Source: an uncultured Lachnospiraceae bacterium (GTDB taxonomy: Bacteria > Bacillota > Clostridia > Lachnospirales > Lachnospiraceae). From it: a stretch of 64,000 bases of DNA. Under the pieces are notes generated by a model that saw only the letters and a program-made list of their open reading frames with translations, was not told the origin of the DNA and did not search any database. Where the stretch lies: assembly GCA_947564735.1 (NCBI GenBank), contig CANOEC010000008.1, forward strand, positions 1 to 64,000, given 5' to 3'. Below, piece after piece: positions 1 through 64,000 of this stretch. Within the stretch, counting starts at the first letter, position 1, and the number at the start of each line of letters is the position of its first letter. Made by a program: the position numbers and the translations under genes.

Positions 1-11
1 GGTGATGCCCT

Positions 12-92
12 ATGAGTATAATGGAAGTTCTTACATTATTACTTGTATTGTTTGCGGCTCTGTCTTACATAGACAATCATAAAAAGAAATAG
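12..92 (+). CDS. Small hydrophobic peptide, probable type I toxin (holin-like toxin type)
   Basis: A 26-codon frame starts at ATG 12 behind a GGTGATG-like ribosome site and ends at TAG 90-92. The peptide has a short start (MSIMEV), a hydrophobic run of about 15 residues (LTLLLVLFAALSYI) and a polar, basic end (DNHKKK). This is the plan of small membrane-acting type I toxins, and it resembles the putative holin-like toxins annotated in many Firmicutes. The DNA after the stop contains inverted segments and a possible antisense promoter, as expected for an RNA antitoxin overlapping the 3' end. The family call rests on memory of such peptides; a chance frame or a plain small membrane peptide remains possible. 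Confidence 0.6.
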   Translation: MSIMEVLTLLLVLFAALSYIDNHKKK

Positions 93-469
93 CATCCCTA
101 CCCTCAACTGCCTAAAGTGTGGATGCTGTTCTTTATCGTTTCTAATTACTGAGGGCAATCGGAGGCTCAATTCCAATCACTTCGGATTAAATTATACACT
201 GGAGCTGCCTGATTTTTTCAAGTGGCTCTTTTCATTCTTACTTGCATTTTTCTATATCTGCTATTTTCCAACTTACATTTATTATAATTCACGCACCTAT
301 TTCCCTCCGCCGCATAGTCTATAATAAATGCGTTCACAGGACTTGTAGCAAAGATTGAAACTTCAAATTTTCAATCACGAGATTTGTGTCTGCGCGTTGC
401 CTGCCACAAACTCGTTTATGCGAATCTCAGCCAAGCTGAGATAAAAGCAGCGCAGAAATGGAGAAAATT
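93..469. other. Intergenic stretch with stem-loops; no gene seen
   Basis: The first part (93-230) holds complementary segments around CATCC/GGATG (about 93-125) and CCTCA/TGAGG (about 104-155), which probably fold in the toxin mRNA or its antisense RNA. Closer to the next gene are two more stem-loops: a bulged one pairing CGAGATTTGTG with CACAAACTCG (about 379-413) and a perfect one, ATCTCAGC-CAA-GCTGAGAT (about 424-442), just before the lipoprotein gene. I see no convincing riboswitch core. Confidence 0.5.
191..221 (-). promoter_or_regulatory. Candidate promoter for an antisense (antitoxin) RNA
   Basis: On the minus strand there is a TTGAAA box (216-221) and a perfect TATAAT box (191-196) with a rather long 19-base spacer. 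Transcription from it would run back through 100-185 into the 3' side of the small toxin frame. This is the geometry of type I systems in which antitoxin RNA overlaps the toxin mRNA tail. The spacer length lowers confidence. Confidence 0.4.
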
Positions 470-1489
470 ATGAAAAAGATATGTTGTTTACTCCTCACAA
501 TGATACTTCTTGCAGGCTCACTTGCCGGCTGCGGAAAGCAAGCCGACACCGGTAAGGATGACAAAGCGCCATCCGGCAGCACTCCGGTAGTTCTCAACGA
601 AGTGGCTCATTCCATCTTCTATGCACCGATGTACGTAGCAATCGAAGAGGGATATTTCGCCGAAGAAGGAATTGAACTGACCCTGATTACCGGCTTCGGC
701 GCCGATAAGACAATGACTGCACTCCTGACGGGTGAGGCGGATATCGGCTTCATGGGCAGCGAAAGCACAATCTATACTTATAAGGAAGGAGCATCCGACT
801 ATGCCGTCAACTTTGCGCAGCTGACACAGCGCGCCGGCAACTTCTTGGTTTCCAGAGAGCCGATTGAACAATTCAGCTGGGATATGTTAATCGGCAAAGA
901 CGTGCTGGGAGGCAGAGCCGGCGGTATGCCCGAGATGGTGTTTGAGTATATTTTGAAAAAGAACAGCATCGATCCCGCCGTTGACCTATCCATCGACCAG
1001 AGCATTGACTTTGGTTCCACTGCTGCCGCTTTCTCCGGCGGTCAGGCGGATTTCACCGTAGAATTTGAACCGCACGCCACTTCCCTTGAGGCAAAGGGCG
1101 ACGGCTACGTTGTCGCATCCCTCGGAGAAGATTCCGGCTACGTTCCCTACACTGCTTTTTCCGCGAAAAAAAGCTATCTCGATGAACACCCGGAGGTAAT
1201 ACAATCCTTTACAAATGCACTGCAAAAGGGTATGGATTATGTGCAGTCCCATTCTGCTGCAGAGATTGCAAAAGTTATCGCACCGCAATTTGCGGAAACC
1301 GACCTCGATACCATTACCACGATTGTAGAGCGGTATGCTTCCCAGAGCACATGGAAAAGTGACCTGATTTTCGAGGAAGACAGTTTCGTTCTCTTACAAA
1401 ACATTCTGGAAGAGGCAGGGGAACTGGATGAACGTGTCCCCTATGCCGACCTCGTAGATACCTCTTTTGCGCAAAAAGCCGCCCACTGA
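470..1489 (+). CDS. ABC transporter substrate-binding lipoprotein, NMT1/THI5 (ThiY/SsuA-like)
   Basis: The protein has a lipoprotein signal peptide (MKKICC... with LAGC, lipidated Cys at residue 21) and then a periplasmic-binding fold of the NMT1/THI5 type. It shows the typical early block FYAPMYVAIEEGYFAEEGIE and, later, TALLTGEADIGFMGSE. Such proteins capture thiamine precursors, sulfonates, nitrate or similar small ligands at the outer face and deliver them to an ABC permease. The start at 470 is preferred over ATG 458 because GGAG at 460-463 is well spaced from it. No cognate permease or ATPase lies next to it, so the ligand cannot be read from context; partners may lie left of the window or elsewhere. 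A terminator follows. Confidence 0.85.
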   Translation: MKKICCLLLTMILLAGSLAGCGKQADTGKDDKAPSGSTPVVLNEVAHSIFYAPMYVAIEEGYFAEEGIELTLITGFGADKTMTALLTGEADIGFMGSESTIYTYKEGASDYAVNFAQLTQRAGNFLVSREPIEQFSWDMLIGKDVLGGRAGGMPEMVFEYILKKNSIDPAVDLSIDQSIDFGSTAAAFSGGQADFTVEFEPHATSLEAKGDGYVVASLGEDSGYVPYTAFSAKKSYLDEHPEVIQSFTNALQKGMDYVQSHSAAEIAKVIAPQFAETDLDTITTIVERYASQSTWKSDLIFEEDSFVLLQNILEEAGELDERVPYADLVDTSFAQKAAH

Positions 1490-1523
1490 CACAGTATAGG
1501 CACAATGTGCATTGGGTTTTGCC

Positions 1524-1569
1524 AAAAAAACGGGCTGCCCACCGTTTCGCGGTGTACAGCCCGTTTTTT
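1524..1569. terminator. Bidirectional Rho-independent terminator
   Basis: ACGGGCTG (1530-1537) pairs with CAGCCCGT (1557-1564), with an inner CACCG/CGGTG stem. There are six T after it on the plus strand and a T run on the minus strand. It ends the lipoprotein gene and the convergent HPt gene. Confidence 0.85.
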
Positions 1570-1594
1570 CTTCGATTTCGTTTTTATTCCGTGT

Positions 1595-1990
1595 CTATTC
1601 CCGATTGGCAAGCAGTTCGTCCAATGCGTCTATCACGCTCTGATACTGCGCAAACACATCATCCGCTTTCTCTTCCACCAATCCGAAATTATTCTCCTTG
1701 ACCGCCAGTTCCTGTTCCTTTGCCGCCTCTGATAAGAAGCCGGCACCGATGGATTTCATCGCATTCTTCAGACCATGCATCTCAATACAATATCGTTCAT
1801 AATCTTTCTGCTCGCAACATTCTTTCATCAACGGCAGCTTCTCCCTGCCTTCTTCAAGCGCCGCTTCCAAAACTTCCATGTAAATTTCTTCATCCCCGGC
1901 ACACATTGCAATTCCTTCCTCGACGTCGAATCCCCTCTTCTCTAAATCGTCAATTGTCCGAACCGGTTCCATTTCAACCAAAACCTCCAT
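1595..1990 (-). CDS. HPt (histidine phosphotransfer) domain protein
   Basis: This small, soluble, helical protein of 131 residues carries the HPt signature around residue 72 (MHGLKNAMKSIGA), where His72 would be the phosphate-accepting residue. HPt proteins shuttle phosphate between receiver domains in phosphorelays. No hybrid kinase is next to it. I chose the start at 1990 because a GGGACAG site precedes it; an upstream ATG at 2041 has poor ribosome-binding sequence. The gene runs in the same direction as the DUF1836 gene just upstream and may be co-transcribed with it. Confidence 0.75.
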   Translation of the reverse strand: MEVLVEMEPVRTIDDLEKRGFDVEEGIAMCAGDEEIYMEVLEAALEEGREKLPLMKECCEQKDYERYCIEMHGLKNAMKSIGAGFLSEAAKEQELAVKENNFGLVEEKADDVFAQYQSVIDALDELLANRE

Positions 1991-2047
1991 TCTGTCCCGT
2001 AATACAATTCGGACGCGCAAGCGCATCCTATGTATCATCATAACATA

Positions 2048-2701
2048 TCAATTATCGGTTTGGCTACCATCATCTTGCTTTTTTCGATTTTTTCGTTCCG
2101 CCTTCTCAGACGTATCACTCAGACCATCAATCATCTTTTCAATCAACAGCCTCTTTACATAGACATCAAAGCTCAACATGCAGATAAAAGAAAACATCTG
2201 CAAAAATTCCTTACTGTCCTTTGGCGCATCGCCAAACGTCTGCTCCGCATTCTTAAACTTGTCAATAACATCTGCCTTCAGCACATCGATCTGCGCCCTC
2301 TCCAGACCGAATACTTCCTCATAGACAACCGCAAGATCAAATTCTCCGGTCACATTAAAAAACCGTTCCGTAATAGGCTTAAACAACTCCTGTATGTCGC
2401 TGATGGAGAGTATCCCTTTATAATAGTAGATAAAGATAAGCAGCAGCACATGCTGCTTGGAGTATTTTTTCTTAACCGGCGGCGGAAGCAAATCGTTCTT
2501 CGCATAATTATTAATCATCGTCTTGGTCAGAATCTTGTCCTGCCCCGGATTGCGGGCAGTCGTTCTCAAATGTGACTCCATAAATGTCGTGACCTGATCC
2601 ATATACAAATCAATATCCGGTATATCATCCGCCTTAATATATTCAATTCTGTCTAAACTTTCCAGTATGCTTCCCAGCAAATCCTCTGTATTGATTGTCA
2701 T
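2048..2701 (-). CDS. DUF1836 family protein (predicted helix-turn-helix regulator)
   Basis: A protein of 217 residues with the DUF1836 pattern: an acidic N terminus, a motif resembling a MerR-type DNA-binding helix pair (about residues 58-75, TKTMINNYAKNDLLPPPVKKKY) and a following helical segment (HVLLLIFIYYYKGILSISDI). The family is common in Firmicutes and is thought to bind DNA, but its targets are unknown to me. The C-terminal third is basic and disordered (RKNRKKQDDG). It sits upstream of the HPt gene on the same strand, and its divergent neighbour is yerC. Confidence 0.75.
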   Translation of the reverse strand: MTINTEDLLGSILESLDRIEYIKADDIPDIDLYMDQVTTFMESHLRTTARNPGQDKILTKTMINNYAKNDLLPPPVKKKYSKQHVLLLIFIYYYKGILSISDIQELFKPITERFFNVTGEFDLAVVYEEVFGLERAQIDVLKADVIDKFKNAEQTFGDAPKDSKEFLQMFSFICMLSFDVYVKRLLIEKMIDGLSDTSEKAERKNRKKQDDGSQTDN

Positions 2702-2802
2702 CTTCCGCGCCCTTCTTAATCATAAAGTTGTACAATATATACACACTCTATTATATAGTTTTTATTACTACATGACAAGTGTTTTATAAAATCTATACAT
2801 CA

Positions 2803-2831
2803 TTTACAAATCGCCGCGTTTGTGTTATATT
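2803..2831 (+). promoter_or_regulatory. Sigma-A-type promoter for yerC
   Basis: TTTACA (2803-2808) and TATATT (2826-2831) are separated by 17 bases, about 100 bases before the yerC start. A GCGCG-AAAG-TGCGC hairpin and an AGGAGG site follow in the leader. Confidence 0.5.
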
Positions 2832-2928
2832 CATACATAACAACTGTGACGTTGTAACGCGCGAAAGTGCGCGATGTCCACGTATCTCTATGGATATTGC
2901 CCTTTCCATCATAGGAGGATTTTCCTAA

Positions 2929-3222
2929 ATGAATAAGAAAATAAAGACAGATGCCGTCAATCAATTATTTGATGCAATCCTTTGTCTCAAAGACAGGGAA
3001 GAATGCTACAGCTTCTTTGAAGATTTATGTACGGTCAATGAACTGTTATCACTATCCCAGCGCTTCGAGGTAGCAGCTATGCTCAAAGCAAATAACACGT
3101 ATCTGGAAATTGCCGATAAAACAGGCGCATCCACTGCTACCATCAGCCGCGTCAATCGTTCCCTCAACTACGGAAACGACGGTTATAACATGATTCTGGA
3201 ACGACTTAACCATCAATGCTGA
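2929..3222 (+). CDS. YerC/YecD-type TrpR-like DNA-binding protein
   Basis: At 97 residues it is full length for the YerC/YecD group of the Trp repressor superfamily. It has the LFDAILCLKDREECYSFFEDL N-terminal block and a helix-turn-helix near residues 58-78 (YLEIADKTGASTATISRVNR). These proteins bind DNA; their regulon is poorly known, with links to purine or central metabolism suggested for relatives. The start is fixed by a strong AGGAGG eight to nine bases upstream. The gene converges on the M23-like gene and the two coding ends overlap by 17 bases. Confidence 0.9.
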   Translation: MNKKIKTDAVNQLFDAILCLKDREECYSFFEDLCTVNELLSLSQRFEVAAMLKANNTYLEIADKTGASTATISRVNRSLNYGNDGYNMILERLNHQC

Positions 3223-3925
3223 TCAGCTCCATGGGGTCGATGTATTTCTCATCGTACATGATCTGATAACCCAATACCGTATTATCTTCTCCAATCACAT
3301 ACAGTATTGCTCCTCTGACCACTTCATCGCCTTCTTTAATCATTGCATCCCCATCATTGCGGTAGATGCTTTGATAGCCGTTGCCGTGGTCTATTTTGAT
3401 GCAGTGAAGATATCCGCTGTCCGTTGTAATGGAAACGACCGTACCATCCGCCGACGCAATAATACTGCTGCCCGCGCTGCCGTTCAGCTTAACCATAGGG
3501 TCTTCCCCGTCCACTTCTTCCAAAGAAGCCGATGACGACATAGGAAATCCTACCGGCATGTGCGCCTGCGCCCTCATCTCTTCCATTGCTTCCTCTTCCT
3601 CAACCTTCTGGTTAATTGTATCGCTGAGTATCGTCACCTTATCCGACAATTCTTCCCGAAGAGAAACCAAATCGGCGTTCTCCTCCGTCATTTTCTCAAT
3701 CTCCGCTTTCTGGGCAGCGTTCTCTGCTTCCAGAATTGCAATGCTTTCCTTATCCCTGTAGCATATAACTGACAATATGATAATGACTGTCACAATGAGC
3801 ACCGCCATCGACTCGATGAGTGTCGGTCCGATACCCATCTGCCGGATACGCCCATCCTTGGAATCTACGAAAAGCATCAATGTATAATTCTTTTTTCTTC
3901 TCTTACTGCTTTCTGCTTCTTGCAC
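3206..3925 (-). CDS. Membrane-anchored, degenerate M23 (LytM-like) peptidase domain protein
   Basis: The protein has a short cytosolic basic N terminus, one membrane helix (residues about 40-60, MAVLIVTVIIILSVICY), a coiled coil (about residues 65-105) and a C-terminal M23-like beta domain (IASADGTVVSI..., KIDHGNGYQSIYRNDG...). The zinc ligands expected of active LytM peptidases (HxxxD and HxH) are not seen: the segment that should read HxH is YQIMYD. It probably acts as a non-catalytic cell-wall or division factor, like activator-type LytM proteins. I prefer the GTG start at 3925, which has GGGGGTGA upstream; in-frame ATGs at 3955 and 3943 have weaker sites. Confidence 0.7.
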   Translation of the reverse strand: MQEAESSKRRKKNYTLMLFVDSKDGRIRQMGIGPTLIESMAVLIVTVIIILSVICYRDKESIAILEAENAAQKAEIEKMTEENADLVSLREELSDKVTILSDTINQKVEEEEAMEEMRAQAHMPVGFPMSSSASLEEVDGEDPMVKLNGSAGSSIIASADGTVVSITTDSGYLHCIKIDHGNGYQSIYRNDGDAMIKEGDEVVRGAILYVIGEDNTVLGYQIMYDEKYIDPMELISIDG

Positions 3926-4113
3926 TGAAATCACCCCCAGCATATATAGTAGCATTGTACCACAAACATTATAAAAAAGACAACTTTTGTTACGAATATT
4001 AGTTTCTGATATACACGAAAAAAAACAATGCTTTACATTTACAAAAACATGTGCTACTCTATATATGTTGACTCAATCAACCTACTACTTATTATTTTTT
4101 GGAGGTAACTACG

Positions 4114-4314
4114 ATGAACAAAGGTACAGTAAAATGGTTTAACAACCAAAAAGGTTACGGTTTCATCTCTGATGAGCAGGGTAACGATGTGTTCGTTCAT
4201 TACTCAGGACTTAACATGGAAGGCTTCAAGTCTCTCGAAGAGGGTGCTGCCGTTGAGTACGAAGTAGTTAATGGCGAAAAAGGACCTCAAGCCGTAAACG
4301 TAACAAAGTTATAA
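4114..4314 (+). CDS. cspA: Cold-shock domain protein (CspA family)
   Basis: A 66-residue single cold-shock domain with both RNA-binding motifs, [12 protein letters not shown] (RNP1) and DVFVHYS (RNP2). It is a single-stranded nucleic acid chaperone that melts RNA structure in the cytoplasm. The start at 4114 is set by GGAGG at 4101-4105. A promoter of the TTTACA-TATATA type lies about 50 bases upstream, and the leader contains a GTTGACTCAATCAAC hairpin. A strong terminator follows at 4421, so it is monocistronic. Confidence 0.95.
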
Positions 4315-4420
4315 GTAACATCGTACTTATAACATCCTAATCGGTTTCACGATGTGCCTTTTCCTAATATAAATGATAAATTTTATTTAGAATTTGCAAT
4401 ATTGTCATAACGGATTAGAG

Positions 4421-4448
4421 AAAACCTGTCGTACGACAGGTTTTTTTT
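4421..4448 (+). terminator. Rho-independent terminator after cspA
   Basis: AACCTGTCG and CGACAGGTT form a near-perfect stem followed by eight T. It lies about 110 bases after the cspA stop. Confidence 0.85.
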
Positions 4449-4460
4449 ATGGCAAATTTT

Positions 4461-5246
4461 TTATGATACCGCCGGGTCGCACTCCTTCAGCACTTCTTCA
4501 AACTTCATGCTGCCGCCGTACAAATCAAGCGCACTCCCAATCGTCACATGTACTTTGTCCCTTCCAAGTTTTTTCAGCAGACGCAGGTCTTCAAAATTAT
4601 GTACGCCGCCGGCATAAGTGACAGGCATCTTCCCCCATCCGCCAAGCAATTTTGCCACTTCCTCTTCAATACCGTCCGCCCTGCCCTCCACATCCACCGC
4701 ATGTACAAGAAATTCATCACAGCAGGATGACAATTTATCAAGCGTCCGTTCGTTCAGTTCCACTTCCGTATAATTCTGCCATCTGTCGGTTACAATAAGA
4801 TAACGTTCCTGCCTTTTTCTTGCGCTCAAATCCAAAACAAGATGCTGTCTGCCCACTCTGCGCACCAGCTCGTTTAATTTGTCATACTGTATCTGACCGT
4901 CTTTAAAAACATAGGACGTCACGATGACATGACTCGCGCCGGCATCAAGATAGTCTCCAGCATTCTCCGGCGTAATGCCGCCGCCGACCTGCAGACCGCC
5001 CGGATATGCCCTGAGAGCCGCAAGCGCCTGTCTTCTTGTTTCTTCATAATAAGGCGAAGACACCGGATTCAATAATATGATATGTCCGTTTTTGATTTTA
5101 TATTCGCGGTATAATCTCGCATAGTAGGAAGCATCCTGCCCGGACACATAATTTTCCGCCGCCTTATCTCCCGCATCACGCAGACTGCCGCCTACAATCT
5201 GCTTGACTTTTCCGTTATGGATATCAATACATGGTCGAAATTCCAT
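4461..5246 (-). CDS. hisA: Eukaryote-type HisA (ProFAR isomerase)
   Basis: A TIM-barrel phosphoribosylformimino-AICAR-P isomerase of the type found in fungi and plants (HIS6-like). Diagnostic segments are CIDIHNGKVKQIVGG at the N terminus, LQVGGGI, VLDLSARK, FLVHAVDVEG and VTYAGGV. It catalyses the Amadori rearrangement step of histidine synthesis. At 261 residues it has the length of the eukaryotic form. It is alone here, with no other his gene in the window, so it is either a dispersed histidine gene or a paralogue. The start at 5246 (MEFRPC) matches the family; an alternative ATG lies at 5258. Confidence 0.85.
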   Translation of the reverse strand: MEFRPCIDIHNGKVKQIVGGSLRDAGDKAAENYVSGQDASYYARLYREYKIKNGHIILLNPVSSPYYEETRRQALAALRAYPGGLQVGGGITPENAGDYLDAGASHVIVTSYVFKDGQIQYDKLNELVRRVGRQHLVLDLSARKRQERYLIVTDRWQNYTEVELNERTLDKLSSCCDEFLVHAVDVEGRADGIEEEVAKLLGGWGKMPVTYAGGVHNFEDLRLLKKLGRDKVHVTIGSALDLYGGSMKFEEVLKECDPAVS

Positions 5247-5462
5247 TGTTATTATCATTCCTTTCCAAAATGCCGCTATATTTTTCGTAGACCGTACTTT
5301 TCAGTCACCTGCCCTGCCGTGCATATTTTATTTTCTAACTGACATAATAACATAGGAGCAGGTGTTTTTACACAAAAAACATTCTGCCTGAGGGGAATTT
5401 GCACAAATTGCCGCAATCCCCTGATGAAAAATTAACAGATGGAAAACAAAAAGGAGGCAACT

Positions 5463-5987
5463 ATGAAAAAGATAAGAGCACTGTTACTTGTTTCTCTTAT
5501 GGTGCTGTCCATGACTGCACTGACCGCCTGTGGCAGCGGCGGCAATGGTGCGGCCGGAAACGGCACAGACAATGGGGCAGCCGCTGATTCAGGCACAGGC
5601 ACCGGCACCAATGCCGCTGCCGGGAACGGCACAGGCACATCCCAGAATATCACAGACAATAACACAACAGGTACTTCCAACAACTCCACAAGCGGTACCG
5701 GAAACGGCACTGCCAATGCTGTGGACAATGCCACTGACAATGAGAATGTCAACGACGTAACTGCAGGAGATAATGACAACGATAATTCCGTATTGGACAA
5801 CGTTGGTGACGCAGTCGGCGATGTCGGCAACGCAGCATCCGACGTCATCGATGGCGCCGCCGACGGTGTGGAAGACCTTGTGGATGACGCCACCGACTCT
5901 GGCACCAGCACAACCGGCAATACCGGTTCTAACAATAACGTGGGTTCCAACATGTCAACCCGTAGGTCAGCCGGAAGCCGTCGGTAG
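5463..5987 (+). CDS. Low-complexity Gly/Asn/Thr/Asp-rich lipoprotein
   Basis: A signal peptide ends in LTAC (Cys23), followed by about 150 residues made almost entirely of G, N, T, A, S and D, with no recognisable fold. A central acidic stretch (about residues 85-145) has short helical-looking repeats such as VGDAVGDVGNAASDV. The last residues are basic (TRRSAGSRR). It is probably a cell-surface lipoprotein with a flexible stalk; no function can be assigned. The start is set by AAGGAGG at 5451-5457. A bidirectional terminator follows. Confidence 0.7.
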   Translation: MKKIRALLLVSLMVLSMTALTACGSGGNGAAGNGTDNGAAADSGTGTGTNAAAGNGTGTSQNITDNNTTGTSNNSTSGTGNGTANAVDNATDNENVNDVTAGDNDNDNSVLDNVGDAVGDVGNAASDVIDGAADGVEDLVDDATDSGTSTTGNTGSNNNVGSNMSTRRSAGSRR

Positions 5988-6002
5988 AACTTTGCTATAT
6001 AC

Positions 6003-6034
6003 AAATCCGTCCCTCATGATAGAGGGACGGATTT
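6003..6034. terminator. Bidirectional Rho-independent terminator
   Basis: AAATCCGTCCCTC pairs with GAGGGACGGATTT around a five- to six-base loop. It lies between the lipoprotein gene and the convergent fbp gene. Confidence 0.8.
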
Positions 6035-6046
6035 TGTCTGCTTTCA

Positions 6047-8011
6047 TCAATTCAGTCTTTCAATGATAGTGCCGTCTCTGTACGCCTGCAGAAGCTCCTC
6101 CAGCTGATGGATGCTCTCCCGCAGTTCCGCACCGATATCAGTGTCCGCAATTTTCTGGCGCATACTGCTGGTCTCCAGAATGACGGAGTCCGAAAAAATA
6201 TCCGACTCATGCAGAATTGCAGCCTCCGTGGATTCAAACGGTTCATGCGCAACCAGACGCATCCCGTGTGAGTTCACTACCAAAGTATATCCGGCAATCC
6301 CTGTCTTCTCCTGATATGCCTTGGAAAACCCGCCGTCGATAATCAGAAGCTTCCCGCCGCATTTAATCGGGGATTCCCCCTTCTTGCGTTCCACCGGCAC
6401 ATGTCCGTTGACAATATGGGAATGGGTTTCATTCAGCCCAAATTCCCAGAAAATCCTGTCAATCACTTCTTCGTTATCAAGCAGACGGTAATAACTGTTC
6501 TTGGTCTCCACGTGCATTGTCTTGTCCTCCAAGAAATACCGCTCGAAAGTCGCCATCTTGTCCTTGCCAAATACCGGTGAATTTGGTCCCGCCCAGATAT
6601 ACCAGATAATGTCCTGCCCTTTTAATTTTTCTTTCAGATTGTTGTCGGCATAATACCCTTTTCTGGCATAATGTTCCAGCACATCATACAACGCCTTGCC
6701 GCTGTACTCCTTACCATACACATTCACCTTGCTGAAATCACCTTTTTCATCCATCGGCACACAGCCATGATAGAGTAGATTTGAATTATGTACTTTATAT
6801 AATCCGCCCTTTGAAAAAAGAAACCGGACATGCTTCTGCAGCTTCTCACATTTGACAAATCCCTGCCTTAACCGCTCCATGACCTGTTCTTCTTCGGGCG
6901 TCAGCTCGTATGGTCTGTCCTTGTTGACCGTAGGAAAATCCACATCCTTCATGGCATAGGATACGCCGTCTAACACCAGCGCCTTCTTTTCATAATCAAT
7001 CTTGTCGAGAAGGAGTCTGTCCTGCATACCAAATTCCGGTCTGCGCATGATAAGCTGCCCCTCCAGCTTAAACTGCATAATGGCAATCGCCTTATGCATC
7101 TTCATGTCAAGACTTAAATCTTTGGTGTCATAATCCGTGTTGTATTTGATTGCAAACGCCTCGCAGTCCGTATCCTTATATACGTCCAGTGCAAACGTCG
7201 CAAGGGGAATCAGATTGATGCCGTATCCTTCCTCCAGCGTATCCAGATTGCCGTACCGTGCCGCCATTCTGAGCACATTGGCAATACATGCCAGATGACC
7301 GCTGGCAGCGCCCATCCATACAATGTCATGATTGCCCCACTGCACATCCACGGAATGATAAGCGCACAGCGTATCCAGAATCACATGCGGTCCCGGTCCC
7401 CTGTCATAAATATCCCCGACGATATGCAGATGGTCGATGACCAGCCGCTGAATCAGATAGCTCAATGCAATAATAAACTCCTGTGCCCTGCCAATCCGGA
7501 TGATGGTGTGGATAATTTCATTATAATAGGCTTCCTTATCCTGAATCTCCGCCTTCTCCGTAATCAATTCTTCTATAATATATGAAAAATCAGCCGGCAG
7601 CGCTTTCCTTACCTTGGAGCGGGTATACTTGGAAGAAACCCTCTTCGTAATCTGCACCAGCCTGTGCAGCGTAATCTTATACCAGTCCTCGATGGAATCC
7701 TCATCTTCCTCTTTTAATATCAGGTCAAGCTTCTCCCTCGGATAATAAATCAAGGTGGCAAGACTCTTCTTATCCCGGATACTCAGCGTATTGCCAAATT
7801 CCTCGTCAATCGTGCGCCTTACGGAACCGGAACCGTTCTTTAAAATATGATTGAACTGTTCATACTCTCCGTGGATATCCGTCATGAAATGCTCCGTGCC
7901 CTTAGGCAGATTTAAGATTGCCTGCAGATTGATGATTTCCGTTGACGCTGCGGCAATCGTCGGATACTGTTTTGATAAACTTTTCAGATATTTTAACTCT
8001 AAATCGTCCAT
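6047..8011 (-). CDS. fbp: Fructose-1,6-bisphosphatase, class III
   Basis: A 654-residue protein of the large Firmicute FBPase family, which dephosphorylates fructose 1,6-bisphosphate in gluconeogenesis. Metallophosphatase motifs are visible: HFMTDIHGEY near the N terminus, GDIYDRGPGP, WGNHDIVWMGA and, near the C terminus, NGHVP with LLIIDGGFSKAYQ. Length is normal for the class. The start at 8011 has GGAGGAATTC directly upstream; an in-frame extension to 8089 reads through a palindromic repeat and is unlikely to be translated. It is monocistronic. Confidence 0.95.
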   Translation of the reverse strand: MDDLELKYLKSLSKQYPTIAAASTEIINLQAILNLPKGTEHFMTDIHGEYEQFNHILKNGSGSVRRTIDEEFGNTLSIRDKKSLATLIYYPREKLDLILKEEDEDSIEDWYKITLHRLVQITKRVSSKYTRSKVRKALPADFSYIIEELITEKAEIQDKEAYYNEIIHTIIRIGRAQEFIIALSYLIQRLVIDHLHIVGDIYDRGPGPHVILDTLCAYHSVDVQWGNHDIVWMGAASGHLACIANVLRMAARYGNLDTLEEGYGINLIPLATFALDVYKDTDCEAFAIKYNTDYDTKDLSLDMKMHKAIAIMQFKLEGQLIMRRPEFGMQDRLLLDKIDYEKKALVLDGVSYAMKDVDFPTVNKDRPYELTPEEEQVMERLRQGFVKCEKLQKHVRFLFSKGGLYKVHNSNLLYHGCVPMDEKGDFSKVNVYGKEYSGKALYDVLEHYARKGYYADNNLKEKLKGQDIIWYIWAGPNSPVFGKDKMATFERYFLEDKTMHVETKNSYYRLLDNEEVIDRIFWEFGLNETHSHIVNGHVPVERKKGESPIKCGGKLLIIDGGFSKAYQEKTGIAGYTLVVNSHGMRLVAHEPFESTEAAILHESDIFSDSVILETSSMRQKIADTDIGAELRESIHQLEELLQAYRDGTIIERLN

Positions 8012-8062
8012 GAATTCCTCCGTTTTACTTTCCAAGAACAAAATGCCTTCGGCATTATGTTC

Positions 8063-8111
8063 GGAAGAATGCAAAGCATTCTTCCACATTTATCGAGATT
8101 TCCTATTGTAT
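8063..8111. repeat. 49-bp dispersed palindromic repeat, copy A
   Basis: This unit matches 41184-41232 at 44 of 49 positions, and all five differences are transitions. It starts with a 10-bp hairpin (GGAAGAATGC, three-base loop, GCATTCTTCC) followed by a less paired tail ending TTTCCTATTGTAT. Here it lies 52 bases before the fbp start, in its leader. Confidence 0.75.
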
Positions 8112-8112
8112 T

Positions 8113-8146
8113 AAATACAACTCTACCATAATGGTAGAGTTGTATT
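8113..8146 (-). terminator. Terminator hairpin after dapB
   Basis: ATACAACTCTACCAT and ATGGTAGAGTTGTAT form a perfect long stem directly after the dapB stop. The following T run on the minus strand is short (ATTTAAT). Confidence 0.7.
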
Positions 8147-8147
8147 T

Positions 8148-8906
8148 TTACCCTTCTATGACATCACTCATATCATACATCCCAGCGGGTTTTCCTGCAA
8201 GGAATTTCGCAGCCTGAATCGCCCCTTTGCCAAAGACCGCCTTGGAATATGCCCTGTGTGAGAAGGTGACTACCTCGTCCGCTCCGGCGAAGATTACATC
8301 ATGATCCCCCACGATCGTGCCTCCTCTGACCGCACTGATTCCAATCTCTTTCGGCGCCCTCTTTTGTCTGACCTGACTCCTGTCATAGACATACTCATAG
8401 GAACCATTTAACTCTTCATTAATGGAATCCGCCAGCGCAAGCGCCGTTCCGCTCGGCGCATCCACCTTCTGGTTGTGATGCTTCTCCACAATCTCAATAT
8501 CAAATCCCGCCGGCGCGAGAATGCCTGCGGCATCCTTCAGAAGCTTTAACAGCATATTGATTCCAAGAGACATATTTGCGGATTTTAAGACCGCCACTTT
8601 ACCGGAGGCTTCCTTTACTCTGGCAAGCTGCTCCTCGGAAAGCCCCGTGGTACAAAGCACACACGGAAGCTGCTTTTCCACACAGTAAGCAAGCAAACCA
8701 TCCACCGCCGCCGCCGCGCTGAAATCTATAACGGCATCCGCCGCCACATCGCAATCTGCAATTGTCTGAAATACCGGATATGGATTCTTACCTGCATCAT
8801 AGGTATCCACGCCTGCCACAATCTCTATCTCTTCATCCGCCGCAGCCAACCCCGATATCGTCTGACCCATCTTACCGTTGCAGCCGTGCATAATCACTCT
8901 GGTCAT
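8148..8906 (-). CDS. dapB: 4-hydroxy-tetrahydrodipicolinate reductase
   Basis: This NAD(P)H-dependent enzyme of the lysine/diaminopimelate pathway acts directly after DapA. It has the nucleotide-binding GCNGKMGQ near residues 8-15, the VIDFS segment, the CTTGL motif, and the dihydrodipicolinate-binding EKHHNQKVDAPSGTAL. Its 252 residues are typical. It is the second gene of a dapA-dapB operon under the lysine riboswitch. The 82-base gap to dapA contains an AAGTGTCTG/CAGACACTT stem-loop that may tune dapB expression or mRNA stability. Confidence 0.96.
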   Translation of the reverse strand: MTRVIMHGCNGKMGQTISGLAAADEEIEIVAGVDTYDAGKNPYPVFQTIADCDVAADAVIDFSAAAAVDGLLAYCVEKQLPCVLCTTGLSEEQLARVKEASGKVAVLKSANMSLGINMLLKLLKDAAGILAPAGFDIEIVEKHHNQKVDAPSGTALALADSINEELNGSYEYVYDRSQVRQKRAPKEIGISAVRGGTIVGDHDVIFAGADEVVTFSHRAYSKAVFGKGAIQAAKFLAGKPAGMYDMSDVIEG

Positions 8907-8988
8907 ATCACATCCATCCTCTCTGCATATAATCTGAAGTGTCTGCCCCAGATAGCGATACCTTTGACAGACACTTTCCCAGCCATTG

Positions 8989-9873
8989 TTATAAAATCCC
9001 GTAATTCTGCATTGCAGCCTTAAGCTTTTCTACATTTGCCGGCTCCATCTTTGATAAAGGCATGTGCAGTGGTCCGACTTCCTTACCCATCAGATTTAGG
9101 GCAGTTTTGACCGGAATCGGATTGACCTCGCAAAACAGCGCACCACATAATTCTATCGCGCGGAGCTGTTCTTTCATGCTGCCTTCTATATCGCCGTCAA
9201 AGAACTTCTGACAGATATCGTGCATCTGCCTTGGCGCCACATTCGACAATACCGAAATCACGCCTTTACCGCCTAGCGACATCAGAGGCACTACCTGATC
9301 GTCATTGCCGGAATACAGATCAACCTTGCCGTTCGCCAGCGCCATCAGCTTAACCGCCTGACTAATGTTTCCGCTCGCTTCCTTGATTGCGACAATATTG
9401 CTGACCTCCGTGCACAGTCTGACTACCGTCTCCGGCATAATGTTACATCCCGTCCTGCCCGGTACATTATATAGAATGATCGGCAGCTTGACAGAATCCG
9501 CTATTGTTTTGAAATGATCGTATAAACCATTCTGCGTCGCCTTATTGTAATACGGCGTCACTAATAAAAGACCGTCAACACCATATTTCTCTGCTTCCGT
9601 GGATAAATATACCGCTGTCTTTGTGCAGTTGGAACCTGTACCCGCAACCACCGGAACTCTGCCGTTTACTTTCTCCGCACAGAATCTAATCAAGTCCAGA
9701 TGCTCCTCATGCGTCAGCGTAGAGGCTTCTCCTGTCGTACCGCATACGATAATCGCATCGGTGCCTCCTGCAATCTGGTCTTCCACCAGTTCCGCGAATT
9801 TCTCATAATTGATACTTCCGTCTTCATGAAATGGTGTGACAATCGCCACGCCTGCTCCTTTAAATATTGCCAT
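8989..9873 (-). CDS. dapA: 4-hydroxy-tetrahydrodipicolinate synthase
   Basis: A class I aldolase that condenses pyruvate with aspartate semialdehyde at the entry to the lysine and peptidoglycan DAP branch. It carries GTTGEASTLTHEEH, the Tyr-containing YYNKATQNG, YNVPGRTGCN and the Schiff-base Lys in AIKEASGN. The protein has 294 residues from the start at 9873, which has AAAGGCAGG upstream. First gene after the lysine riboswitch, so it is expected to be repressed when lysine is plentiful. Confidence 0.96.
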   Translation of the reverse strand: MAIFKGAGVAIVTPFHEDGSINYEKFAELVEDQIAGGTDAIIVCGTTGEASTLTHEEHLDLIRFCAEKVNGRVPVVAGTGSNCTKTAVYLSTEAEKYGVDGLLLVTPYYNKATQNGLYDHFKTIADSVKLPIILYNVPGRTGCNIMPETVVRLCTEVSNIVAIKEASGNISQAVKLMALANGKVDLYSGNDDQVVPLMSLGGKGVISVLSNVAPRQMHDICQKFFDGDIEGSMKEQLRAIELCGALFCEVNPIPVKTALNLMGKEVGPLHMPLSKMEPANVEKLKAAMQNYGIL

Positions 9874-9939
9874 ACAATACCTGCCTTTCCTGTGCGCTAA
9901 CAAATACCGTCTTCCCTCTATGCGCTGCTTCTGCGCAAA

Positions 9940-10147
9940 TAAAGCTGACCATACAGGGTCAGCTTATACTCTAACTTACTTGATAGCGCCCCATCGATTC
10001 GATGACAGTCATACAGCTCTTAACTGTATGCCCAAGGTAAAAGTCTACAGACAACTCTTCCTTTCGGCGTCGTCCCCTTTCAAAATCCCTCCCCTGCACC
10101 TGCTGCATCCGGATTTCTACTGATGAAAAACGCAACCTCTATCTGTT
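9940..10147 (-). promoter_or_regulatory. Lysine riboswitch (L box) with terminator, upstream of dapA
   Basis: Read on the minus strand, the leader contains the lysine aptamer landmarks in order: P1/J1-2 CAGATAGAGGTTGCG, the AGTAGAAATCC loop-E region, GAAAGGGGACGACGCCGAAAGG, GACTGTCATCGAATCGATGG, and the P1 return strand GCGCTATC (near 9982-9990). It ends with an AAGCTGACC/GGTCAGCTT hairpin (9942-9966) followed by TTTATTTG, the likely terminator. These blocks line up with my memory of the Bacillus subtilis lysC L box. Lysine binding should favour termination before dapA-dapB. Confidence 0.93.
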
Positions 10148-10168
10148 TCCATTCATTTTATTGAAATC

Positions 10169-10197
10169 ATCATAGCACCTTATAATGGGGCTGTCAA
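10169..10197 (-). promoter_or_regulatory. Sigma-A promoter of the dapA-dapB operon
   Basis: A perfect TTGACA (10192-10197) and a TATGAT (10169-10174) are separated by 17 bases, about 20 bases before the first riboswitch stem. Confidence 0.85.
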
Positions 10198-10331
10198 CAA
10201 GGAGTTTCGCGGACTGCCAACTGTTCCTATACAAAATAATCGCTAATATCCATATTCCATTCCCACAGTATTTTTATTCTGTTGTATGATATTGCTCAGA
10301 ACAACAAAACAGTAAAAGGGAGACAGATACC

Positions 10332-10688
10332 ATGAAAGAATTAAGAACAATCATCAGAGATTTGCGGGAGGACCATGATTTGAAACAGAAAACGGTTGCT
10401 TCTTATCTCTCCGTCTCGCAACAGACTTATTCCAACTATGAAACCGGACACCGGCAGATACCGACATGGGTGGTTGCCTCATTAGCGCGTTTCTATAGAG
10501 TCAGCTCGGATTATCTTCTCGGTACACTCCCCGGTTATCCGGGCAAAATTGATCTGCAAAAAAGCTATCTGGATAACATTTCGCTCATGGATGTTTTAAT
10601 TGATATCCAAAAGCTGAAAAAGGCTGACCGGCAAAACCTTATCAAGTATATCGACTTCCTGCTGCATAATGATACGACAAAACAATAA
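10332..10688 (+). CDS. XRE-family transcriptional regulator
   Basis: An N-terminal Cro/CI helix-turn-helix spans about residues 4-62 (DLREDHDLKQKTVASYLSVSQQTYSNYETG...). A short C-terminal helical tail (residues 75-118) follows, with a region such as DRQNLIKYIDFLL that probably dimerises. This architecture is common among Firmicute repressors of stress or stationary-phase genes. The ribosome site is AAAGGGAGA about ten bases upstream. It lies between divergently read dapA and convergent cobO, with no operon partner, so its targets cannot be deduced. The 240-base gap after it holds an imperfect AAGCCTT/AAGGCTT hairpin (about 10840-10872). Confidence 0.85.
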   Translation: MKELRTIIRDLREDHDLKQKTVASYLSVSQQTYSNYETGHRQIPTWVVASLARFYRVSSDYLLGTLPGYPGKIDLQKSYLDNISLMDVLIDIQKLKKADRQNLIKYIDFLLHNDTTKQ

Positions 10689-10931
10689 TTCTAAGTGATT
10701 AGTTCAAAGCATTTCTTTCACCCATTTTTATCTGATATTCCTTTGTCTGTATAACTTCATTTGGTGTTTAATGTTATACTTATAGATCACTTTAATTTTT
10801 CCGTTTTGACAACGATACACCCCTTTCATAAAACAACAAAGCCTTCAAGTTTTCTTAAACTCAAAGGCTTCATCCATGTTTCATTGTTTCCTACTATTTA
10901 TATTCTCAATCTGTCTTTCTTATCAAGTCGT

Positions 10932-11432
10932 TTATTCCCAAATCTTAAACCGCATCGTCTCTACTTTCGTCACTTCATCTGCCAGAACACACACTTCGTC
11001 ATTTAATGTAATCCCTGTCATGATGATATCCATCTCATCCGGTTTCGAGGACAACAATGTCTTAAGCTCCTCCACCGAAATAATTCCGTTGTCAATCAGC
11101 CCCAGCACTTCATCCATAATCAACAAAGAGCACTCGCTCGTATTCATCACTTTCTTTGCAAAGTTTAGACCATTTCTGATATTCCGGCACTCCTCCGCCT
11201 TACGCTCCTGCGAAAGATTCCTAAAGTCTTCATCGGATTTCTCAAAACGGAAAATCTTAATTTCCGGCTCCAATCTTTTTACAAACTCGGATTCCTCCAG
11301 CCCTCTTCCCTTCAAAAACTGGATGATGACCACATCCTCCCCTTTACATGCCGTCTGCACTGCCCTACCGAGCGCCGCCGGCGATTTTCCGTGACCGTCC
11401 CCGCTATAAATATAAATCATGCCATTTTTCAT
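10932..11432 (-). CDS. cobO: Cobalamin adenosyltransferase, CobA/CobO/BtuR type
   Basis: An ATP:corrinoid adenosyltransferase, which adds the adenosyl group to Co(I) corrinoids. It has the modified P-loop SGDGHGKS (residues 9-16), VVIIQFLKGRG and the Walker-B-like LLIMDEV. The 166 residues are slightly shorter than the usual ~175-200. The start at 11432 has GTGAGGATATTAAG upstream. No other cobalamin genes are near; it may serve corrinoid salvage. Some Clostridia carry such proteins as isolated genes, so involvement of another nucleotide substrate cannot be ruled out. Confidence 0.85.
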   Translation of the reverse strand: MKNGMIYIYSGDGHGKSPAALGRAVQTACKGEDVVIIQFLKGRGLEESEFVKRLEPEIKIFRFEKSDEDFRNLSQERKAEECRNIRNGLNFAKKVMNTSECSLLIMDEVLGLIDNGIISVEELKTLLSSKPDEMDIIMTGITLNDEVCVLADEVTKVETMRFKIWE

Positions 11433-11625
11433 CTTAATATCCTCACCGCTTTTTCGTTTCTTAGTATAACGCTTTTCACCAAACCGTCTGACCGCGATGT
11501 CCAAAAAGCACTGTGCAATTCTATTATCACTTTACTACGTCTGCCTATCATAGCACAATCGGGATATTCATGCAACTTTTTTATTCTTTCTCCCCTGTTT
11601 CTTCCTGTTACCGCATCTATCCTGC

Positions 11626-12261
11626 CTAACTTTCTTCCTCAACCATCTCCAGCTTGCTGACAGACACTTCATAAGCAACCCTTCTCTCAAGCTGGTCTTC
11701 CGACAACTTCTTCATGTATTCCCTGCTCTGGATTCTGCCCCAGATGGCGCATCTGCTTCCCACTTCAAAACTGCTTGCAAATCTCGCATTCCTTCCCCAG
11801 CAGATACACGGTATGTAATCCGACTTACCGTAAGGACGGTTTACAGCCAGCAAAAGGTCTGCAATCTCTCTTCCCAGAGGCGTCTTACGATAAATCGGTG
11901 ATTTACAGATATATCCATCCAAAAAAATCTGATTGGTCTTCGCGCTCTCGCCAATCTCGTCCACAAACTCAATTTCTCTTGCAAACACAGACAATACCAG
12001 TCTATTCTTTCTCTCTTCATGTCTGTTATAGGAGCGGAATTGTCCGGTAATACATATTTTCATGCCCTTGTAGTCTTCGTTCACGTCTATCAGTCTTTCC
12101 GAGACCATCACTGGAATGATATCCGTGGAATCACTCAGACGGTCCACGCTGATATCTACCATATAAAATCCCTCTCCAAAAATCTCATGGCTAAAAGAAA
12201 AATCGCTTACAATTTCCCCCATGATTGCCACTTGGTTGTTTTCAATAACCTTATCTGTCAT
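11626..12261 (-). CDS. ssb: Single-stranded DNA-binding protein with two OB-like halves
   Basis: The C-terminal half (about residues 108-200) reads like a bacterial SSB OB fold: IFLDGYICKSPIYRKTPLGREIADLLLAV, then YIPCICWGRNARFAS and GSRCAIWGRIQSREY. The N-terminal half (about 8-100) has a second OB-like pattern with weaker similarity (VAIMGEIVSDFSFSH..., GMKICITGQFRSYN). There is no acidic DDDIPF tail; it ends VEEES. It may act as an auxiliary SSB in repair or recombination rather than the replicative one. The gene stands alone with its own leader. Confidence 0.75.
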   Translation of the reverse strand: MTDKVIENNQVAIMGEIVSDFSFSHEIFGEGFYMVDISVDRLSDSTDIIPVMVSERLIDVNEDYKGMKICITGQFRSYNRHEERKNRLVLSVFAREIEFVDEIGESAKTNQIFLDGYICKSPIYRKTPLGREIADLLLAVNRPYGKSDYIPCICWGRNARFASSFEVGSRCAIWGRIQSREYMKKLSEDQLERRVAYEVSVSKLEMVEEES

Positions 12262-12406
12262 GTTTTTCTCCCTTCTACGCTATGGCATCAACCATAGATA
12301 TTCCTTTTTGTATTGTACTATCAATATATAGGAAAATGGGGCAAAATAGAACTGTTAATGGTCGCGTGATTATGAGGAACTGTCGAAAAAACGGGTATTT
12401 AGGGGC

Positions 12407-12435
12407 TTGCAAGAAAGAATGTCTAGTGATATAAT
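12407..12435 (+). promoter_or_regulatory. Sigma-A promoter of typA
   Basis: TTGCAA (12407-12412) and a perfect TATAAT (12430-12435) with a 17-base spacer. The start codon follows 35 bases later behind AAAGGCAAG. Confidence 0.8.
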
Positions 12436-12469
12436 TATCGAGTTTATTTAAAGAAAGGCAAGATGAATT

Positions 12470-14302
12470 ATGGTACAGACAAGAGAAGATGTAAGAAATA
12501 TAGCAATCATCGCCCACGTTGACCACGGCAAGACGACGCTGGTGGACGAGCTGTTAAAGCAGAGCGGCGTTTTCAGGGAGAATCAGGAAGTGGCGGAGCG
12601 CGTCATGGACTCCAACGATATCGAAAAGGAACGCGGTATCACAATCCTCTCCAAAAACACGGCGGTTATGTACAAGGGCGTCAAAATCAACATTATCGAC
12701 ACTCCCGGACATGCCGATTTCGGCGGCGAGGTAGAGCGTGTCCTCAAGATGGTAAACGGCGTAATCCTCGTGGTGGATGCCTTCGAGGGTCCCATGCCCC
12801 AGACAAAATTTGTCTTAAAAAAAGCGTTAGAGTTAGATTTATCGGTTATCGTATGCATCAACAAATGCGACCGCCCGGAGGCAAGACCGATTCAGGTGGT
12901 GGACGAGGTTCTGGAACTTTTCATGGATCTGGACGCCAATGACGAGCAGCTGGACTGTCCCTTCGTCTATGCTTCCGCCAAAACGGGTACTGCCAGCACC
13001 CAGCTCACCGTCAAGAACAAAGACATGACGCCGCTCTTCGATACCATCATAGAGCACATTCCGGCGCCCACAGGTGATCCGGATGCAGGCACGCAGGTAC
13101 TCATCAGCACCATTGACTACAATGAATATGTAGGACGCATCGGCGTTGGCAAGGTAGACAACGGCTCCCTCAAGGTCAATCAGGAAGTTGTCATCGTGAA
13201 CCATCATGACCCCGATAAGATGCGCAAGGTAAAGGTAAGCAAGTTATACGAATATGACGGTTTAAATAAGGTAGAAGTCACGGAAGCCGGCATTGGTTCT
13301 ATCGTAGCGATTTCCGGCATCACGGATATCCATATCGGCGATACGCTCTGCTCGCCGGACAATCCGCAGCCGATTCCGTTCCAGAAAATATCCGAGCCGA
13401 CCATCGCCATGCACTTTATTGTCAACGATTCTCCGCTTGCCGGACAGGAAGGCAAATATGTGACCAGCCGCCATCTGCGCGACAGACTGTTCCGCGAGCT
13501 AAACACCGACGTCTCCCTCCGCGTGGAAGAGACGGATACCACAGAAGCGTTCAAGGTCTCCGGGCGAGGCGAGCTGCACTTATCCGTTCTGATTGAAAAT
13601 ATGCGCCGCGAGGGATATGAGTTCGCGGTCAGCAAGGCGGAAGTATTATACAAAACGGATGAAAACGGCAAGAAACTGGAGCCGATGGAATTGTGTTATG
13701 TGGATGTTCCGGAAGAATTTTCCGGCACCGTTATTGAGAAATTAAGCCAGCGCAAAGGCGAACTGCGCAACATGGGAATGGCTTCCGGCGGATACAGCCG
13801 TCTCGAATTTTCCATTCCTTCCCGCGGACTGATCGGCTATCGCGGCGAGTTTATGACCGATACCAAGGGCAACGGTATCATGAACAGCATTTTCGACGGC
13901 TACGGTCCCTACAAGGGCGATATCCAGTACCGCAAGCAGGGTTCCCTCATCGCTTTTGAAGCAGGCGAGGCAATCACTTACGGTCTTTTCAATGCACAGG
14001 AGCGGGGCACTCTTTTCATCGGACCGGGCACCAAAGTATACTCCGGCATGATTGTCGGGCAAAACGGACGCGGGGAAGATATCGAGTTGAACGTCTGCAA
14101 GAAAAAACAGCTGACCAACACCCGTTCCTCCAGCGCGGATGAGGCGCTGCGCCTCACACCGCCGAAGATTTTGAGTCTGGAACAGGCGCTTGAGTTTATC
14201 GACACGGACGAATTGCTGGAGGTCACTCCAAAAACCATCCGCATCCGCAAGAAAATTCTGGATCCGACCCTCAGAAAACGCGCCGCCATCTCGAAAAAGT
14301 AG
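12470..14302 (+). CDS. typA: Ribosome-associated GTPase TypA/BipA
   Basis: A translational GTPase of 610 residues, full length. The G motifs are clear: AHVDHGKTT (G1, about residues 15-23), RGITI (G2), DTPGHADF (G3), NKCD (G4) and SAKTG (G5). The C-terminal BipA domain follows, with SRGLIGYRGEFMTDTKG. It binds ribosomes and supports assembly and growth under stress or cold. It is monocistronic and converges on mgtE, whose stop lies only seven bases away with no clear terminator between. Confidence 0.97.
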   Translation: MVQTREDVRNIAIIAHVDHGKTTLVDELLKQSGVFRENQEVAERVMDSNDIEKERGITILSKNTAVMYKGVKINIIDTPGHADFGGEVERVLKMVNGVILVVDAFEGPMPQTKFVLKKALELDLSVIVCINKCDRPEARPIQVVDEVLELFMDLDANDEQLDCPFVYASAKTGTASTQLTVKNKDMTPLFDTIIEHIPAPTGDPDAGTQVLISTIDYNEYVGRIGVGKVDNGSLKVNQEVVIVNHHDPDKMRKVKVSKLYEYDGLNKVEVTEAGIGSIVAISGITDIHIGDTLCSPDNPQPIPFQKISEPTIAMHFIVNDSPLAGQEGKYVTSRHLRDRLFRELNTDVSLRVEETDTTEAFKVSGRGELHLSVLIENMRREGYEFAVSKAEVLYKTDENGKKLEPMELCYVDVPEEFSGTVIEKLSQRKGELRNMGMASGGYSRLEFSIPSRGLIGYRGEFMTDTKGNGIMNSIFDGYGPYKGDIQYRKQGSLIAFEAGEAITYGLFNAQERGTLFIGPGTKVYSGMIVGQNGRGEDIELNVCKKKQLTNTRSSSADEALRLTPPKILSLEQALEFIDTDELLEVTPKTIRIRKKILDPTLRKRAAISKK

Positions 14303-14309
14303 AGCGCCG

Positions 14310-15782
14310 TCAGATGCCAAGTACCATCGACGCTACTCTAAAATAAATCAACAGGGAAATCGCATCCACGATTGTGGTAATGAATGGGCTCGCCATCACG
14401 GCAGGGTCCATTCCTATTTTCTTGGCAAGCATCGGCAGTGTAGAACCTACAATCTTCGCCACGACTACCGCCACAAGCAGGGTGAAACAGACTACAAACG
14501 CCACAGCCACACTCACTTTATCAAACAGCAAAAGCCGCCCAAAGTTACATAGCGCCAGCGTCAGTCCACAAAGCGCCGCCGTTCTGATTTCCTTCCACAC
14601 AACCGTAAGCCAGTCGCCAAATTCAATCTCGTCCAAAGACAATCCACGGATGATAATCGCACTCGCCTGACCGCCCGCATTACCGCCGGTATCCATTAAC
14701 ATCGGGATAAACGCCGTCAAAACCACATATCTGCTGAGTGCGTTTTCAAAGGAGGTAATGATACTCCCCGTAAAAGTCGCTGAAATCATCAACAGCAGAA
14801 GCCACGGAATCCTTTTCTTATAGGCATCGAAAACCGATGTCTTCAGATAGGGCTTATCGGACGGCATCACGGCAGCCATCTTCTCGATATCCTCCGTCGT
14901 CTCCTCTTCCAGAATGTCTACAACATCGTCCACCGTTATGATACCGACCAGTCTGTCCTCGTTATCGACAACGGGCATCGCCGTAAATTCATACTTCTTG
15001 AACATTCTGGCAACTTCTTCCTGATCCATCAGCGTGTGCAGCGACACCACATTCTTATGCATCATGTCCCCGATAACGGCATCTGCATCGCTTAACAACA
15101 GATATCTGAGCGCCACCGTGCCCACTAATGTCCTCTGGCTGTCCAGTACATAACAGATATTGATCGTCTCGCTGTCAAGCCCCACCTTACGGATACGCTC
15201 AATCGCCTCGCCGGCCGTCTGGCTTTCCTTAAGGTCCACATACTCTACGGTCATAATGCTTCCGGCGGAGTCCTCCGGATAGCGCATCAGATGGTTGATT
15301 GCCATGCGTGTGTCCGGGCTTGTATTGGCAATCAGCCTTTTCACCACGTTTGCCGGCATCTCCTCCATCAATTCCTTCGCATCGTCGGACATCATGTTGT
15401 CGATGATATGTCCCGCATCTTTATCTGACAAAGAGGTGATAACAGACTGCTGCAGCTCGATTTCCAGATAAGAAAACACGCTCGCCGCCATGTCCTTCGG
15501 AAGAATCCGGAATATCTTTACGATTTCCTCCTCATCCATCTCTTCGATATAATCCGCAATATCAGCGTCATTTAGTTCCTGAACGACCTGTCTGAGCCTT
15601 GTATACTGTCCCTTATGAAGCAATTCCCTAATTTCTTCCTTACCGAACTCTTCATAGTATTCGCTGGCTTCTCTCCTCGCCTGCGTTTGTGTCTCATGTC
15701 CGGCTTCTGTCTTTACCGCTGCCTCTGCCGTCTGTTCGTCTCTTACCTCCGGTTCGTTCAACACTTTCTTCACTTCACTCAT
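14310..15782 (-). CDS. mgtE: Magnesium transporter MgtE
   Basis: A membrane Mg2+ channel of 490 residues. The N-terminal helical MgtE_N domain has VVKRLIANTSPDTRMAINHL, followed by paired CBS domains (DSAGSIMTVEYV... and MPVVDNEDRLVGIITVDDVV), a connecting helix and five C-terminal membrane helices including the FIPMLMDTGGNAGGQ pore motif. The CBS pair senses cytosolic Mg2+. The start at 15782 has GGGAGG upstream; an upstream in-frame extension to 15866 would add an implausible leader. Only 87 bases separate it from the yigZ-like stop, too few for an M-box. Confidence 0.95.
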   Translation of the reverse strand: MSEVKKVLNEPEVRDEQTAEAAVKTEAGHETQTQARREASEYYEEFGKEEIRELLHKGQYTRLRQVVQELNDADIADYIEEMDEEEIVKIFRILPKDMAASVFSYLEIELQQSVITSLSDKDAGHIIDNMMSDDAKELMEEMPANVVKRLIANTSPDTRMAINHLMRYPEDSAGSIMTVEYVDLKESQTAGEAIERIRKVGLDSETINICYVLDSQRTLVGTVALRYLLLSDADAVIGDMMHKNVVSLHTLMDQEEVARMFKKYEFTAMPVVDNEDRLVGIITVDDVVDILEEETTEDIEKMAAVMPSDKPYLKTSVFDAYKKRIPWLLLLMISATFTGSIITSFENALSRYVVLTAFIPMLMDTGGNAGGQASAIIIRGLSLDEIEFGDWLTVVWKEIRTAALCGLTLALCNFGRLLLFDKVSVAVAFVVCFTLLVAVVVAKIVGSTLPMLAKKIGMDPAVMASPFITTIVDAISLLIYFRVASMVLGI

Positions 15783-15869
15783 ACGCCCGCCTCCCGTTCT
15801 CTTTCGATAGCAACCGGCAAATTCATACATGCAGACATGCCGACCGGGCAAAGCGCATGAAAACACTGC

Positions 15870-16514
15870 TTACTCTTCTTTGTAATATCCCGGTTCAGCA
15901 ACCGCAATCTCCGCTCTTCCTGCTGTTGCCTCTGTTATCTCTTTTACCACGGCATCTTTCTCCTCATAGGGAACCGTCACCCGGACAGTCACCTGCTCCG
16001 CATACTCTGCTCCCTCCGTGGAAATGCCCCTTTGTCCCATCAAATACTGTATCTTGCCAATACCGTTATAATCCGTCACAATGGTCAGTCCATACCCATA
16101 GCGCATCTGTCTTGCGCCGCTTGCCGCGATTCCCGCCTGCGCCGCTTTGGTGTACGCGCGGACAAGCCCGCCTGTTCCCAAAAGCGTGCCGCCGAAATAT
16201 CTGGTCACGACCACCACGAGATTGCGTATGCCGGAACCCGTAAGGACTTCCAGAATTGGTCTTCCCGCCGTTCCTGTCGGCTCCCCGTCGTCGGAAAAAC
16301 GCATTGTCTGCCCTTTTTCACCAAGCAGATAGGCATAACAGTTATGTCTTGCGTCCCAGAACTGCTTTTTTACCGCTTCAATAAACGCAAGCGCTTCCTC
16401 CTCCGTCTCTGCCGATGTAACATGGGCGATAAAACGGGATTTCTTCTCTTCAATTTCCGCCGTGCCGCCATATTCAATTATCTGATACGGTTCATGTTCA
16501 TGACTGGATTCCAT
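15870..16514 (-). CDS. yigZ: YigZ/IMPACT family protein
   Basis: A two-domain protein of 214 residues with the UPF0029 N-terminal signature: KKSRFIAHV, then FWDARHNCYAYLLG, FSDDGEPTGTAGRPIL and VVVVTRYFGGTLLGTGGLVRAY. The C-terminal RNA-binding-like domain runs from about residue 135. Related eukaryotic IMPACT proteins influence GCN2 signalling; the bacterial role is not settled, although a translation link is suspected. It lies just upstream of mgtE on the same strand and may be co-transcribed. Confidence 0.9.
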   Translation of the reverse strand: MESSHEHEPYQIIEYGGTAEIEEKKSRFIAHVTSAETEEEALAFIEAVKKQFWDARHNCYAYLLGEKGQTMRFSDDGEPTGTAGRPILEVLTGSGIRNLVVVVTRYFGGTLLGTGGLVRAYTKAAQAGIAASGARQMRYGYGLTIVTDYNGIGKIQYLMGQRGISTEGAEYAEQVTVRVTVPYEEKDAVVKEITEATAGRAEIAVAEPGYYKEE

Positions 16515-16881
16515 ATAATATTCTGTATACTCCGTTTATCTTATCTTTACTTTCGCGCTGTTATTGTTCTTCATACTTCTGCGCCTGCCTGATTTCAGAC
16601 AAACCGCCGTACCGGCAAACCTGTCCGTTTTTTTAATACTACTACTCTAAACGCGAACGAGTCAAGGGCGAGTTGCCTGCAGACACTGTTCTCCATGTAT
16701 AAAAGTGTATAGAATCGTGAACAATTCTTAATATGGAAGAAAAATCCTTTATTTACGTGGTAAACTTTGTTATAATGCATGATAGGTTAATAGTATCTTT
16801 TCCTGCCGTTTGTCTGTGAGCGGTCTGATAAATACAATAACCTTGCCATCGAGGGGGCATATTGACCTTAGGAGGAGTATT
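16515..16881. other. Intergenic region with the pbp1A promoter
   Basis: This region separates divergent yigZ and the PBP gene. Near its right side are TTTATT (16748-16753) and a perfect TATAAT (16771-16776), 17 bases apart, which should drive the PBP gene through a leader of about 100 bases. I see no small gene or riboswitch in it. Confidence 0.6.
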
Positions 16882-19611
16882 ATGAATTATGGAAAAAAAG
16901 GTGTCCGCAGAAGACAGCAGACACTTCACGCTAAATCAACCAAATGGGCGAGAAAATTCGGTTTTCTGTTTGTACAGTTATGTCTGATTGCTTTGATCGG
17001 TATCGGCGTCATCTGCCTGAGCGCCGGCATCGGCATGTTCAGGGGTGTGCTCGCCACGGCGCCCGATATCGGCAACATTGACGTTACCCCTACCGGTTTT
17101 TCTACGTTTGTGTACGATATCGAGGGAAAACAGACGGCAAAGCTGGTGTCAACAGATTCCAACCGTATTCCTGTCACAATCGACATGGTTCCCGAAGACC
17201 TGCAGCACGCCTTTGTTGCAATCGAGGACGCCCGGTTCTACGAGCATAACGGTATTGACATCAAAGGTATCATCCGTGCCGCCAAGGTCGCCGTAGTAAA
17301 CAGAAACTTTTCAGAGGGCGCCAGCACAATTACACAGCAGCTCCTTAAGAACAATGTTTTCACGGACTGGACCAGCGAGGATTCTCTGGCGGATAAATTC
17401 AAACGTAAATTTCAGGAGCAGTATCTTGCCCTAGAGCTTGAAAAAGTCATGGACAAAGATACCATCCTCATCAACTATATGAATACCATTAACCTAGGAC
17501 AAAATACACTGGGTGTCCAGGCAGCTTCACAGCGCTATTTTAACAAATCCGTCAGCGACCTGACCTTGTCGGAATGCGCGGTGATTGCAAGCATCACACA
17601 GAATCCGTCCAGATATAATCCTATTACGCACCCCGAAAAAAATGCCGAACGTCGTGAAAAAGTATTGAACGACATGAAAGAACAGGGCTATATCACACAG
17701 GAAGAGTATGATGAAGCGCTCGCGGACGATGTATATTCCCGCATTCAGATTGTTGACTCAGAAACCGAGGACACCGCCGTCAATACATACTTTGTCGATG
17801 CGCTGGTGGATGATGTACTGGAAGATTTGATTGCGGCAGGTTATAATGAAACGCAGGCATTCACCCTGCTCTACAGCGGCGGTCTGAAAATATACTCCAC
17901 GCAGGATCCAAAGATTCAGCGAATCTGCGACGAGGCTTTTGCCGATGAGAGCAACTTCCCCGCCAATACCAAATGGTATTTAAACTATGAACTGACAATC
18001 GAAAAGAGCAACGGGGACAAAGAAAACCACAGCACAGAGATGTTCCGCACTTTCTGGCGTGAAAACCGTTCCGCTTCTTTTAATCTGATTTATGCATCGC
18101 AGGAAGAGGCATATCAGGATATCGAAGTATACAAAGAAGCCGTTCTTGGACGCGGTGACGAGGTCTTCGCCGAAAACGTCAGTCTGACGCCGCAGCCGCA
18201 GGTATCCATCGTTGTGGAAGACCAGAGCACCGGCTACATCGTCGCCATGGAAGGCGGACGCGGTGCGAAAACAGCCAGCCGTACTCTAAACCGTGCGACG
18301 GACACCGTCAGACAGCCCGGCTCCACTTTCAAGGTGGTATCTACCTACGCGCCAGCGCTTGACAGTGCGGGGCTGACACTTGCCACCGTCATGAACGATG
18401 CACCTTTTAACTATGCAGACGGTCGTCCCGTCGGCAACTGGTATGGCGAAACATACCGCGGACTCTCTTCGCTGCGCGAAGGGATTGCCCAGTCCATGAA
18501 TATCGTCGCCGTCAAGACACTGACCCAGATTACGCCCCAGCTCGGCTTCGATTATCTGGTCAATTTCGGCTTCACAACCTTGGAAGAGCGCAAGGAAATC
18601 AACGGCAAGGTGTACTCTGATATTCAGCAGGCATTGGCGCTTGGCGGCATCACCAACGGCGTTACCAACGAAGAACTGAACGCTGCCTATGCATGTATCG
18701 CAAACGGCGGCACCTATATCAAGCCAAAACTGTACACCAAGGTATTAGACCACGACGGCAATATCATTCTGGATAACACCATTCCGCAGTCCAGACAGGT
18801 TATCAAGGAAACGACCGCATTCCTGCTGACGAACGCCATGGTAGACGTGGTTACGGTCGGCACCGGCGGAAGCGTTAATTTCGGCGGCATGGCGATTGCC
18901 GGCAAAACCGGAACGACCTCCGATTATAACGATGTGTGGTTTGCAGGCTATACGCCTTATTATACGGCAACAACATGGACCGGTTTCGATAACAATGTGA
19001 AGCTCTCCGGCGATGAGAAAAACCTTGCCAAGAAATTATGGCGAAGCGTCATGGCGAAGATTCATGAAGAATTACCCAATGAACCGTTTAACGTTCCTTC
19101 CGGTATCGTGACCGCTACCGTATGTTCCCGTTCCGGTAAAATGCCCATTGACGGCTTATGTAACGGTACGCTCCGCACGGAATACTTTGCGGAAGGCACC
19201 GTGCCCACGGCAACATGCGACGTGCATTATGCAGGTCAGATATGTACCTACAGCAATCTTCCCGCATGTGAGAACTGTCCGTTTAAAACTGAGGGCGTCA
19301 TGGAACTGGTTCCGGTTGAAGACGTATCTTTGCAGAGCGGCTCCGGCATTACACCACAACAGCCGCAGCCCGAACAGCCCGCCGAAGGCACTGTCGGGGA
19401 AGATGGTACCATCATTCCGCCACAGACGCCGCAGATGAACATGTGTCCTCACAATGCAGAATTTTTTGCGACCCCCGGTTGGGAAGGCATTGTAAGCAGT
19501 CAACAGGCCGAACTGAATCAGCGAAATGCTGAGGCGGCGGCTGCGGCTCAGGCTGCAGCGCAACAGGCGGCAGAACAACAAGCGGCAGAGCAACAGCCCC
19601 CGGCGCAATAG
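16882..19611 (+). CDS. pbpA: Class A penicillin-binding protein (PBP1A type)
   Basis: A bifunctional peptidoglycan synthase of 909 residues: a cytosolic basic tail, a membrane anchor (about residues 28-50), a GT51 glycosyltransferase domain (EDARFYEHNGID with Glu115; GASTITQQLLKN) and a transpeptidase domain (GSTFK with the active Ser; QSMN as SxN; GKTGTTSDYNDVWFAG). The C-terminal tail beyond about residue 790 has a Cys-rich stretch (CSRSGKMP, CDVHYAGQIC, CENCPF) and ends in an Ala/Gln-rich repeat (AAQAAAQQAAEQQ). It polymerises and cross-links the wall from the outer membrane face. The start at 16882 has AGGAGG; a longer frame from 16810 lacks one. The symbol is tentative. Confidence 0.93.
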   Translation: MNYGKKGVRRRQQTLHAKSTKWARKFGFLFVQLCLIALIGIGVICLSAGIGMFRGVLATAPDIGNIDVTPTGFSTFVYDIEGKQTAKLVSTDSNRIPVTIDMVPEDLQHAFVAIEDARFYEHNGIDIKGIIRAAKVAVVNRNFSEGASTITQQLLKNNVFTDWTSEDSLADKFKRKFQEQYLALELEKVMDKDTILINYMNTINLGQNTLGVQAASQRYFNKSVSDLTLSECAVIASITQNPSRYNPITHPEKNAERREKVLNDMKEQGYITQEEYDEALADDVYSRIQIVDSETEDTAVNTYFVDALVDDVLEDLIAAGYNETQAFTLLYSGGLKIYSTQDPKIQRICDEAFADESNFPANTKWYLNYELTIEKSNGDKENHSTEMFRTFWRENRSASFNLIYASQEEAYQDIEVYKEAVLGRGDEVFAENVSLTPQPQVSIVVEDQSTGYIVAMEGGRGAKTASRTLNRATDTVRQPGSTFKVVSTYAPALDSAGLTLATVMNDAPFNYADGRPVGNWYGETYRGLSSLREGIAQSMNIVAVKTLTQITPQLGFDYLVNFGFTTLEERKEINGKVYSDIQQALALGGITNGVTNEELNAAYACIANGGTYIKPKLYTKVLDHDGNIILDNTIPQSRQVIKETTAFLLTNAMVDVVTVGTGGSVNFGGMAIAGKTGTTSDYNDVWFAGYTPYYTATTWTGFDNNVKLSGDEKNLAKKLWRSVMAKIHEELPNEPFNVPSGIVTATVCSRSGKMPIDGLCNGTLRTEYFAEGTVPTATCDVHYAGQICTYSNLPACENCPFKTEGVMELVPVEDVSLQSGSGITPQQPQPEQPAEGTVGEDGTIIPPQTPQMNMCPHNAEFFATPGWEGIVSSQQAELNQRNAEAAAAAQAAAQQAAEQQAAEQQPPAQ

Positions 19612-19640
19612 AAGAAAAGAAAATAGAGCATGCAATAGAA

Positions 19641-19668
19641 GAAGCGGGCGCATGCGCCCGCTTCTTTG
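19641..19668 (+). terminator. Rho-independent terminator after the PBP gene
   Basis: GAAGCGGGCGCA and TGCGCCCGCTTC form a perfect palindromic stem (19641-19664) followed by TTTGATTG. Confidence 0.75.
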
Positions 19669-19831
19669 ATTGTCGTTAAGTCCTATTCAATTTATAAATT
19701 CCTCGTGTAATGTACGATTAAAACACAAACATAATAAACAATACCAAAAACAAACCCGCTCAAGGCAGCCAGCAGCCTTTGCCATCCTCTGTTATCGTCT
19801 CTTTCATTGAAATGATTTCTCTCTGCCGCAT

Positions 19832-20110
19832 TTAAATTCCTTTGATTTCTCTGATTCTCGCATCGATATCTACAATGGTGTTCTGTGCATTCTCAATATC
19901 CCTGCACGCGTCTTCATACTCTTCTTCCGGTGTAGAACCGTGCTTGTCGAAATAGATTTTGCCGATTTCAATATAGCGTTTCTTAATCAGCTCCTCGCAT
20001 GTATGAATCTGTCCCTTCAGATTCGCTATCTCCGCCATATCCTTTGCCTTATCAGACACTTCTTTCCCTTTGGTACTAATCGTCTCCCCAATCTTTTCAA
20101 AAAAATCCAT
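19832..20110 (-). CDS. Small coiled-coil protein (zinc-ribbon protein relative lacking the ribbon)
   Basis: A 92-residue protein with an N terminus MDFFEKIGETISTKGKEV and long amphipathic helices (EIANLKGQIHTCEELIKKRYIEIGK... ENAQNTIVDIDARIREIKG). Similar Clostridial proteins often continue with a C-terminal zinc ribbon after the same helical part; here translation stops at KGI. It is cytosolic and of unknown function. On the minus strand just after its stop is an open frame with a hydrophobic helix but no start codon, noted separately. It is upstream of nothing obvious on this strand. Confidence 0.65.
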   Translation of the reverse strand: MDFFEKIGETISTKGKEVSDKAKDMAEIANLKGQIHTCEELIKKRYIEIGKIYFDKHGSTPEEEYEDACRDIENAQNTIVDIDARIREIKGI

Positions 20111-20197
20111 AGTAACCCTCCGTTTCCCAATGTTATATCTTATTTTACATCAGCCATCGGTTGGTGGCAAGAAAAAGCGTATTTGGTTTCATCTCTG

Positions 20198-21259
20198 TCA
20201 CTCGCCCAGACGCCAGACAGAGTACTCCCAGTTATCGCCCTCCTGCAGCCACTTCATCCACAGCTCCAATGTCTCCCCGTCTCCGTACCACACTTCATGG
20301 GACGTCCCGCTCTCGTCCGTATAAGTATAGTACTTGGCGCCGCTTGCATCCGTCTTACATTCCGCCGCATATTCAGCCGCCAGTATCTGTGCCTGCTTCG
20401 TCGTAAGCGACCGAACGCTTCCGTCCCCACTCCAGTCAAAGCCGCCGTTGGCAAGCGCATAATCGACCGGCGCCGGCACATTTTTCATCTTCTCCATCAC
20501 AGAACGAAGAAATTCATAATCTGCCTTCGGTCCCGGTTCACTGTGACTGCCATAGAGATTATAGCACATCACGCAGTAGGTCGGTCCTTTCACCCACGGA
20601 ATCTTATCGGACTCGATATTTGTCTCAATGACCACCCGCAGAAGAAGCCCTTCCGCCGAACAGCGTTCGTACAGATAGCCGATGAAATTCATATAATATT
20701 TCCACAACGTATTATCCTTGCGGATATTTTCATAGTCCATCTCCAGTCCATCATACCCGGCGTTCTTTGCCAGCGCCACCAGACTATCCGCATGTGCCCG
20801 GTATGTTTCCTCCTGTTCCAACAGGCGGTACAAAAGCTCCGTGGATTTCTGGTCTGAGGAACCGTCCTCTTTTATCTGGTCATTGACCACGGTCAGGTAG
20901 CGGTTCCAGCCCCGCTCTTTATATGCCGCCCCGTTCGCAGCAAAGAAATCCGTAGTATTCTGCGGGATAAACGCCTTATCGTCCTTATCATAATATGCCG
21001 CGAAGAAGTTGATATTCTTCACATGCTCCGCCAGCTCCTCCGTCTGTGCTTCTACGCCTTCCAGATTCCAGTAGGCATTCCACAAGGAATAACTTATCTC
21101 TTTCGACGGCTCCTGCGTTTTCGACGGGGTATTGATGAGTGCCCCACTCTGCGGATTGTCGTCTGCACGCGCCTGCCCCACCTGCACACTGCATCCTGCC
21201 AGCACGAGAAACGCTGCCGCAATGCCTGCTGCATACCTGATTCTATGTCCAACGCTCAT
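20198..21259 (-). CDS. GH18-type glycoside hydrolase lipoprotein
   Basis: An exported lipoprotein (LVLAGC, Cys23) with a TIM-barrel sequence in which DGLEMDYE (residues 170-177) matches the glycoside hydrolase family 18 catalytic motif DxxxxDxE, with Glu177 as the acid. Family members hydrolyse beta-1,4-linked GlcNAc polymers or related wall sugars. It is the last gene of the four-gene exopolysaccharide operon and could trim or release the polymer. The start at 21259 has GGAGG upstream. The substrate is inferred from context only; spore or wall glycan hydrolysis is an alternative. Confidence 0.75.
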   Translation of the reverse strand: MSVGHRIRYAAGIAAAFLVLAGCSVQVGQARADDNPQSGALINTPSKTQEPSKEISYSLWNAYWNLEGVEAQTEELAEHVKNINFFAAYYDKDDKAFIPQNTTDFFAANGAAYKERGWNRYLTVVNDQIKEDGSSDQKSTELLYRLLEQEETYRAHADSLVALAKNAGYDGLEMDYENIRKDNTLWKYYMNFIGYLYERCSAEGLLLRVVIETNIESDKIPWVKGPTYCVMCYNLYGSHSEPGPKADYEFLRSVMEKMKNVPAPVDYALANGGFDWSGDGSVRSLTTKQAQILAAEYAAECKTDASGAKYYTYTDESGTSHEVWYGDGETLELWMKWLQEGDNWEYSVWRLGE

Positions 21260-21371
21260 ATCTTCCTCCATTTTTTAACAAATCATCCCAAAATTTTTCC
21301 GTCTGAACAACTTCCACGAAAAAACAGTTCCGCTATTTTACATGACAGCAGCAAGCAGCCAATCCGTTTCC

Positions 21372-23252
21372 TTAGAACGTATTGATAAACCAGTTCAGTA
21401 CCTTCGTCCATATATGCCGTGCTTTCCATGAGAACCAGTCCCATCCGTGCAGTTTGTTATCATACAGAACGATTTCTTCTTCCACACCTGTATTCTGTGT
21501 TACTTCAAAATCCACAAACACGCCGTCATACACATCATCTGCAAGGTTTCTCTGGCTGTAAGCGTTTCCGCCCCATCCCGACTGGATGAAAAGATACCCT
21601 GCATCGACAGAGGCAACCGATGCATCCTGCACTGCATAGTAACCGTCCACGGACACAGTTAACTTATCGTCCTTCACCGCGATAGAAAGCTGTCTGTCCG
21701 CCGGAGCATTGATATTGATATCCTCCACGTACTCTTCAGCGCCCTCCTCAACAGTGGCAGGGGTTGCCGCAGTGAGCGCGGCAAGCTCCACCGCCGCATC
21801 CTTACTCCTGTCCACGGTAGCAGCGTACTGCACTTCCAGCTCTTTCTCCGCAATCTGTGCCGCCAAGTCATCCTCCTCGACAGACACCTCCTCGGTCTGT
21901 GTCAGCTTATCCAAATTCTCATGATAGATTTCCTTATTGTTATCCAGAATATAGAGCACATTATTCTCTATCCTGACACAAATCCCGCTTTCATGGTTCT
22001 CGTCCGCCCGCAGGTACACGCTCTGCACACCCAGCTTATTGCCCGTAAGACGGGTATTTACAATCACATCCCGGCAGGATTCACTGTCACGCAATCTGAG
22101 TGTTCCGACGGTTTTGGGCTCGCAGGTCAGATAAATCTCGTTATCCTGAAACTCCGCCTTACCGTCCAGTTCATCCCAGTAGGATTTGCGGGACATATCC
22201 CCGTCCACCCATGCCATATCCTGATCGGTGTCATCCCATATGCGCATGAGCAGGTGATTCGTATGCCAGTATGCCTGTGGCTGCATTCTGGTCAGGTCAT
22301 AGAGGGAAGACTCTCTTGTATTGAGCACATACCCCTCCCTGTTAAAATTCATGTCGAACAACTCAAAAATACGCGCCTGATTGACCGCGCTGACCCTCTC
22401 ATTCTCGCCGAACATCCCCGTGTTGGCATGCATCAGGGCATACATGCAGGGCATTTCACCCATCTCTTCCGTATAGATACGCTGCATTTCATCGTAATCG
22501 AAATCAATACGCATTTTCATCTGCTCATAGGACTCCCGCGGGATATCGTATTCGTCCCGGATGTAGTCCATCAGATAATGATTATAGTCTCTGCCAAGAT
22601 AGGGCTGTACATGCGCATACTCAAGGGTATTCATCCTGCCTAAGAAACGTTCGTATCTGTCAAACACGTTAATGTATTCCAGACGGTATCCGTTCGTACC
22701 TAGTTCACAGAATGTCCCTTTCTCCAAAGCCTGCAGATCGTCGGGCATCAGAAATTTACTGTCCTTCGATTCAAACTTATCGGCATAAGTCATGATAGTA
22801 GAAAGATAATTATACTCCTCCGTTACCTTCTGCGCAAAAATCGCCGTATCCCGCCGCCCGTCCTCAAACATCAGAAACAACGATTTCTTCGGCAGTTCTT
22901 TCCCTTCCAGATAATAATCCAAGATATCCTGCTGTGTAATCGTCACATATCCGGAATTGGAAATTGCGTCGATATGTTCCTTCAGTCTTTCCGTACTGAT
23001 TAAGGTCTTCGTCTCGTTTCTGTCTACCCCAAAATAAGACAGCGCAATAAATCCGGTATCCTCATCGGGATCCGCCATCTCAACCTCCGACTCCTGATAG
23101 GGCTCATACGTGTCGAAGGTAAACAGGGCGCGGATTACTGTGACAAGCAGGACAATCAGGATGACTTCTTCCGCGATGCTCCGTACTACCTTACGGATAT
23201 TCTTGCGCCTCACAAGGTTCTTAGGCTTACGTTTCCGCTTATGTCTGCTCAT
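21372..23252 (-). CDS. Membrane-anchored polysaccharide-deacetylase-like protein with C-terminal beta domain
   Basis: A basic N terminus (RHKRKRKPKN), one membrane helix (about residues 28-46) and then a NodB-type barrel. The barrel begins with a segment like those of PgaB/IcaB (LKEHIDAISNSGYVTITQQD... then LFLMFEDGRRD), but the usual TFDDG reads MFEDG and the zinc-binding HSxxH is not obvious, so catalytic activity is doubtful. A C-terminal half (about 380-600) looks like a beta-sandwich. It begins one base after the PilZ-GT2 stop, with AGAGG seven bases upstream, indicating translational coupling. Probably a polymer-modifying or polymer-binding partner of the synthase. Confidence 0.7.
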   Translation of the reverse strand: MSRHKRKRKPKNLVRRKNIRKVVRSIAEEVILIVLLVTVIRALFTFDTYEPYQESEVEMADPDEDTGFIALSYFGVDRNETKTLISTERLKEHIDAISNSGYVTITQQDILDYYLEGKELPKKSLFLMFEDGRRDTAIFAQKVTEEYNYLSTIMTYADKFESKDSKFLMPDDLQALEKGTFCELGTNGYRLEYINVFDRYERFLGRMNTLEYAHVQPYLGRDYNHYLMDYIRDEYDIPRESYEQMKMRIDFDYDEMQRIYTEEMGEMPCMYALMHANTGMFGENERVSAVNQARIFELFDMNFNREGYVLNTRESSLYDLTRMQPQAYWHTNHLLMRIWDDTDQDMAWVDGDMSRKSYWDELDGKAEFQDNEIYLTCEPKTVGTLRLRDSESCRDVIVNTRLTGNKLGVQSVYLRADENHESGICVRIENNVLYILDNNKEIYHENLDKLTQTEEVSVEEDDLAAQIAEKELEVQYAATVDRSKDAAVELAALTAATPATVEEGAEEYVEDININAPADRQLSIAVKDDKLTVSVDGYYAVQDASVASVDAGYLFIQSGWGGNAYSQRNLADDVYDGVFVDFEVTQNTGVEEEIVLYDNKLHGWDWFSWKARHIWTKVLNWFINTF

Positions 23253-23253
23253 C

Positions 23254-25125
23254 TTACGCCTCTCCCCTCTCTGCCCTTCGCTGTTCTTCCCTATGCTTCT
23301 TTTTCTCCTGCTCCTTCAAGTCTTCCGGCGTCATCCGCGTACCCCATGTGGATTTCCAGAATGTCACCCACGCAACCGGCATCTGCCACAAAAGCACCAC
23401 CTCATAATAAATGCAGAATAACATACCGTATATCCACGTGGTGCTTCGCCGCAAAAGGAGCTGCACCACACTCATAATAAGCGACATCAATAGCAGCCCC
23501 ACAATAAATGTGGTGGGAAATATCCTCTGGGTAATCGGCACATAGAGCAGATTGTAAACCACCACCACCGGCGCTGCCACCGGTACAATCAGCCCGATGT
23601 AGAAAAACACTGCCATAAACGGTTCCTTGCGCCACATAAACTTGCCCGCCATAATGGACTCCCGCAGCCAAGAACGTTTCCATCTCATCTGCTGCTTTAA
23701 GAACACCTTATGCCTGTTGGGAACGATGGTAGAACAGATTGCCGTATCCTGATAGCTTGTCCTGTGATGGCGCAGGACAAAGTTCGTCATCGCCCTGTCG
23801 TCCCCGAATGTCGCCTTCTGCCCTAAAAATTTCTGGTTCAGCCAGTCATCCATATGATCGATGATAATCTGCTTGCGGTAGCAGGAAAGCGGTCCCGACA
23901 GACAGGTCACCCCGTCAAAATAAGCCTCCGCCGCCTTCATCACACGAAAGGCAATATAGTAACGCACGGACTGCATCTTCGTCAGCGAATTGGTGTATGT
24001 ATTCGCCACGTCGGTACGCCCTGCCACGCCGCCCATTTTCGGGTCTTTGAAGGGCTGTACCAGATTACGGATGGCAAAGGGATCCAAGAAGCTGTCTGAA
24101 TCCACAAAAACCACCAGCTCATGCTGCGCAACCTTCACACCCTCGCAGAGTGCATCCCTTTTTCCTTTATTCTGGGGCTGTACAATATAAGACACTCTCT
24201 TCGCAATCTCATAGTGCTCGTCTTCCTGCTTCAGCGTTTCTATCATTTCCCTAATCTTATCCACGGAATGGTCGTTGGAATGGTCGTCCACCACGATGAC
24301 TTCCAGCTTGTCGATGGGATAGTCCTGATTCACACAGCTTAATATCGTTCTCTGTATCCACTCCTCCTCGTTAAAGCAGGGAATGATAATCGTCACTCCG
24401 GGCGTATAATCCTTATCAATTGGCACCGCCCGGTAAAGGGCGCCAAACAGATACCGGCTGAGCAGAAAAGCCGCCGCTATGATACTGTACAAATAGAGCC
24501 ATTTATTGAATTTGAAATAGATAATACTCTCCGCCCTCATCAGCATGATAAAAGCAGAGATAAAGAAAATCATCAGACTTGCTATCGTCAACATATACCC
24601 GTCTTTACGCCTTGTAGCGTACTGCGCCAGCGTCTTCTCAAACTCCATACCGCACAGATACTTACCATCCTGCGTCTTGATTGCGCGCACAAGCGTCGCT
24701 GGCTGCTTGACAAGCATCTCGTACCCTTCCGGCATAGACCCCGGTTCAATGTCAAACTTCAATCGAATCTTTTTTGCCCTCTGCAATATTTTCTGCTGCG
24801 CCTGATTTTCCATCTGCAGCAAAAGACCTGTCGTCGAGATATCCACGCATTTACACGTAAAACGCTTTATACCCCCCCCCACAACTTTTACCGATATTTT
24901 AACGTTATAATTTACTTGATACCGTATCCCAGACTGGATGCTCTTAATATAATCATCCGCTTTGCCTTCAAAGGTTTCCAGTGTCTTGCCGCCGCGTCTG
25001 TCCACATTGTTGCGCACATGCTGCTTGTCCGGCACATAAGAAAGCATACGTCTGTCCGGCTTTTGTTGTAACAAAATATCTTCGATATTTTTATTTTTCT
25101 TCTGCTTCTCTTTCCTCCCAAACAT
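23254..25125 (-). CDS. PilZ-domain family 2 glycosyltransferase (processive exopolysaccharide synthase type)
   Basis: The 623-residue protein joins an N-terminal PilZ-like domain (about residues 60-165) to a cellulose/hyaluronan/PNAG-synthase-like GT2 domain. The PilZ part shows DISTTG (95-100), but the upstream motif reads RYQVN (68-72) instead of RxxxR. The GT2 part has IIPCFNEEE, VVDDHS (Asp280/281), VDSDS (342-346), a GDDRAMT segment and QMRWKRSW (QxxRW). Two membrane helices precede (about 179-228) and three or four follow. It should polymerise and export an activated sugar. A G9 tract encodes residues 82-85 inside the PilZ part. The start at 25125 has GGGGGATAGGA. Confidence 0.88.
   Translation of the reverse strand: MFGRKEKQKKNKNIEDILLQQKPDRRMLSYVPDKQHVRNNVDRRGGKTLETFEGKADDYIKSIQSGIRYQVNYNVKISVKVVGGGIKRFTCKCVDISTTGLLLQMENQAQQKILQRAKKIRLKFDIEPGSMPEGYEMLVKQPATLVRAIKTQDGKYLCGMEFEKTLAQYATRRKDGYMLTIASLMIFFISAFIMLMRAESIIYFKFNKWLYLYSIIAAAFLLSRYLFGALYRAVPIDKDYTPGVTIIIPCFNEEEWIQRTILSCVNQDYPIDKLEVIVVDDHSNDHSVDKIREMIETLKQEDEHYEIAKRVSYIVQPQNKGKRDALCEGVKVAQHELVVFVDSDSFLDPFAIRNLVQPFKDPKMGGVAGRTDVANTYTNSLTKMQSVRYYIAFRVMKAAEAYFDGVTCLSGPLSCYRKQIIIDHMDDWLNQKFLGQKATFGDDRAMTNFVLRHHRTSYQDTAICSTIVPNRHKVFLKQQMRWKRSWLRESIMAGKFMWRKEPFMAVFFYIGLIVPVAAPVVVVYNLLYVPITQRIFPTTFIVGLLLMSLIMSVVQLLLRRSTTWIYGMLFCIYYEVVLLWQMPVAWVTFWKSTWGTRMTPEDLKEQEKKKHREEQRRAERGEA
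24872..24880 (-). repeat. G9 homopolymer inside the PilZ region of the synthase gene
   Basis: Nine consecutive C on the plus strand (G on the coding strand) encode VVGGG. Loss or gain of one base would end translation before the glycosyltransferase domain. Such tracts slip readily in replication and often act as phase-variation switches; sequencing error in a homopolymer is the alternative. Confidence 0.7.
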
Positions 25126-25171
25126 TCCTATCCCCCACTTACTGCACAACCTCTTTTGTTCCCTATACACA

Positions 25172-27613
25172 TTAATTCAAATAATCACTCAGCCTTGCAA
25201 AGCGGAACTTGTTCGGATCTCCGTCCGGCAGACTCTCGATGTGATTCAGGTAACGGTCAAGTCCCTGTGCCGTAAGGACTGCATTCGTATTAATATGCAT
25301 AACCACCACGCTTCCGTCCTGAATCGGCATCCGTTCTCCGCTGTCGAGTCTGGAACCGTTTAACAGAATATCAAACAAATCATCCACGCTGGACGCATGA
25401 TAATCCGCCGTGCTCACATCTCCGCTGATAATATAGCCATAACCGCAGTCATAGATTGTCTGCAGCCCCGTCTTATTGACTGCAAGTGTCGGCGGTCTGA
25501 AATAATCGGTCAGACGCCCCGTATCCCCTACCACGTTGGCAAGCGTCCTGTTGGACTGCACCAAATCCTTCTGCAGTTCGCCAATCTGCTCCGGCGTAAT
25601 ATCAATCGGCATATGCGTATGGGTGTGAGACGCCACGTCATGCCCCTCCTCCGCGATTGCCCGCAGGAGGTTCTCACTGGTGCCGTCCATCACATACTCT
25701 GTCCTGATAAAGAAAGTTGCCTTAATATGGTGCTTGCGCAGTACATAAAGAATCTTACCGATAGTCTGCTCATTCCCCCAATCGTCAAACGTCAGAAATA
25801 CCGTATTGGTTCCGCCGGTATTCACCCTGCCCGTCCAGTCAAACAAATCCTTCTCCGCCTCCAAGCCGGGCGTCGCCAGATACGGATTGCCAATATAACC
25901 GTTTCGCAGCATCTCCGTCCACGGCGCCTGCATCTTGCCCGACATCTCAATCTGATGATAGGATGCATTGGTCACCGCCGGATAATTCCATGTATGGTCA
26001 AGCAGTTCAGATATGGTCGTAACCCGTAGAATATAATCCTCCCTCGTACCATACGCCGTAGGTGCAACCTTTGACTGCCACGCGGTGCGTACCAAGTCGG
26101 CGACAGAGGTCTCGTCATCATAGATATCCATATTGAAATAGACAATGTCTCCCCGGCAAAAAACCAGCTTGCCGCTCTTGTAATATTTCTTCATCACCTC
26201 AGACGCATCGTACTGCGCCTGTGCATACTCCGCCCTTGTAGGCGAGGAATTGTAGGTAATAATCTTCTTGTCAAGCGCCGCAGCCGCCATCTGTACTTCT
26301 TCCGTAACCGCACCGGAAGGCGGCATAAACAAATCCGTCTCAATCCCCAATTTCTGCAGCATGGCATCATTTTTATAAAGGTCCTCGCATATCTGGGCAA
26401 AACTCATCTCACCCATATATTTCCCTGTATAACCACCACTGCCAATCTCATGTCCGTCATCCACAATCTGCTGCACCTGCTCCGGATACGCCTCTATTTC
26501 CTGTCCTGTCACAAAAAAAGTAGCTTTCGCGCCGACTTCCTTAAGCGTCTTTAACACATTCGACAATTCCGCCTCGTCACCCAACCCCCGGAACGTAAAA
26601 GACATCTCCCTGTCCGTCGTGTGCACCGCTGTGACAGGCTCCACCATCTGTTCCCTGTACTGGTCCTCGATGTCGTTGTAATGCAATACCAAATCTCCCA
26701 TATCCTGCGCGGGAAATTCACTTAAGCTGACTGTCTCGTACTCCTCATCTTCCAGATACTGTGTCAGCCACTCCACCACCTGCAAAAGCCTCTCTGACTC
26801 CGACAACTCCTCCTCGTCCAGCTCATACAGTTCTACGCCGGGCTGTCTGTCCTCTGCCGGTTTTTCTTCTTCCGGCTTCTCCTCATACTCGGTCTCGTCC
26901 AGATAGCCTCTTAACTTCACAGAAAGTACTGTTCCCTTATCAAGTCGCGCCACATAGTTCTTTGCCGCCTCCTGCGTCGGAAAACTCTGATAGTTTAAAT
27001 ACTGCGTCGGATATACGACGCTCTCATAGCCGCAGGCTTGTGCCGTCTGCAGCACTTCGTCCGTATACTCCGTCGCGTTACATTTTACGAAATCCGGTTT
27101 CTTTGATATCTTATCGTCATAGACTACCTGTGCCCGGCATAAATCCGTAATCAGTTCCTCCTGACTCATTCTTTCCATATGCGGTGTGCCATATAACGTA
27201 TAGCTCTCGATATCATGACCGGCTTTGATGATTTCATCAATCATCTCCTGATCTTCCCCGGCATCTACTGCCGAGATAAAAAACGTCGCCGTCATCCCAT
27301 GGGCGTCTAAATATTCCATAATCTGCCTGAGCACCTGATTGTCCGTAGAGCCTTCAAAGCAGAGCGCAATCTTCTTATCCACAGTATTGATATCCGTAAT
27401 AACCGTCGGCATCTGAGGGTCTTCCTCAAGCTGTTGTTTTGCCGTCTCTATCTCCTCTGTAGCGGAATAATCCGCCTCTTTTACAGTCTCCACCGTCTGC
27501 TGCGGCGCATCTTTTACTCTCTCCCGATACAGCCACATAGAAACCACACTTGATTCCACGACAATCAGCACTGCCAAGAATGCTGCCGCCCACTTTCTAT
27601 TCCTTTCCCTCAT
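25172..27613 (-). CDS. Exported protein with three tandem NodB-like (polysaccharide deacetylase) modules
   Basis: An 813-residue protein with an N-terminal membrane anchor (residues about 9-28), then three NodB-like barrels. Module 1 (about 75-300) and module 2 (about 345-540) keep the fold pattern (ATFFISAVDAG, ATFFVTGQEIE) but have lost the metal motif (ALCFEG, SFTFRG). Module 3 (about 600-805) keeps TFDD (Asp610/611), HTHTH (663-667) and FRPP (around 706), so it is the likely active CE4 deacetylase. An acidic linker (EYEEKPEEEKPAEDRQ) sits between modules 1 and 2. It is the first gene of the operon with the PilZ-GT2 synthase; partial de-N-acetylation of a GlcNAc polymer is the natural inference. 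Confidence 0.82.
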   Translation of the reverse strand: MRERNRKWAAAFLAVLIVVESSVVSMWLYRERVKDAPQQTVETVKEADYSATEEIETAKQQLEEDPQMPTVITDINTVDKKIALCFEGSTDNQVLRQIMEYLDAHGMTATFFISAVDAGEDQEMIDEIIKAGHDIESYTLYGTPHMERMSQEELITDLCRAQVVYDDKISKKPDFVKCNATEYTDEVLQTAQACGYESVVYPTQYLNYQSFPTQEAAKNYVARLDKGTVLSVKLRGYLDETEYEEKPEEEKPAEDRQPGVELYELDEEELSESERLLQVVEWLTQYLEDEEYETVSLSEFPAQDMGDLVLHYNDIEDQYREQMVEPVTAVHTTDREMSFTFRGLGDEAELSNVLKTLKEVGAKATFFVTGQEIEAYPEQVQQIVDDGHEIGSGGYTGKYMGEMSFAQICEDLYKNDAMLQKLGIETDLFMPPSGAVTEEVQMAAAALDKKIITYNSSPTRAEYAQAQYDASEVMKKYYKSGKLVFCRGDIVYFNMDIYDDETSVADLVRTAWQSKVAPTAYGTREDYILRVTTISELLDHTWNYPAVTNASYHQIEMSGKMQAPWTEMLRNGYIGNPYLATPGLEAEKDLFDWTGRVNTGGTNTVFLTFDDWGNEQTIGKILYVLRKHHIKATFFIRTEYVMDGTSENLLRAIAEEGHDVASHTHTHMPIDITPEQIGELQKDLVQSNRTLANVVGDTGRLTDYFRPPTLAVNKTGLQTIYDCGYGYIISGDVSTADYHASSVDDLFDILLNGSRLDSGERMPIQDGSVVVMHINTNAVLTAQGLDRYLNHIESLPDGDPNKFRFARLSDYLN

Positions 27614-27683
27614 TGTGAATCCCCCCTGCCAACAAGAAAATATGCTCCGCAGATTATCTTATTTTGTCGAAATTTCCTAATGA

Positions 27684-27719
27684 TACAAAAAAAGGTCTTA
27701 CGTTCATAACATAAGACCT
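27684..27719 (-). terminator. Terminator downstream of the damaged tRNA copy
   Basis: AGGTCTTA (27712-27719 side) and TAAGACCT (27693-27700 side) form a stem followed on the minus strand by seven T. It probably once terminated tRNA-Thr and now separates the island from the exopolysaccharide operon. Confidence 0.8.
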
Positions 27720-27731
27720 CCTCAAAGCACA

Positions 27732-27773
27732 AGCTGCTGACGGGAATCGGACACGTGACCTTTGCACTGCCAA
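27732..27773 (-). pseudogene. 3' part of tRNA-Thr, second copy (probable attachment-site scar)
   Basis: These 42 bases match the 3' part of the intact tRNA-Thr at 35470-35542, including the first 21 bases from the 3' end without mismatch (core GACGGGAATCGGAC). The copy has a mismatch in the T stem (ACGTG against CCCGT), changes in the anticodon stem, and no D arm or 5' acceptor strand. It lies in the same orientation as the intact tRNA and downstream of its 3' end, exactly where integration of an element at a tRNA leaves the displaced half. Confidence 0.85.
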
Positions 27774-28277
27774 ATATCCCTATGATTCTGTGCAACGCTG
27801 CGCCTTGTTGCGAAATCCCTTATTTTATGGTCTTTTTCACCGTTCAACTCAGCTTCATACAACGTAATTCTTCAAAATAAAATACCCATCACTTTATAAA
27901 ATGATAAAAGCGCTGGGCAGTTAAATTACATGGTTACCCATGGATTGAAATCGACTTAATTATACCACATTCGTCTGAATTATCAAGTCGATTTTAGTAT
28001 TTCTAGCTAGCAAAACACTAACTTTTAATATATAATGATTTGAACAACCAATGGAACTGCTTTTATGTAAAGCCATGTAAATTCCGTTTTTACTCTACAC
28101 ATAGACACACTTTTGACATAAAAAAGGCGTTACATATTAAAGACTATATATGCAGGGAAATAGTTTTGGAAGAACAAAAATAGCTTTGAATTTCATTCGA
28201 TTTTTGAACGATAATAATCTTTTTTATAACGATAATTGTGAATATTGGAAAAAATTATATTTATAGGGGATAGCAAA
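27774..28277. other. AT-rich island edge with stem-loop and esterase promoter
   Basis: This stretch has no convincing gene. It contains an AATCGACTT/AAGTCGATT stem-loop (about 27946-27995) and a promoter-like pair TTGACA (28113-28118) and TATTAA (28135-28140) with a 16-base spacer before the esterase gene. It is markedly richer in A and T than the flanking operons. Confidence 0.5.
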
Positions 28278-29198
28278 ATGACAGCGTTAAAAAATGAGAT
28301 TGCTAAAATATTGGGATTTGAACACACTAATTTGCCGTTACAAACAAAATACACTGTTTTAGAATCCGCTCAAGAAGATGGGTATATAAGACAGTTAATA
28401 GAGTATGATTCCTGTGGAGATAAAGTGCCTGCTTATCTTTTGCTGCCGGAAAAACTCGATAATAATCCAGCCATTCTTATAAATCATCAGCACAACAGAG
28501 AACATCATTTAGGAAAAAGTGAAGCATGTGGCTTGGCGGGTAATCCATTGCAAGCTTTTGGATTGGAATTATCGAAAAAAGGATTTGTTGTACTTGCCCC
28601 TGATGCCTTGTGCTTTGAAAAAAGGCGAGAAAATCCATGTGTAGAGGGTTTTGATTTTTGGCAACATTTTAATGAGGTGTGCTACCGAATCATAAACGGA
28701 AATTATATGATGAAAAAGGTATTGGAAGATGCTATGAATGGAATTACCTTGCTATCTAATCTCCCATATGTTAATGGAAAAAAGATTGGAACGCTTGGGC
28801 ATTCCATGGGAGGGAATACCGTTTTGTTTCTTTCGGCATTGGATGATAGAATTTCTTTCAGTTGTGCAAGCGGGAGTGCGTGTACATATGCAAATCGCAT
28901 GGAAAATAATGTTGGAATAGAGATGGCAAGTGTTATTCCAAATTTTCACGGTAAATATGATATTGATGATTTGGTTTCATGTGTTGCACCAAGAAAAATG
29001 CTGATTGTATCAGCAGAAGATGATAAATATTCTAAAGATGCTGCATACATTATTGAGACAGCAACACCTGCTTATAAGGAGTATGATGCAACGGATAATT
29101 TATGCCATAAACAATTTAGAGGCGGGCATGCGTTGACACAAGAACGGTTTGATTTCATTGTGGATTGGATAACTAATCATTCCAATTGTGTGGATTAA
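28278..29198 (+). CDS. Alpha/beta hydrolase (dienelactone hydrolase/acetyl-esterase-like)
   Basis: A 306-residue cytosolic hydrolase with an N-terminal beta part (GDKVPAYLLLPEKL), a nucleophile elbow GHSMGGN (Ser in GxSxG), an acid region (LIVSAEDDKYS) and a catalytic His near the end (RGGHALTQERF). Relatives hydrolyse ester bonds of small or acylated sugar substrates; the substrate here is unknown. The start at 28278 follows AGGGGAT; an in-frame ATG at 28245 has no such site. It is the only plus-strand gene of the tRNA-Thr island and is AT-rich compared with the surrounding chromosome. Confidence 0.8.
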   Translation: MTALKNEIAKILGFEHTNLPLQTKYTVLESAQEDGYIRQLIEYDSCGDKVPAYLLLPEKLDNNPAILINHQHNREHHLGKSEACGLAGNPLQAFGLELSKKGFVVLAPDALCFEKRRENPCVEGFDFWQHFNEVCYRIINGNYMMKKVLEDAMNGITLLSNLPYVNGKKIGTLGHSMGGNTVLFLSALDDRISFSCASGSACTYANRMENNVGIEMASVIPNFHGKYDIDDLVSCVAPRKMLIVSAEDDKYSKDAAYIIETATPAYKEYDATDNLCHKQFRGGHALTQERFDFIVDWITNHSNCVD

Positions 29199-29355
29199 AC
29201 AAGAAACTACTTAATGACGATTGTACCGCTGTCACTATTGACTATCAGCTCATATTAAAATACCACCCTGCACTGCTGCGGTGGGTTCTAAATCCTTATC
29301 TGCCACGTTACCGTCAAAGCTTCTACGAATATTTTTATCCGTAGAAGCTCTTCTC

Positions 29356-30063
29356 CTACATCAAATCATTGGTTTCAGCTTTCCAAATAGACAGAAACGC
29401 AAAAATCAAGGAAATTACGGTCAATATAATAGGGAAGACCGCATTATTCGCCATTGTCAGATTTCCTATGTTTGCCTGTGTCAAAAGAATCAGCAGAAAC
29501 GAAGAAATGATCGTTGCTTTTGAAGATTTCATTGCCATACCAATAAATAATGCGATAAAACTCATAGTGACAATCACAAAAGATTTGACAAGCAACTGAA
29601 TATAAAAGCCCAGACCCACCATGTTGAAATCAATTGGAAAGGATGACACCATGAAGCGGGACCCCGCTAAAATGCAGCCGTATATCAATAGCTTTGTGAG
29701 CACAAGCGTTACAAAATTGAAAATCCATACCGCAAGCATTTGTGAAATCAGAATTTTCTGCCGTTTGATCGGATAAGAAAACATAAGGTGCATTGTTTTA
29801 TTCTTATAGGCGCTGACAATAAAAGAGGACAACATAACACTGGTAAAAACCAAAAAGGACATACTTGTAAATAATTCAATGGGGGAAGATATCGTACCAT
29901 TGCCGGGTGCCGCATCGGGTACACCTGTGTCCGGGTCATTTGCAATTCCTAAATAGGCAAGCGCAAACAGGAACAGACAGAGTACGCCAGCCAAAATTAC
30001 GGCATTTCTTACATATTTACCGATATTGTTCTTTTTCCATTCCAGTTTAATCAGTTTCAACAT
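29356..30063 (-). CDS. ABC-2 type permease (peptide/antibiotic export type)
   Basis: A 235-residue membrane protein with about six helices: one near residues 17-38, then pairs around 70-90, 110-130, 150-175, 185-200 and 210-228. It is the permease half of an ABC-2 exporter like those for bacitracin or lantibiotic resistance (BcrB/LanE type). Its start overlaps the end of the ATPase gene by 17 bases, so the two are co-translated. A hairpin AGCTTCTACG/CGTAGAAGCT (about 29319-29350) follows the stop as a possible terminator. The substrate is not known. Confidence 0.8.
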   Translation of the reverse strand: MLKLIKLEWKKNNIGKYVRNAVILAGVLCLFLFALAYLGIANDPDTGVPDAAPGNGTISSPIELFTSMSFLVFTSVMLSSFIVSAYKNKTMHLMFSYPIKRQKILISQMLAVWIFNFVTLVLTKLLIYGCILAGSRFMVSSFPIDFNMVGLGFYIQLLVKSFVIVTMSFIALFIGMAMKSSKATIISSFLLILLTQANIGNLTMANNAVFPIILTVISLIFAFLSIWKAETNDLM

Positions 30064-30979
30064 CGCTTTTCACCTCCGCAGTCATTTTAAGGAAGTAATC
30101 TTCCAGTGTTTCAGCCTTTTTCCCAAGGGCAGCTACCGGGACATCATTCTCAGCCAATGCCTTTGCTATTTCCTGTGTGGAAACACAGGTTTCATAGATA
30201 CGAATCTGCCCGTCACCGGTAATCTTAAAGTTCGTAAGGTGAAGTTTCTCACTCAATACATAAGCCGCCTTTTTCGTATTTGTTACCGACAGTTCCACAT
30301 AGGCTAAACTCATTTGCTCGATTTCTTTCATGCTGATTTCTTTCATCATCCTTCCATGATGGATGACTCCGACCGTATCAGCGATACTTTCCATTTCGGA
30401 CAAAATATGGCTGGAAATCATTATGGTTATCCCGTATTCGCTGCAAAGGGTCTTTAACAGGTCGCGGATTTGTTTCATACCCGCCGGATCCAGTCCGTTT
30501 GTTGGTTCGTCGAGAATGAGAAGCTCCGGCTTGCAAAGGATGGCGCGTGCAAGCCCAAGACGTTCTTTCATACCAAGCGAATAGTTCCTGACGGGCTTAT
30601 TTGCAGCGGCAGATAAGCCTAACAAGTCAAGCGCGTTTTCAATGCTGCCATGATGATAGTACCCCATGTACTCACAATGCAGCTTTAGATTGTCATATCC
30701 TGTCATGTGGTCATAAAACGTGGGAAATTCAATCATACTTCCCATTCGTTTCAGCACCTCATAAGACTGTGGGGTGAGCGTTTCCCCAAAGAGTTCCACC
30801 GTTCCCCCCGTGGGCTTCCAAAGGTTTGTAATCATTTTCATAACCGTAGTTTTCCCCGCCCCATTCGGTCCAAGAAACCCGTAAATTTCACCTTTTTTCA
30901 CATGGAGATTGACATTGTTTACAAGCTCTTTGCCGTCAATCGTCTTTGTAAGGTGGTTCGTTTGTAAAATATATGGCAT
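30047..30979 (-). CDS. ABC transporter ATP-binding protein (BcrA-like)
   Basis: A 310-residue ATPase with Walker A GPNGAGKTT, a Q-loop, signature YSLGMKERL, Walker B LLILDEPTNGLDPAG and the switch His in ISSHILSE. The C-terminal ~90 residues form the extension typical of drug/peptide exporters. It energises the adjacent permease. The start at 30979 has AAAGGAGG well placed; a longer frame from 31045 does not. The two-component genes upstream on the same strand are the likely regulators, as in peptide-antibiotic resistance loci. Confidence 0.92.
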   Translation of the reverse strand: MPYILQTNHLTKTIDGKELVNNVNLHVKKGEIYGFLGPNGAGKTTVMKMITNLWKPTGGTVELFGETLTPQSYEVLKRMGSMIEFPTFYDHMTGYDNLKLHCEYMGYYHHGSIENALDLLGLSAAANKPVRNYSLGMKERLGLARAILCKPELLILDEPTNGLDPAGMKQIRDLLKTLCSEYGITIMISSHILSEMESIADTVGVIHHGRMMKEISMKEIEQMSLAYVELSVTNTKKAAYVLSEKLHLTNFKITGDGQIRIYETCVSTQEIAKALAENDVPVAALGKKAETLEDYFLKMTAEVKSDVETD

Positions 30980-31084
30980 TTTCTCTGCCTCCTTTCGGGA
31001 AATTGTAATTTCCTTATACCTAATTGTAGCGGCTATGATTTTCAAAACTCTTGCATAAATCTTACAAATTTCTTTCGCGGCATT

Positions 31085-32026
31085 TTAGTAAGAAAATTGT
31101 TTCAGTTTAACCGTAAAAGTCGTTTTTACATGAGGGGTACTGTCTAAAAGAATTTCACCGCCAAGCTGCAGGGCTAAATTCTTTGCAATCGTCAGACCTA
31201 AACCATTCCCCTGTATGCTGCGACTCCGGGAATCTTCCAGTGTAAAAAGACGATCGAATACACTTTCAGAAAAAGACTTATCAATTCCCTGCCCTTTGTC
31301 AATCACATCAATATACACACTTTTTTTGTCCATCCTAAGAAATACACCTAAATATTTCCCGTCGGAACCATAACGGATTACATTAGAAATGAGATTAAAG
31401 AATATGCGTTGTAATGCTTCCTTATTGCCTTGAATATAGACAGGGCTTTCGGGTAATTCAATATCCACTTGAAAATCAATTTTTGTCAGCATTTCGTAAA
31501 AGTCTAAAATACTTTCACGGCATATCTCACAAATATCTACTTTTGAAAGTTCTATATCCGTATCGCCAGCTTCTAACTTTGCCAGCGTAAAAAACTGGTT
31601 GATGAGTTCCATGACGCTTTGCGCTTTCTGCTCGGTCTTTTCCAACATTTCCTGTGTGGCTTCACCATGTATGCGCATAATTTCCAAATAGCCTAAAATA
31701 ACAGTCATAGGTGTTTTCATATCATGGGAAATATTAGACAACATTCTTTTGGATGCAGTCCTAGAGCGGCGGTAATCAGCTTTCGTTTTTAAGTGATTCT
31801 CCAAAAGACGGTTAATCTGCGCCGCCAGCTCCATAAGCTCTTTATTTTCTGTGAACAACATAATTCTTTCGTCACTGTCAGTATCTATAATCTCTCCCAG
31901 CTTTTGATGTATTTTTCTTAAGTCTGTCTGTGTTCCGGACCGAAATACAAACTGCTGGTAAAGAACAATGCAAAACAACAGCAAAATACAAAGGCATAGA
32001 AAAAATAGAATTGTCGCGTCACTCAT
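31085..32026 (-). CDS. Sensor histidine kinase
   Basis: A 313-residue kinase with one or two N-terminal membrane helices (residues about 5-28), a short juxtamembrane part, a DHp helix with SNISHDMKTPMTVILGYLE (phospho-His about residue 100) and a HATPase domain with the N box NLISNVIRYG, DKGQGID, and GNGLGLTIAKN. It has almost no extracellular sensor, like the intramembrane-sensing kinases that work with ABC transporters against antimicrobial peptides. It overlaps the response regulator gene by four bases. Confidence 0.92.
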   Translation of the reverse strand: MSDATILFFLCLCILLLFCIVLYQQFVFRSGTQTDLRKIHQKLGEIIDTDSDERIMLFTENKELMELAAQINRLLENHLKTKADYRRSRTASKRMLSNISHDMKTPMTVILGYLEIMRIHGEATQEMLEKTEQKAQSVMELINQFFTLAKLEAGDTDIELSKVDICEICRESILDFYEMLTKIDFQVDIELPESPVYIQGNKEALQRIFFNLISNVIRYGSDGKYLGVFLRMDKKSVYIDVIDKGQGIDKSFSESVFDRLFTLEDSRSRSIQGNGLGLTIAKNLALQLGGEILLDSTPHVKTTFTVKLKQFSY

Positions 32027-32724
32027 AATTTATCCCCCAATTTGTAACCAATTCCCCAAACCGTAAGTATATACCGGGGATTGCGGGAATCATCCTCAAT
32101 TTTATTCCTTAATCTGCTGATATGGACATTTACCGCGTTTTCATCACCGTAATATGCGTCATTCCATACAAGGGAATAAATCTGTTCTTTTGTGTAGACC
32201 TTTTTGGGGTTTTGCAAAAACAATTTCAAAATATCAAATTCTTTTGCTGTCAGTTCTATGAGCTGCCCTTTTTTGGTAAGTGTATAATCGGACAAGTTCA
32301 TTTTGATATCCCCAGCCGTCAATACAGCAGGCAGGGCGGTTAAAGTATTGTCATATTGTGTGGTTCTCCGTATTGTGGCTTTTATCCGGGCTAATACTTC
32401 GGCAACAGAAAACGGCTTTGTGATATAATCATCCGCCCCCATCCCCAGACCTAAAGTTTTGTCGGTTTCGGTATCTTTTGCGGAAACGATAATGATAGGA
32501 ACCACACTATTTTTCCGTATATGCTGCATAACGTCCATTCCGCTGATTTTTGGTATCATCAAATCTAACAACACCAGACTGTATGTATCGTTATCGAACT
32601 GTTCGCAGGCTTCTTGTCCGTCTTTGGCACAAATGATTTCATAGTTTTCAGTCGTTAAATAATTTTTTAGCATTTCGCTGATTTCTAAATCATCTTCAAC
32701 TAACAAAATTTTATGGTTATTCAT
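32023..32724 (-). CDS. OmpR-family response regulator
   Basis: A 233-residue regulator. The receiver has LVEDD, the phospho-acceptor Asp in LVLLDLMIP, VSAKD and ITKPFS; the winged-helix DNA-binding domain ends with HISRLRNKIEDD and ILTVWGIGYKL. It is the partner of the kinase immediately downstream and probably activates the ABC transporter operon in this island. The ribosome site (AAAGGAGAAAAAG) lies directly upstream of the start. Confidence 0.93.
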   Translation of the reverse strand: MNNHKILLVEDDLEISEMLKNYLTTENYEIICAKDGQEACEQFDNDTYSLVLLDLMIPKISGMDVMQHIRKNSVVPIIIVSAKDTETDKTLGLGMGADDYITKPFSVAEVLARIKATIRRTTQYDNTLTALPAVLTAGDIKMNLSDYTLTKKGQLIELTAKEFDILKLFLQNPKKVYTKEQIYSLVWNDAYYGDENAVNVHISRLRNKIEDDSRNPRYILTVWGIGYKLGDKL

Positions 32725-32812
32725 GGTTTTTCTTTTTCTCCTTTCTCCTCGCGTCTGTGGGATGTTCCTTATACCGCGACATCCATGTATAAAGAGTATT
32801 CTACCTGCAAAA

Positions 32813-32849
32813 CCACAAAAAGCAGGAAACCTTTTCTTGATTTCCTGTT
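32813..32849 (-). terminator. Terminator after the GNAT gene
   Basis: AACAGGAAA and TTTCCTGCT form a stem on the minus strand followed by CTTTTTGTGG. It separates the acetyltransferase gene from the response-regulator operon. Confidence 0.65.
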
Positions 32850-32920
32850 TCAGTATGTCACCCTGCTGCTGGTGGTTATTTAGTTTTTATGCAACTGCAG
32901 ATTTACAAACGCAAATTTTT

Positions 32921-33670
32921 CTAGTTGCCCTGTATCAGTTTTAGGAACTTTTTATCATTGAATTGTTCATTTGTTAAGAACTCACCATTATAAAACATTG
33001 CATAAGAAGTGCAAGGGCTTGGCGCTGCCTGTGCCTGTTCTTTTGTTTCAATTCGGATTGCCTTGAATGGAATATTATTTTCTGCCGCCGTCTGTTCAAC
33101 TATCGGAACATATTTACCATTAAACGGACACTGGTTCGTATAATATAAAACATATCCTTGTTTTTCAATATGCGGATGTCTGGCTGCTTCGGTAAATCTT
33201 GGAATAGCTGCTTTTTCATCAAATGGAAGATACATAAGATTGATTCCCACATCAGATGTATCTGCAACACTAAATCCCTTATAAAGCAAATGTTTAGGGT
33301 CAGAAAGAAATGGCTTCTTCTTTGCAGAGGAAAGAATACAAAGCCCTGACTTTCCTTTTGCCTTACTGTCATCAATGCACCTATTTAACAAATCATTTGA
33401 ATATCCATGCCCTTTGAATGAACCCGATACCCAAAAGCAGTCAATATACATATAATTTTCTGCTATGATGGGAACCCATGCGTTTTCAGATGGAACATAT
33501 TCAATGAAGCATTTTCCTCTCTCGCTGCTTTTCAGAAAAACAAGTCCATCCTCAAAACATTTCATCATCCACTCTTTTTTGGAAGATACTTGAACATCTT
33601 TGTTGTTAGAAATCGCACAGCAGATATGTTCCTTTTCAATATTGTCTTTCGTTACCTGTATATATTCCAT
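32921..33670 (-). CDS. GNAT acetyltransferase with C-terminal YoaP domain
   Basis: A 249-residue protein. The N-terminal part (to about residue 150) resembles a GNAT acyl-CoA transferase, with the binding-loop-like GSFKGHGYSNDLLNRC segment. The C-terminal part (about 175-245) matches the YoaP domain (YVLYYTNQCPFNGKYVP... TSYAMFYNGEF). The role of YoaP proteins is not known to me; small-molecule acetylation is likely. The start at 33670 has GGGAG upstream; an extension to 33724 is less likely. Part of the island, with its own transcription unit. Confidence 0.8.
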   Translation of the reverse strand: MEYIQVTKDNIEKEHICCAISNNKDVQVSSKKEWMMKCFEDGLVFLKSSERGKCFIEYVPSENAWVPIIAENYMYIDCFWVSGSFKGHGYSNDLLNRCIDDSKAKGKSGLCILSSAKKKPFLSDPKHLLYKGFSVADTSDVGINLMYLPFDEKAAIPRFTEAARHPHIEKQGYVLYYTNQCPFNGKYVPIVEQTAAENNIPFKAIRIETKEQAQAAPSPCTSYAMFYNGEFLTNEQFNDKKFLKLIQGN

Positions 33671-33765
33671 TTGTTTTTCTCCCTTAACAAATACCGATTG
33701 GTCTCTGGATTTATTATATTTCATTTGCCCAGCAACAACAATATTTACTTGATTTTCATTTTTGC

Positions 33766-35224
33766 TTATATTATAAACAGATTGTAAAATCCCTTTCCCT
33801 TTTCAATTAATCCGTCAAAGCTTCCTCTTTCCACGATTTTGCCGTTATCCATTACAATGATTTCGTCATATTTTCGCATGAGCGCTTTATGATATCTGTG
33901 CGTAATATTTATAATGGTCATGTCACCTTCCAGTAGTCTTTTTTCAATTTCATAGGCGGTTTCATTATCCAGCCCGGATGTGATTTCATCAAGAAAGGTC
34001 ATTGTCTTATTTCTTAAAAACAGCCTTGCCAGAGCAATTCTCTGCAGCTCGCCGCCCGAAAAATTACTGCCGTTTTCCCGGATTTTTTCAGCCACTCCAT
34101 CCGGAAGCTTCTGAATAGTATCATAAATACCTGCCTTCTTAAGCGCATTTATTACCTCTTCTTTTGAATACGCTTGGTACAGAGCCACATTGTGAAAGAC
34201 CGTATCATTAAATATGTAGGTCTGCTGGTAACAGACAGGACTTACATGCATGATGCTTTCCCGGTTCAGTTCCGACAGCTCTTTTCCATTAATCAAAACC
34301 CTGCCGGTATAGTCCGCTCCATATTCCGTAAGCAGCTTTATAATGCTTGATTTGCCGCTGCCGCTTTTACCTTCTCCATGGCTTTCAGTTGAATCATCCC
34401 ATTGGCGATTGCCTTGCTCGGTGTTAAAACAAAATTCATCATATTCGTAATTGCCACTACCTCGCCAATCGTAATCCTGCCTGCTACAGCAAAGAGCAGA
34501 CAGCTTCCCAAAACAATTAGGAATGCCCCATTATTTACAAAGGACGCCAACGCCTGTGCCCAGTACAGCGTTTTAGAGGAATATTCATTTTTTCTACTCA
34601 CAAAATCGCTCAGTTTCGCCTGCTTTCCCAGAATCTGTTCCACAGCATCAAAGGTTCTGATTACCCTATGACCACCCAAATCATTTTTAACACCATCCAG
34701 ATAAACTTCCACCGCCTCCGCATACTCTTTTCTGGAAGATGCTATTTTCTTTTTCAAAATATTAGGAACTCCAAACTGAACGATACTAACTACAGCAACA
34801 AGCAGTAAGATAAACGGTTCTACGCAAAACAGGTAAATGACGGCAACCACCACAAAAATAAACTGCATAATCATCCCATAGATATTGTTGATTCCGTCAT
34901 CCAATACAATTCTGATATCCGTCGTAAATTTGGATAAATAATAAGCAATACTCTTTTTTTCAAACTGATTCGCAGATATATGAAAAAGCTTACGCATCAC
35001 CTGATCACGTAAATCTTTTTCCATATCTCGCACAACAACAGCCTGCCACTTTTCCAACATTTCCTTATAACTTTGGGAATCTATTAAAAGCTGCATAATA
35101 TAAGAGCGCAGGGGAGCCAAAACCCCTACAAACACCACCGGTATCAAGCTAAGCCATACTTTACAAGCGTTTTTTTGTGTAAATGCTTTTCATCATGATT
35201 CATTCCCTGCCCTTCTCCTAACAT
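33766..35224 (-). pseudogene. ABC exporter (fused membrane and ATPase domains), broken by two lesions
   Basis: Pieces of one exporter are spread over several frames. The start (ATG 35224 or 35203, MNHDEKHLHKK...) leaves frame at an A7 run near 35172; one more A would join it to the membrane domain (WLSLIPVVFVGV...). The membrane domain continues to about 34370 (GMIQLKAMEK) and there meets the Walker A segment (GKSGSGKSS) in another frame, with the usual linker of about 50 residues missing. The ATPase part (34296-33766) retains FSGGELQRIALARL and MTFLDEITSGLD. The exporter cannot be functional as read; the A7 site could also be a sequencing error, but the internal deletion could not. Confidence 0.85.
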
Positions 35225-35469
35225 GCGCTTTCCGCTTCTGCCGCCGCTATAGCGGATTCTACGCTGTCTACACAGTATCTATTACGTGGCATCGCTTCAT
35301 CTCTTCAATCTTTGCCCGCTTCTTCCAGCAACCCGTAAATCTCATACAAAGACAGCATATTTCATACGGTATCAATTTTGTAGTATTATACGATTCATAG
35401 GCACAAATAAAAAGAAAACTTTTCAAAGTATCATCCCTTTGAAAAGCTTTTCTTTCTAATCTTTGTAAG
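35225..35469. other. Island edge: no gene, one terminator
   Basis: Apart from the tRNA terminator near its right end, nothing coding is convincing here. It may hold decayed remains of the element whose integration site is the tRNA. Confidence 0.4.
35405..35454 (-). terminator. Terminator downstream of tRNA-Thr
   Basis: On the minus strand, AAAGCTTTTCAAAG pairs with CTTTGAAAAGTTTT, followed by CTTTTTATTTG. This second tRNA terminator must have come with the island if the one at 27684 was the original. Confidence 0.8.
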
Positions 35470-35542
35470 AGCTGCTGACGGGAATCGGACCCGTGACCTC
35501 CGCACTACCAATGCGACGCTCTACCGACTGAGCCACAGCAGC
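35470..35542 (-). tRNA. tRNA-Thr (anticodon GGU)
   Basis: All arms pair: acceptor GCTGCTG/CAGCAGC, D stem GCTC/GAGC, anticodon stem TCGCA/TGCGG with loop TTGGTAG (anticodon GGT, reading ACC/ACU), T stem ACGGG/CCCGT with loop TCCGATT. CCA is not encoded. Length is 73 bases without CCA. It is the intact member of the pair that bounds the island. Confidence 0.95.
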
Positions 35543-35605
35543 ACACTTCCGATAAGCCATAATCGACTTACCAGACTGTAGTATATCATAGACATTTTGG
35601 CTTTG

Positions 35606-36238
35606 TCAATAGCCAGACTGCACCTTCCCCAGCCTCTTTTTCAGCTTCGTCTTAATCCTCTGCAGCGCATTGTCCGTCGATTTATCATCTCTTGCCAGCA
35701 CCTTTGCAATCTGCTGATATCCCATGCCGGTCAGATACAAATCCAGCACCTGTTTTTCAAAACTACTGAGTTCCTCCTCTATCGCCTGCTCTAACAGTGT
35801 CACATTCTCACGGTCAATCACCATCTCTTCCGGACTCTGCCCCGTATGCTGCGTGAGCATATTGACCAGTTCTTCCTGCTCGCCCTCATGGTTTGTATTC
35901 ACACTGCCATACAGCGATATATACGTATTTAACGGAATATGCTTCTGCCGCCTCGAAGCCTGCACCGCCGTGTACATCTGTCTGGACACGCACAAATCTG
36001 CAAACGTCATGAAACTGACGTCCCTGCCGCAGTCGTAATCCCGAAGCGCCTTAAAAAGCCCGATCATCCCCTCCTGAATCAAATCGTCGTTATCCGCACC
36101 GAGGATATACATAGACTTTGCCTTGCCGCGCACCAGATTTTTATATTTGTTCATCAGATAATCCGTGATGCCGTCCTCACCATCCCTCAGACGAATGATA
36201 AGCTCCTCATCGCTGAACTGCCCGTAATCTCTTTCCAC
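35606..36238 (-). CDS. sigH: RNA polymerase sigma factor, SigH (Spo0H) type
   Basis: A sigma-70 family factor of 210 residues. Region 2 has DDLIQEGMIGLFKALRDYD and FMTFADLCVSRQMYTAVQASRRQKH; region 4 has SSFEKQVLDLYLTGMGYQQIAKVLARDDKSTDNALQRIKTKL. Spo0H factors drive transition-phase, sporulation or competence genes. Its place near rlmB, mrnC, cysS and cysE matches the conserved Firmicute order that ends in sigH, supporting the call. The SGNH hydrolase gene lies directly upstream on the same strand. Confidence 0.88.
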   Translation of the reverse strand: MERDYGQFSDEELIIRLRDGEDGITDYLMNKYKNLVRGKAKSMYILGADNDDLIQEGMIGLFKALRDYDCGRDVSFMTFADLCVSRQMYTAVQASRRQKHIPLNTYISLYGSVNTNHEGEQEELVNMLTQHTGQSPEEMVIDRENVTLLEQAIEEELSSFEKQVLDLYLTGMGYQQIAKVLARDDKSTDNALQRIKTKLKKRLGKVQSGY

Positions 36239-36258
36239 CCTGCCGCCTTTCTTGTTTC

Positions 36259-37773
36259 CTATTCCGCATGATTCTGAAACAGCGAATGATTCTGTAACGC
36301 ATTGCCGGATACGGACACTGCCGCCTGCTCCTCGTCAATCTGGTCATAACGCTGTATAATCTCCGAAGCAAAGTGTTCCGCCATAATCTGGTATCCGTCA
36401 TGGTTCGCATGTACGCCGTCCGGAACATAATCCGCCACTATATTTACATCATGTGAATCAAGAATATTGGAATTATATAAATCAATCACCGTATAGTCAT
36501 ACTCTTTTGCCAATGTCAGAATCACATTCACAAAGTTCTGCTGGGGCAGCAGATAATCCCTTTCATTCATCAGATAATCCTGCAGAATGTTTGGTAAGGG
36601 CGTCACAAAAAATATTTCCGCGTTGGGATAATTGTCACGCAGCCCCCGCATCAGCTCATCCAAATCGCCACAAAACGTCCTGCCGGCACGTTCTTCCAGA
36701 TTGCCAAACTCCTTGTCGGAAACACAGAACCCGTCGTTCGTGCCACCCATAACAATAATAATGTCCGTATCCGCCGGGATATTCTGATAACGGTCCACAT
36801 AGGCATCCGACCAGTACCGTCCGATAGAAGAACCGCCGATTCCCAAGTTGTAGACTTCCTCCGCCCCCAAGAGTTCTTTCAGCCTTGCCGGATAAGAATA
36901 CTGCTGATAGTTCTCCTCATTTTCCAGATTCGCCGCCGCGGTAATGCTGTCGCCCAGACAGGCAATCTTCATTCCGGAAAAGTCCCTTCTGTTCTCGGCA
37001 ATCCGCTCTCTGTCAGACTGGTTGACCTCAAGCGTCTCCTCTAATGAAGTGCGGAGCATACGTCGCTCCTCCAGCGTCATATTGTCCGGCTGCTCGTAAA
37101 TCGTCCGCCATGCATCAAAAATACTACTCTCAGTCATCGTACCGTCGTAATAGTTAATCTCACCGTCATTTGTGAAACCGAAAATGCCATTCCCCGATAT
37201 TGTGGCGTTACCGGATACCGTTCCGTCGCCCACAAATATTCCGTTGCCCGACACCGTTCCGTCGCCCATAAATATTCCGTTGCCCGACACCGTTCCGTCA
37301 CCCAATATTATTCCGTTGCCCGATACCGTCCCGTCGCCCAACAGCATTCCATTGCCAGACACGGTTCCGTCGCCCAACAGCATTCCATTGCCCGATACCG
37401 TTCCGTCGCCCGTCACAATTCCATTACCCGATATCGTTTCATCACCAAACAGCACTCCGTTACCCGATATGGTTCCATCCTCAGACATGGACTCATCCGC
37501 CGCACCCATTTCACCACTCTGTATCTGTGCAATGAAACGCTCCAGTTCTTCCTTATCCTCCGTCAGCTCCATGATTTCCGCCTGCATCTCCTGCACGCGG
37601 CTCTGTGCCTCCTCATTACGCGCAAATACCTGCGCTAGTTCCATTTCTTCCTGTTCTCTTGCAAGCCGTCTGTCCGTATCATAAATATCGTATGCCTTCA
37701 GCCCGACTGCCGCTGCCAGAACTGCGGTCATTATAAAAATCACTACCAAGAGAATTTCATTTATTCTTTTCAT
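36259..37773 (-). CDS. Membrane-anchored SGNH/GDSL hydrolase with 12-residue tandem repeats
   Basis: The 504-residue protein has one membrane helix (residues 7-27), a coiled coil (about 38-85), a repeat region (97-200) of about eight GDGTVSGNGxxx units, and a C-terminal SGNH hydrolase domain (about 265-490). The hydrolase blocks are CLGDSIT (block I Ser), GIGGSS (block II), GGTNDG (block III) and DGVHANHDGY (block V Asp/His). Such domains are esterases or acetyl transfer/deacetylation enzymes acting on glycans. The repeat region probably forms an extended stalk outside the membrane. In the conserved Firmicute order this position is usually taken by yacP. Confidence 0.82.
   Translation of the reverse strand: MKRINEILLVVIFIMTAVLAAAVGLKAYDIYDTDRRLAREQEEMELAQVFARNEEAQSRVQEMQAEIMELTEDKEELERFIAQIQSGEMGAADESMSEDGTISGNGVLFGDETISGNGIVTGDGTVSGNGMLLGDGTVSGNGMLLGDGTVSGNGIILGDGTVSGNGIFMGDGTVSGNGIFVGDGTVSGNATISGNGIFGFTNDGEINYYDGTMTESSIFDAWRTIYEQPDNMTLEERRMLRTSLEETLEVNQSDRERIAENRRDFSGMKIACLGDSITAAANLENEENYQQYSYPARLKELLGAEEVYNLGIGGSSIGRYWSDAYVDRYQNIPADTDIIIVMGGTNDGFCVSDKEFGNLEERAGRTFCGDLDELMRGLRDNYPNAEIFFVTPLPNILQDYLMNERDYLLPQQNFVNVILTLAKEYDYTVIDLYNSNILDSHDVNIVADYVPDGVHANHDGYQIMAEHFASEIIQRYDQIDEEQAAVSVSGNALQNHSLFQNHAE
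37174..37485 (-). repeat. 36-bp coding minisatellite
   Basis: About eight head-to-tail copies of a 36-bp unit (12 codons) inside the SGNH hydrolase gene. Some neighbouring copies are nearly identical at DNA level (GDGTVSGNGMLL occurs twice in a row). Copy-number change would keep the frame and alter stalk length. Confidence 0.9.
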
Positions 37774-37831
37774 GTTACATCATCTGACTTTCCATTTCCT
37801 AATATCAGCAAGTTCTTCCACAATCCATACG

Positions 37832-38572
37832 CTAACACTGGCGCTGTCTTACAATCTCATATGCCAGTACCCCGGTCGCCACAGAGGCATTCAGGGAGTC
37901 GATGTCCCCCTGCATGGGAATTGCCGCCGTAAAATCACATTTTTCCTTCACAAGCCGCCCCACGCCGCTTCCCTCATTTCCGATAACAAGACCAATGGGA
38001 CCTTTCAAATCCAAGTCGTACATACGGGTGCCGCCCATATCCGCGCAGACGAACCACAGTCCTTCTTTCTTCAACTCTTCAATCGTCTGTCCGAGATTGG
38101 TCACCTTCGCCACAGGCGTGTAGTTGATGGCGCCCGCCGAAGCCTTTGCCACTGTTGCCGTCAGACCGACCGCACGGTTTTTTGGAATGATTACACCATG
38201 TGCACCTGCCAGATTTGCGGTACGGATAATCGCACCCAGATTGTGAGGATCCTCAATATTATCCAGCAGAATGATAAAGGGCGCTTCCCCTTTTTCCCTC
38301 GCTTTGGCAAGAATATCCTCCACCTGCGCATAGGCATAAGCCGCCGCACATGCAATAACGCCCTGATGCTTTCCTGTCTCGGACATCTGGTCTAACCGTT
38401 CTTTCGCCACATACTTAATCATGATGCCCTTTTTTGACGCTTCTCTTTTAATCGTCAGCACCGGTCCGTCCTGACAGCCGTCCAATACATAGAGCCTGTC
38501 TATTGTTTTTCCGGCACGCAATGCCTCTATCACGGCATTCCGCCCTTCTATCGTATATTCGTTATGTTCCAT
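37832..38572 (-). CDS. rlmB: 23S rRNA (guanosine-2'-O)-methyltransferase RlmB
   Basis: A SpoU-type RNA methyltransferase of 246 residues, with an N-terminal substrate-binding domain (EGRNAVIEALRAGKTIDRLYV) and the trefoil-knot domain carrying DNIEDPHNLGAIIRTA, IGLVIGNEGSGVGRLV and IPMQGDIDSLNASVATGVLAYE. It methylates G2251 of 23S rRNA in E. coli numbering. Fourth gene of the cysE-cysS-mrnC-rlmB run, about 50 bases after mrnC and therefore probably in the same transcript. Confidence 0.95.
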   Translation of the reverse strand: MEHNEYTIEGRNAVIEALRAGKTIDRLYVLDGCQDGPVLTIKREASKKGIMIKYVAKERLDQMSETGKHQGVIACAAAYAYAQVEDILAKAREKGEAPFIILLDNIEDPHNLGAIIRTANLAGAHGVIIPKNRAVGLTATVAKASAGAINYTPVAKVTNLGQTIEELKKEGLWFVCADMGGTRMYDLDLKGPIGLVIGNEGSGVGRLVKEKCDFTAAIPMQGDIDSLNASVATGVLAYEIVRQRQC

Positions 38573-38624
38573 TTGGTTGTTCTGTTCCTTTCGTAACCCT
38601 GTTCCTTACTTCCTTTTATGCACA

Positions 38625-39065
38625 TCAGATTGTCATGCCTACCCGCCCGATTGCCTCGCGGATCAGATATAACATGCGTTCCTGCTGACCTTGTAAATAC
38701 AGATACCCGCAGAGCGCTTCTAATCCGGTTGCCTTTCTGTACTCAATAACGGACGCATTCTTGGCGGAAGTATAGGATTTCGCATTCCTGCCACGATAAT
38801 ACACCGCTTCTTCGTCCGGCGTCAACTCACTCTCCAGCGCGTCAATCATCTTCGCCTGCACGCGGGCATTCACATAGGAAATCGTCTTTTTATGCAGCTT
38901 GTTGGCGGAACAATTTCCCCGTTCCACCACAATTGTCCGTATCACCAAATCATAGATGGCGTCACCGATATAGGCAAGCGTCAATGGCGAATAGGTGCGG
39001 ATATCCACTGCCGTACAGTCAAAATCTCTCTTGATGGCGTCTAAAATCGTTATGCTCTCTTCCAT
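38625..39065 (-). CDS. mrnC: Mini-ribonuclease 3
   Basis: A 146-residue RNase III-like domain without the RNA-binding domain, as in Mini-III. It has LAYIGDAIYDLVIRT, the family form of the catalytic segment, and NAKSYTSAKNASVIEYRKATGLEAL. Mini-III matures the ends of 23S rRNA in Gram-positive bacteria. The start overlaps the cysS stop by 16 bases, so translation is coupled. Confidence 0.95.
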   Translation of the reverse strand: MEESITILDAIKRDFDCTAVDIRTYSPLTLAYIGDAIYDLVIRTIVVERGNCSANKLHKKTISYVNARVQAKMIDALESELTPDEEAVYYRGRNAKSYTSAKNASVIEYRKATGLEALCGYLYLQGQQERMLYLIREAIGRVGMTI

Positions 39066-40459
39066 TTGACGCCCTCTCGTGTATCTTCCAGAAGAATCCC
39101 CTGCGCCGCCAGCGTATCTCTGATTTCATCTGCTCTCGCAAAATTCTTTGCCTTTCTTGCTTCCTGTCTCTCCTGAATCAACGCCTCTATTTCCGCATCC
39201 AGCATTTCCTCTTTCTTATCCACAATCAGCCCGCAGATATCGGATAATGCGGTAATTTCATCTTTGAGCGCCTGCACAAAGGCTTTTGACGAGGCTGAGG
39301 AAGCGTTGGTATTCGCAAACTTGACCAGCTCAAAGATAGCCGAAATGGCATCCGCCGTGTTGAAATCATCGTCCATCGCCTCGTCGAACTTGACGATAAA
39401 TTCCTTCGCCTCATTGCAAAGCTCCTCTTCTTCCTTCGTCATATCACCGTCAGCCGCACTTTCAAGCAGATAATTTAAGTTTGCCACACTTGTCACAATG
39501 CGGTCCAGTCCGTTCTTCGCCGCCTCCATCAAGTCCGCGCTGAAATTGAGCGGGCTTCTGTAGTGCGCCGATAGCATGAAAAAGCGCAGTACCTGCAAAT
39601 CATACTTCTCGCTGATGTCCCGCACCGTAAAGAAATTGCCTTCGGATTTGGACATTTTCTTATTGTCTATATTAAGAAATCCGTTGTGCAGCCAATACTT
39701 GGCGAACTCCTTGCCGTTTGCCGCTTCCGACTGGGCAATCTCATTCTCGTGATGAGGGAATATCAAATCTTCCCCGCCTGCATGAATATCAATCTCGTCT
39801 CCCAGATACTTCTTGCTCATCACGGAGCACTCAATATGCCAGCCCGGACGTCCTTCGCACCAAGGGGACTCCCAATATGGCTCTCCCTCTTTCTTCGGTT
39901 TCCACAATACAAAATCAAGTGGATCCTGTTTCTGGTCTTCGCCCGACACTAACAAAGAACGCCCTCCGCTTCTCAAATCGTCCAGATTCTTGTGGGAAAG
40001 CTTCCCGTAATCCTTAAAACTTCTCGTCTTATAGTAGACAGTGCCATCCTGTGCCACATAGGCGTGCCCTTTGTCAATCAGGGTCTGAATCATCTCAATC
40101 ATCCCGCCGATTTCCTCCGTCGCCTTAGGGTGCGTCGTCGCCTCCTTGACGTTTAACGCCTTCATGTCCTTTCTGCACTCTTCAATGTACCTCTCGGAAA
40201 TCACGGAGGCGTCTACCCCTTCTTCATTCGCCTTCTTGATAATCTTGTCGTCTACGTCGGTAAAGTTTGAAACGAAGTTGACCTCATATCCTTTATGCTC
40301 CATATAGCGTCTGGCAGTGTCAAACACAATCATCGGTCTGGCATTGCCGATGTGAATCAGATTATAGACAGTCGGTCCGCAGACATACATGCTGACCTTG
40401 CCTTCCTGCAACGGTACAAATTCCTCTTTTTGTCTTGACAGTGTGTTAAAAACTTTCAT
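39050..40459 (-). CDS. cysS: Cysteinyl-tRNA synthetase
   Basis: A class I synthetase of 469 residues. HIGH-type motif in PTVYNLIHIGNARP, zinc ligands in MYVCGPTVYN and CSVMS with HHENEIAQSE, and KMSKS in KKMSKSEGN. It charges tRNA-Cys. It lies 17 bases after cysE and is controlled by the upstream Cys T-box, so it is induced when Cys-tRNA runs short. Confidence 0.97.
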   Translation of the reverse strand: MKVFNTLSRQKEEFVPLQEGKVSMYVCGPTVYNLIHIGNARPMIVFDTARRYMEHKGYEVNFVSNFTDVDDKIIKKANEEGVDASVISERYIEECRKDMKALNVKEATTHPKATEEIGGMIEMIQTLIDKGHAYVAQDGTVYYKTRSFKDYGKLSHKNLDDLRSGGRSLLVSGEDQKQDPLDFVLWKPKKEGEPYWESPWCEGRPGWHIECSVMSKKYLGDEIDIHAGGEDLIFPHHENEIAQSEAANGKEFAKYWLHNGFLNIDNKKMSKSEGNFFTVRDISEKYDLQVLRFFMLSAHYRSPLNFSADLMEAAKNGLDRIVTSVANLNYLLESAADGDMTKEEEELCNEAKEFIVKFDEAMDDDFNTADAISAIFELVKFANTNASSASSKAFVQALKDEITALSDICGLIVDKKEEMLDAEIEALIQERQEARKAKNFARADEIRDTLAAQGILLEDTREGVKWKRA

Positions 40460-40476
40460 AATGCGTACTCCTCCTG

Positions 40477-41166
40477 TTATATGCTTTTCAAATCTTTCGC
40501 TTCTTCGCGTCTTTGCCTTTTTACTTCTCTCTCCAAATCAAGCAGTCTGTTCGTCAATTCCGCATTGGCGCGCTGCAAGCTCACGATATCTTCCCTGACT
40601 GGGTCCGGCAGGTTAATCTGATCCAATTCTTCCTGAGGCAGCAACCTGTCATTGCGCTTCACCACCCGTCCGGGCACGCCAACTACCGTAGAGTTAGGTG
40701 GTACTTCCTCTAATACCACACTGCCCGCTCCTATCTTGCTGTTGTCGCCGATTTTAAACGACCCCAGCACTTTCGCGCCTGTACTAATCATCACATTGTT
40801 TCCAACGGTAGGATGCCGCTTTCCCTGCTCCTTACCCGTTCCTCCCAGCGTCACTCCCTGATACAGCGTCACGTTGTCGCCAATCACGGTCGTCTCTCCT
40901 ATGATGACGCCGTTGCCGTGGTCAATAAAAAACCCTTTTCCAATCTGCGCACCGGGATGAATCTCAATGCCGGTCTTACGAACCGCCTTCTGGGATATCC
41001 ATCTCGCCAGAAAATAGTGCTTTTTCAAATACATCTTATGTGCCATGCGGTAATAAATCATCACCTTAAAGCTGGGGTATAAGAATACCTCCATATCGGA
41101 ATGGATTGCCGGGTCACGCTCACGTATGATCCGGATTTCCTCCTTGATATTTTGAACAAAACCCAT
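40477..41166 (-). CDS. cysE: Serine O-acetyltransferase
   Basis: A left-handed beta-helix acetyltransferase that makes O-acetylserine, the first step of cysteine synthesis. At 229 residues it is of the shorter Gram-positive type. Motifs include IHPGAQIGKGFFIDHGNGVIIG, YQGVTLGGTGKE and PTVGNNVMISTGAKVLGSF. The start at 41166 has AAAGGAAATAAAT upstream. It is the first gene behind the T-box; a palindromic repeat sits between the T-box terminator and the start codon. Confidence 0.95.
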   Translation of the reverse strand: MGFVQNIKEEIRIIRERDPAIHSDMEVFLYPSFKVMIYYRMAHKMYLKKHYFLARWISQKAVRKTGIEIHPGAQIGKGFFIDHGNGVIIGETTVIGDNVTLYQGVTLGGTGKEQGKRHPTVGNNVMISTGAKVLGSFKIGDNSKIGAGSVVLEEVPPNSTVVGVPGRVVKRNDRLLPQEELDQINLPDPVREDIVSLQRANAELTNRLLDLEREVKRQRREEAKDLKSI

Positions 41167-41183
41167 ATTTATTTCCTTTCTTG

Positions 41184-41232
41184 GGAAGAATGCAGAGCAT
41201 TCTTCCACACTTGTCAAAATTTCCTATTGTAT
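41184..41232. repeat. 49-bp dispersed palindromic repeat, copy B
   Basis: This partner of 8063-8111 has 44 of 49 positions the same. The 10-bp hairpin GGAAGAATGC/GCATTCTTCC is intact. It lies 18 bases before cysE, after the T-box terminator. Its hairpin also resembles stem III of the T-box itself (GGAAGAATGC...TATTCTTC near 41310-41334). Confidence 0.75.
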
Positions 41233-41540
41233 AAAAAGAAATGCCGCGGCATTTTCCCTACTCCTTCCGGAAATAGAGACGAAATAATCCGCGGTTCCAC
41301 TCTACTTGAAGAATACTTCAGACTGCATTCTTCCACTCATAACCTGTAACGGGGTCAGCCGTGCCTAAGCCGGACTCCGGGGCGCACTTCCCATTTTCTT
41401 GGCATAAACCGCTTCCAGCCGACGACGGTTCTTCTCTGTCTGCTTCTGAAAAAGGTACTCTTCCCCTTCCACATCCATTGTCTATTCTCTGCCGCCCTTA
41501 CGGCGGTATCTATCCATATCTTTACACCTATAAGTTCTTC
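41229..41540 (-). promoter_or_regulatory. T-box riboswitch, cysteine-specific, upstream of cysE-cysS
   Basis: Read on the minus strand, the leader has a stem I region (GAACCGTCGTCGGCTGGAAGCGGTT), a specifier segment GGAAGTGCGCCCCGGAG in which TGC (41384-41386) is the likely Cys codon, a stem III hairpin, the T-box sequence AGAGTGGAACCGCGG (41289-41303) and a terminator hairpin AAATGCCGCGGCATTT (41239-41254) followed by CTTTTTAT. Uncharged tRNA-Cys should stabilise the antiterminator and allow transcription of cysE, cysS and following genes. Specificity fits the genes downstream. Confidence 0.93.
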
Positions 41541-41544
41541 TAAT

Positions 41545-41573
41545 AGGATATGCAAAAAAATACGTTTTGTCAA
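41545..41573 (-). promoter_or_regulatory. Sigma-A promoter of the T-box operon
   Basis: A perfect TTGACA (41568-41573) and TATCCT (41545-41550) with a 17-base spacer, between the ispF stop and the T-box leader. Confidence 0.85.
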
Positions 41574-41599
41574 CACTGATTCCGGCTTTTACGGTCTTC

Positions 41600-42184
41600 T
41601 CACTGCCTCTGCATCATCGGACAACCGCCACAGCCTGCGCACTGATCCGTTTCCGCGCCGTCATTGCCCAGACCGACACCCGATGCGCTCACATCCTCAC
41701 TGTACAACTCTCTGGGGCTTGTCAGCATACAGATTGCCTGCGAGGAGATTCCCTCACCACTTCCCGTAAAACCAAGTCCCTCTTCCGTCGTTGCTTTCAC
41801 ATTGACCTGCGCTGTCTCAATCCCAAGCGCAGCCGCAATATTCTCCCGCATCCGGTCGATATGGGGACGCATTTTGGGTGCCTGCGCAATAATGGTGGCA
41901 TCAATATTTTCAATCAGAAAGCGGTTCTCTTCCAGCAGATTGCCGACATGCTTTAGCAGCTCTATCGAAGAAATCCCCTTATAAGCCGGGTCGGTATCCG
42001 GAAAATGTCTGCCGATATCGCCAAGCGCCGCCGCGCCGAGCAGCGCATCCATCACGGCATGTAACAGTACATCCGCATCCGAATGTCCAAGCAGTCCTTT
42101 TTCATAAGGTATCTCCACACCGCCCATGATCAGCTTTCTTCCCTCCACAAGACGGTGCACGTCATATCCCATTCCGATTCTCAT
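41600..42184 (-). CDS. ispF: 2-C-methyl-D-erythritol 2,4-cyclodiphosphate synthase with Cys-rich tail
   Basis: This MEP-pathway enzyme forms the cyclodiphosphate in isoprenoid precursor synthesis. It has the zinc ligands GYDVH (Asp8, His10), [29 protein letters not shown] and [14 protein letters not shown]. The usual length is near 158 residues; this one has 194, with a tail of about 35 residues ending in [10 protein letters not shown]. The tail could bind a metal or be unstructured. The start at 42184 has GAGGATTATT upstream; an ATG at 42196 has none. Confidence 0.93.
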
Positions 42185-42245
42185 AATAATCCTCATTTCT
42201 GCGCACGCTTTTGACTCAATTGATTGAATCTATGCCTTTGCGCTT

Positions 42246-43433
42246 TTACATTGATTGCATAATCCGGTCAAGCAGCTTATCCGCCACCTCGTCCTTACTC
42301 AGCATCGGCAACTCCTCTGCCGCCTCCTTGGTCAGAAATGTCACCACATTGGTGTCAGTGCCAAATCCTGCACCCTTCTGTTTCAGATTATTGGCAACAA
42401 TCATGTCAATATTCTTCTTTTCCAGTTTTGTCCGGGAATTATCTATCATATGTTCCGTTTCCATGGAAAAACCGCACAAAAATTGTCCCTCCCGGCGGTG
42501 TGCTCCCAGATATGCCAGAATATCTTCCGTGCGTTCCAGTTCAACGGACATTTCATCGTCTTTTTTCTTAAGCTTCTCATCTGACGCTGCACGCGGACGA
42601 TAATCCGCCACCGCCGCCGCTTTGATGATAATATCCTGCTCCTTCGCCGCTTCCTTGACTGCCTGCGCCATGTCAGCCGCCGACACGACGGGTATGACCT
42701 GCACATCCATTGGCGGCTGGATTCCAACCTTTCCTGAGACAAGCGTTACGTCCGCACCGCGCAGCATCGCGCGCCTTGCGATGGCATAACCCATTTTACC
42801 GGTAGAATGATTACTGATATAGCGTACAGGGTCGATTTTCTCCTGCGTGGGCCCTGCTGTGACTAACACCTTTTTCCCTACCATATCCTTCGGCGTCAAC
42901 GCCCTGAGAAGATGCTCATAGAGTACTTCCGGTTCCGGCATTTTTCCTTCTCCCGTATCGCCGCACGCCAGATATCCGCTGGCGGGAGTAATCACTTCCA
43001 TTCCATAGCGGACAAGCGTCTTCATATTATCCTGCACTACAGGATTCTGATACATTCTTGTATTCATCGCAGGTGCAAACAGCTTCGGGCATGTACACGC
43101 AAGCAGCGTAGTCGTCAGCATATCGTCGGCAATCCCGTGTGCCGTCTTGGCAATCACGTTCGCCGATGCCGGCGCCACAAAAACCGCATCCGCCTGCTTG
43201 GCAAGGGACACATGCTCCACCTGAAATTCAAAATTCCTGTCAAAGGTATCCACAAGGCATTTATTGCCTGTCAGCGACTCAAATGTAATCGGATTGATAA
43301 AGTTCGTCGCATTGGGCGTCATAATAACAGTCACGTCTGCCTTCTGCTTTACAAGCATACTGGCAAGCGATGCAGTCTTGTAAGCAGCAATACTGCCCGT
43401 CACGCCAAGCACAATATGTTTTCCTGCTATCAT
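42246..43433 (-). CDS. coaBC: Bifunctional phosphopantothenoylcysteine decarboxylase / phosphopantothenate-cysteine ligase
   Basis: The enzyme carries out two CoA synthesis steps. The N-terminal flavin-dependent CoaC part has GVTGSIAAYKTASL, PASANVIAKTAHGIADD and the catalytic-type PAMNTRMYQNP. The C-terminal CoaB part has VTAGPTQEKIDPVRYISNHSTGKMG. The total of 395 residues is standard. The start has GGAGGAAGATAAC. It lies downstream of coaX on the same strand, separated by about 120 bases containing an AACTATAACATTATGTTAGAGTT hairpin. Confidence 0.96.
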   Translation of the reverse strand: MIAGKHIVLGVTGSIAAYKTASLASMLVKQKADVTVIMTPNATNFINPITFESLTGNKCLVDTFDRNFEFQVEHVSLAKQADAVFVAPASANVIAKTAHGIADDMLTTTLLACTCPKLFAPAMNTRMYQNPVVQDNMKTLVRYGMEVITPASGYLACGDTGEGKMPEPEVLYEHLLRALTPKDMVGKKVLVTAGPTQEKIDPVRYISNHSTGKMGYAIARRAMLRGADVTLVSGKVGIQPPMDVQVIPVVSAADMAQAVKEAAKEQDIIIKAAAVADYRPRAASDEKLKKKDDEMSVELERTEDILAYLGAHRREGQFLCGFSMETEHMIDNSRTKLEKKNIDMIVANNLKQKGAGFGTDTNVVTFLTKEAAEELPMLSKDEVADKLLDRIMQSM

Positions 43434-43553
43434 GTTATCTTCCTCCGTTTTGTCCTATTTCGCTCTGCCCGTTTCCCTCTTTTTTCCGAGAACAGAACCT
43501 AGGAGATATGTATATTCAACGTTTTTCTCAAAACTCTAACATAATGTTATAGT

Positions 43554-44324
43554 TTATTCTTCCACATTTTTTCGATAAATAATATCCAGCCCTTTTAAGG
43601 TCAACTCATTGTCATATACGATTTTTCTCTTACAGTAAGGCACGATGCTGCCGGACAGTCCCCCGGTCGCCACCACCGGCGCCTCATAGCCAAGCTCGTC
43701 AAAAATCCTCTCTATCATACCGTCCAGACATGCCGCCTGTCCCATCACGATACCGCTCTTCATACAGTCTATCGTGTTCCTGCCAATTACTTTTTTTGGC
43801 GCTTCCAAGCTGATACGGGGAAGCTGGGATGTTCTGTTGACAAGAGAATCCAAAGAAACCTTGACGCCCGGCAGAATCATTCCGCCGATATAATTCTTCT
43901 TCTCATCCACAACGCTGATGGTAGTCGCCGTTCCCATATCAATCATGATAATGGGCGCGCCATAATAATGCAGCCCCGCAACTGCGTTCACCACCAAATC
44001 AGAGCCTAACTGTCCCGGATTGTCCATCAGAATATTCAGCCCCGTCTTAAGTCCCGGTCCGACTAACAGCGGGCTTTTATGAAATATTTTCTCCAATGCC
44101 GCTTTGATAATATTATTGATGGGCGGCACAACTGATGAAATAATACTGCCCGTGATCTGTTCTGTTCCGATATGATAAAGTTCAAATAATGTACGAAACT
44201 CCACCACATACTCCAATTCCGTATTTGACAGATTCGTAGACACACGCTCCACAAAGCGGACATTTTCTCCCTCGATACAGCCAATCACAATATTCGTATT
44301 GCCAATGTCAATTGCTAAAATCAT
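43554..44324 (-). CDS. coaX: Type III pantothenate kinase
   Basis: An ASKHA-fold kinase that phosphorylates pantothenate, the first step of CoA synthesis. Motifs: AIDIGNTNIVIG at the N terminus, GPGLKTGLNI, GSDLVVNAVAG and MIDMGTATTISVV. It has 256 residues, standard length, from the start at 44324 (GCAGGGAACGG upstream). Next to coaBC downstream and an ECF S component upstream, forming a pantothenate-to-CoA module. Confidence 0.95.
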   Translation of the reverse strand: MILAIDIGNTNIVIGCIEGENVRFVERVSTNLSNTELEYVVEFRTLFELYHIGTEQITGSIISSVVPPINNIIKAALEKIFHKSPLLVGPGLKTGLNILMDNPGQLGSDLVVNAVAGLHYYGAPIIMIDMGTATTISVVDEKKNYIGGMILPGVKVSLDSLVNRTSQLPRISLEAPKKVIGRNTIDCMKSGIVMGQAACLDGMIERIFDELGYEAPVVATGGLSGSIVPYCKRKIVYDNELTLKGLDIIYRKNVEE

Positions 44325-44453
44325 ATCCGTTCCCTGCTTTCTATGTTTCATTCCTGCTCACAATTTACATTTTCCCTGCTATATATTTTTCCTGCCATTT
44401 TCAGTTCTGCTTACTATTAATAGCCCGCACTCTGTATTTTACTGTTCTTTAAA

Positions 44454-44488
44454 GTTCAGCCAACAGCGCTTTCCTGTTGACTGAACTG
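44454..44488 (-). terminator. Stem-loop between panT and coaX
   Basis: AGTTCAGTCAACAG and CTGTTGGCTGAACT pair almost perfectly, but only a short TTTAAAG follows on the minus strand. It could be a weak terminator of the transporter gene or an mRNA stabilising hairpin. The rest of 44325-44616 shows no gene. Confidence 0.45.
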
Positions 44489-44616
44489 ATAGGTTGTATT
44501 GTTCTCTGATTTTGATTGTTCCTTCCTATATTGCCGTAACCGATTTATACTGACTGCTTCCACTGTTACAACCGGCATACTCTGTCAGTAAATGACTGCT
44601 GCACAATCCCTTCAGA

Positions 44617-45477
44617 CTATGCCTTCGCCGCAGTCGTACCTGCTTTTGCCTTCCTCTCCGTTTTGGAATAAACGGGTTTTATCTTTGTCAGCGCAAATCC
44701 TACGCCCGCCACGATGATTGCCGCCACAACCGCTTCAACGATACCGTTAAAAGTTACGACGCCCATAATCACATCAATCACCGCCTCGCCTGCCACACCG
44801 ACTGCCTGCGCATACGCGTCCTTATATAAGATATAAATACCGCTCATGACAAACAGCGTATTGGTGAACGCCCCTGTCAACCCGGCATACGCCAGCGCAA
44901 TATTGGCGGAACCCTTTTTGCTGCTGCCAAACATAAGCGCTGCCATAAGCGCAATACCTGCTGCCAGACCAATCAACGTGCATACAAGCGCACTTAACGT
45001 CTCCGGAAACAGCCGTATGAAAAATGCCCTGACGGAAATAAACAGAATCAAAGATGCCAATGCATTCACAACAACCGGTCCTATTTTCTGTTCACTCTTA
45101 AGCGCCCTGCGAATCAGAACATAAATGAAATAAGGCACAACACCGACTAAGATTCTCGGTACAAAGCAGATATATAAGCTCTTGAAAATACCGGACACGC
45201 CGACTACATCGTACGCTATCACCGGCGAAAACACAAATGCCGATGCCGTAACAGCCTTAAATGTGTTGTTAATGAAGCTGGTAAAACCAAATACGAATCC
45301 CAAAAATGCACCTTTCTTCGGTCCGAGAAATAGCGCTCCTAGGATAACCGGGATATGGATAATCGTCGCATTGATAACTACAAGCGGGATATATCCCAGC
45401 GGGGTGAATGCCATAATCACAATTATGGCGGTGAACAGTGCCGTGAGCACCAGTTCATAAGTCTTTTCATTTTTCAT
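44617..45477 (-). CDS. panT: ECF transporter S component, probably for pantothenate
   Basis: A membrane protein of 286 residues with five or six helices and the S-component pattern (ELVLTALFTAIIVIMAFTPLGYIPL, then IHIPVILGALFLGPKKGAFLGFVFG). S components bind a vitamin and borrow a shared ECF ATPase/T module encoded elsewhere. Vitamin identity comes from context: coaX and coaBC follow on the same strand. PanT proteins look like this, but riboflavin or other S components are related. The start at 45477 has AGGAGG. The C-terminal tail is basic and Ala/Lys-rich. Confidence 0.75.
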   Translation of the reverse strand: MKNEKTYELVLTALFTAIIVIMAFTPLGYIPLVVINATIIHIPVILGALFLGPKKGAFLGFVFGFTSFINNTFKAVTASAFVFSPVIAYDVVGVSGIFKSLYICFVPRILVGVVPYFIYVLIRRALKSEQKIGPVVVNALASLILFISVRAFFIRLFPETLSALVCTLIGLAAGIALMAALMFGSSKKGSANIALAYAGLTGAFTNTLFVMSGIYILYKDAYAQAVGVAGEAVIDVIMGVVTFNGIVEAVVAAIIVAGVGFALTKIKPVYSKTERKAKAGTTAAKA

Positions 45478-45570
45478 GGTACAAATCCTCCTGTTATTAT
45501 TCTCATACGAGATACAATACGGTGTCATCATACCACATTGATATTTTTTTGACAATATCTTTGCCGGAAA

Positions 45571-45594
45571 AATCAATAAATCAATAAATCAATA
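45571..45594. repeat. Three tandem copies of an 8-bp unit
   Basis: AATCAATA is repeated three times head to tail, then AAT, in the gap before panT. It is short and noncoding; slippage-prone but without a visible role. Confidence 0.8.
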
Positions 45595-45645
45595 AATATG
45601 TAACCGTTCAGCCTTTCCATCCATCCGGACGCGTCTATTCTGTGC

Positions 45646-45690
45646 CGCATAAAGGGAGCCGCCGGTCTCCGGCATGCTCCCTTTATTGTC
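45646..45690 (-). terminator. Terminator after the chemoreceptor gene
   Basis: AAAGGGAGC...GCTCCCTTT with an inner GCCGG/CCGGC stem (45651-45684), just past the chemoreceptor stop on the minus strand. The stem is flanked by T on one side only weakly. Confidence 0.65.
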
Positions 45691-45711
45691 ATTCCAGCCT
45701 TTACATATTTT

Positions 45712-47418
45712 CTAGGGTCTGAGCGTAAATACCGAGACCAGATTGTTAAGCTCAGTCGCCTGTGCATTCAGCTCCTCACTTGTCGCAGATGTTTCCTGCG
45801 CTGCTGCAGAGTTGTTCTGGACAACTTCTGCAATTCTTTCTACCGCCAAGTCTGCCTGATGCATGCTGTCTGCCTGCTCCATGGCTATTTCTTTCATTCT
45901 CTTTGCGCTGTTCGCAACCGTCTGCACGCCTTCTACTACCTCTTTCAGCGATTCGGAAGCTTTTCCGGCATATTTATTTCCCTCTTCCACTTCATGAATG
46001 GCAGTTTCAATCAATGCTTTGGAATTGACAGCCGATTTCGCACTCTGTTCTGCAAGATTCCGTATCTGGTCAGCTACCACCGCAAATCCTCTTCCTGCCT
46101 CACCTGCCCTTGCTGCCTCAATAGATGCATTTAAGGACAAAAGATTGGTCTGGCTTGCAATATCTTCAATCTGAACGATAATCTCGCCAATTTTTTCCGA
46201 TGCCTCGCTGATACTGTTCATAGCGCCTACCATTGCTTCCATATCGCCGCGGCTTCCTTCCGCAACATTCGCATACTTATATGCTTCGTTATAAGCCACG
46301 CCCAGCTCGTCCGCCGTCGTCTTGATTCCGTTGCTCAACTCATCAATCGTTGCCTGCATTTCTTCTACCGAAGCTGCCTGATCCGTAGCGCCCTCCGCTA
46401 CCGACTGTGCCGCCTCTGCAAGATTCGTAGCACCCGCTAATACCTGTTCTGTAGCAGAATTAACACCTTTGAGCGTATCGTCTATCTGATGGTTTAATTT
46501 TCTCATTTCCATCAATAGGGCATTAAATTCACCCACATACTGTTCTTCACACTCCGTTGTGACGGCAAAATTACCATCTGCCATCTCATTTAACAGCCTG
46601 CCCATATCGTCAATGATAGCTTTAATCCTATCCGCCATTATCTGGATACTTCCGACAAGGTCTGCGACTTCATCCTCCGCCTCAACCACCGGGAGCGCCG
46701 AAGTGATATCTCCGTCTGCAAAAGTAGCAAATCTGTCCTTTAACTCATTCAACGGTTTCTCGATGCCCGCTGATATGATTTTGGAAAGCTTCATCGAATA
46801 AACCACTACACCGGCTATTATAATTGCGATCACTACCAACAATATAAAAAACAATGAGCTTAGAAAACCCCTCTTTTGTGAACCTTTAGAAGAGTTTACA
46901 GACATCAGCGCTTCCAGTGCATCATCCAGAACCTGATACTTTGGCGATGCCTCGTCCGCCATCAGCTCCTGCGCTTTGATAGATTGTTCCGAATCTGTTG
47001 TAGCCCCCATCTCTACTACTCTTGCATCAACCTGCTTGTACTCTTCCCACGCCTTATCAATGGCTTCCATGCAGGCATGTCCTTCCTCTGTAATCATCGT
47101 TGGACGGACAACCTCCAGCAGTCTTTCAAACTCAGACACAGCTTCCTCATGCTGCGCCAACATGCTATCAATCTGGTCTTGTGTCTCATACCCGATGATG
47201 CCTCTTGTCGCCGACCGTACCTCCGCCGATTCATTCATGACCAATGCAATGTCCCCCTGCGGATATGCATAATTGTCCAGAACATTCTCATACTCCATGA
47301 CCATATAGAACATAGCCGCCATGATTAATATTGATAACGCGCCGAAAATCATGATAATCTGTGAGAAGGACTTTTTTAATCGGACGCCAATTCTCATTTT
47401 ATTAAGTTTTTGAATCAC
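45712..47418 (-). CDS. Methyl-accepting chemotaxis protein
   Basis: A 568-residue chemoreceptor. Membrane helix 1 (about residues 20-42), an extracellular four-helix-bundle-like ligand region (about 45-185), membrane helix 2 (about 188-212), a HAMP region and a long cytoplasmic signalling rod whose hairpin tip reads [38 protein letters not shown]. It signals to CheA/CheW. The start appears to be GTG 47418, with AGAGGGG upstream; an ATG seven codons later lacks a good site. A 21-codon frame with a strong ribosome site lies in its leader. Confidence 0.93.
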
Positions 47419-47765
47419 TTTATAATTCCCCTCTGCTTCCTTATAGATTCAAGCTCCCATGAACCTATTTAAATCTAACATTGTTTATCAGTTGCCAAAG
47501 AATGTTGCTTTGCAGTCTGCAAAATTTCTTATATCCAGCATCGATAAACCTCCCTCCCCTGCACCAAATTAAATATATTAAATTTTAAAACGTTCCACTG
47601 CAGCATCCTCTACTAAAATAATACCATTATCACGCAAATTTTCAAGCATTTTGACAGTTTTTCTAGATATTTGTGCAGTTCAAATACTCTCGTTGCAAAA
47701 ATCTCCTCTTTCCCTTACAATAGAACAAAATGACTTCGACATTATGAAGAGGAGGTGCTTTCTTC
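47419..47765. other. Divergent intergenic region
   Basis: This region separates the chemoreceptor (minus) from the GGDEF gene (plus). It is AT-rich in its middle (TTTAAAATTTAATATATTTAAT near 47565-47590) and holds the possible leader peptide. I looked for a sigma-28-type flagellar promoter and for a c-di-GMP riboswitch core and found neither clearly. Confidence 0.4.
47475..47540 (-). CDS. Possible 21-codon leader peptide upstream of the chemoreceptor
   Basis: ATG 47540 is preceded by GGGGAGGGAGG at a good distance, a better ribosome site than that of the chemoreceptor gene. The frame encodes MLDIRNLQTAKQHSLATDKQC and stops 56 bases before the GTG start. It has no membrane segment. It may be a leader peptide or a chance frame. 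Confidence 0.3.
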
Positions 47766-49676
47766 ATGTATCATTCAAAAAAAATCGGTGTTTTCATTTC
47801 CCATATATTTGGTGTCTACCAGCAGGGCGTATGCCAAGGAATTATTGACAAAGCGCTTGAATACGGATATACCGCTGAGATTTTCACTTCCCTTGACGGC
47901 GAAAATCTCGGTACTTATGCAATCGGTGAAGAAAGCATTATGCGGATTCCTAATTATGACAGCTTCGACGGCATTATCTTTGCCTCCGACACCTATATTT
48001 CCTCAGATTTAAAGCAAAAAATCTTAAGCAGATTACAGACCCTCTCATGCCCCATTGTGGAGATTTCCATGACAGACAACAGCTTTCCCGCAGTCGCTCT
48101 GGAAAACAGTTCCATGTCGGGAGAACTGACTGCCCATTTTCTCAACGTCCACCATGCTTCCCGTGTCTGCTATCTGGGATGCTTAGAGGAATCTTTTGTT
48201 TCAGAATTAAGGGAAAACTATTATACAGACGCCTTAAAAAAACACGGGAAAGAACCGGGAGAAAAAGATATCTGCCGCTGCAGTTATGATGCTTCAGAGA
48301 CAGACAAGGCTCTCGCCTTTTTCTGTGAAGCCGGAACACCGGAAGCTGTCGTCTGTTATAATGACCGAATGGCGTTATTATTTCTTGCATCCGTACTCGC
48401 GGCGGGCTTTCGCGTACCGGAAGATATTGCCATAACAGGCTGTGATGATACACTGGAAGGGCATAACGCCTCACCGATGCTCACCACGGTTTCTTTCCCC
48501 GTCTATAATCTTGGCGTTAACGCAGTAGAAAACCTTCTTGTCCTAATCCGCGGAGGAGAACTGCCACCCACGACTTTACTGTCCGCGAAGCCAATCATCC
48601 ATAATTCCTGCGGGTGCAAATCTTCCAACGATACAAACCCCGTCTTTTTTGTGCGGGAATTATCCTCACGGATTGAAACATTGGAAGGTTCTATTCTCGG
48701 CTCCATGAACATGTCCGCCGCCCTGCAGCATATCACAGACCTTGACCATGGCATGGATCTGCTGGAACAGTTTGTGCTCAGAATAGAAAACTGCCGGGAA
48801 TTTTATCTCTGTCTATACTCTGACTGGGACTCTGTTTCCAGCCACATCCTTGCCCTCACAAACAACGAGGAGACCGTGACGGACACAGATACCATCTTAC
48901 TTAAGTTTGCTCTCAAAAACGGGAGAAGGCTGCCGGAATGCAGCTATCGAAAGAAGAACCTGCTGCCGGACTATATCTACAACGAATCAGACTGCGCATA
49001 CATTTATACGCCTTTATTTTTTGAAGACAAGGAATTCGGCTATATTGCACTTTCCTATATCGATAACCGGATCGACTATCATTTCCGGCTGGTACAATGG
49101 CAAATCAACATCAACCAGATGCTTCAGAGTATCCGCGAAGCCAAACGTACCGGAATGCTGGTGGCACGTCTCGAAGATATTTATATGAAAGATTCCCTGA
49201 CCGGACTATACAACAAGCACGGTTATCACCATTTTGAGGCGCAGCTTTTAAACCGAGCCATTTCCGAGGGGCTTCCTCTTACCGCATTTCTGATCGATAT
49301 GGACGGTCTGAAAACAATCAATGACACCTACGGACACAATGAAGGTGATTTTGCCATAAAAGTGCTGGGACAGGCATTGGAGAGCACCTTAGGCGAAGGG
49401 GATTTGTGCGCCCGTTTTTCCGGGGATGAATTCTATATGCTCACTGCCGGTCTTACCGAAAAAGAAGCGAAACTCCGCACAGAAGCAATAGCATCCTATC
49501 TCAATAACTACAACAAGTTAAGCGCCAAGGAATACCAAATTTCCTGCAGTTGCGGTTTCTGCTGCGCACCCCCTGCCCCGCACTTTACATCGGAACACAT
49601 TCAGGACATGTTCGCCGAAGCGGATCGGAAAATGTATGAAGAAAAAAGAACCCATCATGCCGCCCGCACTTGCTGA
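47766..49676 (+). CDS. Soluble diguanylate cyclase with LacI/periplasmic-binding-like sensor domain
   Basis: The 636-residue protein has no signal peptide or membrane helix. Residues about 6-275 resemble the ligand-binding core of LacI-type regulators (KKIGVFISHIFGVYQQGVCQGIIDKA, AVVCYNDRMALLFLASVLAAGFRVPEDIAITGCDD) without the DNA-binding helix. A middle region (about 300-460) may be GAF-like. The C-terminal GGDEF domain has MKDSLTGLYNKHGY, LIDMDGLKTINDTYGH and an ARFSGDEFY active site (SGDEF for GGDEF). An RxxD inhibitory site five residues before it is not seen. It should make c-di-GMP in response to a cytosolic ligand, perhaps a sugar. AGGAGG precedes the start. Confidence 0.85.
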   Translation: MYHSKKIGVFISHIFGVYQQGVCQGIIDKALEYGYTAEIFTSLDGENLGTYAIGEESIMRIPNYDSFDGIIFASDTYISSDLKQKILSRLQTLSCPIVEISMTDNSFPAVALENSSMSGELTAHFLNVHHASRVCYLGCLEESFVSELRENYYTDALKKHGKEPGEKDICRCSYDASETDKALAFFCEAGTPEAVVCYNDRMALLFLASVLAAGFRVPEDIAITGCDDTLEGHNASPMLTTVSFPVYNLGVNAVENLLVLIRGGELPPTTLLSAKPIIHNSCGCKSSNDTNPVFFVRELSSRIETLEGSILGSMNMSAALQHITDLDHGMDLLEQFVLRIENCREFYLCLYSDWDSVSSHILALTNNEETVTDTDTILLKFALKNGRRLPECSYRKKNLLPDYIYNESDCAYIYTPLFFEDKEFGYIALSYIDNRIDYHFRLVQWQININQMLQSIREAKRTGMLVARLEDIYMKDSLTGLYNKHGYHHFEAQLLNRAISEGLPLTAFLIDMDGLKTINDTYGHNEGDFAIKVLGQALESTLGEGDLCARFSGDEFYMLTAGLTEKEAKLRTEAIASYLNNYNKLSAKEYQISCSCGFCCAPPAPHFTSEHIQDMFAEADRKMYEEKRTHHAARTC

Positions 49677-49680
49677 CAGA

Positions 49681-51177
49681 TCATTCCTTTTTACCCCCCC
49701 CCGCCGGAAAATGCTGCATCTGCGCATTTTTCCGGTACTCGCTTGGCGAAACCCCACAGACGGATTTAAATATTTTCATGAAATGTTTTTCATTTTCATA
49801 TCCAACTTTAGCACTGATTTCAATAATCCTCAGATCCGTTTCATCCAGAAGTCGCTTCGCCTCCTGCATCCGGATCCCCTTCAGATAATTTACAAAATTA
49901 CTTCCCGTATATTCTTTAAAAAGATAGGAAAACAGCGAATAGTTCATGGAAATATGGTTTGAAACCACCGCCATATTCAAATCCTTGTCATAGTTCTCCT
50001 GTATGTAATCGATTGCCTGCTTAATTTTCTGCTGATTTTTATTTGCGTCAAACCGACTGTTGATACGCTCATGAAGCTCCATCACCCACTCCATAAACTC
50101 CGTCTGCCAGACTGCCAAGGCGGGATAGCTATAGTAGTCTGCCAGTTTTATCAAATGGTCATCTTCATCCGTCAGCATATTCCGATAAGTTTTCTTTACC
50201 TCCTTAAAGAAATCATCCATACACCCTGAAAACTCCGCCGGTGTAATCCACTCGTTTTTCACAGCATAAAACAACCCGTTCCAGCCTTTTGCGATTTCCT
50301 CGCTCTTATCCGTACCAAGAAGCTGTACCCTTTGTAATCTCATCTCATCCCCGATGAATTTCTGTCCCTGTTTATGAAACTCTTACGGGATGTGCTTTCC
50401 CTGCTCCCCCGCACGACATATCATCTGATTGGTACAGAAAGCCCGGCGCCTTGCATCCACTGCCTCCCGGTAAGCTGCTCTCATTTCCCGTATTCCGCTG
50501 TGAATTACGCTGATTCCCACATATTCCTGTACCAGTTCGTTTTTCAGGAGAAGCCGGGCATTTTTATCCGACACAAGATACACATCGCATCCTTCCACAT
50601 TGTGCAGATAAATATAGTTTTCTTCCGTCGTCTGTACCGTCTTCGGATTGAGGGCATACACATAATAGGCTTGAAGTGCAAACTCACTTTCATACTCCGA
50701 CTGCATCGTATCAAGTTCCTCTTCCGTAATTTTTTCATTCAGCATCAAATATTTAAACTGCTGGTGTCCGAGACGTTTGCTGGTCTGGCTGTTCTCATGA
50801 TTCTCCACAAGCTCCTGTTCCAGTTTCTTCATGACATCCCATAATTTTTCCCGTTCTATCGGTTTCAACAGAAATTCCCGCACGCCCATGCGCAGCATCT
50901 CCACGGCATAAGAAAAATCGGCGTATCCGCTGACGGCTATGATAATCGGTTTTTCGGGAAGTTCCTGTATTCGTTGCACCAGCTCAATCCCCGTCATTTT
51001 AGGCATACGGATATCCGTGAACATTACATCTACTTTCTGGCTCTGCAGGATTTCGAGAGCCATCTCCCCATTGCCGCATTCCATAATCACCTCGACCGGA
51101 ACACCGCTTCGCTGGATCATCGTCCGTATCCCCTGCCGTATCATCTTCTCATCTTCCACGATCAATATCGTTTTCAT
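49681..51177 (-). pseudogene. yesN: YesN-type AraC response regulator, interrupted by an in-frame stop
   Basis: The receiver (ILIVEDEKMIRQG, phospho-Asp55 in MFTDIRMPK, VSGYADFSYA, LLKPIE) and the C-terminal AraC DNA-binding domain (YIQENYDKDLNMAVVSNHISMNYSLFSYLFKEYTG... KVGYENEKHFMKIFK) are in one frame but separated by a TAA at 50383-50385 (codon 265). Restoring that codon would give a full regulator of about 498 residues. A start codon downstream (50343) might re-initiate the C-terminal part. Its kinase partner yesM lies 6 kb away across the methyltransferase module. A G9 tract occurs near the 3' end. Confidence 0.88.
49694..49702 (-). repeat. G9 homopolymer near the 3' end of yesN
   Basis: Nine C on the plus strand encode the AGGG of the tail PAGGGKKE. 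Slippage here would change only the last few residues of the regulator. Confidence 0.7.
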
Positions 51178-51182
51178 TCCCG
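51172..51182. repeat. 11-bp direct repeat, left end of the inserted module
   Basis: TTTCATTCCCG, identical to 57274-57284. It covers the yesN start codon. The pair brackets the methyltransferase/GHKL module. Confidence 0.7.
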
Positions 51183-51336
51183 CTCCTACTGGTGTCAAGT
51201 AATTGCTACAAATTTTTTCAAATATAATGCTATTGAAATGCGCATATAATATCGACTTCTGATAAATTATATGATGTAACCCCTTTTCTTACAGCATAAC
51301 AAAACAACATGTCGCAGAACACAAAAGGGTTCTCCA

Positions 51337-51365
51337 TTGACTTGACCCGAAACCTAATATAGAAT
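51337..51365 (+). promoter_or_regulatory. Sigma-A promoter of the DNA methyltransferase gene
   Basis: TTGACT (51337-51342) and TAGAAT (51360-51365) with a 17-base spacer, 35 bases before the start codon, which has AAGGAG. An AACCCCTTTT/AAAAGGGTT inverted pair with a wide loop lies just upstream. Confidence 0.75.
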
Positions 51366-51400
51366 ATATATAACATATTTTCTTCCCAAGGAGAAATACA

Positions 51401-52522
51401 ATGGCATATAATAACATTGTCCCCACTGCCATAGATTTGTTCTGTGGTGCTGGCGGTTTATCAAAAGGACTTGAAGACAGCAATATTAATGTAGCATTAG
51501 GCGTTGAAATCAACACTATTGCCACCCAGACATACAACAACAATCTGCCCGGCATTGTTCTGAATTCCAATATATGTGATGTCACAGGTCAACAAATCTT
51601 AGCACGGTTAAACATTCATAAAAATGAATTGTTTCTCCTTGCTGGTTGTCCACCTTGTCAAACATTTTCATCGCTCCAAAAAGACGATGTATCAAATGAT
51701 GCCAGAAACAACCTTATTTTTGAGTACACCAGACTTATCCATGAAACAGAACCATTGTTCATTCTAATGGAAAATGTTCCTGGTCTGCCAAATGGACGCG
51801 GCAAAAAAATTTTTAAAAAAGCCACTACTGAATTGCAAAAGCTTTACCATATAAAATATGATATACTCAATTGTGCTGATTACGGTGTTCCCCAAACTCG
51901 AAAACGTCTGGTACTGCATGGAATCCGGAATGATGTATATGATTTGTTAAAGCAACACAATGCCCGTTTTGAAGTCTCGCTTCCTTCTCAGACTCATACC
52001 AGCGACTCGGAAACAAATCCTACGCTCCTACCATGGGAAACTGTAGGTACTGCATTGGCTACACCACCACTTCCAGATATTGCTGCCGGACAACCTGCAC
52101 CTGCTGGCTATCCAAATCATGAAACAAGCGGACTTAACAATACAAACTTAGAACGCATTCAATATATCCGAGCCCATGGTGGTAGCAGAACTTGTCTGCC
52201 TCCCCACTTACAATTACCTTGCCATCAAAGAGGAAACGTTGGTTACACTGGCGTATATGGAATTATGGATGCTACTAAACCCGCACCGACAATTACAAGT
52301 GGATGTATATTTTTTAGTAAGGGGCGCTATGGACATCCTACACAAGATCGCGCTATTACAATTCGTGAAGCCGCTCGTTTCCAATCATTCCCAGATAATT
52401 TTATTTTCTCTGGAAACCGGTCAGAAGCTGCTTTGCAGGTCGGAAATGCAGTTCCGCCCCGCCTTGCCGCTGCCAGTGGATTTTATTTCTTAAATCTACT
52501 CAATTATATACATTCTCTATGA
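51401..52522 (+). CDS. DNA (cytosine-5-)-methyltransferase
   Basis: A 373-residue C5-cytosine methyltransferase with the ordered motifs: I (DLFCGAGGLSKG, residues 12-23), IV (AGCPPCQTFS, catalytic Cys86), VI (MENVPG, 123-128), VIII (QTRKRLVLHG) and X (QVGNAVPPRLA, from about 346). It transfers methyl from SAM to cytosine in a specific DNA site that cannot be read from sequence. It has its own promoter and converges on the receiver-like gene with only four bases between stops. No restriction nuclease lies beside it. AT-rich codon use matches the module, not the sugar operon around it. Confidence 0.95.
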   Translation: MAYNNIVPTAIDLFCGAGGLSKGLEDSNINVALGVEINTIATQTYNNNLPGIVLNSNICDVTGQQILARLNIHKNELFLLAGCPPCQTFSSLQKDDVSNDARNNLIFEYTRLIHETEPLFILMENVPGLPNGRGKKIFKKATTELQKLYHIKYDILNCADYGVPQTRKRLVLHGIRNDVYDLLKQHNARFEVSLPSQTHTSDSETNPTLLPWETVGTALATPPLPDIAAGQPAPAGYPNHETSGLNNTNLERIQYIRAHGGSRTCLPPHLQLPCHQRGNVGYTGVYGIMDATKPAPTITSGCIFFSKGRYGHPTQDRAITIREAARFQSFPDNFIFSGNRSEAALQVGNAVPPRLAAASGFYFLNLLNYIHSL

Positions 52523-52526
52523 AACA

Positions 52527-54116
52527 TCAGTTTTTATTGGCTGGTGTTTCAGGCAGATGTGCCAACGATATTCCAACTCTATTGCCATCCGCAAATGCCA
52601 TATTAGCCATTCTTTGTGTATAATTTTCTTTCAGAGTACAGATAAACTCCAGTTCGCAATCTTTCCCCATTAGATTTCCTTGTAATGTTCTTCCTTTAAT
52701 TATCTTATAATCTAATATATAAATCGTATTCAGTTTCTTCTTCCATTCAACAGCAATAGATTTTTTATCTTCATAATACAAAAAACTAAAATATTCTTTT
52801 TCTGCATTCTCTAGTGCTTTTCCACTCTTACACTTTATACCTCGAATGAAAATATAATTATTATTTATTTTTTCGGGCCTTCTACAATCACATTTTGCTG
52901 TTACACATAATAAATAGCATTCCTCATTTCCATCCTTATATTTGAATACATCCCCAAAAGAAATAGTATGGTTCATATTAGAAAGTGTTCCATTAATATT
53001 TATCTTAGCATTAAGTTGTATCAAGTCATTAATGATTAAACTTGCAGTTATGCGATCTGCTCTTGCAAGCAATTCTTTTGCAAACAATTCAGGGATGAGA
53101 GCATTTTGTATGTCAATTTGCTGCTCCAATTCCTGCTTATATAGCCCTTTAATAAACAATTCAAACTCATCCCACCCTTCCTCTTCTAACAAGATTTTCG
53201 CATAATATGCAAAAGCGTCAAATGAGATATCGCCAAGAATCTTTGCCCTATGCGTGAGTACCTCCTGAAATTGATTAGAATAATACAAACATATCCCGTC
53301 CATGATACTTCCTGGTGATTCAATAATATTTTGCGCAATTTTAGATATAATATGCTCTGGTGAAATCATATCAGATGTATCCTGTTCATTATTAAGATTT
53401 TTGGAAAAAAAGAAAAATTTTCTCCCATTCACCTCCAAGCCATTGCTTTTTTTATTTGCGACATATTCTCTTTCTGACGGCAAAAGATAACTACACCAAT
53501 CTAAATATAACTTATACCACTCTTCAGAATTCTCATAATTGAATTGTTCCTGATCAATTTCAATACCGAGTTCAATCATTTTCTTTTTCAGCGGTTGAAT
53601 ATTATTTTTTGAACCGCTAAAACATCCTTTTATAATATTTACAAATTCATCTTTTAAAATGCCTAGTTTTTCACATATCTCCGAAATCTGTTTCACTTCT
53701 TCTTTGAAATGCCCAGAATAGTATGCTTTTAATGCATCCTCAATACCCTCTGTATTCTGTTCATTAGTATAAATGCAAATATAAGGAATCTCATTTTTCA
53801 ATGCACAGTTAATGATACCTATTGTATATTCTGGGCGAACCGGCTGAGTCAGCTCCCAATCAATAATAAGTAAATCTTTTTGCTTCATTTTTTTCTCTAA
53901 ATATTCCCACGTATTTTTCAAATTATATGAAACCATTGTAACTGCACATTCACATTCTGTAGAAAGTGCTGTATACATTCTACCAGACAATTCCAATCCC
54001 TTAGCATTACTATCTACCACCTCATATGGTTCCAGAAAATCATCATCAATACAAATAATATTTCTTATTGACTGTTTCACAATATCGCCTAAAATCTGCT
54101 CTTTTGTTTTTTCCAT
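52527..54116 (-). CDS. Receiver-like domain protein of the methyltransferase/GHKL module
   Basis: A 529-residue soluble protein. The N terminus (about 15-125) looks like a divergent receiver: an acidic cluster IICIDDDF (Asp24-26), a second strand ending LLIIDWEL with Asp86 at the phospho-acceptor position, and YICIYTN where the conserved Thr/Ser strand would be. The remaining 400 residues match nothing I recognise; a Cys-containing segment (VTAKCDCRRPEKI) occurs near residue 415. It starts one base after the GHKL gene stop, with GGAG inside that gene's end, so the two are co-translated. I infer that the GHKL protein and this protein signal to each other. No nuclease motif is evident. Confidence 0.6.
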   Translation of the reverse strand: MEKTKEQILGDIVKQSIRNIICIDDDFLEPYEVVDSNAKGLELSGRMYTALSTECECAVTMVSYNLKNTWEYLEKKMKQKDLLIIDWELTQPVRPEYTIGIINCALKNEIPYICIYTNEQNTEGIEDALKAYYSGHFKEEVKQISEICEKLGILKDEFVNIIKGCFSGSKNNIQPLKKKMIELGIEIDQEQFNYENSEEWYKLYLDWCSYLLPSEREYVANKKSNGLEVNGRKFFFFSKNLNNEQDTSDMISPEHIISKIAQNIIESPGSIMDGICLYYSNQFQEVLTHRAKILGDISFDAFAYYAKILLEEEGWDEFELFIKGLYKQELEQQIDIQNALIPELFAKELLARADRITASLIINDLIQLNAKININGTLSNMNHTISFGDVFKYKDGNEECYLLCVTAKCDCRRPEKINNNYIFIRGIKCKSGKALENAEKEYFSFLYYEDKKSIAVEWKKKLNTIYILDYKIIKGRTLQGNLMGKDCELEFICTLKENYTQRMANMAFADGNRVGISLAHLPETPANKN

Positions 54117-54117
54117 T

Positions 54118-57051
54118 TCATTTCTCCATCTTTTGACTTATCACAAAACATGCACCATTTAAGGAATTAAGTAACTTCTCATCCGTCGCATAAATATCCA
54201 TATCAACTGAATTTAGACACTTACGCGCTAAATATAACCCAATTCCTCGTCCTGATGCTTTTTTAGTGTAAAATAGTTCAAAACACTTTTCCAATTCTGA
54301 ATGTGACATCTTAGGACCAGAGTTTAATACTAAAACATCGCTATCTTTTACATCAATTTTAATTACCTTTTCTCCTTGTGCATATGCAACCCAATAAATG
54401 GCATTATTGACAACATTTAAAAAGACGGGAATAATAATAGACTCATAAGATTCTATTTTATAATCTATAAATCTCTCTGTACATATAAAAGAAATATCTT
54501 CTTTATCCATTATACTTTCATAAAAATTTATAATTGTTTCCCTAATAGCTTTTCCCGTAATTGATGTTTTAGTTCGCCGTGTTGTACGGTACATTGGCAT
54601 TAGCATCTTATGATTCGATTCCAAGTGTTGAAATGAAATGCTAAGCGGCTTATATATTTCCTGCACGTTCTCATCTTTGACGGCTATGTTTTTCAAATCT
54701 CTTAGCGCAGATGCAATCTGAGCATACAATACATTAAACTGATGATCTATGACTTCTATCGCCATTCCTACCTGCGCCAACTCATAAAAAGTATCAATCT
54801 TCTTTACAAGCTGAATTTCCTTGCTCTTATACGCTCCCAGCAACTCACCATTTTGAGAATTGATAGAAATACAATTCAATTGTTTCAAAAATGGTTCGTA
54901 TACATCAACATACATATCACGAATTTTATCGACAGTAACATTCATACGATCTGTAATTTCTATTACATTTTCTTCTGTTATTTCCGTAATATGAAGACCT
55001 TGTGGCGCATATTCAAACAAACTTTCCTTATTCTCAAAAATCTTATTATCCACCTCATCACGTATTCGTTGAAATTCAATTGAAATTCTTTCCAAAACAG
55101 CATAAAATTTATTATTCAATTCTTCTTCTACATTAAGGTAATTTTTCTTATATTCCTCCAATAAAATATTTTTCAGTGTATGCTCAGATGCCAATTTCTG
55201 GCTTTCTGACACCTTTTGTTCCAATCCATTTCTTTCGGCTTCATAATCATAAAGAAGGTCGCTTACGGAATCATTACCGGAAAGAGTAATGTTTGATGGA
55301 ATCTTGATTTTTAAGTCCACAATTTCTGACTTTAATCTGCTAAGTTTTTCTAAGATGTCTCTCTTATCAGAATCAATAACTAAACTCTTTTCTATCTGCT
55401 CATTAAGTTTTCTCTTTATTTCATTAAATTCTACCTTTTTATCCGCAATCTTTGACCTGCTAGCTATGATTTCTTTGCGTATCTGAACTACTGCCTGATA
55501 ATTTCTTTTCTTTTCCTCCTGAATTAACCTCTCTTGCTTTTGTTCTCTTTTCTTTTCCTCCAGAATGTCCTTTCTTTGTTGTGCTTGAGATCCATATTTA
55601 TCAATAGCAATTTTTTTAAAAAATTCCACCAAAAGAAACTTCATTGCTCTATACGCGTCATTTGCAACAAATCCTTCCCTGCCGGATTTGTCAATCAACT
55701 TTTGATTTCCTTCTTTAGAAATTCCGACATATCCAAACATCTTACGATGACTAAAGTAATAATATCCTGCACCATATGATCGTCTCTTTTCAAATTCCAG
55801 GAAATCAAAATCTGTTCTTCCATAAGGAAGTACACGAAATCCATCTCGGTAAACATATAAACCACTGTATGTTTCGCCCTTATTCTCATACATATGCCAT
55901 TTTTCAATATTCATAGTTGTATTATTTTGTGCCCCCTCCCAAAAAGCCATTTTTAATCTTAACCTTCCAGGAGATGTTCTTGGCTTTTTTCTTGGAGCAA
56001 ATGTATAGTTTTCTATTTTTCCCCATACTTTTATGTTGCCTTGGAAATTTCCAGATTCATCAAATTCGCCATCAATCCAATTTTCACAATTTTCAAAATC
56101 TTCTTCATCAAAAAAATCTTTTAACTCTAAAAAATCATATTCATTTCCGTTTGATGTGTATATCTTAAAACTTGGCGATTCTTTCCAATCATTACCAAGA
56201 ATCTCCCGTCTGTCCTCTATCAATGCCTTGTCAAATGGATTAAATAAGCCTGAAAGAGCTGATCTCACATATTTTGTCCGTTCAGACATTTCCTCACGAT
56301 CCTCAATTAGATTGTCCTTCTGCTCATCCTCAAGCCAAATCAGTTCATCAATTGGATCAAATATCACGAAAAAAGTGCCATGCCCATAATGCTCAAAATG
56401 TTCTCTAATTCTATCGTATATTGCTTTAGGTATGCGATGATATTTTACCAAATCATCCATAATATCATTTTTTAGCTTCGAAAAATGCTCCCATGATTTG
56501 CTATCAAAATTTTTCATATATTGCTTCTGTAACCGTTTATAATGATTGTCCAAATCAGACAAATCATGAAATTCTTCTATAGGAACCTCAACCTCATCCA
56601 GATATAACTCATAATTTTCCATTGCCCGCCAATTCATAAATACCATCTGATACGGTTCCATCTGTTTCTTAGATAGCATAAGCATATGATTTCCAAGATA
56701 AGTTACAGACAATCTACCAATACCCTTTTCACCTAACGGTATACGCTCTTTCTTTCCAAAACGCTCTTCCACAGATACTGTACACGTCATTATATCTCTT
56801 TTACTCTCTGTGCCTATCACAATCCACTTTTCCAGAATATCTGTCTTCCCCATTCCAAAGCCATCATCCGATATTGTAAATACATCTGATACCACGTCCT
56901 TATACCCCGATCTATAGAGAGCGGCATCTAGATAATCCCCATAGGCATCATAACCATTTTTCCACAATTCCGTAATTGCTGTTGGTAAATCTGCAATTTG
57001 GTTTCTGCCGAGCAAATCAATTGCTCTGGCTTTTGTTCTAAAATTTGCCAT
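54118..57051 (-). CDS. Large protein with two GHKL ATPase domains (MORC/Hsp90-like N terminus, histidine-kinase-like C terminus)
   Basis: A 977-residue protein. N-terminal GHKL ATPase: AITELWKNGYDAYG (Glu28, Asn32, Asp35), SDDGFGMG (61-68), GEKGIGR (108-114), the pattern of Hsp90/MutL/MORC ATPases. A middle domain follows, then a long coiled coil (about 490-690). A DHp-like helix has VIDHQFNVLYAQ (His770), and a C-terminal histidine-kinase-type ATPase has NVVNNAIYW (879-887), LVLNSGPKM, FELFYTKK and GRGIGLYLARK (934-944). There are no membrane helices. The start at 57051 has AAGGAG. It is paired with the receiver-like gene and, convergently, the methyltransferase; probable role in DNA surveillance or defence signalling (inference). 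Confidence 0.8.
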   Translation of the reverse strand: MANFRTKARAIDLLGRNQIADLPTAITELWKNGYDAYGDYLDAALYRSGYKDVVSDVFTISDDGFGMGKTDILEKWIVIGTESKRDIMTCTVSVEERFGKKERIPLGEKGIGRLSVTYLGNHMLMLSKKQMEPYQMVFMNWRAMENYELYLDEVEVPIEEFHDLSDLDNHYKRLQKQYMKNFDSKSWEHFSKLKNDIMDDLVKYHRIPKAIYDRIREHFEHYGHGTFFVIFDPIDELIWLEDEQKDNLIEDREEMSERTKYVRSALSGLFNPFDKALIEDRREILGNDWKESPSFKIYTSNGNEYDFLELKDFFDEEDFENCENWIDGEFDESGNFQGNIKVWGKIENYTFAPRKKPRTSPGRLRLKMAFWEGAQNNTTMNIEKWHMYENKGETYSGLYVYRDGFRVLPYGRTDFDFLEFEKRRSYGAGYYYFSHRKMFGYVGISKEGNQKLIDKSGREGFVANDAYRAMKFLLVEFFKKIAIDKYGSQAQQRKDILEEKKREQKQERLIQEEKKRNYQAVVQIRKEIIASRSKIADKKVEFNEIKRKLNEQIEKSLVIDSDKRDILEKLSRLKSEIVDLKIKIPSNITLSGNDSVSDLLYDYEAERNGLEQKVSESQKLASEHTLKNILLEEYKKNYLNVEEELNNKFYAVLERISIEFQRIRDEVDNKIFENKESLFEYAPQGLHITEITEENVIEITDRMNVTVDKIRDMYVDVYEPFLKQLNCISINSQNGELLGAYKSKEIQLVKKIDTFYELAQVGMAIEVIDHQFNVLYAQIASALRDLKNIAVKDENVQEIYKPLSISFQHLESNHKMLMPMYRTTRRTKTSITGKAIRETIINFYESIMDKEDISFICTERFIDYKIESYESIIIPVFLNVVNNAIYWVAYAQGEKVIKIDVKDSDVLVLNSGPKMSHSELEKCFELFYTKKASGRGIGLYLARKCLNSVDMDIYATDEKLLNSLNGACFVISQKMEK

Positions 57052-57273
57052 ACCATTTCCGCTCCTTATGGGATTGTTTCCCAACAACTATATCTACAAA
57101 AAAATTTTTCGAAAACTCTCTCAAAAATACCTTCTTATATCAATTGTATCAGAAAAAAGTTCTAATGAACAGAATTTGTGCTATTTTATCAAAATTATAC
57201 CAATTCCAGCGCAAGCGTCTAATCCCCAAAATATCTGATTCGAGTATTTCCAGTTCTATCATGGAACTCCATA

Positions 57274-57284
57274 TTTCATTCCCG
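57274..57284. repeat. 11-bp direct repeat, right end of the inserted module
   Basis: TTTCATTCCCG, identical to 51172-51182, 14 bases below the yesM stop. On the minus strand it is preceded by GAGGAATC, which looks like the original ribosome site of yesN. Confidence 0.7.
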
Positions 57285-57297
57285 ATTCCTCTTTCCA

Positions 57298-59076
57298 TTA
57301 ACGCCGCATCGGCACCCGCACCGTAACCTTCGTATAGCAGCCCAATTTAGAATCAATTTCAATTCCGTACCTCTCTCCGAAACTCATGCGTATTCTGTCC
57401 TGTACATTCTTTAAACCGATTCCGTTACCCGCACCTCCGCTCGTCTCAATCTCACCCGCTATCTTTTTCCTCAGACTTTCTACTTCTTCCTCGCTCATGC
57501 CCCTTCCAGCATCCGTAATCTCAATCATACAGTCTTCATCTCTTACGATACCCTTGATATAAATGTTGGTGTCTTCCGCAAGTTCCTCAATCCCATGGCA
57601 GATTGCATTCTCAACCACAGGCTGCAGCGACATTTTCGGAATCTCCTGCTTCAAGACTTCTTCCGGTATATTCAGGGACAGATAGATTTCATAATCAAAA
57701 CGCAGGTTGATCAAAGCCAGATAATTCCTGATATATTCGATTTCTTCCTCTACGATCACATTGTTCGACACCCATTTCATACTGTAACGAAGCAGGCTGC
57801 CAAGCGATGTGATTGCGTCCGAAATGGCATACTCCTCATCAATCTCCGCCATCATCTTAATTGACTCAAGCACATTATAGATAAAATGAGCGTTAATCTG
57901 ATTCTGCAGCGCACGAATCTGGGAGTTTTTTGCCAAAATCTCCCTGTCGATATTTTCCTTCATAAGCTGCTCGATGTAATCCAGCATCTTATTGATCTGG
58001 ATACCTAACTCTCCCATTTCATCGTTTCCGCAATTCTCAATCCTAACGCTTAAATCTCCCTTTTGTATCATACGTATGGATTTTAAAATATCATAGAACT
58101 GCCGCAGAAGACGCGTCACAATATAATTGATCAGAAACGACAGTCCGATCATGATCACAATCATAATCGCAATAAAACTGCTCCGCATCCAAAACACATA
58201 ATGTATGCTTTCCGAGATATTTTTGACAGACAAAAGCGCCCCCTGCATTTCACGAATATATAAATAGGAGACAACAAGATGCTCCCTGCCTTGTTTCATA
58301 TACTCCGTATGGATGCCGTCTTTCTCAAGCCCGTCTTCAATCAGGGCACGTACAAACTCCCCAGAAATTTCCTGCCCATTATCGCCAAAATACAGTTCAC
58401 CCTCATCCGCAATAAAACAGCTCCACTCATCCGCAATATCCTCATACAGCATCGGAAACATGTTTTCCATTGTGACCGCTGTCTCAATCACACCGATACG
58501 ACCATTCTCATAATCCTCTACATTTGTTACCAGAGAAGCGATTGCCGTCACGCCGTAATCGTCAAACAGTTTATCCTGATAATTGTAATTCCAGCCAGCA
58601 TAGTCCCTTTTCTTCGACCATTCCATTTTGTCCATGCGGGAATGGCTGTATAGAATCGGCATCATCTCCTGCACATTGTCATTTACCGTGTAAACACGTA
58701 CTCCATACAACAGCGTATTGTTATAGACAAGCCGTTCCAGTGATGCAATATCGGAATGGTAAAATTCCATCAATTCCGTGGTTTCCAACTTCTCCCTGCG
58801 GGCTGCTTTGGCAAGCATCTTCAGCAACGATTCATCATTCAGAAAGAATTGTGTCGTCATATTGATGGAATCAATATTCTTGCGAACATTATCTTCGCCG
58901 CGTTTCATGATATACTGCATATAATTTCTATTCTCACTGATCACATTCTGCTCCATATTGTAAAACAAAAGCCCCGCCAATATGGAAATCGGCATAATTA
59001 CAAGAAGAATAATGACAAGCGTAAACTTTCTATTCAGTTTTAATCCGTTCCAGAATTTCTTCCAACGCTTTTCCAT
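57298..59076 (-). CDS. yesM: YesM-type sensor histidine kinase
   Basis: The 592-residue kinase has membrane helix 1 (about 18-40), an extracellular sensor region (about 42-280), membrane helix 2 (about 295-318), HAMP, the His_kinase block LQNQINAHFIYNVLESIKMM (phospho-His in NAHFIYN) and a HATPase domain with VVENAICHGIEE, DAGRGMSEEE and GNGIGLKNV. YesM kinases sense sugars outside the cell and phosphorylate YesN-type regulators that turn on carbohydrate transport. It starts three bases after the upstream lipoprotein gene. Its natural partner yesN is displaced by the inserted module. Confidence 0.93.
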   Translation of the reverse strand: MEKRWKKFWNGLKLNRKFTLVIILLVIMPISILAGLLFYNMEQNVISENRNYMQYIMKRGEDNVRKNIDSINMTTQFFLNDESLLKMLAKAARREKLETTELMEFYHSDIASLERLVYNNTLLYGVRVYTVNDNVQEMMPILYSHSRMDKMEWSKKRDYAGWNYNYQDKLFDDYGVTAIASLVTNVEDYENGRIGVIETAVTMENMFPMLYEDIADEWSCFIADEGELYFGDNGQEISGEFVRALIEDGLEKDGIHTEYMKQGREHLVVSYLYIREMQGALLSVKNISESIHYVFWMRSSFIAIMIVIMIGLSFLINYIVTRLLRQFYDILKSIRMIQKGDLSVRIENCGNDEMGELGIQINKMLDYIEQLMKENIDREILAKNSQIRALQNQINAHFIYNVLESIKMMAEIDEEYAISDAITSLGSLLRYSMKWVSNNVIVEEEIEYIRNYLALINLRFDYEIYLSLNIPEEVLKQEIPKMSLQPVVENAICHGIEELAEDTNIYIKGIVRDEDCMIEITDAGRGMSEEEVESLRKKIAGEIETSGGAGNGIGLKNVQDRIRMSFGERYGIEIDSKLGCYTKVTVRVPMRR

Positions 59077-59079
59077 CTT

Positions 59080-60711
59080 CTAATCAATTCCCAGCTTCTC
59101 TTTTGCCGTCTTCATAAGTTCCGTCTTCGCCGCCTGCACCTCTTTAAATCCATACGCTTCCCTCTTCTCTTGAAATTGTTCCAGAATTTCATCAAAACGT
59201 TCCTCCGACTCCGCAAGCAGAAGCTGCGGAAGCGTCTCGCTCCATAGCGCCTCGATTCTGTTATCCTCAAAGGCTTCTTTTGAACCGTTTGGAAGGAGCG
59301 AATCGTATTGTCCGTTGTAAACCGGATAAAGATACGACCATTCATAAATCTGTCTTAGCGGTTCCGAAGGTTCCTGTTTCCACTGCAATTGCACGATATC
59401 ATTCTGAAGCATCCAATAGGCATCATCCGCACCATATATTCTGTCATACTCCGTACGGTCACTGTTTAAAAGTTCTTTGACTTCTTCTTTTATAATCGGT
59501 TTACCGTCTATATAATCAAATGTCTCTCCCTCTACGCCGATTGAAACGCGAAGCTGTCCTCGCTCGCTGAGCAGATAATCAAAAAAAGCAATGGCGCGCT
59601 CGGGATGCTCACAATTCTTTGATATCATTGTGACAGTCCAGCCGTTGATTCCGGTTGTCGTAAGCGTATGGTCGTCTCCCGCCGCATTCTTCGGTCCGTC
59701 TACCGCCAGATAAATCCGCTCTGGATGGCTGGCATAAAGTTCTTTCTGCTGTGCCGCCATGTCCGTATGCTGATAAATCATGCAGAAATACCTGCCCTTT
59801 GCCATCTTTTCTTCCATCTGCGTTCTCTGATCAATAAAAATATCGTTGGCAAGCAGCCCTTCCTCGCCAAGCCTGCGGAACATCTTAAGCCATCTGATAT
59901 AATCTTCATCCGTATAGCGGTCATAAATCTCGCCGTCTTTCTCGAAAGGCACTGCCAGAAAATTCATCAGATATTTGTCAAAGGACACATTCCCCTGTCC
60001 ATTAAAAACATGCGCACCCACCGGAATCAAATCTTCTCCGTCCACAGTCGGGAACATCTCATATGCTTTTTCCACCGCCGCCTGAAAACCTTCCGGCGTC
60101 GTCATGTCCGGACTTCCGATTGCCTCGTATATATCTTTCCGCACCAGAAATGTCTGGTTGGAACCAATATTATCATACTCCTCTATATCCTTTGCACTGT
60201 AACTGGAATTCGGATAAATATAAATATTGCCGTCTTCCTGCGTATACCATTTGACCGCATCCGCATCGCATACCTGATAAAAATACGCATCATACTCATC
60301 CGCAAGTTCATTCAGCGCATAAACCATGTCTTTATCAATCATCTCATTGACCTGCGGTTCCCACCAGCCAAGTGTAATAAAATCCGGTAAAGAATCCGCC
60401 GCTATCAATGCGTTAAGTTTCTCGCTTTCGTTTCCGCTCGGCGTGATGAACCGCAGACTTACACCTGTCTCCTCCGTAATCTTGCGGGAGACAACATTCT
60501 CTCCCCACCCGGTCGTAAACCATGAATAGTTGATATACCAGTCAAACGTAACAGGTTCCTTGGCATATCTTTCCCATGCCGGCACATCTTCCGCCATGCC
60601 CGATTCCGTACCCTGCAATGCCCCATCGTCTCTTGCACATCCTGTACAAAGCAGACACATAAAAAGCCAGACTGCCATCCGATAGATTATTCTCTCATTC
60701 CTCTTCTGCAT
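59080..60711 (-). CDS. Extracellular solute-binding lipoprotein of a sugar ABC system (LplA-like)
   Basis: A 543-residue lipoprotein (signal with LLCTGC, Cys25) with the solute-binding family 1 pattern of LplA-type proteins: EETGVSLRFITPSGNESEKLNALIAADSLPDFITLG near residues 90-130, and later YGADDAYWMLQNDIVQLQ. It may deliver oligosaccharide to the permeases upstream or sense ligand for YesM, whose gene follows after three bases. The start at 60711 has AAAGGCAGG; the longer frame to 60885 runs through the promoter. Its length fits the family. Confidence 0.85.
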   Translation of the reverse strand: MQKRNERIIYRMAVWLFMCLLCTGCARDDGALQGTESGMAEDVPAWERYAKEPVTFDWYINYSWFTTGWGENVVSRKITEETGVSLRFITPSGNESEKLNALIAADSLPDFITLGWWEPQVNEMIDKDMVYALNELADEYDAYFYQVCDADAVKWYTQEDGNIYIYPNSSYSAKDIEEYDNIGSNQTFLVRKDIYEAIGSPDMTTPEGFQAAVEKAYEMFPTVDGEDLIPVGAHVFNGQGNVSFDKYLMNFLAVPFEKDGEIYDRYTDEDYIRWLKMFRRLGEEGLLANDIFIDQRTQMEEKMAKGRYFCMIYQHTDMAAQQKELYASHPERIYLAVDGPKNAAGDDHTLTTTGINGWTVTMISKNCEHPERAIAFFDYLLSERGQLRVSIGVEGETFDYIDGKPIIKEEVKELLNSDRTEYDRIYGADDAYWMLQNDIVQLQWKQEPSEPLRQIYEWSYLYPVYNGQYDSLLPNGSKEAFEDNRIEALWSETLPQLLLAESEERFDEILEQFQEKREAYGFKEVQAAKTELMKTAKEKLGID

Positions 60712-61017
60712 GAAAAACCTGCCTTTCCACTCCGCCCCTATCAAGAATATATTAATAACAGTATAGGGCTTTTTCTTTGTGATTTCAATGTGGTTCGTAT
60801 ATTGTCCGCCCGGAAGTCGGTCGATATCTCCGTCGTCGCGCCTGCACTCCGCTAATGAAAACCATACAAACAGCATTTCCCACACAGAGAAAAGACGATA
60901 TTTCCTTAAAGAAATACCGCCTTTCTTTTATGTTTGCTCTATCTTCTTACCTAACCACCATAATTCCGCCATGCGAAACCCAAAATTCACACGGAGAATG
61001 CCCTATTTGGGGGCATT
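60712..61017. other. Intergenic region between permease and lipoprotein genes
   Basis: It contains the promoter above and, at its upper end, a GAATGCCC/GGGCATTC stem-loop (about 60996-61017) touching the permease stop, likely a terminator or mRNA-processing signal. No gene is seen in it. Confidence 0.5.
60760..60788 (-). promoter_or_regulatory. Promoter of the lipoprotein-yesM unit
   Basis: TTGAAA (60783-60788) and TATACT (60760-60765), 17-base spacer. It would allow transcription of the binding protein, yesM and formerly yesN separately from the permease genes. Confidence 0.7.
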
Positions 61018-61851
61018 CTATTCCTTAACGCTCCCCGCCGAAATACTGCTGATGATATATTTCGAGCAGAAACAGAATACGATTAGGATCGGCACTACCG
61101 AAATCGCGACGCCCAGATAGATTGCTCCCTGATTCTTCTGTAAGTCCGTCGCCGCATTCAGTGTGGTGATCATGACCGGCAGCGTCATCTTATCCGGCGT
61201 ATTGAGCAAAATGAGTGGCACCAGATAGTTGTTCCAGTTTCCGATAAATCCACCGATTGACATGGTAGCGATACCGGGAGCCATGATTGGAAGAACAATT
61301 CTGTGGAAAATATGTAACTCGCCCGCACCGTCAATCCGTGCCGCCTCCAAAAGCGCCTTGGAGAGTGTCGCCTGCACATACTGCCTTAAGAAGAACACCG
61401 TACCGGGTGAAGCAATTGCAGGCAGAATCAGCGGAAGATATGAATCCACCATGTGCAGTTTCTGACACAGGTTATAAAAACCGATCAGGCTAAGCTGTGC
61501 CGGAATCATCATAAATACCACGATGATCTTGAACAGCCATGCACTGCCCTTAAAGCGGTAAACCGCCATGGCATATGCCGTGATCGATGAAAAGTATGCC
61601 GTCAGTATCGTCGCCGGAATAGCGACGATAAGGCTGTTTCCGAAACCTCTGAACAGATTGACATAGTCAAATAATGCAATCCAGTTTTCCTTTAAGTTTC
61701 TGCCGGGTATCAACGTAAAGGAATGCGTAATCTCTACGCCGCTTCTCGTAGCGTTTACAATCATCAACAGAAACGGAAGGAAGCACATTATTCCAAGCAG
61801 GATTAAGCATACATAAATGATTCCTCTTTTTATCTTCGTTGCCATTGCCAT
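61018..61851 (-). CDS. Carbohydrate ABC transporter permease (MalG/MsmG type)
   Basis: A 277-residue inner-membrane permease with six helices. The EAA motif reads EAARIDGAGELHIFHRIVLPIMAPG, the site that contacts the ATPase. It forms a heterodimer with the permease encoded just upstream (one base apart). The ATPase (MsmK type) is not in the window, as usual for Firmicute sugar systems that share one ATPase. Confidence 0.93.
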   Translation of the reverse strand: MAMATKIKRGIIYVCLILLGIMCFLPFLLMIVNATRSGVEITHSFTLIPGRNLKENWIALFDYVNLFRGFGNSLIVAIPATILTAYFSSITAYAMAVYRFKGSAWLFKIIVVFMMIPAQLSLIGFYNLCQKLHMVDSYLPLILPAIASPGTVFFLRQYVQATLSKALLEAARIDGAGELHIFHRIVLPIMAPGIATMSIGGFIGNWNNYLVPLILLNTPDKMTLPVMITTLNAATDLQKNQGAIYLGVAISVVPILIVFCFCSKYIISSISAGSVKE

Positions 61852-61852
61852 A

Positions 61853-62776
61853 TTAATCTTCCTCCTTCCCTATCGTCTTAAACTGGATAATCGACACGAT
61901 CAGGATAATAAAGAACAATGTATAGGCAATTGCCGAAGCATACCCAACCTGATGTGTTTCAAAACCGAATTTATACAAATACATAACCACTGTCTGCAGG
62001 CTTCCCGCCGGCTCTCCTGCAGTTCCCGGCGCAGCGCCATTCATAAGAAACGGCAAGTCGAAAAGCTGTAATCCGCCGATTAGAGAAGTTACGAAAACAT
62101 ACAGCATAATCGGTCGAAGAAGCGGCAGAGTAATCTTTGCGAATACTTTCCATCTGCCCGCGCCGTCAATCGCAGCCGCCTCAAAATAGTCCTTCGGAAT
62201 ACCCTGTACACCCGCCATCAGCATGATGAATGAATTGCCGAACCACATCCATGCACCGAGGACGGAAATGACATAGGGCGCCGTTGCGGTTGAGCCCAGC
62301 CAGTTGACCTGCTGCTGTGTAATACCTAACCCCATGAGAATCTGATTAAAGCTTCCGTACTTCCAATCCAACAATGTTTTAAACAAAAATGCCACAGACG
62401 TCGCCGCAATCAAGTTCGGCAGATAATAAACCGCCCTAAATACCGCAAGTCCGCGAATCTTATATTTGATATCACTGAAAATCACCGTGAGCAGGAACGC
62501 AAGTCCCAGCTGAAGTATAATGTTCACGCCCCAAATCTTAATCGTATTTAAAAGATCTCTCCAGAAGAATTTATCTTTCACGACTCTCACATAATTATCA
62601 AGTCCCGCCCATGTCGGGTCTCCATAACCTTTGTAATTCATAAAACTTAAATAGAATGTCCGCAATACCGGATAAACACTGAATACAAGGAAAACAATGA
62701 TAAAAGGTAACACGAACAAATATGCTATACGATTAATATCTCTTTTTTTCGTCTTTACTGCACTTGTTTTTGCCAT
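61853..62776 (-). CDS. Carbohydrate ABC transporter permease (MalF/MsmF type)
   Basis: A 307-residue permease with six helices (first at about residues 16-38) and the EAA motif FEAAAIDGAGRWKVFAKITLPLLRP. It pairs with the MsmG-type permease. The start has GAGGAGGGAAAT directly upstream. The binding-protein gene lies 124 bases upstream, across two stem-loops, a layout that gives more binding protein than permease. Confidence 0.93.
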   Translation of the reverse strand: MAKTSAVKTKKRDINRIAYLFVLPFIIVFLVFSVYPVLRTFYLSFMNYKGYGDPTWAGLDNYVRVVKDKFFWRDLLNTIKIWGVNIILQLGLAFLLTVIFSDIKYKIRGLAVFRAVYYLPNLIAATSVAFLFKTLLDWKYGSFNQILMGLGITQQQVNWLGSTATAPYVISVLGAWMWFGNSFIMLMAGVQGIPKDYFEAAAIDGAGRWKVFAKITLPLLRPIMLYVFVTSLIGGLQLFDLPFLMNGAAPGTAGEPAGSLQTVVMYLYKFGFETHQVGYASAIAYTLFFIILIVSIIQFKTIGKEED

Positions 62777-62860
62777 ATTTCCCTCCTCAAAAAAACGAGC
62801 AAGCTCGTTTGCGAGATTCGCTTCGCGAACTCGAAAAAACGTAACGATTTTCTATAAAGG

Positions 62861-62890
62861 GTGGGGGCAGTCATCTGCTGCCCCCTCCTC
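62861..62890 (-). terminator. Stem-loop between binding-protein and permease genes
   Basis: GGGGGCAG and CTGCCCCC pair around a short loop just after the binding-protein stop, followed by ACCCTTTATAG. There is no strong T run, so it is more likely a partial terminator or a 3'-end stabiliser. A second hairpin with CGAG/CTCG stems lies at about 62798-62832. Confidence 0.55.
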
Positions 62891-62900
62891 CTACAATTCA

Positions 62901-64000
62901 TTATCTGTTAACCGTAATCTCCGGATATGTAGATTCTATTACATCGTAGAACTCAGCCAGAGCTTCCTCTTTTGTCTTCTCACCTGTCTTGATGGAAGTT
63001 GTTGCGCTTGCCCATGCATCGCCGATAGCCTTATCGTATCTGGTTACCTTGGAATAATCGATTCCCTTTGCCTGTTCAAGCCAGAACTTGTATAACTGCT
63101 GTCCGCCGTATACAGAGTTCGGATCCTCAGCATGCGCTTCCAATACAGGAATCAGAGATACGGTATCACCTTCGGAAACCTCGATCCACCAGTTTGATGT
63201 CTCCTCATCTAACGTGCAGAACTTCAGGAAATCCCACGCTAAATCTTTTCTTTCGGACTGTGAAGAAATACCGATGAATGTACCGCCGCCAAATCCATAA
63301 GCCGGTCCTGCACATACACCCCATTTACCGGAAGTATCCTGTACGTTATCTCTCATGGTAAGTACGCCCCATGAAGGAAGACCGAATGCAAATACCTCTG
63401 TTTTATCCATGCCCTCTGTTGCCTCTGCAAACTGCTCTGCATCCCATACATTTACGGAATCATCTGCATAGTTCTGAATATCTGCGGAAAGGATCGGCAC
63501 CTCTCCTGCCATTGCCTGATACCAAGGTGTGGACCACTGATTTGCATAGGCTGTCAGATCATCCTGATATAAGGAAACACAGAGATCCTGATAGTCATAT
63601 CTGCCCTGATCCACATTCAGAACACCATCGATAACCCATGCCGAGTCACCGGAGAAATAACTGATTTCCGCATCGGAAGCAAAAATACGATAACCTTTGC
63701 TCTTTAATTTCTGAGCTGTATCCAAAATTGTCGGATAGTCTGCAAATAATTTGCCGATTTCATCCGGATCCTCTGTTCCAAATACTTCCTGTGCAATGTC
63801 TCTTCTATAATAAATTCCTGCCGGAGTAATCTGGTAAGAGATCGCTCTCTGAATGCCGTCTGCGTCCTGACCTACTTCCCAGACATAATCCACAATCTGG
63901 TCTGCATAGTCCTGTGCGTTGTAGGGCGCCTGATTCAAATCCTCGAAATATCCTGCATCGTAGAAATCTTCCAGCATCTGCGGCTCACCTACGATAATAT
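62901..64000 (-). CDS. Sugar ABC transporter substrate-binding protein (partial, N terminus outside the window)
   Basis: The frame is open to the right edge, so the signal peptide and first lobe are cut off. The visible part is the family 1 solute-binding type: PDIIVG-like context at the edge (IIVGEPQM), AGIYYRRDIAQEVFG, then FGGGTFIGISSQSERKDLAWDFLKFCTLDEE near the C terminus and a final YPEITVNR. It captures a sugar or oligosaccharide outside the cell for the two downstream permeases. Confidence 0.9.
   Translation of the reverse strand, partial: IIVGEPQMLEDFYDAGYFEDLNQAPYNAQDYADQIVDYVWEVGQDADGIQRAISYQITPAGIYYRRDIAQEVFGTEDPDEIGKLFADYPTILDTAQKLKSKGYRIFASDAEISYFSGDSAWVIDGVLNVDQGRYDYQDLCVSLYQDDLTAYANQWSTPWYQAMAGEVPILSADIQNYADDSVNVWDAEQFAEATEGMDKTEVFAFGLPSWGVLTMRDNVQDTSGKWGVCAGPAYGFGGGTFIGISSQSERKDLAWDFLKFCTLDEETSNWWIEVSEGDTVSLIPVLEAHAEDPNSVYGGQQLYKFWLEQAKGIDYSKVTRYDKAIGDAWASATTSIKTGEKTKEEALAEFYDVIESTYPEITVNR

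Follow-up and report, generated by a model that had tools for sequence, protein, structure and literature searches.

The insertion and its three genes

The window (the whole 64,000-nucleotide stretch of contig CANOEC010000008.1, from an uncultured Lachnospiraceae bacterium) carries an insertion of ~6.1 kb, which encodes a dual-GHKL protein with a HEF_HK domain (HK), a receiver-like protein with a Response_reg_2 domain (RR), and a C5-cytosine methyltransferase (MTase):

51183..57273, no strand assigned: acquired insertion between two direct repeats (GC content and empty-site comparison)
57274..57284, minus strand: direct repeat, 11 bp, left copy, just past the stop codon of the host histidine kinase gene
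51172..51182, minus strand: direct repeat, 11 bp, right copy, overlapping the start of the host response-regulator gene (empty-site comparison)
51401..52522, plus strand: MTase, 373 aa (ORF, Pfam, PADLOC)
52527..54116, minus strand: RR, 529 aa (ORF, Pfam, model, alignment)
54118..57051, minus strand: HK, 977 aa (ORF, Pfam, model, Foldseek, alignment)

The insertion has a low GC content (0.31-0.35 over the HK and RR genes in 1-kb windows, against about 0.41-0.51 in the flanks), and the host operon is unbroken at all eight orthologous loci used for the empty-site comparison. The HK and RR genes are separated by a single nucleotide, while the MTase and RR genes converge, with 4 nucleotides between them; besides these three, the insertion holds no further convincing ORF, and neither terminal inverted repeats nor a transposase are obvious within it. 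A sequence-only reading had proposed this trio, and all three ORFs are present and uninterrupted where it placed them; the span it gave, 51183-57273, is exactly the stretch between the two repeats. It named neither the Pfam families, nor the repeats as an insertion signature, nor the additional nuclease-type gene of the relatives.

The three genes are, with near certainty, a mobile HEF_HK/Response_reg_2 module, and the trio in the window is a rare Bacillota member of this family: across 398 genomes of the phylum, PF19192 (Response_reg_2) matches in one, the window's own. This rarity, the foreign composition and the lack of a nuclease partner in the insertion are what one would expect of decayed passenger DNA, functionless in its present host, but the three ORFs are intact and both the phosphorelay and the N-terminal ATPase residues are kept, which makes decay a very improbable explanation.

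Conservation of the trio

The family extends over Bacteroidota, Pseudomonadota, Bacillota, Campylobacterota, Myxococcota, Planctomycetota and contigs of a viral collection, and the trio is conserved together across several phyla, as the earlier reading had required of a genuine system. RR is found in 87 of 92 loci (contig ends explain four of the five misses), with its edge at most 120 nt from HK in 83 of the 92; MTase is likewise present in 87, and among its five misses only one, L020, has room on both sides. In the 81 complete trios, HK, RR and MTase diverge in a correlated manner (r of 0.93, 0.83 and 0.77 for their distances), all 999 permutations giving 0.19 or less; these correlations also carry shared ancestry and do not imply physical contact. 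Three plasmid loci reached via HK matches all have an annotated receiver gene beside HK, and when only the RR protein was searched against plasmids, no match came up, because RR diverges too fast for such a search.

The association of HEF_HK (PF19191) and Response_reg_2 (PF19192) with C5-methylases has been described by Bellieny-Rabelo et al. (2021; PMC8011034), so that the trio, put forward as a candidate undescribed system, is not undescribed; both domains are Pfam families. As far as the accessible parts of that paper go, the window holds the same module, with the same two domains, the same adjacency and a C5-methylase neighbor (frequent there, not obligatory), and its HK belongs to their group 1 (174 of 222), with the architecture HATPase_c_3, HEF_HK, HATPase_c. 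To what these parts contain, our analysis adds a repeat-flanked mobile insertion, the correlated divergence of three proteins, the exchange of the MTase, a gene-by-gene account of the slot after RR, and a confident RR model with a barrel conserved in C, CD and R.

The dual-GHKL protein

In the ORF list, HK starts with a TTG at 57087 and is 989 aa long; we prefer the ATG at 57051 (977 aa, with AAGGAG upstream), because the nearest relative, L011, starts MANFRTKARA. HK residue numbers refer to the 989-residue frame, from which 12 is subtracted for the 977-aa numbering, in which His782 is His770. The chain consists of an N-terminal MORC/Hsp90-like GHKL domain with an S5-like part (assigned from the MORC/Hsp90 fold matches), a coiled coil, the HEF_HK helix pair with His770, and a C-terminal histidine-kinase ATPase domain. 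In Pfam, HEF_HK (772-838; 4.7e-23, 81.9 bits against a cut-off of 24.1) is flanked by HATPase_c_3 (36-176; 2.6e-9) and HATPase_c (887-984; 2.6e-9), both above cut-off. The AlphaFold2 model (pLDDT 83.2, pTM 0.62) retrieves, among the best 50 Foldseek matches listed, both MORC2, MORC3, MORC4, SMCHD1 and Hsp90/TRAP1 (about 490-550 alignment columns for the MORC/Hsp90 folds) and histidine kinases (a FixL chimera, CpxA, ZraS, HK853), with E-values of 2e-9 to 2e-7; the presence of two GHKL folds in one chain, first read from motifs, is upheld by both domains and model.

In the 62 aligned HKs, window included, His782 and the N-box residues N891 and N895 are invariant. The same is true (62/62) of N44, D74, G76, G78, G119, K121, G122 and G124 in the N-terminal GHKL domain, where conservation at residues 37-44, as at 422-429, is partly by selection because the peptide patterns used to collect the relatives cover one or the other of these segments, all other positions being unaffected. 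In the D-x-G motif of the C-terminal kinase, Asn replaces Asp in 44 of the 62, and the residue following the core His is Gln in 17, the window belonging to both sets; these substitutions could weaken a canonical kinase.

An N-terminal GHKL and S5-type ATPase, encoded next to genes for cytosine methylases, Vsr and HNH proteins, is also what this family shares with the paraMORCs, GHKL ATPases described in restriction-modification (R-M) operons by Iyer et al. (2008; PMC2292703), and the window HK shows both the invariant ATP motif residues (62/62) and the MORC/Hsp90 fold matches. In the text of that paper to which we had access, a receiver partner is unmentioned (the word 'receiver' occurs 0 times) and the histidine-kinase half is not named; unlike the paraMORC operons it describes, the insertion in the window is without a superfamily II helicase. 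The PADLOC check called for by the earlier reading gives no match for the window HK, and partial matches in five of eight chosen HK relatives; in four of these the match is to a REase_II model and falls on the N-terminal GHKL part.

The receiver-like protein and its barrel

The RR model (AlphaFold2, pLDDT 90.4) comprises a receiver domain (about 16-240), a helical region (253-373) and a C-terminal β-barrel (about 385-510). Response_reg_2 matches at residues 16-147 (8.4e-16; 59 bits against a cut-off of 27), bearing out the receiver-like N terminus that had been read from the sequence. The window has D24, D25, D86, T117 and K239 at the receiver positions, and among 82 aligned RRs, window included, D24, D86, T/S117 and K239 are conserved in all 82 and D/E25 in 80; His770 and Asp86, previously singled out as relay residues, are thus invariant in 62/62 and 82/82 sequences, respectively. 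PADLOC gives no match for the window RR, and over the 82 RR sequences four models match one member each, at best with 1.6e-4. Like the receivers in the accessible parts of PMC8011034, the window RR has no known domain past its receiver part; Pfam recognizes no DNA-binding output domain in it, and for the C-terminal part we see no DNA-binding fold among the Foldseek matches listed, which come without match ranges.

The near-invariant residues of the barrel region are C404, C409-D410 and R513, with G388 and R513-G515 also listed; as C409 is found in 82 of 82 RRs, the barrel is retained regardless of the accessory gene. In the window protein it matches no Pfam family at E ≤ 0.1, and over the barrels of 68 members Pfam yields scattered weak matches, most commonly DUF1815 (4 members, best 0.0023). 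The barrel alignment, searched against the sequences of solved structures, returned two chains, with E-values of 1.3 and 1.4, which we judge to be chance. In Foldseek, PDB ranks 3-5 are MazF-type endoribonuclease chains (1ub4, 5xe3, 5ck9; probability 0.98-0.99, TM-score by target 0.53-0.54), and rank 4 in a second library is a viral protein named 'Endoribonuclease' (probability 0.96). If the barrel were a MazF/PemK-like RNase, the trio would be an R-M-triggered toxin, in which an RNA-cutting, growth-stopping effector is freed once methylation is lost or unmarked DNA comes in. The E-values of the MazF-type chains are only about 0.02-0.04, however, and neither library gives a match at E ≤ 1e-3; the profile-profile score against 29 MazF-family sequences, 13.7, exceeds the mean of 60 shuffles (9.4) but lies below their maximum (21.4), a second profile-profile test for MazF is likewise negative, and the Pfam scan of the 68 members has no PemK match. 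Moreover, the catalytic pair of MazF is Arg and Thr, from which the conserved C404, C409, D410 and R513 differ. Homology to MazF, prompted by Foldseek, is unsupported by the two profile-profile tests and survives as a rival to which we give a small chance.

Variable neighbors

MTase is identified by Pfam (DNA_methylase, 2.3e-61) and by the PADLOC model MTase_II (1.3e-87), and contains DLFCGAGG, PPCQ, ENV, QTRKR and GNAVPP, which we take to be the conserved C5-MTase motifs. In 76 of the 81 complete trios, no more than 300 nt separate it from HK or RR. The prevailing order is upstream and co-directional (71 of 81), whereas in the window and in L011, as in 8 of the 81 altogether, it is convergent and downstream. 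L027 and L037 are 82% identical in HK and 66% in RR but only 33% in MTase, pointing to a swap in L027, and in L020 an N6/type IIG-like adenine methylase directly follows the RR gene, with no C5-methylase in its 13.4 kb. By these two cases the methylase slot is apparently exchangeable, for C5 or adenine enzymes; if so, HK and RR cannot be tied to a single recognition sequence, a point against their reading of methylation.

A second variable slot follows RR. Among 82 testable relatives, RR is followed by a co-directional ORF at a distance of no more than 300 nt in 35, and by none directly in 47; the 35 genes match Vsr (6), HNH_2 (6), AAA_15 (5), NOV_C (3), HNH (2), AAA_22 (2) and, once each, Mrr_cat, HEPN_AbiU2, N6_Mtase/Eco57I and a transposase. 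The neighborhood of L011 includes a Vsr gene, its other neighbors being presumably restriction-type genes. The post-RR gene, often nuclease-type, is absent in the window, and since no family is constant in this position, a constant, defining nuclease for the module is ruled out. Pfam finds no nuclease domain in MTase, RR or HK, in agreement with the earlier statement that a classical restriction nuclease is missing.

These neighbors bear on the suggestion, made in PMC8011034 as far as its accessible text shows, that the pair is a two-component system controlling the methylase and neighboring restriction genes. It would then be a soluble regulator of their expression or activity, with the barrel as an ordinary output domain, neither toxin nor nuclease; the retained relay residues and the restriction-type neighbors at part of the loci speak for it. 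Yet RR has no DNA-binding output domain recognized by Pfam or, in its C-terminal part, among the Foldseek matches listed, the insertion in the window offers only MTase as a target, transcribed convergently, and the MORC-like half is left unexplained, so that we consider regulation rather unlikely.

Relation to other systems

The module resembles type II R-M systems in its dedicated C5 MTase, its mobility and, in relatives of the window trio, its linkage to Vsr and HNH genes; it differs in that the insertion is without a restriction endonuclease and the two other proteins are of signaling type. Detocs, a two-component-like phage defense, employs a histidine kinase and a receiver, its effector being a nucleoside phosphorylase; to our knowledge, it has neither a methylase nor a MORC-like ATPase. 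The GHKL-Shedu protein treated in the accessible part of PMC12137116 is different from the HEF_HK/Response_reg_2 pair, and the legend to a figure of predicted systems in PMC13092281 (DefensePredictor) names HATPase and REC in a text whose accessible part does not permit equating them with this trio. Among the open-licence papers searched, we found no experimental study of HEF_HK/Response_reg_2 function.

R-M systems can also act as addiction-like elements, as discussed in the accessible part of PMC8011034, and the trio might be such a stabilization element, killing or stalling cells that lose the methylase. This would account for mobility better than phage defense does, and is in keeping with the repeat-flanked insertion and the patchy distribution (1/398 phylum genomes); it is, however, inseparable from defense by sequence alone, and L020 keeps HK and RR without a C5-methylase, though another methylase adjoins. 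We regard it as improbable.

Proposed mechanism

We favor, with a probability of about 0.45, a phosphorelay-controlled, restriction-modification-like module that acts in defense or growth arrest upon unmarked DNA. MTase, judging from its family, would mark the host genome. HK would form a dimer whose N-terminal MORC-like ATPase, by analogy to MORC and MutL and in line with its fold matches, acts as an ATP-gated DNA clamp, which may distinguish host-marked from unmarked or invading DNA. Upon a positive signal, the C-terminal kinase half would phosphorylate His770, and the phosphate would pass to Asp86 of RR, both conserved residues. Phosphorylation of RR would free the C-terminal barrel, either as the effector or as an adaptor for the variable neighboring nuclease present in many relatives; the copy in the window, which has no nuclease neighbor, would depend on its own barrel. 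Detection of unmarked DNA would end in defense or growth arrest. Counting against this model are the Asn and Gln substitutions in the kinase half, the apparent exchange of the MTase, the 47 relatives with no co-directional gene directly after RR, the lack of a Pfam family for the window's barrel and the absence of PADLOC matches for the window's HK and RR.

A more specific version, which we put forward tentatively, is a phosphorelay-gated restriction-like system in which a MORC-type clamp-kinase reports the modification state of DNA to RR, the barrel is a new effector enzyme with a site formed by C404, C409-D410 and R513, and the MTase and accessory nucleases occupy exchangeable slots. If this clamp-kinase reading is true, two-component signaling would be wired straight to the discrimination of self from non-self DNA. 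A few constructs would suffice to test the favored model, given the conserved residues, the swapped MTase of L027 and the adenine methylase that takes the place of the C5 enzyme in L020; if it holds, DNA methylation state would be coupled to a classical phosphate relay, and prokaryotic MORC-type ATPases would gain a defined signaling output.

Gene content and family membership

The trio consists of a methyltransferase, a receiver-like protein of 529 residues and a dual-GHKL protein, here called MTase, RR and HK:

51401-52522, + strand, MTase
52527-54116, - strand, RR
54118-57051, - strand, HK

ORF calling reproduces the coordinates assigned to all three frames by the sequence-only reading, as well as its 977-residue HK, for which the ATG at 57051 is the best start. 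In Pfam, MTase has a C5 methylase domain (2.3e-61), RR a Response_reg_2 domain (PF19192; 8.4e-16), and HK the architecture HATPase_c_3, HEF_HK (PF19191), HATPase_c; the trio almost certainly belongs to the HEF_HK/Response_reg_2 family. The HK is also matched by phrog_8137, a PHROG family of unknown function (1.5e-79).

The trio was initially put forward as a candidate undescribed system; the pair with a C5 methylase is, however, already present in the accessible part of PMC8011034, which names both domains, gives their linkage as 91.6% across 644 regions, lists C5 methylases, Vsr and HNH as frequent neighbours, and proposes that the pair is a two-component-like system, derived from paraMORC, that may help to control restriction-modification (R-M). 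ParaMORC ATPases are likewise placed in R-M operons by the accessible part of PMC2292703. The trio joins a known kind, for which we found no functional test. The pair has no model in PADLOC 2023.

Distribution and joint conservation

The receiver family is rare in the window's phylum: PF19192 is matched in 3/99 relatives at E <= 0.001, with only the window's own genome over the cut-off, and in 1 of 398 phylum genomes, again the window's own. PF19191 is matched in 3/392 order genomes at E <= 0.001, two of them over the cut-off, including the window's own. An HK-alignment scan of 84,980 species genomes, seeded by exact matches to peptide patterns from HK's N-terminal half and thus biased toward proteins holding them, returned 226 relatives; the 80 kept in the sample, together with seven viral contigs, three plasmid loci, one phage-labelled record and the window, give 92 loci. 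On the viral-collection contigs (L091-L097), the HK gene is accompanied by RR and MTase in 7/7.

The trio is kept together across relatives, with RR in 87/92 loci and MTase in 87/92. RR is missed in four loci whose contig ends at or inside HK (L013, L054, L062, L068) and in the 6-kb phage-labelled L007; MTase is missed in L020 and in L012, L013, L055 and L007, the last four of which have little flanking sequence on one or both sides. In L020 the sequence around HK, 2.5 kb upstream and 8.0 kb downstream, holds no C5 methylase, but a 995-residue ORF of N6_Mtase/Eco57I/MmeI type follows 161 nt past the RR gene. Over 81 complete trios, pairwise distances correlate at 0.93 (HK-RR), 0.83 (HK-MTase) and 0.77 (RR-MTase), each exceeding every one of 999 permutations, and over the 51 trios closest to the window at 0.86, 0.64 and 0.56, respectively; because between-taxa distances also carry shared ancestry, this divergence speaks for joint inheritance, not for contact.

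An exchangeable methylase

MTase lies upstream and co-directional in 71/81 trios, downstream and convergent in eight (among them the window), and downstream and co-directional in two; on the methylase tree, six changes are needed to account for the downstream-convergent label, and starred branches force five or more of them. The methylases of the window and its relative L011, 74% identical, share a long branch apart from those of their nearest Bacteroidota HK relatives. The clearest swap is in L027, which is 82% identical to its nearest HK relative, L037, in HK and 66% in RR, as against 33% in MTase, a distant C5 enzyme in a replaced position. MTase identity is likewise low in L079, L095 and L063, whose HKs, about 50% identical, are too distant for equal clarity. 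A receiver cleaving DNA at the very site its methylase modifies would not be expected to withstand such swaps, and so we think that HK and RR do not hold the sequence specificity.

The slot after RR

Leaving aside the window, five loci lacking RR and four ending too soon, 82 loci could be assessed, with ORFs called mechanically. A co-directional ORF follows within 300 nt of RR in 35; MTase is next in 6, no ORF is called in 3, and something else follows in 38. Pfam families in the 35 ORFs are Vsr (6), HNH_2 (6), AAA_15 (5), NOV_C (3), HNH (2), AAA_22 (2), Mrr_cat (1), HEPN_AbiU2 (1), N6_Mtase/Eco57I (1) and transposase (1); some of the remainder, scanned singly against Pfam, gave no family. Anywhere in the locus, a Vsr-like sequence cluster occurs in 27/91 and an HNH_2-type cluster in 13/91, the Vsr name being confirmed on the cluster representative, on L058 and L059, and by the slot-ORF Pfam count. 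No nuclease is constant across the loci, and the window's insertion carries no fourth gene, whereas in L011-L013, the three relatives nearest to the window, a gene of the Vsr-like cluster lies close by.

Elsewhere in the window's own genome (G000:C3:129545-132029), a Vsr gene and a further C5 methylase lie about 1.4 kb apart. Beside the nearest relative's trio, a cluster (L011:92-7949) holds a second C5 methylase and a Vsr gene, presumably along with McrBC-like, Mrr-like and DUF1016-like genes. Three genes in which no Pfam family was found, L041:12524-14185 (553 residues), L049:12552-13715 (387) and L072:12746-14680 (644), sit directly past the RR gene or face it and are candidates for uncharacterised effectors.

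Insertion into a host two-component locus

The trio occupies 51183-57273, bordered by:

57298-59076, host histidine kinase gene of ordinary type
57274-57284 and 51172-51182, 11-bp repeat, one copy per junction
49681-51198, - strand, host AraC-type response-regulator gene starting at about 51178, downstream of the insertion

Measured in 1-kb windows, GC content is 0.31-0.35 over HK and RR, 0.38-0.42 over the methylase and about 0.41-0.51 in the flanks (40 kb to the window's end). The host kinase is matched (E <= 1e-80) in 8 of the 26 same-genus genomes searched out of 60, and in 8/8 the site is empty, the kinase-side and regulator-side flank matches ending at most 155 bp apart. The repeat at both junctions is a target-site-duplication-like signature; ORF calling found no transposase or integrase between the repeats. 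Movement of R-M systems with target duplications is reported in the accessible part of PMC3031569. The host response regulator is a single open frame of about 490 residues in four relatives examined; the window's, 83.6% identical to that of L098 over 493 residues, has a stop codon in frame near 50383 that leaves two ORFs, of 271 and 220 codons. The host two-component system may have lost its activity following the insertion.

Relay residues and predicted folds

In the 989-residue frame of the HK alignment, His782, the sequence-only reading's His770, is invariant (62/62), as are N891, N895, G946, G948 and G950, and the N-terminal GHKL motif residues N44, D74, G76, G78, G119, K121, G122 and G124; N44 falls within a peptide pattern (residues 37-44) used to fetch the relatives, which in part selects for its conservation. 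The residue after His782 is Glu in 44, Gln in 17 (including the window) and Asp in one, and the Asp of D-x-G is retained in 18/62 and replaced by Asn in 44/62, again including the window; these Asn and Gln variants counsel caution over canonical kinase chemistry. In RR, D24, D86, T/S117 and K239 (82/82 each) and D/E25 (80/82) match a working receiver pocket.

The RR model (mean pLDDT 90.4, pTM 0.86) predicts a receiver fold, a helical middle and a C-terminal beta-barrel. Foldseek gave it no PDB match at E <= 1e-3; informative matches are to RcsB (E from 0.017), on the receiver part, to MazF-type chains (probability 0.98-0.99, E about 0.02, TM-score by target 0.53-0.54) and to a viral 'Endoribonuclease' (probability 0.96, E 0.04). 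The MazF match, output without ranges, probably falls on the barrel. Homology of the barrel to MazF is unsupported by profile tests; no Pfam family was found in the window's barrel, and 68 barrels gave scattered weak Pfam matches, DUF1815 being commonest (4). Barrel conservation centres on G388 (82/82), C404 (78/82), C409 (82/82), D410 (78/82), R513 (79/82) and G515 (81/82). For the HK model (mean pLDDT 83.2, pTM 0.62), Foldseek gave 425 matches with E <= 1e-3, of which the 50 listed are MORC/SMCHD1/Hsp90-type or histidine-kinase structures.

We favour, at a probability of about 0.45 for the whole mechanism, a phosphorelay-controlled, R-M-like defence module, in which DNA would be sensed, phosphotransfer would take place, the RR barrel would act as effector and the outcome would be defence. 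Prophages may spread the HK module.
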